Positions 1 to 28,006 of a stretch of DNA of 28,006 nt are shown here, piece after piece. Under the pieces are notes generated by a model. That model had not been told where the DNA came from. It ran no database searches and worked only from the letters and a program-made list of their open reading frames with translations. This stretch comes from a virus. Both the position numbers and the translations under genes were made by a program. The stretch is taken from the IMG/VR virus record IMGVR_UViG_3300010151_000106, positions 1-28,006 of that record, one strand, 5' to 3'. The stretch's first letter is position 1. Each line of letters starts with the position of its first letter.

Positions 1-1
1 A

Positions 2-136
2 GAAGAAGAACCAGAAGAAGAACCAGAAGAAGAAACTCCTGAAGAAGAACCTGAAGAAGAACCTGAAGAAGAACCAGAAGAAGAAACTCCTGAAGAAGAA
101 CCAGAAGAAGAAACTCCTGCTGAAGAAGAAACTCCA
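2..136 (+). repeat. In-frame acidic tandem repeat (EEEP/EEETP units)
   Basis: Imperfect 12-15 base units of GAAGAAGAA followed by CCA, CCT or ACTCCT run from the window edge to about 136. They read in frame as Glu-Glu-Glu-Pro and Glu-Glu-Glu-Thr-Pro. The frame joins the downstream scaffold-like protein without a stop. The repeat starts outside the window, so its full copy number is unknown. Slipped-strand mispairing could change that number. Confidence 0.9.
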
Positions 137-982
137 AAATATGAAGCCAATCTAAAGTACAAGGCCATGAAAGAAGAGTATGATCTTCCAGATTACCTTG
201 CTGCTGTTATTGACTCTCCAGAAAAAGAAGAAGAAATTAAAAAGATTTACTCAAAAGCTATGGGTATGGATCACTTCGCTGCCAAGAATGAACACATGAG
301 AAAGCAGCTAGATGATGTTGCTCCAGTTATGCAGGATGTTCAGCACTTTAATAAAATGTTAGATGATAAAAATTACCACGCTGCTTTCAAATTAGCAGGT
401 GTTGATGATGATTCTATTTTAAAGCTTGCAGGTAACATTCTTGAAATTAGAGATTTGACACCAGAACAGCAAACTGCTTATAATAATAACATTCAGTCTA
501 ACCAGAGACTACATCAATTGGAAGCCGATAACCAACGACTCCAACAACAATTTACAAATTCACAGGAAAGTAAACAGCTCCAAGAGTTGGATACTCAAAT
601 AGTAAGCGGAGATACGGCCAATATTTCTACGAACTATGACCAGAGAATGGGTAAAGCAGGTGCTTTTAGAGAGGCAGTAATTAATAATGCTGCAATGATT
701 GAGTTCCAAACAAAAGATAATCCTAATGGGCCTACTATCTTGACACCCCAAGAAGCTGTAGCAAGTTTTATCAAAGCGTCTGGGATCACTCCTCAACAAG
801 TCACTGAGCAAGTTGGTGATGCAGGTCAACCTAAACAAACTGTCGTAAAACCAACGGTAATAGTTAAGAAAGATAAACCTACCATCCCAAGAATTAAATC
901 AGGAAATAAAAATCCTGTTAAAAAGAAGGTAAAAACTTTGGCAGACTTGCAAAAGCTTGCTGATGGTTTAGATGACTATTAA
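2..982 (+). CDS. Scaffold-like capsid assembly protein (5' end outside window)
   Basis: The frame is open from base 2, so the gene begins upstream of the window; the ATG at 167 is probably internal. The first 45 visible residues are acidic Glu/Pro repeats. A charged helical region follows, then a Gln/Asn-rich predicted coiled coil near the middle. The C-terminus is Lys-rich and ends with a short amphipathic helix. This composition, and its position directly before the probable major capsid gene with a 19-base gap, fits an internal head scaffolding protein, whose basic C-terminus usually contacts coat protein. No protease motif is visible in this part. The family is inferred from composition and context, not from a clear signature; a minor head protein is the alternative. 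Confidence 0.6.
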   Translation, partial: EEEPEEEPEEETPEEEPEEEPEEEPEEETPEEEPEEETPAEEETPKYEANLKYKAMKEEYDLPDYLAAVIDSPEKEEEIKKIYSKAMGMDHFAAKNEHMRKQLDDVAPVMQDVQHFNKMLDDKNYHAAFKLAGVDDDSILKLAGNILEIRDLTPEQQTAYNNNIQSNQRLHQLEADNQRLQQQFTNSQESKQLQELDTQIVSGDTANISTNYDQRMGKAGAFREAVINNAAMIEFQTKDNPNGPTILTPQEAVASFIKASGITPQQVTEQVGDAGQPKQTVVKPTVIVKKDKPTIPRIKSGNKNPVKKKVKTLADLQKLADGLDDY

Positions 983-1001
983 TTATTAACGGAGGACTAC
1001 A

Positions 1002-2267
1002 ATGTCAACTACAAGATCGTTTCAGGATATGCTTAATGAATATCTTCCTAACTCTCTTCTAAGAGAAGAGCTAATTAAAAGAGATTACATTCTTTCAAAT
1101 GTAAAAAAAGACAACAAGTGGAAAGGTGGAAAAATACCTGTTCCTTTCAAAGCATCTGGTGCTTCAAGTGTTAAGCTTGGTGGACTAACTGCAGGTAACG
1201 ACATCGCTGAGTCTAAGTTTGTTCGTGGATCAATCGATGAGTACAAGGAAGTTTGGGGATCAATGATCTTTCACCACAGAGATATCCTAGATCACTCAGG
1301 TAGAATTAAAGAAGATTCTTTCATTAGAACACTTCCAGATACTATCGAAGATTTTTCTGAGTACATGAAGACAGTAATGTCTGTTCAACTTGGTACTGGG
1401 CCATCATTTGCTAAAGCAATGGTTAACCCAACTGCAGGTGGAGTTGTTAAAGTAGATAGAATCGATAGATTCATGCTTGATCAAAAAGTTATCATCGAAG
1501 ATGATGATTCAGCACCATTAGCACTATACGTTATTGCTATTAACCTTAACGCTGATACTGTTACTTTCTCTGCTACAAGAGCAGGTGGTGCAGCTGACCT
1601 TACTGCTTACACAGTAGCTCAGAACGCAAAATTCTTCCATGATGGTGGAGAAGATACTTCTAATCAATTCACTTCATTGAGATCTGCTCTTCTTCCTGCT
1701 GCGAACGGTGGTTCTGCTACTCTTCACGGTAAGTCGAAGCTTCTATACCCATTCTTACAAGCAATTGCTGTTGATGGTTCATCAATCACTGCTTCTAACA
1801 TCGTTCAAAAAATCTTTGAAGCGTATGTTGTTGTAAGAGTAAAAGCTAGAGGAAACGCTGATACTGTACTTATGTCATTTGAGAACCTTGGTTCTGCAAT
1901 GCAAGTTATCGAGTATGGGCCTACAGGTTCAAATGGTAAATCACCATTCAAAGTTTCAGAAGGATCTTCTAAAGCTTCTATGTATGGTTGGGATGAGATT
2001 GAAATCCTACAAATGGGTTCTCGTAAGAGACTTAAGTTTGTTGGGATCCAAGAATGGGACAACGACACAATCGTATTCCTTGATTGGTCAGCAATCTGTT
2101 TCAGATCAAACGGATTTATCCAAAAAAGAACTGCACCAGATGGTAAGCAATACTACGAGACAAGAACAACTGCAGGTTTTGCATACATTCTTGACTCATT
2201 CTGTTTTGGAGAGCTTGAAGTTAAAGCACCAAACAGATGTGGAATCATTTACGGAATCGCATACTAA
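1002..2267 (+). CDS. Probable major capsid protein
   Basis: 421 residues, a normal length for an HK97-fold coat protein. An SD GGAGG lies 7 bases before the ATG. The N-terminal part is a charged helical arm (residues 1-40). A mixed alpha/beta body follows, with a long helix (about 95-125) containing an acidic Glu-Asp-Phe-Ser-Glu-Tyr stretch. The C-terminal beta region resembles a P-domain. The gene sits directly after the scaffold-like gene and is followed at once by a terminator, as expected for the most abundant virion protein. Many Asn, Ile, Tyr and Phe codons end in C, more than in neighbouring tail genes, which suggests translational selection. There is no single diagnostic motif, so the call rests on size, context and overall character. 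Confidence 0.75.
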   Translation: MSTTRSFQDMLNEYLPNSLLREELIKRDYILSNVKKDNKWKGGKIPVPFKASGASSVKLGGLTAGNDIAESKFVRGSIDEYKEVWGSMIFHHRDILDHSGRIKEDSFIRTLPDTIEDFSEYMKTVMSVQLGTGPSFAKAMVNPTAGGVVKVDRIDRFMLDQKVIIEDDDSAPLALYVIAINLNADTVTFSATRAGGAADLTAYTVAQNAKFFHDGGEDTSNQFTSLRSALLPAANGGSATLHGKSKLLYPFLQAIAVDGSSITASNIVQKIFEAYVVVRVKARGNADTVLMSFENLGSAMQVIEYGPTGSNGKSPFKVSEGSSKASMYGWDEIEILQMGSRKRLKFVGIQEWDNDTIVFLDWSAICFRSNGFIQKRTAPDGKQYYETRTTAGFAYILDSFCFGELEVKAPNRCGIIYGIAY

Positions 2268-2274
2268 TATAATT

Positions 2275-2297
2275 GGGGGGCTTAGGCCCTCCTTTTT
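2275..2297 (+). terminator. Rho-independent terminator after the capsid gene
   Basis: Seven-base stem: GGGGGGC (2275-2281) pairs with GCCCTCC (2286-2292) with one G-U pair. The loop is TTAG and five T follow. It lies 8 bases after the capsid stop codon and just before the SD of the next gene. It probably reduces, rather than blocks, readthrough into the tail genes. Confidence 0.85.
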
Positions 2298-2311
2298 ACT
2301 TTGAGGTTCTG

Positions 2312-2566
2312 ATGTCAGAAGCAAATGGAAAAGAATTATATAAAACTCAATCCCTTGAACACGTTAAACAATTTGTTGAGCTAGATGGGCAGGGACGATC
2401 ATTCAAGGTTTACACTTGTGGGCTTCAAACTCCAGTTGGTGGCCCTTGCAGCGTTACTATCTACGGATATATTAACGTAAACTCTACGGCCATTGATGGC
2501 CGAGTTGAAACTCAAGGTGTATGGACTCAAATACATCAAGACAAAATAGACTTATTACTAGTATAA
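2312..2566 (+). CDS. Small structural protein of unknown function
   Basis: 84 residues. I chose the ATG at 2312 because GAGG lies 5 bases upstream. The longer frame from a TTG at 2273 would translate the terminator hairpin. The sequence is short, beta-rich and neutral, without membrane segment or known motif. It includes a Gly-Pro-x-Ser-Val-Thr-Ile-Tyr-Gly-Tyr stretch typical of compact beta domains in virion proteins. It lies between the capsid gene and a large tail fibre gene, 9 bases before the latter. A capsid decoration, head-completion or fibre-attachment role is possible, but nothing decides between them. Confidence 0.65.
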   Translation: MSEANGKELYKTQSLEHVKQFVELDGQGRSFKVYTCGLQTPVGGPCSVTIYGYINVNSTAIDGRVETQGVWTQIHQDKIDLLLV

Positions 2567-2575
2567 GGATTCATA

Positions 2576-4759
2576 ATGCATTTTGAAAAGAACAGATTCG
2601 AGATATGGAATCCGCTACAACACCCATATAAGCACACTTTAAGTGACTTTGCTTACTCTCACAATGCTGTTCCTTGGGTTACGACTTTAGAAGGTGTAAT
2701 TAATGCTATTTTAGCAGTTAATTACCCTAACACTGAAGCTTCTGTAGCCACTCCTGCTGACCTACCTACAGGTATCGACACTCCAAATATGGGAGATGTT
2801 GTACCAACTTTACTGGATTACCGAGTCGTAATTGACGATGGTGATGGAAAAGGTTCTGGGTACCGATGGGAGCATAGAGAAGGTGAGGCAGCTCCTTCAT
2901 GGCATAAAATTTATGACATGGATTGGGGTGAAGAAACGATTGTATCGAACTTCCTAACTAAAACCCAAGATACTTATGTATCAAAGCAGGGCCAAGATGA
3001 AATTGATAAAGATGGTAATGTCGTTGTTGGTGATCTTTCTGGCCAATTTATTTATGGTGGGGCTTCTGCCAACACACATCTCACCCTCTATGCTAATAGC
3101 GGAGATGGGGTTGGGCCTAATACTGGTTTCGTACAAATTGGTGATCAGCTAAGACCTCTAACTACAGATGTTTTTGACATAGGTACAGTTGCTAAGAAGT
3201 TCAAAGATCTCCACCTTTCAGATAATGCTTATCTTAAGAATATCTCAATAGTAGGGGATGTCCTTACTTCAGATACAGGGGCTTTCAATTTTGGATCAGA
3301 TACAATTGATACTACTGGCAAAATTACTGGTGGTATTTTACAGTCTAATTCTTTTGCTGAATTAGCCCAGATTGCAACTCCTGCCAATGCCCAAGCAGGT
3401 CATGATAGATTATATTTCAAAAACGATGACAAACTTTATAAATTAGATGCCGCAGGTATAGAAAAACTTGTTGGCCTAGAGTTTACATCTTCAAATGATA
3501 ATAGATTGCTAAGATCTGATGGAGCTACAGGTGAGAAAATACAAGAAAGCGGAATCACGGTTACTGACTCAGATGAAGTCTCAGGGGTTACTAGCCTATC
3601 AGTTGACAATATTCTTGTTGACGGTAGCACCATATCAACCACAGCATCGGATGTTTCTTTACAGTTAACTCCAAATGGTACAGGAACTGTTATAGTTCCG
3701 AGCATAAAGTTAACAACTTTCTTACAAGATTCATTATATGTTCCTTCAGTAGCAGGTGATCTTGTTGCTAGAAACGTAAAAATAAATTCAGCAAACGAAG
3801 TGACAGGAGTTTCAAAACTGACTGTCGATACTTTAGTACTGGATGCTAACGAGATTACTTCAACAGCAGCAGGAACTGATCTTAAGATCACACCTCTGGG
3901 TGGTGGAAGACTTGTTACAAAAACAATAGTTCCTGATCTTCACGATTCAAAAGATTTGGGAGCAGTTGGTACTAGATTTAGAAACCTTTATTTTAATGGA
4001 AATTTAAACGATGGTACTGATGATTTCCCAATAACTGAGTTGATGAAACTTCGTGAAGCCTCTATAGGAGCTGCTACAGGTGATACTCTTTTCTACAACG
4101 CTGCAACAAGCAAGTGGGAAGCTAGCCATCCAGATAGTGAAATTGATCATGGAGCCATTGCAGGTTTAGCTGATGATGACCATATTCAATATGCTCTTCT
4201 TGCAGGTAGATCTGGAGGCCAAACTCTGATCGGATCAGATACAGCAGCAGAAAATTTAACTCTGGAATCGACATCTAATGCTTCGAAAGGGTTAGTATTA
4301 GTATCCGACCATTTCGCCCCAGTATCAGATAGTGGGTCAGATTTAGGTACAGCATTAAAAAGATTTAAAGACATAAGAATGTCAGGTGAATTAAAAGGTG
4401 GTCGCCTTGAGAACTTCACAACTGGAACTTTACCACCATCTTCAGCAGCCAATATAGGTAGGGCAGTTTGGAATACAACTACTAAGCAAATAATGGTTGA
4501 TGACGGAGTTGCTTGGCAGAGTGAAGGTGTTAACAGATTTGTTGGCGATATATCTTTTGACGGAATTGTTCTAACAAAAGATGTTTTAGTTTCTTCGAGT
4601 GTAGTAGATGCTAGAAACGCAATTGTTCAATTGTTGAATAACAATAATGACTTTGATAGAATTTATTGCACCATCAAAGCAATCTCAGCGACAACCATTC
4701 GCATAGAAACAAATACACCATTAACGGCAGGATCATACAGACTAATAGTCATTGAGTAG
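2576..4759 (+). CDS. Modular tail fibre protein
   Basis: 727 residues. The N-terminal 130 residues are aromatic-rich and may anchor it to the virion. A repetitive beta-rich shaft follows. A module with the pattern D-(I/L)-G-x3-(K/R)-(K/R)-F-(K/R)-(D/N)-(L/I) occurs near residues 198-225, 456-480 and 581-608; phage fibres often carry such repeats. A different module near 268-295 has the D-R-L-Y-F-K and G-I-E-K-L-V motifs and recurs in the gene at 13340. The last 50 residues look like a short beta module common at fibre ends (Val-Gln-Leu-x-Asn core, then T-x-x-T-I-R-I and G-S-Y-R-L-I-V-I). No signal peptide or catalytic motif is seen. The role is probably host-surface binding. Confidence 0.75.
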   Translation: MHFEKNRFEIWNPLQHPYKHTLSDFAYSHNAVPWVTTLEGVINAILAVNYPNTEASVATPADLPTGIDTPNMGDVVPTLLDYRVVIDDGDGKGSGYRWEHREGEAAPSWHKIYDMDWGEETIVSNFLTKTQDTYVSKQGQDEIDKDGNVVVGDLSGQFIYGGASANTHLTLYANSGDGVGPNTGFVQIGDQLRPLTTDVFDIGTVAKKFKDLHLSDNAYLKNISIVGDVLTSDTGAFNFGSDTIDTTGKITGGILQSNSFAELAQIATPANAQAGHDRLYFKNDDKLYKLDAAGIEKLVGLEFTSSNDNRLLRSDGATGEKIQESGITVTDSDEVSGVTSLSVDNILVDGSTISTTASDVSLQLTPNGTGTVIVPSIKLTTFLQDSLYVPSVAGDLVARNVKINSANEVTGVSKLTVDTLVLDANEITSTAAGTDLKITPLGGGRLVTKTIVPDLHDSKDLGAVGTRFRNLYFNGNLNDGTDDFPITELMKLREASIGAATGDTLFYNAATSKWEASHPDSEIDHGAIAGLADDDHIQYALLAGRSGGQTLIGSDTAAENLTLESTSNASKGLVLVSDHFAPVSDSGSDLGTALKRFKDIRMSGELKGGRLENFTTGTLPPSSAANIGRAVWNTTTKQIMVDDGVAWQSEGVNRFVGDISFDGIVLTKDVLVSSSVVDARNAIVQLLNNNNDFDRIYCTIKAISATTIRIETNTPLTAGSYRLIVIE

Positions 4760-4767
4760 GGGAATAT

Positions 4768-7179
4768 ATGGAAGTTTATAGTGATTTAATATCAGCAGGT
4801 TTAGAAAAACTTGCTACACACCCTACAGGTACTGGGGTATTTGAAAGTAGAATTTATTTCAATACTACTGCGAAAATGCCTTACTACTATAATGGTACAA
4901 AATGGGAAGTGTTTACATCGATCTTTAACAAGGTGGATGCAGTAGTTAACCCATTAGTAACTAACGATTCATCGGAAGGTTATGAAGTAGGTTCGATTTT
5001 CTTAAATACAGTTTCAAAAACAATCTTCATGTGTATTGACGATACAGTCGGTGCAGCAGTATGGAGACCTTTAGAAACAGAAAAAAATAATTATTCAGCA
5101 CTTATCGCTCCAGTAGTAACTGATGATTCATCAGCAGGATACTCGGTAGGGTCTAAATGGGTAGTTCCTTTAGATGGTGTAATCTTCTTCTGTGTTGATG
5201 CAACAGTTGGTGCAGCAGTATGGTCGCAAGGTGGTGGTGGTTCAGGATCTCTGGACTTCTTCTTAACTGAAGACTTTGAGACAACTAAAGCTGCTGATCT
5301 ATCAGTTACTGGTACGATTACAGTTGAAGATGAAGAAGCAACTCCAATCGATGGTAAAAGATCGATTAAAATAACTCAAGTAGCAGGGTCTGATGGGGCC
5401 ATTGTTAAGCTTCCATTAATACCGATTGGTAGAAATGAGAAAGCTTCTGATGTTGGATTCAAGGGTAGATTTACTTACTCTGGTGATAACTCAGACATAG
5501 ATCTAGTAATCTATGATGAGACTCTGGCAAAAGTTGTTAACAGAATTGAATTACCAAAGAAAGTAGATGTTACTACTTTTGAAATTCTTGGAGTAACGAA
5601 AGATAATACTGATGATCTATCGGTGTATGTTGAAGTTATGACAGAGAATATTGGGGCAGTTCTTGAGCTTGTAAATATTGAAGGCCGAATTAATCCTTTA
5701 CCTACTATTAAAAATGTAGAAATAAATACGTTTACCGCAAGAATATCAAGTGGGGGAAGTGTTATTTCTCAAGACTCTGACTTTATAGACTATATAACAG
5801 GCTCAGCAGGTGACTTGCATGTGTATTTCAAGAGTGGGACATTTACAGTACCTCCCTCGGTACAGGTTTCTCAGTTAGCAAACGAAAGAGTATCAGAGTT
5901 CTATCAGTCGTCATCGGCAAACTATGTAAGACTTAGGCAATTTAGAACAGATACTGGTGTATTTGGTACTGGTATAACAGAATACTCAATTACCCTTACT
6001 AAGCAAGGTGTGGATTTTGTAGCACCAAGTATTAGTAAAGTTGTTAAGGGTCAGACAAGCGAAGAGGATATAGTAGTAGAGTGTGCAGGTAATGCAGAAG
6101 AGTCAATAACTCAACAAGTAACCGACATTCCGTTTGTAGCTACCGTAGATAGCATTGGTGCATGGAATGGAACACAGTTTACAGCGCCCGATTCGGGGAT
6201 ATACGTTATAGGGGGGATGGTTACAGCAAGTTCTGTTGCAAGTGCTAACGTAGAACTATATGTGAATGGTGTAAAGAAAGTAGAGTCTAGTCGTGACCTA
6301 TCGCAAGATCAATATCCTTTTAATTATAATTTAGGCCTCAAGCAAAACGATGTATTAAGTGTTAGACTAAACAGAAATGCAACACTGTTAAACATTGCAA
6401 CAGCTCATCATTTATCTATCACCAAACAGGCGATTAACCCTATTTACTCAATCCCACAAGATACGATTGAGCCTACTGTTACGAAAATATTAAGTACCAA
6501 CATTACTACGGATGGTGATGTGGCTGAACTACAGTTTAGTGATCTCGTCATAGGGCAAGAGTATGAGTTCTCTGGTGGTGTCTTTGCTAACTCGACATCT
6601 GGTGGTCATGTCGCACTTTACTTTAGATCAGGCGCATCGAACACAGGGACAATTTACGGAACCAAGTTTATACAGCATAATGACTCTAATTTTTTAACAA
6701 CCAATAGCGGTATATCTTTCAAGTTTACTGCTGTATCAGAAAACGTATATCTATATTTAGACGCTACAGGAGGGTCAGGCACTTTGTTGGGGAATGGTTC
6801 AAGATCAGAAACTTTCCTGCAACTCACAAAGCGAAACAAAGACGGTGTAGTAACCAACGTAGCTAAGGTAAATCACAAAATCGGTGGTGTAGAATATGAA
6901 ACTGGTGAATTGTGGGCAGGTCAGAAGATTTATGCTAGGTCTTATGAGGCTACAGGAGGTACAGGTGGTAGTTTAGTTTCTCTCGATACCGATATTAACA
7001 ACTCAAATATTAAACCTATTGATAATTGGGTTACAAATGGTACAGAGTGGATCAAAAGTATTAGAACTGTATCTGGTTCAGACTATTGTTATGTGATCGT
7101 TAACCCAACAGGCTTACAGTGGCGAGAGGTTGGTAGCTATAACGATCTAAATTTCACAATTAGATACCTGAAACTGTAA
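4768..7179 (+). CDS. Tail fibre or appendage protein with a C1q/TNF-like domain
   Basis: 803 residues; SD AGGGGA upstream, 8 bases after the previous gene. Residues 1-50 hold a fibre module (P-T-G-T-G-V-F-E-S-R-I-Y-F ... Y-N-G-T-K-W). Two related repeats at about 56-99 and 112-152 each contain N/T-D-D/S-S-x-G-Y-x-V-G-S and end V-G-A-A-V-W. A GGGGSG linker lies at about 155-160. Around 440-555 a jelly-roll-like region with F-T-A-P-D-S-G-I-Y-V-I-G-G and later L-Y-V-N-G resembles C1q/TNF-type trimeric domains found in many fibres. The remaining C-terminus is beta-rich and repeats this general style. The gene probably encodes a trimeric receptor-binding or baseplate-attached appendage. Confidence 0.7.
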   Translation: MEVYSDLISAGLEKLATHPTGTGVFESRIYFNTTAKMPYYYNGTKWEVFTSIFNKVDAVVNPLVTNDSSEGYEVGSIFLNTVSKTIFMCIDDTVGAAVWRPLETEKNNYSALIAPVVTDDSSAGYSVGSKWVVPLDGVIFFCVDATVGAAVWSQGGGGSGSLDFFLTEDFETTKAADLSVTGTITVEDEEATPIDGKRSIKITQVAGSDGAIVKLPLIPIGRNEKASDVGFKGRFTYSGDNSDIDLVIYDETLAKVVNRIELPKKVDVTTFEILGVTKDNTDDLSVYVEVMTENIGAVLELVNIEGRINPLPTIKNVEINTFTARISSGGSVISQDSDFIDYITGSAGDLHVYFKSGTFTVPPSVQVSQLANERVSEFYQSSSANYVRLRQFRTDTGVFGTGITEYSITLTKQGVDFVAPSISKVVKGQTSEEDIVVECAGNAEESITQQVTDIPFVATVDSIGAWNGTQFTAPDSGIYVIGGMVTASSVASANVELYVNGVKKVESSRDLSQDQYPFNYNLGLKQNDVLSVRLNRNATLLNIATAHHLSITKQAINPIYSIPQDTIEPTVTKILSTNITTDGDVAELQFSDLVIGQEYEFSGGVFANSTSGGHVALYFRSGASNTGTIYGTKFIQHNDSNFLTTNSGISFKFTAVSENVYLYLDATGGSGTLLGNGSRSETFLQLTKRNKDGVVTNVAKVNHKIGGVEYETGELWAGQKIYARSYEATGGTGGSLVSLDTDINNSNIKPIDNWVTNGTEWIKSIRTVSGSDYCYVIVNPTGLQWREVGSYNDLNFTIRYLKL

Positions 7180-7187
7180 GGAATAGC

Positions 7188-7205
7188 ATGGAGTACATTT
7201 TATAA
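7188..7205 (+). promoter_or_regulatory. Five-codon leader ORF coupled to the next gene
   Basis: AAGGA followed at 7188 by ATG-GAG-TAC-ATT-TTA-TAA. Its stop overlaps the ATG of the holin-like gene at 7205 (TAATG). The downstream gene's own GGAG is about 12 bases from its start, which is long. Translation of this mini-ORF could therefore couple or tune holin expression. It may also be chance. Confidence 0.3.
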
Positions 7206-7429
7206 TGAGCGAAATACTAAACGAGCTTAGGGCCATACGAGAAAAACAATCTGAAATCCAGATTGAGAGTATGGCCACAAAGTTGGAAATTCAGAACACA
7301 GTTCACAGTATCGATAAACGACTTGTGAAAATGGAAACTAACTGGAAAATGGCCATACCTTTAGTAGGTATGGTTTTTGGAATAGTTGGTTCTTTTATAA
7401 AAGCTAAAATATTTGGAATGAAGGGGTAA
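7205..7429 (+). CDS. Small one-TM protein, XhlA/holin-like
   Basis: 74 residues. Residues 1-45 form a charged heptad-like helix. Residues about 49-66 form one hydrophobic membrane segment (M-A-I-P-L-V-G-M-V-F-G-I-V-G-S-F-I). The tail is short and basic. This layout, an N-terminal coiled coil and a C-terminal membrane helix with a V-K-M-E-T-N-W-K-like junction, matches the hemolysin XhlA group of phage lysis proteins. It heads a block of small genes that ends with a lipoprotein candidate, consistent with a lysis cassette. Holin function is inferred from topology and context; a membrane anchor for another phage protein is possible. Confidence 0.5.
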   Translation: MSEILNELRAIREKQSEIQIESMATKLEIQNTVHSIDKRLVKMETNWKMAIPLVGMVFGIVGSFIKAKIFGMKG

Positions 7430-7431
7430 TA

Positions 7432-8082
7432 ATGAGATTTGCAGAAATAGAACTTTTAGGACTAGCCGATGTAATCGATACATTCGGACTAGAGTTTACA
7501 TTAGGTGAAGTTGAAACGGATCCTTCATTATCAATGGATGAAAATTTCTATAACAGAATTGTTATGGATGGGAAGCCAGAATTTCATGAGATGATTGCTC
7601 TCAAGTTAAAAGAGGAAACAAGGCTTAAAGAAGTCCGTATGGAAGAACTAAGAGGTCTTTGTAAAGGTAAGCACCTTGAGGCTATCTATACTACTGGACT
7701 TGTTTACCACAAAGCTCCTGCACTATTCGAGTCGTATGTTACTTCTGATAATGAAGTAGAAGTACTTAAGCTCTTAGACATTGTAAATGCCAGAGAAGCT
7801 GAAGAGCTTGAAGCCAAGACAATTGCTCATGGTGAGAAAGTTGATAAGATCTGTAGAGAAACTCTAGGGTATATAACTGGACTAAATGCGTTAAAAGGTC
7901 TTACTGGTTTACAAATCGATGAGATTCAAGCAAACTTTTCAGAGGTGGAATCAGCACTTAGAAGTCAAAGACCTGCAAAAGCATTAGGTCTAATCTCTGC
8001 AATCACAGCAGATGGTACTTTAATCAAAGAAGAAGATAAAACAAAAATAGTTAACTTTTTAACTAAAAAGTTAACACCATAA
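7432..8082 (+). CDS. Unknown acidic helical protein
   Basis: 216 residues, 2 bases after the holin-like gene, start preceded by AAGGGG. I do not recognise the family. The protein is mostly helical and rich in Glu, Lys and Leu, without membrane segment, signal peptide or Cys-rich motif. The C-terminal third (about 150-216) looks like a small helical bundle with D-G-T-L-I-K-E-E-D-K. A perfect inverted repeat lies in its last codons. It is placed between a holin-like gene and a Lys-rich protein, so a virion or assembly role is as likely as a lysis role. Confidence 0.7.
   Translation: MRFAEIELLGLADVIDTFGLEFTLGEVETDPSLSMDENFYNRIVMDGKPEFHEMIALKLKEETRLKEVRMEELRGLCKGKHLEAIYTTGLVYHKAPALFESYVTSDNEVEVLKLLDIVNAREAEELEAKTIAHGEKVDKICRETLGYITGLNALKGLTGLQIDEIQANFSEVESALRSQRPAKALGLISAITADGTLIKEEDKTKIVNFLTKKLTP
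8050..8075 (+). other. Perfect inverted repeat at a gene end
   Basis: GTTAACTTTTT (8050-8060) and AAAAAGTTAAC (8065-8075) are exact reverse complements with a 4-base loop (AACT). The repeat overlaps the last codons of the upstream gene and precedes the SD GGGAGG of the next. No T-run follows, so it is not a standard terminator. It could be an RNA processing or stability element. Confidence 0.5.
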
Positions 8083-8092
8083 GGGAGGCCAC

Positions 8093-8488
8093 ATGGCAAA
8101 AGTAGCAAAGAAAGTAACAAAAAAAGTAGCTAAGAAAGCAACAGCTAAGCCAGAATACGGAATTAAAGAGACTCAAGAGCTTCTTCAATTAGTTTTCGCT
8201 CTAGGAAAAACTTTTAAAGCAGCAAAACAAGATGATGGGAACATTGATATGTTAGACATCAAGCACCTTGTAGCTTTATTTCCAAGATTAACTCCTGCAA
8301 TCGAAGGTGTAACTGAGGTTACTAACGAACTGAAAGATCTTTCAGAAGCAGAAGTTAAAACTCTTCTTACTTTCTCAGCAGCTCACCTTGGTGAACTAGC
8401 AGGTGAAAAAGAAGATCTTGCTGAAAAGATTGAAAAGGGACTTACGGCTGCACTAGCAATCGTTGAGTTTATCAAAGTACTTAAGTAA
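8093..8488 (+). CDS. Small protein with Lys/Ala-rich N-terminal tail
   Basis: 131 residues, strong SD GGGAGG. Residues 1-19 are a Lys/Ala/Val tail with repeated K-K-V-A-K-K units, like histone H1-type or AlgP-like C-termini, and could bind nucleic acid or membrane. The rest is a helical, acidic domain with L-x-x-L-V-F-A-L-G-K and a C-terminal amphipathic helix (T-A-A-L-A-I-V-E-F-I-K). The stop overlaps the next start by one base. Function is unknown; DNA binding in the virion is one inference from the tail alone. Confidence 0.65.
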   Translation: MAKVAKKVTKKVAKKATAKPEYGIKETQELLQLVFALGKTFKAAKQDDGNIDMLDIKHLVALFPRLTPAIEGVTEVTNELKDLSEAEVKTLLTFSAAHLGELAGEKEDLAEKIEKGLTAALAIVEFIKVLK

Positions 8489-8727
8489 TGATGCAATTCA
8501 TAGCTATCATTAAAGACATTCTAGCAATTGGGAGACTTATTGAGTCTCTCGTTGCTATGTACGAAGCCTCTAAACTTAGAAAAGTTGAGAAGCATATTAA
8601 AGAAAAAGAAACGGCCAAGAGAGCTTTGAGTAAGAAGATTGAAGCCGAGGCAAAAAAGGAGAGTCCAGATGAAGAAGCTATCAAAGATTTACATCGTAGG
8701 ATTACTCGCATTTCTGGTAAGCTGTAA
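8488..8727 (+). CDS. Small coiled-coil protein, possible inner-membrane spanin
   Basis: 79 residues, starting in the ATG that overlaps the previous stop by one base. Residues 2-24 are hydrophobic but broken by Lys and Arg, so this is an amphipathic or weak membrane helix. Residues about 28-79 are a highly charged Lys/Glu coiled coil. The lipoprotein gene at 8669 begins inside this gene in another frame. That nested arrangement is typical of Rz/Rz1 spanin pairs, where the first protein has an N-terminal membrane helix and a periplasmic coiled coil. The weak membrane helix keeps the call tentative. Confidence 0.5.
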   Translation: MMQFIAIIKDILAIGRLIESLVAMYEASKLRKVEKHIKEKETAKRALSKKIEAEAKKESPDEEAIKDLHRRITRISGKL

Positions 8728-8989
8728 GCCAGAATATAAAATACCTAATGTCACTTCATGTGCATTACTCAGTGAAACAGTTTTCTGTGTAGATACCGAA
8801 ACACTAGAAGAATTTGAATTACCAATTAAAGAGGCAGTAGGCTTTGCTTGCTACCCTCAAGAAGATAACCTAAAACTTGAAGAGTTTGGGCACCAACTAA
8901 TACTGGATAATATTAGATTCTCTACTTGTAAATCTAAGAAGTGCATTAGAGCTTTAGTTAGAGAGATAAATGCAAGGGACGCTAAATAA
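8669..8989 (+). CDS. Lipoprotein candidate (possible outer-membrane spanin)
   Basis: 106 residues from the ATG at 8669, preceded by AGGAGA inside the upstream gene. Residues 1-20 form a lipoprotein signal: Met-Lys-Lys-Leu, a hydrophobic core (I-Y-I-V-G-L-L-A-F-L-V), then S-C, so Cys at about 21 would be lipidated. The mature part has several Cys (F-A-C-Y, S-T-C-K, K-K-C) that could form disulfides. The gene starts about 59 bases inside the coiled-coil gene in another frame, as Rz1 does in Rz, but it is longer than a usual Rz1. A superinfection-exclusion or other periplasmic lipoprotein is an alternative. A TTG start 30 bases earlier would spoil the signal peptide. Confidence 0.6.
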   Translation: MKKLSKIYIVGLLAFLVSCKPEYKIPNVTSCALLSETVFCVDTETLEEFELPIKEAVGFACYPQEDNLKLEEFGHQLILDNIRFSTCKSKKCIRALVREINARDAK

Positions 8990-9366
8990 TGGAAACACTA
9001 TCATACGGATATAATAAGCCACAAAATGGTGACAAAGGGCAAGACCTCTTTGATAAGTTATCTGAAAATGTACAACTGGCTAATGATCACAACCATAATG
9101 GTGTAAATTCAGCACCTATTAATACAAGTGCAATTGCTAAGATTACTCAAGATATCTTAGCTGCTTCATGGGCAACTCCTGTGGAGGGTCTCTACAGTCA
9201 ATTAGTTTCAATGGCAGGTGGTCTACAGTTCGACACATCTACTATTACGATGAGGGAGACATCGACAGGGAAGTTGATGTCTCTTCCATATGAAAAGGTA
9301 TCACCTACTTCTTTCAGGGTTTATTGTAATAATCCTACAAAGAACGTAACCGTAATTTATGCATAG
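8989..9366 (+). CDS. Small tail appendage protein
   Basis: 125 residues, overlapping the previous stop by one base. The N-terminus has G-D-K-G-Q-D-L-F-D-K-L-S-E-N, then D-H-N-H-N-G-V-N-S with A-P-I. This combination (G-D-K-G ... L-x-x-N ... H-x-H-N-G) is a recurrent N-terminal motif of phage tail fibre and collar proteins. The C-terminal 45 residues form a beta-rich domain ending V-T-V-I-Y-A, similar in style to the C-terminal domains of the genes at 11612 and 12311. It probably trimerises or attaches to the tail nozzle encoded just downstream. Confidence 0.55.
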   Translation: METLSYGYNKPQNGDKGQDLFDKLSENVQLANDHNHNGVNSAPINTSAIAKITQDILAASWATPVEGLYSQLVSMAGGLQFDTSTITMRETSTGKLMSLPYEKVSPTSFRVYCNNPTKNVTVIYA

Positions 9367-9374
9367 GAGAGGAT

Positions 9375-11612
9375 ATGTTACAGACTTCACCTATTCAGTT
9401 TCAAGATTTTTCTGGTGGTATATCAGATAACTTCATTGATGCTCCAATAAATAAGTATAAAACAGCAGATAATTTCTTAATTACTGAGAATAGAAAATTA
9501 TATACAAGATCAGGTCTAGGCCTTTTTAATATCGATTACGCTCAATTACCAGTAGGTAATCAGAGAGTGGGTAATCTTTTAGATATGGATGATGTTCTTC
9601 TGGCCCAATCAGGTAAGAAACTTTACTTTGATGAAGGGTCTTCATGGGGTCTAGTTGGTGATGTTTTAAAAGATATCACGATTAATAATTACATCTCCCA
9701 CACGAACTATAATAAACAACTGTATGTGGCATCAGATAACTATTCTCCAATGAGTAAAGTTTATATTGATGATGTTGGCGACTATCAGGTTAGAACAGCA
9801 GGAATGCCACCTCTAGCGACTACTCCAACTCTTTCAGGAAATGCAGGAGCAGGAAGTTTTATATATGCATTTCATTACTTCTACGAATATGAAGTAGGTA
9901 CAGTAACTCATATTGATGCAGGGCCAGTAGTCCAAGCCAATATACTTTTAGTTGATGAGCCATCAGTTAGTAATATTACTGTTAACTCAATACCAGTTTT
10001 CTCAAACGATGCAGACGAGCAGTACGATACTGCTAATATGTTCGTAAAAATTTATAGGACAGATACTGATGGGGAAGTTTTATATCTACTGGATACTGTC
10101 ACAAATGGTACGACTTCTTATGTTGATTCTACTTCTGACGCAAATCTCTTAGCTTCAGGGCAGACTATCTATACTACTGGAGGGGTTTTAAATAATGATA
10201 CTCCACCAAAGGCTAAGTCAATTCATATTGTGAATGGTGTAATGTGGTATGGTAATCTTCAAATAGGTACGGCAAAGCTCGAGAACAGACTGATCCAATC
10301 AGTAGTTAATGATCCTGACTCAGCTCCTGCTTCAAACTACATTGATCTGGACGATGAGATTGTTGGGATCTCTTCTTACATGGATAGGGCCTTAATCTTC
10401 TGTAGACATAGTGTTTATAGAATCGATGGGAACTATGATGAGTTTGGTTCTGGTGATCCACTAATTCAAAAAATTGCAGATACTATTGGGTGTGTTTCAG
10501 CAAACAGTATAATTCAAACACCTCAAGGGATCTTCTTCTCTTCAAATACAGGGTTTGCATTTACTGATGGCTTCAAGTGCTTCAATGTCTCAAATGATTT
10601 TAATGATAAGTACAGCACTCTAGTTGAGATTGAAAGTCAACGTAATCATATTTGTGGGGCCTTTGATAAGGTGAGCAATAGAGTATTTTTCTCAGTTCAA
10701 GAAAAAGACAGCAAAAACGGTGAGAATGACCGTATGTACGTCTGCGACCTTCGATGGGGTATCTCTGAGAATATGTCTTTTACTACTTTCAGTGGTACAG
10801 AACTAAACCCAACTGCTTTAATTTTCCACAATGGTGAGTTAATCCAAGGTGATTATAGAGGGTATGTCCTAGCTTACAGAGAGGAATACCTATCTGATGT
10901 AAGAATAGATACGACTCTCCCTGTGACTTCATGGGGAAATAATGCGATAAGGTATGACTATGAGTCTGCAGCCATTAAGCCATTTCAGGACACTAGATAT
11001 TTCATGTCGAAAGTTCTTTTCTCAGCAAAGAACACATCAAACCTTTCAGTTCAGATCACTTCTAATACAGATATTGGTAACAGAATTAGAGAGATTAAAC
11101 CAATTCGTTGGAGAGGTAATTTAGTATGGGGTGATCCTTTATTTTCTTGGGGCCAAGATGTATTTCAATGGGGTGTGCAAGGTTTTGTTGAGCATCAGAG
11201 ATACTTTCATGGTGATGATTTACGAGGTACTTACAAACAAGTCCAACTTACAAATGCCGAAGTTCTTATTTTGGATGACGATGCTCTATCTACAGCTACT
11301 GTGGATCCAAGTGCTAAAACTGTCCTATTAGACGACCTTCAATATTCTTGGTTGGATGATATGCTCGGATACACAATATCTTTTGAGCATGATGGTTATG
11401 TTTCTGAATACGAAATCCTCTCTTACTCACAATCTACTTTAGTAGTATTAGATACCGCAGGGACTCTACCTACAGGGTCTGGAATAAAGTGGACAGTAAA
11501 TGGGATTCCAAAAAATGAGATCCTTTCACTACTAAATATCACATTACTAGTAGCACCTTTAGGGAATACTCAAGACAGATTCACACCATCACAATTGGGA
11601 GGGAGTAACTAA
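9375..11612 (+). CDS. Tail nozzle/tubular-like protein
   Basis: 745 residues, SD AGGAGAGG. The N-terminus has F-Q-D-F-S-G-G-I-S-D-N followed by K-Y-K-T-A-D-N-F-L and R-K-L-Y-T-R-S-G-L. This layout (G-G-I-S, then an A-x-N-x-L-x-T-E-N-R-x-L-x-x-R-x-G pattern) opens T7 gp12-type nozzles and related propeller tail proteins. The body is beta-rich with many repeated strand motifs such as G-V-M-W-Y-G-N-L and G-I-F-F-S-S-N-T-G, consistent with a beta-propeller. Its length is close to the roughly 800 residues of podoviral nozzles. Position between fibre genes and the adaptor supports a short-tail nozzle. Exact family assignment was not tested. Confidence 0.5.
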   Translation: MLQTSPIQFQDFSGGISDNFIDAPINKYKTADNFLITENRKLYTRSGLGLFNIDYAQLPVGNQRVGNLLDMDDVLLAQSGKKLYFDEGSSWGLVGDVLKDITINNYISHTNYNKQLYVASDNYSPMSKVYIDDVGDYQVRTAGMPPLATTPTLSGNAGAGSFIYAFHYFYEYEVGTVTHIDAGPVVQANILLVDEPSVSNITVNSIPVFSNDADEQYDTANMFVKIYRTDTDGEVLYLLDTVTNGTTSYVDSTSDANLLASGQTIYTTGGVLNNDTPPKAKSIHIVNGVMWYGNLQIGTAKLENRLIQSVVNDPDSAPASNYIDLDDEIVGISSYMDRALIFCRHSVYRIDGNYDEFGSGDPLIQKIADTIGCVSANSIIQTPQGIFFSSNTGFAFTDGFKCFNVSNDFNDKYSTLVEIESQRNHICGAFDKVSNRVFFSVQEKDSKNGENDRMYVCDLRWGISENMSFTTFSGTELNPTALIFHNGELIQGDYRGYVLAYREEYLSDVRIDTTLPVTSWGNNAIRYDYESAAIKPFQDTRYFMSKVLFSAKNTSNLSVQITSNTDIGNRIREIKPIRWRGNLVWGDPLFSWGQDVFQWGVQGFVEHQRYFHGDDLRGTYKQVQLTNAEVLILDDDALSTATVDPSAKTVLLDDLQYSWLDDMLGYTISFEHDGYVSEYEILSYSQSTLVVLDTAGTLPTGSGIKWTVNGIPKNEILSLLNITLLVAPLGNTQDRFTPSQLGGSN

Positions 11613-12295
11613 TGAAGTTATTCCTTAAGGAAGTACCCAATAGGTATGTCCAAGAGAATTTTAAGAAACTTCAAAAGGTTATTAATGCCCTTGAAGGAGG
11701 CAGTGGTGGTAATACAAAGATTATCAACAATAACACTGTCCAAAAAATACCACTCGATGGTTCCGAGCCAATCAGTGGTACCTTACTGCCAGATACAGCA
11801 TCTACTCACGAAATAGGGTCAGATACTTTACCTCTAAAAAGTGTTTACTCTGATGAGGTTTATGTTGGTGGTAACTCTCTTTACGTTGATGGAAAAAAAG
11901 CCATTAGTGTAGATGGGGGAACTGGTAGATTAACTTACTCCAATGATACGAATGAAGATTTGGAAGTTAAGTCTAAAGGTACAGGAAAGCTTTACATCGA
12001 TTCTGAAGGTGATATAGTTATAACTAGTCTAGGTACAGTTACTATAAATGGTAATGCCGTGGCTAACTATAATTTCAACAGAGACCTATTTGATATACCT
12101 ACTCAAATAGTAAACGGAATCCAAATTGTCCTAACTCACATACCAATCACTAATACTGAGAGGGTAATCCTAAACGGCTTAGAGCTTACGGATGGTGCGA
12201 GTTATGATTATACAAGAGTAAACAATGTAATTACTTTTAATTCTGGGGTTCTTACTTCAGATGGATTAATAAAAGTAGATTATGCCTACAACTAA
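11612..12295 (+). CDS. Modular tail appendage protein
   Basis: 227 residues; start overlaps the nozzle-like stop by one base. The N-terminal 35 residues form a helix (V-Q-E-N-F-K-K-L-Q-K-V-I-N-A-L-E), then a G-G-S-G-G linker. At about 63-98 a H-E-I-G-S-D-T-L-P-L-K-S-V-Y-S-D-E-V-Y-V module echoes the D-L-G ... F-K-D-L modules of the fibre at 2576. The C-terminal 70 residues form a beta domain with E-R-V-I-L-N-G-L-E-L, D-Y-T and G-L-I-K-V-D-Y-A. The same domain ends the next gene. It is probably a fibre adaptor or tail-associated trimer. Confidence 0.6.
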   Translation: MKLFLKEVPNRYVQENFKKLQKVINALEGGSGGNTKIINNNTVQKIPLDGSEPISGTLLPDTASTHEIGSDTLPLKSVYSDEVYVGGNSLYVDGKKAISVDGGTGRLTYSNDTNEDLEVKSKGTGKLYIDSEGDIVITSLGTVTINGNAVANYNFNRDLFDIPTQIVNGIQIVLTHIPITNTERVILNGLELTDGASYDYTRVNNVITFNSGVLTSDGLIKVDYAYN

Positions 12296-12310
12296 TTCAT
12301 AGGAGGAATT

Positions 12311-13075
12311 ATGGCAAGAACACAACTTCGTGGTGGCGATCAGTTACTCAATTTTACGGTACTAAAAGAAGATCTAGTATTAGATTTCCTTGGAGCTGTA
12401 AATTGGGACATGACTAACGGTGCTGCTAACGCAACATTAACAGGATTAGCCGATGGTGTAAATCCAACAGATGCCGCTACTAAAGGTCAACTAGACGTAG
12501 CAATCAGTGGCATCCAAGGTATGAACTACAAAGGTGTATTTGATGCAACTATTCCAGATCCTGATCTAGATGCTATCGAAAACAAGAAAGGTGACTTCTA
12601 CAAGGTATCTGTAGCAGGAACTTACTTAGGAATTGAACTAGCTGTTGGGGATATGATTATCCTTAACAAAGACGTTCCTGCAGCTACTACAATCACTGGT
12701 GCTGATTTAGACAAAATCGATAACACTGAGTCTGCTGACATCATCCGTATTTCGGATATCGTTGACAACTTAACTACTCAATCTGCGGTTTTACCTTTAT
12801 CTGCAAACCAAGGTTATGTATTAGACCAAGCTCTTACACTATTAGAAGCTAAGGTAAAACTTAGAACTTATGGTGAGAACTTAACTGTTACTCATAATTC
12901 TCCAAACCTTCCTGCTTTAGCAAATGCTCCAGTAGCAGGAACAGAAAGAGTTTTCCTAAATGGTATGAGAGTTGAGCGTGGTTCTGGTAATGATTACACT
13001 ATTTCAGGTGCAGTCATCACTATGGAATATAACCTTAAAACTAACGATAAGGTTTTAGTAGATTACGAAAGATAA
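12311..13075 (+). CDS. Tail fibre-like protein, probably abundant
   Basis: 254 residues; very strong SD AGGAGG. The N-terminus M-A-R-T-Q-L-R-G-G-D-Q is shared in part with the next gene (M-A-R-T-Q-A-S-G-A-E). Inside are D-G-V-N-P-T-D-A-A-T-K-G-Q-L-D and L-S-A-N-Q-G-Y-V-L-D-Q-A, both recurrent fibre or collar motifs. The last 60 residues repeat the beta domain of the upstream gene: E-R-V-F-L-N-G-M-R-V, N-D-Y-T, and D-K-V-L-V-D-Y-E. Like the capsid gene, it uses many C-ending codons and is followed at once by a strong terminator, which suggests high copy number. A fibre or major tail appendage is the likely role. Confidence 0.6.
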   Translation: MARTQLRGGDQLLNFTVLKEDLVLDFLGAVNWDMTNGAANATLTGLADGVNPTDAATKGQLDVAISGIQGMNYKGVFDATIPDPDLDAIENKKGDFYKVSVAGTYLGIELAVGDMIILNKDVPAATTITGADLDKIDNTESADIIRISDIVDNLTTQSAVLPLSANQGYVLDQALTLLEAKVKLRTYGENLTVTHNSPNLPALANAPVAGTERVFLNGMRVERGSGNDYTISGAVITMEYNLKTNDKVLVDYER

Positions 13076-13080
13076 TTTCA

Positions 13081-13104
13081 TAGGGGCTTAGGCCCCTATT
13101 TTTT
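13081..13104 (+). terminator. Rho-independent terminator
   Basis: Perfect 7-base stem TAGGGGC (13081-13087) with GCCCCTA (13092-13098), loop TTAG, then six T. It shares the 13 bases GGGGCTTAGGCCC with the terminator after the capsid gene. The SD GAGGTG of the next gene starts directly after the T-run, so some readthrough is expected. Confidence 0.9.
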
Positions 13105-13115
13105 GAGGTGCTATC

Positions 13116-13340
13116 ATGGCAAGAACACAAGCTTCAGGAGCTGAAATTTTAGATGGGAGTGTGGCAGTCGTTGATCTGGCTGATGACATAGTTCCTTATG
13201 TGAGACAAAGATCAAAACCTTCAGATAGAATACTGACAGGTGAACACATAAATATTATGCAAAATAGGCAACATATTGTTGTGACAGAAATATTAGTCGA
13301 GGGTGAGATAACTCTTGATGGAACTTTGGGGATTTTATAA
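13116..13340 (+). CDS. Small tail appendage protein
   Basis: 74 residues; SD GAGG. The N-terminus M-A-R-T-Q-A-S-G-A-E-I-L-D-G-S-V-A-V-V-D-L-A-D-D-I has the I-L-D-G-S-V ... D-L pattern frequent at the start of fibre subunits, and resembles the N-terminus of the preceding gene. The rest is a short beta domain (I-V-V-T-E-I-L-V-E-G-E-I-T-L-D-G). It overlaps the next start by one base. It might be an attachment subunit that pairs with the following protein. Confidence 0.55.
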   Translation: MARTQASGAEILDGSVAVVDLADDIVPYVRQRSKPSDRILTGEHINIMQNRQHIVVTEILVEGEITLDGTLGIL

Positions 13341-13876
13341 TGGGTAAATTAACAGTAAGTGAACTGGGTGTAAAACCACTAGCTCCAAGTTCAGGAAATA
13401 GAAGCCTCTATCCAAAGGCTGATGGGTGGTATGACCTAGATGATCAAGGTATTGAAAGTAGCGTATCCATGAATAATGTTTACGGATCTGAGTATCTTGG
13501 GGAGAGTTCAGTAGGTGGAGATACTAATACTTTAAATACTTTTAAAACGTATTTAGGTCTAGCGTATCCTGCAGGATTGGCAACAATAGGTCATAAATAC
13601 GAGATTGAATTTACAGCTCTAACTAGATGTTCAGTGGTTAGTAGAAACCATATTTGTAGGATTGCTCTGGATGGGAATACTCTAGAGACAGAAATAGCAA
13701 TAGAGCATAAAGATTCGGGTGGTGATATTAGAGTACCTGTTGGATACAAGTACATTATCGATGGCTCCCAACTAATACCAACTGGGGGGTTTATAGATTT
13801 CGATTTCCGATCTCAAAAGTCTGGAGATACTTCTTATGTTTACTCCTGTACACTAACTTTTAAGAGGGTAAAATAA
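13340..13876 (+). CDS. Tail fibre-like protein
   Basis: 178 residues. The N-terminal 42 residues hold P-L-A-P-S-S-G-N-R-S-L-Y-P-K-A-D-G-W-Y-D-L, then Q-G-I-E-S-S-V. This is the module seen at about 268-295 of the fibre at 2576 (P-A-N-A ... D-R-L-Y-F-K ... G-I-E-K-L-V). The remaining 130 residues are a beta sandwich-like domain without known motif. It is coupled to both neighbours by one-base overlaps. It may be a receptor-binding tip; the C-terminal domain is not recognised. Confidence 0.55.
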   Translation: MGKLTVSELGVKPLAPSSGNRSLYPKADGWYDLDDQGIESSVSMNNVYGSEYLGESSVGGDTNTLNTFKTYLGLAYPAGLATIGHKYEIEFTALTRCSVVSRNHICRIALDGNTLETEIAIEHKDSGGDIRVPVGYKYIIDGSQLIPTGGFIDFDFRSQKSGDTSYVYSCTLTFKRVK

Positions 13877-14391
13877 TGGAAAAGTATTTTTATACAAAAG
13901 AAGGTATCGATAGTGAAGTACTAAACGAAGCTATCAGACTGAGAACCTCTCTGAGAGTAGAGTTTATCGGTGGTCTCACCTCTGATAAGAGAGATGCTAA
14001 TGGTGCCATTAAGGATGATAATATCGAGCTTCATTTTACTAGGGCTTTGATTAGTTCTGAGCAGGATGAAATCACTTCTTTAGTTAATATGATTGGGCCA
14101 TCGTATGATTTAATGATCAGAAAAAATTTAGAGAAAAATACAATGGCTTGGGCCATTAAATCAGGCCAAGAGATTATTGCCCAATTGGGTGCCAATAATC
14201 TCTACAGAGGTAAAGATGCTAGTCAGATTAAAGCTCTGGCAATAGACTATCCTGACTTAGTACACTCGCTTATTACTGGATCGCTACAAACAACTTATGG
14301 GATATTCTCTGTCATGGCACCTAGTGCCAATATCTCCCAAGAAGAAATCGATGAGTTCAAATTAAGACTTGAAATCATCTTAGGACTATAA
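13876..14391 (+). CDS. Unknown protein of the tail block
   Basis: 171 residues, overlapping both neighbours by one base. Mixed alpha/beta with a helical C-terminal half, no signal peptide or membrane helix. I do not recognise it. It contains N-I-E-L-H-F-T-R-A-L and a later G-A-N-N-L-Y-R-G-K-D-A segment. An internal perfect hairpin lies at 14169-14203. Between a fibre-like gene and a peptidase-like gene it may be a tail assembly factor or a fibre chaperone, but nothing in the protein shows this. Confidence 0.7.
   Translation: MEKYFYTKEGIDSEVLNEAIRLRTSLRVEFIGGLTSDKRDANGAIKDDNIELHFTRALISSEQDEITSLVNMIGPSYDLMIRKNLEKNTMAWAIKSGQEIIAQLGANNLYRGKDASQIKALAIDYPDLVHSLITGSLQTTYGIFSVMAPSANISQEEIDEFKLRLEIILGL
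14169..14203 (+). other. Intragenic hairpin with nested palindrome
   Basis: AGAGATTATTG (14169-14179) and CAATAATCTCT (14193-14203) are exact reverse complements. The 13-base loop contains the palindrome CCCAATTGGG (14180-14189). It lies within coding sequence. It could affect RNA stability or translation, or may simply be tolerated by the codons. Confidence 0.4.
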
Positions 14392-14858
14392 TGGAACTAG
14401 AAATAATACAGTGTACTCCTCGGGGATTTAAACCATTGGCTTGGTTGATCAGGCTTATCCAAGGAACTAACTATTCTCACTACGTCTTTAAGTTTACTTC
14501 AGTTTGTGGAGTGAGATTGGTTATTGATGCTACATCTAAAAATATAGCCTTTAGAAACGCAAACTTTTTTGAAAAGAATTACGTTACAAAAAAAACCTAC
14601 CCTATACATATGGACTTTTCTCTTAACACAGTGCAGAAATGGTTTGAGCTATATTCAGGGACTCCTTATGCATATATGTCCCTTTTTGGTATAATTTTAG
14701 ATATTAGGGGTGTAGGGAAAGGCGATAAAGCCATGACTTGCAACGAGTTAGTTTTACGTTTCCTTAATAGATTCTTTAGTGCTAACATTAGAGATATTGA
14801 CCTTCAAGATCTCAAGCAAACCGAGCTTCACCTAGAAAACATTATTAAGGGACTTTAG
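14391..14858 (+). CDS. Permuted papain-like (NlpC/P60, YiiX-type) hydrolase
   Basis: 155 residues. His30 lies in Y-S-H-Y-V-F and Cys117 in M-T-C-N-E-L-V. The order His before Cys, with Cys in a C-(N/S)-E-L-V motif, matches permuted NlpC/P60 papain-like enzymes such as YiiX and LRAT-type proteins. The motif T-P-Y-A-Y, about 25 residues before the Cys, also fits. Family members hydrolyse peptide, thioester or acyl bonds; the substrate here is unknown. A phage role could be cell-wall peptide cleavage during entry or processing of a virion protein. It overlaps the previous stop by one base and is one base ahead of the adaptor gene. Confidence 0.6.
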   Translation: MELEIIQCTPRGFKPLAWLIRLIQGTNYSHYVFKFTSVCGVRLVIDATSKNIAFRNANFFEKNYVTKKTYPIHMDFSLNTVQKWFELYSGTPYAYMSLFGIILDIRGVGKGDKAMTCNELVLRFLNRFFSANIRDIDLQDLKQTELHLENIIKGL

Positions 14859-15572
14859 ATGAAATATTGGACGTATTTAGAAATTCGAACAAAAGTACGA
14901 AAAGACCTCGGAATTGAGCAAGAGGATTTTATTACTGCTGATGAACTTAAGGGCTATTGTAATATGGCCATTGATGATGCAGAAAGTGAAATCCATTCTA
15001 TCTATGAGGATTATTTTCTTACGGATACTCCTATGGCTACAGTGGCTGATCAAGCCTCTTATGAGATGCCTGATGATATTTACGCAAATAAGATTAGAGC
15101 GTTAATTTATACTTTAGGGTCGGAAGTTTATCCGATAACTAGATTCGCTAATATGGCCAATCTATTTGAAGCAATTGAAGCAGATAAACTAAGTACATCT
15201 TCAGTATATAGATATCACCTTACAAATAGATCAGCAGTATCTGGGGTAAAAATTCAACTTACTCCAGTTCCAAGAATAAGCGCAGCTAATATGATTCTAT
15301 ATTACATTAGGAACGCTAATAGAATGGAAGATGATACTTCTCTTTGTGATATCCCTGAATTTGTGGATTATGTAATACAGTTCATGAAAGTACGTTGCTA
15401 TGAGAAAGAAGGACATCCTACTTTATCAACTGCAATAGGTATGCTTGAATATAAAAAGAAAAATATGATAAACACCTTATCAAACATGGTACCCGATGAT
15501 GATAATATCTTGGATCAAGATACTTCATTCTACTGGGATATGGGTGGTAACTTAGAAGTTAATCAGTATTAG
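14859..15572 (+). CDS. Head-tail adaptor candidate
   Basis: 237 residues. The N-terminus (Y-W-T-Y-L-E-I-R-T-K-V ... D-F-I-T-A-D-E-L-K-G-Y-C-N-M-A-I-D-D-A-E-S-E-I) is a helical bundle with the T-x-x-E-L-x-x-x-x-N-x-A-x-x-x-x-x-x-x-I pattern of portal-bound adaptors. It is followed by T-P-M-A-T-V-A-D-Q-A-S-Y-E-M-P-D-D-I, a beta hairpin also typical of these proteins. Later comes a second helix pair. Adaptors join the portal to the nozzle, and the gene lies between nozzle-like and ejection-like genes. The final 25 residues are acidic and flexible. The fold is inferred from the pattern. Confidence 0.55.
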   Translation: MKYWTYLEIRTKVRKDLGIEQEDFITADELKGYCNMAIDDAESEIHSIYEDYFLTDTPMATVADQASYEMPDDIYANKIRALIYTLGSEVYPITRFANMANLFEAIEADKLSTSSVYRYHLTNRSAVSGVKIQLTPVPRISAANMILYYIRNANRMEDDTSLCDIPEFVDYVIQFMKVRCYEKEGHPTLSTAIGMLEYKKKNMINTLSNMVPDDDNILDQDTSFYWDMGGNLEVNQY

Positions 15573-15580
15573 GAGTAGAT

Positions 15581-16690
15581 ATGAGTTGGGGAAATGGAAA
15601 TAATGAGTATGATGCTCAACAAAGAGAGCGTCAGCGACAAGCCCAAATAGCTGCTCAAGCTAAGGCTCGGGCAAAAGAGATGTACGAGAGACAAATGAGA
15701 GACCGACAAGGTAGACTTGTTGAGGCCGATGGTGGATATTCTGCAATTGGTGGAGGTATAAATAGATACGGCCAAGCCCGCCCTGATTACTTAACCAATA
15801 GAGATATGGATGGTGGTCTAAATGAAAGATTTGAATCCTCAATGGGTGAGTCTTACTCAGCTCTTCGTGATAAAGCAATGGCTGAAGGTGACTCAGTTGG
15901 TGCAGGTCTCCAAAGGGAACAAGCAGGAAATGCTTATAGGTTTGGTATGGGGCAAAATGCTCAACAACAAGCAGGTCAACTTGCTCAAGCCAGAAGTAAT
16001 ATGGCCATGAGAGGAGGTTCTAGTACTGGATCTCGAGAAAGACTTGCTGCCCAAGGTATGAACAATTCAATGCTTGCTCAACAAGGCCTAGGTAGAAACC
16101 TAGCCAATCAAAACCTACAGATTTCTATGAATGATGAGCAAATGAAAAACCAAGCTCTGACTAGTCTGGGTGGTGTTGAACAAAACATACAAAATCAAAA
16201 TATCGACAGGCTTCAAAGTGGGATTGATAATCAAAATATATTCTCTCAGAGTATGTATGGTGAAGATATGTCGGCCTATGCAGCTATGAAGTCAGCAAAG
16301 GCTTCCAAACCTTCTTCGTGCTTTGTTGCTGATACTTTATTCCTAATGGAAGATGGTACAGAGAAAGCAATTGCAGATATAAAATTAAGTGATGTAATGG
16401 ATAAAGGTGGAGTTGTTTCATTTATATCTCACTCTGTCGCTGATGATCTTTACAATTATAAAGGTGTTTTAGTGACTGGTAATCATGCAGTTAAAGAGGA
16501 CTCTAAATTTATAAGAGTAAAGGATTCTATGGAAGCTGTTAAGGTTGAAGGTAACTTTATAGTGTACTGTTTAGGTAATGAAAACCACCTAATGGTTAGT
16601 AGGTGTGCTTTGTTCTCTGATTTCTTTGAGCATGACCAAAACCTAGACTTGGAAGAGTCACTAGAGATACTTAATGAAACACTGGATTAG
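15581..16690 (+). CDS. Virion/ejection-like protein with C-terminal Hint domain
   Basis: 369 residues; SD AGGAG. Residues 1-240 are rich in Gln, Asn, Gly, Ala and Met with helical N-terminal repeats (Q-R-E-R-Q-R-Q-A-Q-I-A-A-Q-A-K-A-R), like internal or ejection proteins. Cys247 begins a Hint domain: C-F-V-A-D-T-L-F-L-M-E-D-G-T-E-K-A-I, then I-K-L-S-D, and T299-G-N-H302 (block B). A block F-like segment (F-I-V-Y-C-L-G-N-E-N-H) follows near 333. The C-terminus lacks the His-Asn and following Cys/Ser/Thr of splicing inteins, so N-terminal cleavage at Cys247 is more likely than splicing. The stop overlaps the next gene by 17 bases. The Hint call is strong; the virion role is inferred from context. 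Confidence 0.7.
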   Translation: MSWGNGNNEYDAQQRERQRQAQIAAQAKARAKEMYERQMRDRQGRLVEADGGYSAIGGGINRYGQARPDYLTNRDMDGGLNERFESSMGESYSALRDKAMAEGDSVGAGLQREQAGNAYRFGMGQNAQQQAGQLAQARSNMAMRGGSSTGSRERLAAQGMNNSMLAQQGLGRNLANQNLQISMNDEQMKNQALTSLGGVEQNIQNQNIDRLQSGIDNQNIFSQSMYGEDMSAYAAMKSAKASKPSSCFVADTLFLMEDGTEKAIADIKLSDVMDKGGVVSFISHSVADDLYNYKGVLVTGNHAVKEDSKFIRVKDSMEAVKVEGNFIVYCLGNENHLMVSRCALFSDFFEHDQNLDLEESLEILNETLD

Positions 16691-17015
16691 TTATTTAGAA
16701 AATGAAGAAGGTAAGGAAGTAATCTACCATGATTACGGCCTTATCGCTTATAAGGTAATAGGTACTGAATTAATGATTACCGATTTCTTCATTGACCCAG
16801 AGACCAGAAGCAAGGGCCTAGCTCTTACACTTTCCCAAGAGGCTGAGAAGTTTGCAAGAAGGCAAAAGTGTGTAGTTATGTCGTGCAATGTTTACATTAA
16901 CGAAAAAAATAAAGGGATGTTCCCTAGAAAGATTGCTTTGTTTACGGAATTTGGTTTTGAAGTTCTAGAGGCAAATAATAATATTATTACAATGATTAAG
17001 AGACTAGGAGAATAG
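16674..17015 (+). CDS. GNAT-family acetyltransferase candidate
   Basis: 113 residues. F-F-I-D-P-E-T-R45-S-K-G48-L-A50-L-T-L is motif A of GNAT enzymes (R/Q-x-x-G-x-G/A), preceded by the usual beta strand (E-L-M-I-T-D-F) and followed by a helix. The end (F-T-E-F-G-F-E-V) matches the GNAT F-Y-x-x-x-G-F motif. It is shorter than most full GNATs, and the final Gly of motif A is Ala. Its start lies 17 bases inside the Hint protein gene, so the two are translationally linked. The substrate is unknown; acetylating a virion protein, a host protein or a small molecule are all possible. Confidence 0.6.
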   Translation: MKHWISYLENEEGKEVIYHDYGLIAYKVIGTELMITDFFIDPETRSKGLALTLSQEAEKFARRQKCVVMSCNVYINEKNKGMFPRKIALFTEFGFEVLEANNNIITMIKRLGE

Positions 17016-17016
17016 T

Positions 17017-17466
17017 ATGGGTTGGTTAACTACATTAGGTACTTTAGGTGGAGCAGCAGTTGGTGGCCCTTGGGGTGCAGCAGCAGGTGGAGCAATCGGT
17101 GGTGGTATCGAAGGTCACAAAGAACAAAAAGCTATAGACAAGTATAATGAAGGTCAGGCAGAAGCAGGGAAATACTCTCCGTGGACAGGTGTTAAAGCCA
17201 ATTATAATTACAAAAAAACAGGTGCTTTAGATCAAGCTGCCATGGGTGGAGCTAAAGGCTACATGATGGGTGGTGGTCTCTCAAAAATGATGGGTGGTGC
17301 AGATTCACTTATGGATCAAGTCCAAGTAGGTAATTCTATGATGGGTGTTGATTCCCAAATGGGGGCTATTAATGCAGGAAACCTGCAGGGTGTAGGGACT
17401 GCACTTCCTGTTCAACAACCTACTGGTTGGATGCAGTTACAACCAACTAATATGCTACCTGCCTAG
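17017..17466 (+). CDS. Small Gly-rich ejection-like protein
   Basis: 149 residues; SD AGGAGA. Residues 1-32 contain repeated Gly/Ala spacing (G-G-A-A-V-G-G-P-W-G-A-A-A-G-G-A-I-G-G-G-I), a glycine-zipper membrane motif. The rest is Gly, Met and Gln rich and low complexity. Such small Gly-zipper proteins often accompany podoviral ejection proteins and could insert in the cell envelope during DNA entry. It lies directly before two larger proteins of similar style. The function is inferred from composition and context. Confidence 0.55.
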   Translation: MGWLTTLGTLGGAAVGGPWGAAAGGAIGGGIEGHKEQKAIDKYNEGQAEAGKYSPWTGVKANYNYKKTGALDQAAMGGAKGYMMGGGLSKMMGGADSLMDQVQVGNSMMGVDSQMGAINAGNLQGVGTALPVQQPTGWMQLQPTNMLPA

Positions 17467-17475
17467 GAGGGAGTT

Positions 17476-18687
17476 ATGACTCCAGAACAACAACAATTAC
17501 TAAGAGCAAATGCTCAAGCCAATTTCAACCAAGAGCAACAAGGTTCTTGGTTAAGTAGATTTGGTGCAGAATTAGGTAAAAGCCCACAACAAGCATTAAG
17601 TGATAACTTAATGCGAGGACAGATGGATAATTTTGGTGGTCAGCTACAAAGCCAAATGGTTGGTAATGGCCAAGCAAATCAAGCTCAGGGTTATAATGCT
17701 TTGGGTATCCAAGATGTTGCACCTACTGCAGTAGTGGGAGGAATCGCACCTCCTATGACTTCTCCGAACATTCCTGCAACGTCAGGTGCTAGAAAAGTTA
17801 TGCATAAAGAGCAACAAAATGACCAAAAAACTCAAGAGAAAGCACAATCTGACTATGAGAAAAGAGTCCGTGATTATATGTCAAAACGTGAAGGTATCGC
17901 TTTAGATACTCAAAATCGTATGGCCAAGCTTGATTCAATATATACTAATCAAGGCACAGATCTTTCACCATTAGCTAGATTGATGGATCAAAACTCTGGT
18001 GTCTACTCGGATGCTTCAGGTAGAATGGGGGAAGTGAATCCACCTACGAATTTTGAGAAACAATACTCACAAGGTCGTATGTCAGAGCAAGATCTTATAG
18101 GTCTAAAAAATAAACTGGCAATGCAGCAAGATAAGCAATACGGTTCTATGACTGATGATTCAGCTAATATGCTTCGTATGGAAATGATGAAAGAGCAATA
18201 CGATGCTAGTAATAAACTTCGTGAGAAGTTAGGAATGACCAAGGCTAATAAACAAACAGGTGTAAAAGTTAGTGGTGAGACTAAAAATAAAATTGGGCTT
18301 ATAAATAGTGCCACTAGTGGAATTGATGATATGTTCACCTTGTTAAGTACAGGTACTGGGGATGCTTCATTAACTGATCCATTCTTAGCAAGTAAGTATA
18401 CAATCGCCAAGCAAACAATCTTAGATAACTTTGCCCACCTTCAAACAGGTGCCGCTATCTCTGCGGAAGAATCTAAACTATATAAGAGTTTAATTCCTCA
18501 ATATAGAGACTCAAAAGATATTAAGATGCATAAACTTAGAAAAATGAGAGACATCCTTCAAGGTAGGCACCATATGTATACTACTGGGGATCTATCTATG
18601 CCTGTGGATCCGTCAGGGCAGGTGGTAAGTAATACTGCTACTCAAGATCCTTGGACTACGGAAATGCAAAAAAGAGGGCTTCTATAA
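17476..18687 (+). CDS. Ejection-like virion protein of unknown family
   Basis: 403 residues; SD AGGAGGGAG. The N-terminal 120 residues are Gln/Asn/Gly-rich and probably disordered. Residues about 120-230 form charged helices, and the last 140 residues form a helical domain with K-L-R-K-M-R-D-I-L-Q-G. No signal peptide, membrane segment or enzyme motif is seen. Its stop overlaps the next gene's ATG by one base. Composition and place between a glycine-zipper protein and a large Ala/Gly-rich protein point to the internal core or DNA-ejection machinery. Confidence 0.55.
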   Translation: MTPEQQQLLRANAQANFNQEQQGSWLSRFGAELGKSPQQALSDNLMRGQMDNFGGQLQSQMVGNGQANQAQGYNALGIQDVAPTAVVGGIAPPMTSPNIPATSGARKVMHKEQQNDQKTQEKAQSDYEKRVRDYMSKREGIALDTQNRMAKLDSIYTNQGTDLSPLARLMDQNSGVYSDASGRMGEVNPPTNFEKQYSQGRMSEQDLIGLKNKLAMQQDKQYGSMTDDSANMLRMEMMKEQYDASNKLREKLGMTKANKQTGVKVSGETKNKIGLINSATSGIDDMFTLLSTGTGDASLTDPFLASKYTIAKQTILDNFAHLQTGAAISAEESKLYKSLIPQYRDSKDIKMHKLRKMRDILQGRHHMYTTGDLSMPVDPSGQVVSNTATQDPWTTEMQKRGLL

Positions 18688-20519
18688 TGGATTTTTCCAA
18701 ACTGTCTAATGAGGAATTAATGGCCATGAAACCTCAACAGGACTTTTCACAAATGTCTAATGAGGAATTAATGGCCATGAAGCCTCAACAACCTCAAGAA
18801 GAAGTTGTTCTTAATGAACAATATGAGCCAATCCAAGGGGTGGACAGAGCTTTAATAAAAAATACTAAAGGTGATAATCAGGGGATAATGAATTATCTCC
18901 ATGAGAAACACAAAAATTCTGAATTTAGAATGGAAGGTGATTCTGTCCAAGGTAGAGACCGTGGTACCAAAGAATGGAGAAAAATGGATGTTGATAGTTC
19001 TGTTCTCTCTCCATCGACTTGGGAACTTCAGGATCTATCCGATGTAGGAACTGATATAGCAGGTGGTGTTGCAGAAGGTGCAGCAGCATTAGCAGCAGGT
19101 ACTGCAGGAATGGTAGGAACACCTCTTGGTGCTATCGCAGCAGGATCCGCAGCAGCAGGAGCTACAGCAACTGGTGTTGATCTAGTTAAACAAGGTGCAG
19201 CCAAATTTCTAGGATTAAGAGAAGAAGAAATCGATAGTGTAGATGCCTTAAAAGAAGGTGCTATATCAGCAGCAACTACTCCATTATTTGGAATAGGTGG
19301 GGCAGGTAAGATCGCCAATAAAGTAGCAGGAATGGGACTTGAGGGTGTAGAAAAAGCAGCTGCCTTAAAACTGGCCCAACGTGCAGAAGAGGGTCTTATT
19401 ACTTCCTCTTTAAAAGGTGCTGCTAGAGGTGCTAAAAGTGGAAGCCAAACTGTCGCTTCTATGGCTTCTGGTGTTGCTAAAAAAGATTTCCAGACATACT
19501 TCAAGAACTTCGATGAATTAGAGAATATGGACATTGATGGAGCTATAGAGCTTTCTGATGGGTTGTTTAATTCTCTGTACGAAGGTGTGAATAACTCCAG
19601 AAAAGAAGTAGCTGACATGTATGATGCTTTAAAAGGTACTGGAAAAAATATTGAAATGTCGGATACTATACAGGCTTTTAATACTAAAAAAATGGATATT
19701 ATCTCCAAAGCCAGAGAGTCCTACAGAGGAAACCCAAAGAAGATAAAGCAGGTAGTCTCAGAAATTGAGAATTTTGAATCTGAGGTTCTTGGGTCTATGG
19801 CCAGAAATGGTCGTGGTGATATTGGACTTGAAACGGCTATGAATATGGAGCAGTCTGTAAAAGATTTCTTCCTTGATCCTAAAAGAGCAAAGACTGCCAT
19901 GGATAAAGGGAACGCTATCCGTATTAACGAACTTGTAGATATCGTAAGTAAAGGTACTACACATAACATAGACACAGCACTTAGTGGGACTAAATACTCT
20001 CAAATAAAGAAGAGATGGAAAGAAGCAACTGAGCTTGCAAAGACTGTAAAAGGTATAGCAAAAGATGAGGCTGCTATGTATGGGAACCTTCTAGGTATTG
20101 ATACTAAAGCAGGGATTAAGAAATACAAAATAGAGCATTTAAAAAAGATTACAGAAAATTTTGGAATACCTTACGAGGAAACTGCTAGAAAACTAAGAGC
20201 TTATACTTTCTTGAAGGATCCTTCTTGGATGCCAACAAGTGGTACAGCAACTTCAACTTCACGTTCACTATTTGGTGGTGGTGTTGGTGGGGCTTTAGGG
20301 TTTGCACTAGGTGGTGGAAATCCCATGACAGCAGCAGCAGGAGCAGCAGCAGGTTCTATTATGGGTTCTCCTGCTTCGATGAAGGGAATAGGAAAAGTAG
20401 GTAGATCAGTAGGTAATAATCTTCAGGGTCTTGGAAGGAAAGTTCCTCAACTTGATCCAAGACTTGGAAATGCAGGTCAAAGAGCAGTATGGCAATCAAT
20501 AAATAATAGAGATAGATAA
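18687..20519 (+). CDS. Large ejection-like protein with Gly/Ala membrane segments
   Basis: 610 residues from the ATG at 18687; an upstream TTG frame start is rejected because the one-base overlap with the previous stop is typical here. The N-terminus has a 17-residue tandem repeat (D-F-S-x-x-S-N-E-E-L-M-A-M-K-P-Q-Q, twice), similar to the S-x-E-E-L motifs that open some ejection proteins. Residues about 120-175 are Gly/Ala-rich and hydrophobic. A long charged helical region follows, then a second Gly/Ala-rich region near 525-566. This could form part of a conduit through the envelope. No transglycosylase motif is visible. The strong terminator downstream ends the late operon. Confidence 0.6.
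   Translation: MDFSKLSNEELMAMKPQQDFSQMSNEELMAMKPQQPQEEVVLNEQYEPIQGVDRALIKNTKGDNQGIMNYLHEKHKNSEFRMEGDSVQGRDRGTKEWRKMDVDSSVLSPSTWELQDLSDVGTDIAGGVAEGAAALAAGTAGMVGTPLGAIAAGSAAAGATATGVDLVKQGAAKFLGLREEEIDSVDALKEGAISAATTPLFGIGGAGKIANKVAGMGLEGVEKAAALKLAQRAEEGLITSSLKGAARGAKSGSQTVASMASGVAKKDFQTYFKNFDELENMDIDGAIELSDGLFNSLYEGVNNSRKEVADMYDALKGTGKNIEMSDTIQAFNTKKMDIISKARESYRGNPKKIKQVVSEIENFESEVLGSMARNGRGDIGLETAMNMEQSVKDFFLDPKRAKTAMDKGNAIRINELVDIVSKGTTHNIDTALSGTKYSQIKKRWKEATELAKTVKGIAKDEAAMYGNLLGIDTKAGIKKYKIEHLKKITENFGIPYEETARKLRAYTFLKDPSWMPTSGTATSTSRSLFGGGVGGALGFALGGGNPMTAAAGAAAGSIMGSPASMKGIGKVGRSVGNNLQGLGRKVPQLDPRLGNAGQRAVWQSINNRDR
18690..18791 (+). repeat. 51-base tandem duplication
   Basis: Two 51-base copies (18690-18740, 18741-18791) at the start of the large ejection-like gene. 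The stretch from TCTAATGAGG to ATGGCCATGA is identical in both copies. Differences cluster at the unit ends, so the duplication is fairly recent. It doubles the S-N-E-E-L-M-A-M motif. Confidence 0.9.
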
Positions 20520-20543
20520 GTAACTCCCGTATTTATTTCTGAG

Positions 20544-20575
20544 AAAGGGAGGTAGGAATTTACCTCCCTTTTTTT
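20544..20575 (+). terminator. Strong terminator between convergent operons
   Basis: Eleven-base perfect stem: AAAGGGAGGTA (20544-20554) with TACCTCCCTTT (20561-20571), loop GGAATT, and a T-run to 20575. It ends the plus-strand late operon 25 bases past its last stop. Three T on the opposite strand could allow weak termination of the minus-strand operon too. Confidence 0.92.
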
Positions 20576-20577
20576 AT

Positions 20578-20979
20578 CTACTTTTTAGTAAGTGGGTGAA
20601 TCATGGCCATTGATCTAATAAGATTTGGCTTCATTACACCTTTCTCTAGATCTTGAAGATCTAAAGGATCACAGTTAAGCTCAACATCTTTAGAAAAAAG
20701 CTCAACCATTGCTTCTTTAACTTTACCTTCATTAACTTTACTGAAAGAAAAACCACCATCTTTCATAATGAATCTACCATCATTATTCTTTTTTGCGTGG
20801 CTCTCAAGGATAAACTGCTTCTTCTCGTCAAGATCTTTAGCAGCTAATCCTAGCTCATTACCAAGCTTAAAAAGCTTAAAAGCTACTTGATATGGTAGAG
20901 AGATCCCTTCCATTACAGCAGCAAAAGATTGCATAAAGTTATCGTCAATTAGTAATCCACCTTTAATTTTAAAGCTCAT
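20578..20979 (-). CDS. Unknown phage protein, DUF1617-like
   Basis: 133 residues, the last gene of the minus operon. The first 55 residues (F-A-A-V-M-E-G-I-S-L-P-Y-Q-V-A-F-K-L-F-K-L-G-N-E-L, then L-D-E-K-K-Q-F-I-L-E-S-H) resemble the small phage family DUF1617 by its F-K-L-x-K-L and K-K-x-I-L pattern. The middle has D-G-R-F-I-M-K-D-G-G. The resemblance is by eye only, and the family's function is unknown. The start overlaps the previous gene by 11 bases. Confidence 0.6.
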   Translation of the reverse strand: MSFKIKGGLLIDDNFMQSFAAVMEGISLPYQVAFKLFKLGNELGLAAKDLDEKKQFILESHAKKNNDGRFIMKDGGFSFSKVNEGKVKEAMVELFSKDVELNCDPLDLQDLEKGVMKPNLIRSMAMIHPLTKK

Positions 20980-21277
20980 CTAAATCCCCTTCTTCTTCTT
21001 TTGTATATAAATCAACATCGATTTGTATTGAAAAATCTTTCTTAAAACTTCTTAGTTGCTTGACGTACTCCACTACTTCAGGGAGATCACAATTAGCTTC
21101 TAGTCCTGAAGTCGGTACTATATGTGCGTGGATCCTTTCAACATCAAACCCTGCACCCATGTAGTAATGAAGGATCATAGACTCAGCCATGAATTTCATT
21201 CTATCAAGTTGTTCGATACTATCTGAAGTAAAGGCCAACATACATAAAGGCATTATTTTTTCTTTCTTTTTTGCCAT
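20969..21277 (-). CDS. Unknown small protein with acidic C-terminal tail
   Basis: 102 residues. No known domain. The N-terminus is Lys-rich (M-A-K-K-K-E-K). A helix (Q-L-D-R-M-K-F-M-A-E-S-M-I-L) and mixed core follow. The last residues, E-E-E-G-D-L-D-E-L, resemble the ends of the SSB-like, nuclease and 78-residue proteins of this operon. It overlaps both neighbouring genes (11 bases downstream, 25 bases with the tiny gene upstream). Confidence 0.65.
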   Translation of the reverse strand: MAKKKEKIMPLCMLAFTSDSIEQLDRMKFMAESMILHYYMGAGFDVERIHAHIVPTSGLEANCDLPEVVEYVKQLRSFKKDFSIQIDVDLYTKEEEGDLDEL

Positions 21278-21399
21278 CTCTTTATCTCCTTCCTAATTAG
21301 TTTTCTTATTTCAACAGACATGGATTCCTCACACACCTTATTAAACTCTTTATATTCTTCTTCTGTGAGGTAAGAATAAATCCTCTTTGTCTTACTCAT
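21253..21399 (-). CDS. Tiny ribbon-helix-helix-like protein
   Basis: 48 residues. Layout: short basic strand (K-T-K-R-I-Y-S-Y-L), helix T-E-E-E-Y-K-E-F-N-K-V-C-E-E, turn S-M-S, then a second helix with V-E-I-R-K-L-I-R-K-E-I-K-R. That is the strand-helix-helix pattern of CopG/Arc-type DNA-binding proteins, with the typical L-T-E-E-E-Y entry to helix A. The C-terminus is strongly basic. It overlaps the amidase stop (8 bases) and the next gene (25 bases). No good SD is visible, so it probably relies on coupled translation. A small transcription regulator is the likely role. Confidence 0.5.
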   Translation of the reverse strand: MSKTKRIYSYLTEEEYKEFNKVCEESMSVEIRKLIRKEIKRWQKRKKK

Positions 21400-22039
21400 C
21401 ATTAGGCCTATAGATAGCCATCAAACTATGTAAAAGAACGTCAACATATTGATCCTCATGCTCAAAAATTAATCTGGAATCATTATGTCTATGGTGAGCA
21501 AAACAAGGCTCAACTAGTACAGGAATAGTCCCTACACTTCTTACCTCATTCATCATTCCATAACCTGCGTGACCTTCAGTAATAGTTTTTACACCTCTAT
21601 CAATAAAGTCGTATCTTGTGACAAGTTGTTCAGTAAAAACCTCACCAAACTCATTATCCAACTCATTTACTGTGTCAAGAACAAGTACTTCACATCCGAC
21701 TGCCAGAGTTTCAGAATGGGCACTATTGAAATGTAAATGCAGACTAAGGAAAGCATTATTAGAGCTACACATTTCAGCAATTCTTTCACTTTGTTTTGCA
21801 TAAGATCCTTCCCCTCTGAACATAACTAGACTTGGTATTAAAGTTTGTCTAAGTCTGATCTGTAACTTTCTGGCTATCCTTGAATTGAAAGTGTACTCAC
21901 TCTCATTAAGGTAGTTTACAGCACCTTGTTTTTTCTTATTATGCCCAACTACAATAGCAATGGTAGGCTCTTGGACAGAACTTTGATAAATCTTAGGAGC
22001 AGCTTTGGCCCTAAAAAATTTCTGTATGCAACCCCTCAT
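21392..22039 (-). CDS. N-acetylmuramoyl-L-alanine amidase (amidase_3), probable endolysin
   Basis: 215 residues. The amidase_3 zinc site is visible: His33 (V-V-G-H-N), Glu48 (N-E-S-E-Y-T-F-N-S-R-I-A-R-K-L), and His103 (S-L-H-L-H-F-N-S). The catalytic Glu177 lies in P-V-L-V-E-P-C-F. These enzymes cut the amide bond between MurNAc and the stem peptide. There is no signal peptide or separate wall-binding domain, so export would need a holin. It is on the minus strand among DNA-metabolism genes, away from the holin and spanin candidates on the plus strand. The start overlaps the previous stop by 4 bases (ATGA). The fold call is confident; the endolysin role is inferred. Confidence 0.82.
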   Translation of the reverse strand: MRGCIQKFFRAKAAPKIYQSSVQEPTIAIVVGHNKKKQGAVNYLNESEYTFNSRIARKLQIRLRQTLIPSLVMFRGEGSYAKQSERIAEMCSSNNAFLSLHLHFNSAHSETLAVGCEVLVLDTVNELDNEFGEVFTEQLVTRYDFIDRGVKTITEGHAGYGMMNEVRSVGTIPVLVEPCFAHHRHNDSRLIFEHEDQYVDVLLHSLMAIYRPNDE

Positions 22040-22293
22040 ACTAATTCCAACTTAAAAGGCTCAACTACTCCACGATTAATTAAATCTTTAGAGTTCTCAC
22101 TAAGCATGGTTGTGATAATAGTTTTTACTTGAATTGGATTGTCGTAAACTTTCAGGATCTCGTTTAATGCCTTATCCATTTGCTCAATTCTTTGTGTGTG
22201 AACTTCTATATTCATCTTCACAAATAATTTATCCATAGTTAAATTAGGCTCAAATACCTTACTGGCTTCGTCAGTTAAGTCAATCATTTTCAT
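22036..22293 (-). CDS. Unknown small helical protein
   Basis: 85 residues, 11 bases after groES, with a GGGA SD. The sequence is mainly helical with a possible coiled coil (H-T-Q-R-I-E-Q-M-D-K-A-L-N-E-I-L-K-V-Y). No known domain or membrane segment. It is translationally coupled to the amidase by an ATGA overlap, so it may modulate or accompany lysis, or simply be part of the operon. Confidence 0.6.
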   Translation of the reverse strand: MKMIDLTDEASKVFEPNLTMDKLFVKMNIEVHTQRIEQMDKALNEILKVYDNPIQVKTIITTMLSENSKDLINRGVVEPFKLELV

Positions 22294-22304
22294 AAAAAAT
22301 CCCT

Positions 22305-22568
22305 TTAAGAAATAAGTCCTTGGATATATTCTATATGTACCAGTTTGTAGTTCTTACCATCCAAATCTACATCCACACCGATGTCTTCGCACATCACTTT
22401 ATCACCAATCTTCAACTGAGAATTAATCGATTCGTCCTCTGGAAGAGCTACAACTGTCGCATATCTCTGATCTAGACTTTCAACTTCTGCAGGTATTATG
22501 ATTCCACCTTGCATAGATTCTTGTGCTACTGATAATAGGATTCTTTGACCCATAGGTTTAAAATTCAT
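22305..22568 (-). CDS. groES-like: GroES-like co-chaperonin (Cpn10)
   Basis: 87 residues from the ATG at 22568, preceded by AGGAGT. The sequence has the Cpn10 layout: F-K-P-M-G-Q-R-I-L-L, then Q-G-G-I-I-I-P-A-E (the mobile-loop end and beta strand), A-T-V-V-A-L-P, L-K-I-G-D-K-V-M, D-G-K-N-Y-K-L-V and the C-terminal Y-I-Q-G-L-I. GroES caps GroEL and helps fold proteins; phage T4 gp31 and similar proteins replace host GroES to fold the coat protein. The reading frame continues upstream into an HNH remnant without a stop, so a 174-residue fused product from the ATG at 22829 is also possible. The SD and family length favour 22568. Confidence 0.88.
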   Translation of the reverse strand: MNFKPMGQRILLSVAQESMQGGIIIPAEVESLDQRYATVVALPEDESINSQLKIGDKVMCEDIGVDVDLDGKNYKLVHIEYIQGLIS

Positions 22569-22874
22569 TTTAATACTCCTAGTTGCTGTGAAGATGGCTC
22601 GCTCTGTAGACCACCCTTTGTTTAATCGTCTTCGCATCGTTGTGTGGTTAACACCTGTATATTCTACCCATTGAGACATAGTTAATGTTCTACCTCTACA
22701 AGTAAGTAAGGTATTATTTCTTTTATTCCTGCCCTGAATTAACCTAGATACCCATCTACAGTTATCGGGATTGTAACCCTCATTATTATTAATTCTATCG
22801 AGAGTCATACCATCTTTAGGTTCTCCCATGTCGTCGAGGAATTGTTTAAATGTAAACCACTCAGGGCATACTTT
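22569..22874 (-). pseudogene. 5'-truncated HNH homing endonuclease, fused in frame to groES
   Basis: The frame is open from 22874, just after a TAA, and runs into groES with no stop. It reads V-C-P-E-W-F-T-F, then M-T-L-D-R-I-N-N-N-E-G-Y-N-P-D-N-C-R-W, the core of phage HNH endonucleases. Next comes the typical DNA-binding tail (G-R-T-L-T-M-S-Q-W-V-E-Y-T-G-V ... R-R-R-L-N-K-G-W-S). The upstream half of the family, including G-G-R-G-I, is missing. The only ATG (22829) lacks an SD. It is probably an inactive relic. Its last codons supply the AGGAGT SD that groES now uses. Confidence 0.75.
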
Positions 22875-22886
22875 TTAGAGTGTGTG

Positions 22887-22892
22887 ACCTCC
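22887..22892 (-). promoter_or_regulatory. Orphan Shine-Dalgarno site
   Basis: GGAGGT on the minus strand, 6 bases after the helicase stop. The only close start, an ATG at 22869, hits a stop after one codon (ATG-CCC-TGA). It may be the original groES ribosome site, separated from groES by the HNH insertion. Confidence 0.4.
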
Positions 22893-22898
22893 AACAAC

Positions 22899-24209
22899 TC
22901 AGGCATTAAATTTCTCCAGAATTTGGTCAGCTATGTTTTGACTCCTTATTAAGTTCTTTGTAATAGTTTTATCAATTTCACTTCCAACTATATTGTGGAT
23001 GAGGCAATCCTCTGTTTGACCTATTCTAAAAATTCTATGATAGGCTTGGCTCATCTCTTGGGCATTCCAGTTTGAATCATTGATAACCATGTGCTTTGAA
23101 CGAACAAGTGTAACCCCTGTGTTCATGGCCTTTACAGTCGCTGCTATAACATCCAAGCTTCCTTCTTCAAACTCTTCAACAAGTTGATTACGTTTCTCCA
23201 TTGGAGTGGATCCGTTAATCATACCTACAGCATATTTCTCATTAAGCCCTTCAACTATTGAATCCAGTGAAGCCCTGTGATCTGTAAAAACAACTACAGG
23301 CCCTTCACCACTTTCAATTAAATTTTTAACATACTCACAAGTAAACTTTGCTTTATGTAGAGCAGAAGCCGACTTAGCACTCATTATATGTTCGGTAATC
23401 GGATTACCTGCTTCATGCTCTTCCCAAGCCTCAAGCAAGTCCTTATCATCAGTTTTATAATCAACATACACATCTTTGAAATCTAATTTAATTCCTAGAT
23501 CCTGTTTCTTACCAATGATTAATTTACCTTTTAGAAATCTTTTAAGTTTCTCTTTATTTCTCATCCCAGTGAATTGGGTGATCTCCCTACCACCTACATT
23601 GAGAATTGCTTTGTTACAAAACTCATGTTGAAAGGCCCAGTAGTTCTCAATGTAATCTCTCATATCAAGCCCACTATTTTTAGATGGATTCATAGAACAC
23701 ATAAATAGTGGGACATACCATTGCTGAGACTTTCCACGATTTGGAGTCCCTGTCATAAGGATCATTTTCTTTGGTATATATTTTTTAACATACTTAACAG
23801 CCGCTTTTGTACGAGCAGCTTTAGGGTTTAGGAGGTAGTGGGATTCGTCAAAAAGAACTGTAGTAGCTCCTTCGAAAAACTTCTCGCACCTTCCAATGAT
23901 TGCATAATTCAAAATTATGACATCGTAATCTTCTGGATTAATTTTCTTTATATTGTGACCAAATACCATGACCACACGTTGTTTCTTCTTAGCAAATTTT
24001 TCGTACTCTTTTGACCAGTTGAATTTAAGAAACGATGGGCAGACAACAACTGTCTTCCCACCATTCATTAAACTATTTACGATCCCGATCAGCGACTTCC
24101 CCGAACCCATTTTCGCTCCGAGAATACAGTAGTCGTGGATTCTTGTGAAATCCACGTACTGATATTGGGAGTCTTTTAAAGGTAAATTTAGGTAGTCGTT
24201 ATAGTGCAT
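22899..24209 (-). CDS. SNF2-type DNA helicase/ATPase
   Basis: 436 residues. Superfamily 2 motifs are in order: Walker A G-A-K-M-G-S-G-K-S (31-39), DESH box (121-124), T-G-T-P (153-156), V-V-V-F-T-D (306-310), A-M-N-T-G-V-T-L (361-368) and Q-A-Y-H-R-I-F-R-I-G-Q (388-398). The last is the SNF2-type motif VI with R-x-G-Q. The protein is short and lacks accessory domains, as in many phage SNF2 helicases used in replication or recombination. It probably translocates on double-stranded DNA to remodel protein-DNA complexes or forks. It overlaps the upstream gene by 11 bases and works in the same operon as the SSB-like and nuclease genes. Confidence 0.88.
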   Translation of the reverse strand: MHYNDYLNLPLKDSQYQYVDFTRIHDYCILGAKMGSGKSLIGIVNSLMNGGKTVVVCPSFLKFNWSKEYEKFAKKKQRVVMVFGHNIKKINPEDYDVIILNYAIIGRCEKFFEGATTVLFDESHYLLNPKAARTKAAVKYVKKYIPKKMILMTGTPNRGKSQQWYVPLFMCSMNPSKNSGLDMRDYIENYWAFQHEFCNKAILNVGGREITQFTGMRNKEKLKRFLKGKLIIGKKQDLGIKLDFKDVYVDYKTDDKDLLEAWEEHEAGNPITEHIMSAKSASALHKAKFTCEYVKNLIESGEGPVVVFTDHRASLDSIVEGLNEKYAVGMINGSTPMEKRNQLVEEFEEGSLDVIAATVKAMNTGVTLVRSKHMVINDSNWNAQEMSQAYHRIFRIGQTEDCLIHNIVGSEIDKTITKNLIRSQNIADQILEKFNA

Positions 24210-24936
24210 CTACCATCTTCTTAATTTCTTTAGAGAATGAAGTAGAAATATTACCTGAAGCAGTAAATAAAGTTTTACCTTCCATTGCTTTAGATATCAT
24301 TATTACGTGTTGTTTCATCTTACCTGAAGCGTCTTTTCTCCACCCTGCATAAAGATTATCAATTACTCTTGCAAATTCTTTTTTGTGAGCAATGTCTTCT
24401 CTGTTGTAAGGAATACCTTTAGCTTTAGGTTTCTTTACTTCTTCTTTTTTGACTTCGACTTCTTCTTTAACGGCTTGCTCTGATTGAACACTTCCTTCAT
24501 CGTTGGTTGCTTTTGCTTCAGCTGCTCCAGTTTCTTTTGCAGGTTCTGCCTGTTCTTCTCTTGCATCTGACTTAACTTCTGATTTTGGCTCATCTTTACG
24601 TCCCTCTAATTCTTTTAATTTCTTAGCTGCTTTATCAACTTTTGCAGGTCTTTTTAACTTTGGATCTGAAGGAACAGTATCTTTTTCTGTGAGAACAACT
24701 TCTCCAGTTTCTTGAGTCTGGGCAATAACTGCTGCCAGTTTCTCTTTAATCGGTGATTTAAAAGGTACGTCAAGGTGTGCGTGAACGATTTCCATAAGGT
24801 TTAGAATAGAGACATCTCTATTTTCGTTCTCACCAAGAGTTGCCTCTAGTCTAAGCGTTTCATTAGAGTAAGTCCCTAGTGATGCTTTCTCTTCTTTTGT
24901 AATTTTCTTTTCGAATACTATTGAATTTATACGCAT
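24199..24936 (-). CDS. Unknown two-domain DNA-metabolism protein
   Basis: 245 residues from the ATG at 24936, SD AGGAG (24943-24947) inside the HNH gene. Residues 1-75 form a small domain (M-R-I-N-S-I-V-F-E-K-K, then T-L-R-L-E-A-T-L-G-E-N) similar in style to N-terminal domains of unassigned phage replication-region proteins. A disordered linker rich in Glu, Lys and Ala spans about 85-175. The C-terminal 70 residues form a second folded domain (G-I-P-Y-N-R-E-D-I and K-Q-H-V-I-M-I-S-K-A-M-E-G-K). I do not know the family. Position between nuclease and helicase genes suggests a recombination mediator or ssDNA partner role. Confidence 0.6.
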   Translation of the reverse strand: MRINSIVFEKKITKEEKASLGTYSNETLRLEATLGENENRDVSILNLMEIVHAHLDVPFKSPIKEKLAAVIAQTQETGEVVLTEKDTVPSDPKLKRPAKVDKAAKKLKELEGRKDEPKSEVKSDAREEQAEPAKETGAAEAKATNDEGSVQSEQAVKEEVEVKKEEVKKPKAKGIPYNREDIAHKKEFARVIDNLYAGWRKDASGKMKQHVIMISKAMEGKTLFTASGNISTSFSKEIKKMVDAL

Positions 24937-25478
24937 TTTTTTCTCCTAATTTCATGTTTAGCTATTTCTTCTAAGCTTAAATTTTTACTTTTTAATCTGT
25001 GTGCAGTCCTTAAAGAAATTTTACAATAATTCTTAACAAAACTCTTAAAAGTCATTTCTAAACCACAGAAAACTATGGTCTTTGGTTTAAGGTTTGTGAT
25101 TTCTTCCAGACTCATACCTTTTCCCATATTACTCTTTACACAACCAAAACTTACTCTGGTGTGTCTCTCTGTAAACTGGGATAGGCACATCTCTTCACCC
25201 TTAAAGAGGACAAATATAGTAGTACTCCTATTTATGCAGTTGTTGCTTATAGTAGACCACCTTAAATTACCTCTTTCATAGTGACCATCGTTATCTATCC
25301 TATCTATTTGGACTTCATCTCCCTTCCTAGGTAAGGATTTAATGTAGTTATCGTAATTATTAAATGACGAAAATTCCTTAGACACCATTATCCCCCTACC
25401 TCCGTACCTATGGTACTTGTGGTAGTTTGGGTTATTACACCTAGTTAGCATACTTGCCCATCTAGAAAAATTACCCAC
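24927..25478 (-). CDS. HNH homing endonuclease (intact)
   Basis: 183 residues with a GTG start at 25478 that overlaps the nuclease stop by one base. The N-terminus has R-W-A-S-M-L-T-R-C-N-N-P-N-Y-H-K-Y, then Y-G-G-R-G-I, and the metal-binding core I-D-R-I-D-N-D-G-H-Y-E-R-G-N-L-R-W. Two related C-terminal DNA-binding modules follow (F-K-G-E-E-M-C-L-S-Q-F and F-C-G-L-E-M-T-F-K-S-F). Free-standing HNH enzymes of this kind copy themselves between phage genomes by cutting uninfected alleles. It overlaps the next gene by 10 bases, and its last codons hold that gene's SD. No intron or intein is seen. Confidence 0.85.
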   Translation of the reverse strand: MGNFSRWASMLTRCNNPNYHKYHRYGGRGIMVSKEFSSFNNYDNYIKSLPRKGDEVQIDRIDNDGHYERGNLRWSTISNNCINRSTTIFVLFKGEEMCLSQFTERHTRVSFGCVKSNMGKGMSLEEITNLKPKTIVFCGLEMTFKSFVKNYCKISLRTAHRLKSKNLSLEEIAKHEIRRKKCV

Positions 25479-26371
25479 TACAAATCTTCCAGATCAAGTA
25501 GGTCATCTTCATACTCTACAGCAGTTTTTACTATAGTATCTGCCACGATGTGTGGGGCTTTATGCCCATGACATTTGGAGAAATATACACAAGTTTTAAA
25601 ATAATTAAAACAAGCCCCAAGATTCTTAGTTGGTATTTCACCTTCTCTAAGACTCATCGATTTAACGTAGGCATCTTCAAACATTTCAACAACAGCATCT
25701 ACACTTAATTTCTCTTTAGGTATAACGATGTCATAAGCTTTACAAGCCTTGGACATTCTCTTTACATAAGTAGGGTAAGTTTCTGTAGCTTTTTGTTGAG
25801 CCTTTGATTTAACAACTACTCTATAAATACAGCCTTGGAATTTCTTTATATCAAGATCTAAAGCTCCTGCAGCTTGAGGTGCATAACTAGCATAAAGATT
25901 AAGCTGTCTATCGAGTGGTAGCATTGCAAGCTTGCCATCATTTGGCTTAGAAGCTGCTGTCTTTAAATCGATAATATACCAATCACCATTTGGGTACTTA
26001 GCAATTAAATCGATATATCCTACGAACTTACTTGATGTGAGCATTAATTCAGCTTTCACACAAACAAGACCAGATAGTTCCTGTAGTTTGATAAGAGCAA
26101 TGGCCATACCATGAACAAGACCTTTATGCCCAAAAGCATCAGGATACTCTTTAATGGCCTCATCTACTATCTTTTGTGTAAGAGGTTGCTTACCCCATTC
26201 ACACATCTCCACACAATGGTGGGTAGCAGATCCAACATCAAAAGCTGTTCTATCTTCGTTCTCATCATCTACTTTGGATTTCAGGACTTTTCTGTGAACA
26301 TATTGTTGCTCACAAGTTTGAAGCAGTGCCATTGAGGAATAGCTAAGTGCTGTACTTTCTGTGTTATTCAT
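25478..26371 (-). CDS. Cas4/RecB-like PD-(D/E)XK nuclease with probable 4Fe-4S site
   Basis: 297 residues from the ATG at 26371 (GGGAG upstream); an ATG 12 bases earlier is less well placed. The core motifs are E108 (K-A-E-L-M-L), D121 (V-G-Y-I-D-L), D135-L-K137 (W-Y-I-I-D-L-K-T) and Q156 (D-R-Q-L-N-L-Y). Cys20 near the N-terminus and Cys254, Cys261 and Cys267 near the C-terminus match the one-plus-three Cys of Cas4/AddB-type iron-sulfur nucleases. Such phage enzymes act as exonucleases in recombination. There are no CRISPR or other cas genes here. The C-terminus ends L-L-D-L-E-D-L. It lies directly after the SSB-like gene. Confidence 0.8.
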   Translation of the reverse strand: MNNTESTALSYSSMALLQTCEQQYVHRKVLKSKVDDENEDRTAFDVGSATHHCVEMCEWGKQPLTQKIVDEAIKEYPDAFGHKGLVHGMAIALIKLQELSGLVCVKAELMLTSSKFVGYIDLIAKYPNGDWYIIDLKTAASKPNDGKLAMLPLDRQLNLYASYAPQAAGALDLDIKKFQGCIYRVVVKSKAQQKATETYPTYVKRMSKACKAYDIVIPKEKLSVDAVVEMFEDAYVKSMSLREGEIPTKNLGACFNYFKTCVYFSKCHGHKAPHIVADTIVKTAVEYEDDLLDLEDL

Positions 26372-26388
26372 TACCACTCCCATGGAAA

Positions 26389-26414
26389 GAGTGGAGGTTA
26401 TGACCCCTCCACTC
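26389..26414 (-). other. Hairpin between SSB-like and nuclease genes (possible attenuator)
   Basis: On the minus strand GAGTGGAGG (26414-26406) pairs exactly with CCTCCACTC (26397-26389) across an 8-base loop. Only TTT follows, so termination would be weak. It lies 6 bases past the SSB-like stop and 18 bases before the nuclease start, and could set the ratio of the two products or protect the mRNA. Confidence 0.55.
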
Positions 26415-26420
26415 CAGTAT

Positions 26421-26840
26421 TTAAATTCCGTCTAAGTCTGAATCAACAGAAGCATCTGCTTCTACTTCAGATTCCTCTGCTGTGTTACCAGAATTATCCA
26501 TAAGGATTTTAAATGTATGATAGTTGTTGTCACCTGCTTTATTAGCAACTTTACCTTCGTAAACAATCTTAAAAAGATTACCTACTTCTTCTGCAGTAAA
26601 GTAGTCTTTAATAGCAGTAGATAGTGCCATTCCGAACTTTGAACCAACTGTAACAGCAACATCTTTATAATCGATGAAACCTGTATCTTCAGTGATCTCA
26701 AGAACAGCTTGCCATTGAGTTTGACCTTTGTACTCACCTGCGTCTTTTAATTTGATAAACTTACCAATTAAAGTGTCACCTTTTTCCCATAGGGCCATTT
26801 TTTTGTACTGTAATTTCTGAGTTACTTCTTCGAATGCCAT
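26421..26840 (-). CDS. Probable single-stranded DNA-binding protein
   Basis: 139 residues. I chose the ATG at 26840 because GGAGG lies 5 bases before it; a TTG frame start at 26852 overlaps that SD. The first 110 residues look like a small OB-type beta barrel (G-D-T-L-I-G-K-F-I-K-L-K-D, W-Q-A-V-L-E-I-T, F-K-I-V-Y-E-G-K). The last 25 residues form an acidic disordered tail ending S-D-L-D-G-I, as in SSB proteins, where the tail docks partner proteins. Place next to a nuclease and helicase supports the call. No exact SSB signature is visible, so other OB-fold phage proteins remain possible. Confidence 0.6.
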   Translation of the reverse strand: MAFEEVTQKLQYKKMALWEKGDTLIGKFIKLKDAGEYKGQTQWQAVLEITEDTGFIDYKDVAVTVGSKFGMALSTAIKDYFTAEEVGNLFKIVYEGKVANKAGDNNYHTFKILMDNSGNTAEESEVEADASVDSDLDGI

Positions 26841-26879
26841 GATTACCTCCAACGGTATTAATTAGCTTATTTGAATTTT

Positions 26880-26918
26880 GTGTAACGGTAAATTACCGCT
26901 ACACTTTTTTAATGTCAA
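26880..26918 (-). promoter_or_regulatory. Promoter with overlapping palindromic operator before the SSB-like gene
   Basis: On the minus strand TTGACA (26918-26913) is a perfect -35 box. A weak -10, TAATTT (26895-26890), lies 17 bases away. A 25-base palindrome (26880-26904), with arms GTGTA-x-CGGT and ACCG-x-TACAC and one mismatch pair, covers the -10 and spacer. This resembles a repressor operator. In RNA the mismatch becomes a G-U pair, so a hairpin is also possible. The start codon is 40 bases downstream. Confidence 0.55.
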
Positions 26919-26927
26919 ATTTAATTT

Positions 26928-27164
26928 TTATAAATCGTCTAGATCGTGATCAACTGTGTCAAAATCACCTAGTGCTTCGTTAACTTGTTTAACAAGTATA
27001 GGTAATTCGTACTGGTGAAAGTACAGGGTTTTTCTCTGAGAGACAGGAACTTCCTTTGGAGAGTAAAGAGCGAAGTTGTAAAAATGATTACCTCCCTTAT
27101 CTCCATGGTATTGAAAGTCAAAACCTCTGCCTGCCTGTAGTAATCTATTTATAATTTCATTCAT
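26928..27164 (-). CDS. Unknown small protein with acidic C-terminal tail
   Basis: 78 residues; SD AGGAGC. No known domain. The middle is aromatic-rich (F-D-F-Q-Y-H-G-D-K-G-G-N-H-F-Y-N-F). The C-terminus is acidic and ends D-T-V-D-H-D-L-D-D-L, like the end of the SSB-like protein. It is first in the run of DNA-metabolism genes, just upstream of the palindrome-bearing promoter. A role alongside the replication proteins is inferred from the shared tail. Confidence 0.65.
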   Translation of the reverse strand: MNEIINRLLQAGRGFDFQYHGDKGGNHFYNFALYSPKEVPVSQRKTLYFHQYELPILVKQVNEALGDFDTVDHDLDDL

Positions 27165-27174
27165 TTTAGCTCCT

Positions 27175-27223
27175 AAAAAAAGTGGCTTTCACGGTCAGTT
27201 CTAGACCTCCGCTAATCACCACT
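27175..27223 (-). terminator. Weak candidate terminator or structured leader
   Basis: On the minus strand AGTGG (27223-27219) can pair with CCACT (27185-27181), enclosing an inner GGTC/GACC stem (27207-27204 with 27196-27193). Seven T follow (27181-27175). The stem is interrupted by internal loops. It would sit between the tRNA-like gene and the 78-residue gene. Confidence 0.35.
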
Positions 27224-27397
27224 ACCTTTTGTAATTAAGAAGTCTTTTAATATATATTTCTCATTTCTTCATTTTTTGCCGATAGCTCATGATAAGCATT
27301 GATAGCAATCGCCAATGGCTCGTCTATCACCTTAATTGGTGTAATCGTTATTCCCTTACTCCTCTCTACCTCTTTCAGTATTAATAGTTCTATTAGA
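27224..27397 (-). other. Region without a convincing gene
   Basis: A frame is open on the minus strand from the tRNA end to a stop at 27247, reading I-K-V-I-D-E-P-L-A-I-A-I-N-A-Y-H-E-L. It has a good AGGAG but no ATG; GTG and TTG codons lie inside without SD. It may be a decayed or truncated gene. Nothing else is seen here. Confidence 0.35.
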
Positions 27398-27481
27398 TGA
27401 CGGTGGTGGGACTCGAACCCACGACCTTCTTGCTACTTTTTACGATAACCCGTATACTCTATCCTGCTGAGCTACACCGTC
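27398..27481 (-). tRNA. tRNA-like gene, anticodon unresolved
   Basis: The 7-base acceptor stem is perfect (GACGGTG/CACCGTC), the D-arm is good (GCTC/GAGT with AGG in the loop), and the T-arm is perfect (GTGGG-TTCGAGT-CCCAC). The discriminator is A; no CCA is encoded. The gene is 83 bases without the discriminator, about 10 longer than a normal class I tRNA. The anticodon arm does not fold normally. A 4-base TACG/CGTA stem would give a 6-base loop; a GTTAT/GTAGC stem would give an 8-base loop and misplaced flanks. No long variable stem is visible. It may be a decayed tRNA, or one with an insertion. Confidence 0.7.
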
Positions 27482-27497
27482 AGAATTTAAACTACTG

Positions 27498-27689
27498 TTA
27501 CTCTTCTTCTATCTCGTAACCATCTTCATTAACATTGCAGTAGTAGTTAATTATTGTGGTCGTGTAAAAGAAATACTCTTTGCAATTATGGCAATATTGC
27601 TTATGTGTTTCGCCTTCCTCATATCCATAACCATCATCGTGATTAATTTCTTGTTCTTCTTTGCAGTGTGTGCAATTTATATCGCTCAT
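27498..27689 (-). CDS. Small zinc-ribbon protein
   Basis: 63 residues; SD GAGGGA. Cys6-x-x-Cys9 and Cys33-x-x-Cys36 form a classic zinc-ribbon pair (I-N-C-T-H-C-K and Y-C-H-N-C-K). The remainder is acidic and aromatic, ending G-Y-E-I-E-E-E. Such small phage proteins often bind nucleic acid or a host protein, but no specific function is indicated. It starts just right of the tRNA-like gene. Confidence 0.7.
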   Translation of the reverse strand: MSDINCTHCKEEQEINHDDGYGYEEGETHKQYCHNCKEYFFYTTTIINYYCNVNEDGYEIEEE

Positions 27690-27729
27690 TTATCCCTCAA
27701 TCAGTTTATTTACTTCTGTGATTTTCTTT

Positions 27730-27867
27730 TTAAAACAAGTTTTTGATAAACATATATGTAGTCACTAGCCCGTATAGAAAAAAATAAACAATAGCCATCA
27801 TTCCACAAATAGCGTAACCACCTGTTAGAGTTAGTTTTGCTTCTTGAATTGCCTTAATTATGTCCAT
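27730..27867 (-). CDS. Small one-TM protein
   Basis: 45 residues from the ATG at 27867, with AAGGA 7 bases upstream. An in-frame ATG two codons earlier is too close to the SD. Residues 1-16 are a polar helix. Residues about 17-41 form one membrane segment (Y-A-I-C-G-M-M-A-I-V-Y-F-F-L-Y-G-L-V). It overlaps the upstream gene by 14 bases in another frame. Function is unknown; the size suits a membrane-acting phage accessory protein. Confidence 0.55.
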   Translation of the reverse strand: MDIIKAIQEAKLTLTGGYAICGMMAIVYFFLYGLVTTYMFIKNLF

Positions 27868-28006
27868 TTTCATTTCCTTCAGAATACTTGCAACCATTAG
27901 TTATCTTTTCACAATCTTCGATATTGAATGCCCATTCATTCTCGTGTGGAACCTCAAAACCACTCTCTACACCAAGCTTAAACCTGTAAAACCCTTGCTC
28001 TTCTGC
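27854..28006 (-). CDS. C-terminal part of an unknown protein (runs off right edge)
   Basis: 50 residues visible, open from 28006 to the stop at 27854-27856. The sequence includes G-F-Y-R-F-K-L-G-V-E-S-G-F-E-V-P and an E-D-C-E-K ... G-C-K pair of Cys. It is acidic and contains no recognised motif. The frame is open to the edge, so the start lies outside. Confidence 0.6.
   Translation of the reverse strand, partial: AEEQGFYRFKLGVESGFEVPHENEWAFNIEDCEKITNGCKYSEGNENGHN

Follow-up and report, generated by a model that had tools for sequence, protein, structure and literature searches.

An unannotated, C-terminal Hint domain family in phages is linked to genes for putative modifying enzymes

The window analyzed here, an IMG/VR virus record of 28,006 bases, encodes a protein whose C-terminal 123 residues are likely, judging from conservation and structural modeling, to form an active, self-processing Hint domain that belongs to a new phage family, with a GNAT enzyme acting on the same substrate. 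The family is unannotated and always C-terminal, and its domain is borne by several unrelated N-terminal proteins. Fold, family membership, conservation of the catalytic residues, C-terminal position, an Asp at the place of the terminal Asn of inteins, and linkage to GNAT genes were all computed directly.

The gene for the Hint-bearing protein stands directly downstream of an SU10-type adaptor gene and runs into a GNAT gene (Table 1). The overlapping GNAT gene, which an earlier note on this sequence did not mention, is the most informative neighbor. That note had called the protein virion-type, a reading that rests on synteny and fits the gene order. The N-terminal 246 residues are probably an internal or ejection-type virion protein and have syntenic homologs in L006 (32% over 102 aa), L298, L301, and L316. 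The note had also placed a Hint domain at the end of the protein, and the family profile and structural model described below bear this out. Its landmarks, Cys247 with CFVADT...MEDGTEKAI and T299-G-N-H302, are present as it described them. The domain end that it gave, 16660, needs correction, as the domain extends to the stop (16687) and consists of the core plus a tail of about 20–22 residues.

Table 1. Coordinates of the Hint-bearing gene, its parts, and its neighbors in the window
Feature	Position	Strand	Basis or remark
SU10-type adaptor (context gene)	14859..15572	+	Pfam SU10_adaptor 9.4e-13
ORF for Hint-bearing protein	15581-16690	+	369 aa
N-terminal 246 residues, Gln/Gly/Ala-rich (predicted N-extein)	15581..16318	+	ORF reading, synteny, homologs
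Predicted scissile junction, Ser246-Cys247	16316..16321	+	Cys in 52/52 rows; intein residue 1 in structural alignment
Hint core, residues 247-347 (about 247-348)	16319..16621	+	AF2 model, structure matches, family profile
C247 codon	16319-16321	+	First residue of domain; CFVADT motif
Block B, T299-G-N-H302 (TxxH)	16475..16486	+	His in 51/52 rows; S/T at 299 in 47/52
S346-D347-F348, where inteins have penultimate His, terminal Asn, and +1 nucleophile	16616..16624	+	Asp in 50/52 rows; structural alignment
C-terminal tail, residues 348-369, with predicted helix ~357-367	16622..16687	+	AF2 secondary structure
GNAT-fold acetyltransferase gene	16674..17015	+	Acetyltransf_1 1.5e-5; overlaps Hint gene by 17 nt

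Searches with the family and with a structural model were used to identify the fold. The window sequence alone matched Pfam Hom_end_hint weakly and under the cut-off (E 0.0067), its domain matched an N. equitans intein weakly over block B (0.06), and a search of NCBIfam gave no match. All 31 aligned family members matched Hom_end_hint (best 6.8e-7), 14 matched the Hedgehog Hint model, and nine matched Vint. When the 31-row family profile was compared with the PDB, all 16 rows returned were intein or Hint chains (best 3.1e-6, PI-SceI). An AF2 model of the domain (pLDDT 92.6, pTM 0.86) aligned with Hint structures (Foldseek/VIA) at Z 11–15 over ~100 residues with an rmsd of 1.6–3.1. The top solved match was 6y75_B, the BIL2 domain of Tetrahymena BUBL1 (Z 14.8, rmsd 1.7, 108 residues), and further solved matches included PI-SceI, a C. 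thermocellum BIL, MchDnaB-1, and Hedgehog 1at0 (Z 12.5). Annotated Hint proteins are found among predicted viral structures, as are unnamed ones that are up to 33% identical. The domain has the fold of the Hint superfamily together with its N-terminal nucleophile and block B TxxH, and it is confirmed, beyond chance, that residues 247–369 form a Hint domain.

When the structures are aligned, model residue 8 (C247) pairs with intein residue 1, and model residue 108 (D347) pairs with the last intein residue (6rix 1..145, 2in8 1..440, and 1dfa 1..454). Residue 145 of 6y75 faces model residue 110, so its Asn143 faces D347. By this alignment, S346, D347, and F348 stand where inteins have the penultimate His, the terminal Asn, and the +1 nucleophile, respectively.

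A DNA-pattern scan of IMG/VR for Hint block A yielded at least 80 loci, among which L052/L059, L062, and L084 align across the whole domain at 38–39% identity. A subsequent profile scan gave about 66 loci of one family. Conservation was counted over 52 distinct family rows: C247, T252, D258, Y293, and E306 occur in all 52, H302 in 51, F345 and D347 in 50 each, and Ser or Thr at 299 in 47. The locus-finding patterns drew on block A only, and H302, Y293, E306, and D347 were therefore not selected for. The C-terminal His-Asn-nucleophile, the absence of which the earlier note had pointed out in the window, is replaced family-wide by [T/S/A/G]-Asp-[Y/F], and its absence is not the decay of one copy. 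In all complete members the domain closes the protein, leaving 5–55 residues after D347, and the median dN/dS among close pairs (0.16) indicates purifying selection. The N-terminal parts form about 11 similarity groups with no connection between them, and many of these parts end in a Gly-rich linker or a second Hint, one of the His-Asn type. The window sits on a long branch of the Hint tree, which makes its placement there unsure. Neither the full protein nor the window domain had an IMG/VR match by single-protein patterns, and neither had a relative among 50,697 phage records searched at E 1e-3 or better; consensus-like domain queries gave no match in phages either. A scan of bacterial genomes returned short matches only, mostly to block A, so the family looks viral at that sensitivity.

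The product of the window GNAT gene scores 25.7 bits against Acetyltransf_1 (cut-off 20.7) and has by eye an R-x-x-G-x-A acyl-CoA loop (RSKGLA), which together give it the domain and the R/Q-x-x-G-x-G/A loop of a GNAT. A search of 50,697 phage records (E 1e-3 or better) found no relative of it, and related genes (GNAT-B) adjoin Hint genes in L170/L309, L298, L299, L301, L302, L313, and L317. At most family loci the Hint gene runs past the start of the following gene, in many cases by 8–11 nt, and the product of that second gene is GNAT-like, an Asp/Asn hydroxylase (Asp_Arg_Hydrox 1.9e-10), or a SET protein (1.5e-9). After Hint sequences were collapsed at 80% identity into 43 distinct lineages, an adjacent GNAT was present in 29 (three with an added Asp hydroxylase), SET was present in two, and no enzyme was recognized in 12, so the enzyme is not strictly required. 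L316 was entered as having none in this tally; its downstream gene is GNAT-like by eye, and Pfam and PHROGs give no support for that assignment.

The commonest neighbor, GNAT-A, belongs to a different branch from the GNAT of the window, and 14 of 17 GNAT-A neighbors match phrog_17252, a PHROG of unknown function. A GNAT-A model (pLDDT 92.6) matches GNAT acetyltransferases in the PDB. Its chemistry is uncertain because the usual R/Q-x-x-G-x-G/A acyl-CoA loop is absent by eye. Where a hydroxylase occurs, it is followed by a dehydrogenase-like gene (SDR) and then GNAT-A. The complete order of Hint protein, Asp/Asn hydroxylase, dehydrogenase-like protein, and GNAT-A was seen in L120, L126, L128, L131, L135, L143, and L152, and this operon looks like a stepwise side-chain tailoring pathway. 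In a reverse scan by GNAT-A sequence, seeded like the GNAT models with Hint-adjacent GNATs and leaving very distant GNAT-A relatives uncounted, a Hint gene lies upstream in all 77 loci that have upstream sequence (best 80 of 169). The Hint gene immediately precedes the GNAT-A gene in 43 of these, and in the other 34 the hydroxylase-SDR pair lies in between. Three distant GNAT-A relatives in public or cultured phage records have a neighboring structural gene without a Hint domain.

Four phages share the gene order of the window, with a 9375-type protein, an adaptor, and a homolog of the N-terminal part, and provide a natural comparison. The order after the adaptor is Hint protein then GNAT-B in L301, and GNAT-B then Hint protein in L298, so the side of the Hint gene on which GNAT-B lies differs between the two. 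L316 has a Hint protein with an unassigned neighbor. L006 has the homolog without a Hint domain, and no GNAT was found in its incomplete record. The enzyme goes with the Hint domain rather than with the N-terminal protein, and the absence in L006 is suggestive of the same. Chance adjacency of the GNAT genes was judged unlikely from the reverse scan and from the comparison of L006, L298, and L301.

In known Hint domains, Cys1 and the block B His produce a thioester, and those without Asn and a C-extein are unable to complete splicing and undergo N-terminal cleavage or transfer (PMC7765530, PMC7664689); BIL2 hands its N-terminal protein to a lysine in an isopeptide bond (PMC8616854). By this chemistry, Cys247, aided by T299 and H302, would attack the S246–C247 peptide bond (N-to-S acyl shift) and form a thioester. 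Because the Asn-cyclization and C-extein steps are missing, the thioester would be left to water or an external amine, and D347 probably helps the incoming nucleophile. The 246-residue virion protein would be freed or joined to another molecule, while the Hint domain and tail would come off. The translationally coupled GNAT would most likely modify the virion protein (or the Hint domain) before or during release; where other phages encode an Asp hydroxylase, a dehydrogenase-like protein, and a GNAT, or a SET methyltransferase, these may act on the same substrate, with the Hint domain as the common portable element of the cassette. The proposal in the earlier note that cleavage or transfer is likelier than splicing follows from the same chemistry, and cleavage or transfer at S246/C247 appears to be the best reading.

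The linkage suggests that a Hint and modifying-enzyme cassette matures or conjugates diverse virion proteins. A broader version can be put forward only tentatively: a widespread tailoring and ligation cassette in which the Asp-ended Hint would activate virion C-termini as a thioester, a GNAT, hydroxylase-SDR-GNAT, or SET would prepare or modify the substrate or acceptor, and modified or cross-linked virion proteins would be made without ATP.

It is possible, and somewhat unlikely, that the domain is a simple self-removing tag. The thioester would then merely be hydrolyzed, the Hint domain would be a temporary aid to folding, solubility, or the timing of assembly, and the GNAT would be a separate tail-module gene traveling along. 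Hydrolysis is the default fate of such a thioester where there is no second nucleophile (PMC7765530), and some lineages have no enzyme neighbor. The reverse linkage (77/77, best 80 of 169) and the finding that the enzyme gene may precede or follow the Hint gene argue against this reading, and conservation of D347 (50/52), Y293, and E306 (52/52 each) suggests more than hydrolysis.

We are doubtful that the thioester is passed to an amine as protein conjugation, with a virion Lys, cell-wall peptide, lipid, or polyamine as acceptor. Hedgehog, which transfers its N-terminal protein to cholesterol, and BIL2, which transfers to lysine, are models for this outcome. The nearest fold is that of BIL2 (Z 14.8), a maker of isopeptide bonds (PMC8616854), the C-terminal layout without His-Asn is as in Hedgehog, and all complete members have a C-terminal tail after the core. 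Against this, no acceptor is known and no region resembling sterol recognition was identified. That the domain is catalytically dead and serves as a structural or docking element, such as a binding platform for the GNAT, is improbable: it would account for the linkage to enzymes, but Cys (52/52), His (51/52), and S/T (47/52) are too strictly kept. An ordinary intein or split-intein half that splices would share the Hint fold, but this reading is extremely improbable and was rejected, as the C-extein, His-Asn, and +1 nucleophile are missing in the window and across the family. The preferred reading remains an autoprocessing Hint domain with a GNAT acting on the same substrate.

Other features of the window were also recorded. 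An HNH-endonuclease-like stretch (by eye) at 22305-22829 (-) is in frame with a phage GroES/Cpn10 (Cpn10 6.7e-10, residues 89–172), possibly a homing-endonuclease remnant fused ahead of the co-chaperonin gene. A second HNH-like ORF (by eye) at 24927-25478 (-) is beside a PDDEXK nuclease gene, and a tRNA-like match at 27396-27482 (-) has no clear anticodon. The scaffold-like ORF that precedes the capsid gene opens with a long acidic EEEPEEETP repeat (2-150).

Viral proteins with Hint domains are already known; what we rate as new is the genetic system around the present family. A literature search of incomplete coverage found no paper describing such a cassette of Hint domain and modifying enzyme. 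The value of Hint domains lies in their ability to form or cleave peptide bonds unaided, and the phage family would offer new C-terminal activating domains, in phage particles, with a distinct C-terminal signature. Its genetic link to acetyltransferases, hydroxylases, and methyltransferases suggests that virion proteins are tailored post-translationally, a subject that has been little studied, and gives phrog_17252 a function-bearing context. This PHROG is a known group with no function listed, and the GNAT fold and Hint linkage were computed in the present analysis.

Hint-enzyme coupling may be a wider theme beyond the Asp-ended family. Three tandem C-terminal His-Asn-type Hints precede a SET gene in L061 (2193-3545) and similarly in L009, L101, L112, and L116. 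A His-Asn-type Hint ends Gly-rich phage proteins in L018, L044, L048, and L105, where a GNAT starts between 1 nt before and 21 nt after the stop, and proteins ending in a His-Asn-type Hint are followed by a 2OG-Fe(II) oxygenase gene in L042, L065, and L104.

Several known systems are similar to the phage family in part. Phage inteins, such as that of phiCbK TerL (PMC3556154), also place the Hint fold in a phage protein, but these lie inside conserved enzymes and splicing is predicted for them, whereas the new family is terminal on variable virion proteins. The ending S346-D347-F348 with a stop after residue 369, and its equivalent across the family, differs from that of a class 1 intein. BIL2 of the Tetrahymena BUBL1 polyubiquitin-like locus (6y75, 6tmm) resembles the window domain in fold, Cys1, and block B His, but it ends in Asn143 and lies between domains, whereas the phage domain has Asp for Asn and is C-terminal on virion-type proteins. 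The Hog domain of Hedgehog (1at0, Z 12.5) is likewise C-terminal without His-Asn and uses the N-to-S shift alone. The phage domain differs from Hog in its short tail of another kind (22 residues after the core) and its linkage to a GNAT, and the protein has no Hedge domain, no identified sterol-recognition region, and an N-terminal part encoded beside an SU10-type adaptor. Bacterial BIL domains of types A and B likewise occur in variable proteins as Hint domains that cleave themselves, and those of type B have no C-terminal intein motif. The phage family does not have the conserved His-Asn end of A-type BILs, and in motif pattern, the level at which the two were compared, it agrees with B-type BILs. 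It is distinguished from BILs by its defined [TSAG]-Asp-[YF] C-terminal signature, its strictly terminal position, and its operon with modifying enzymes.
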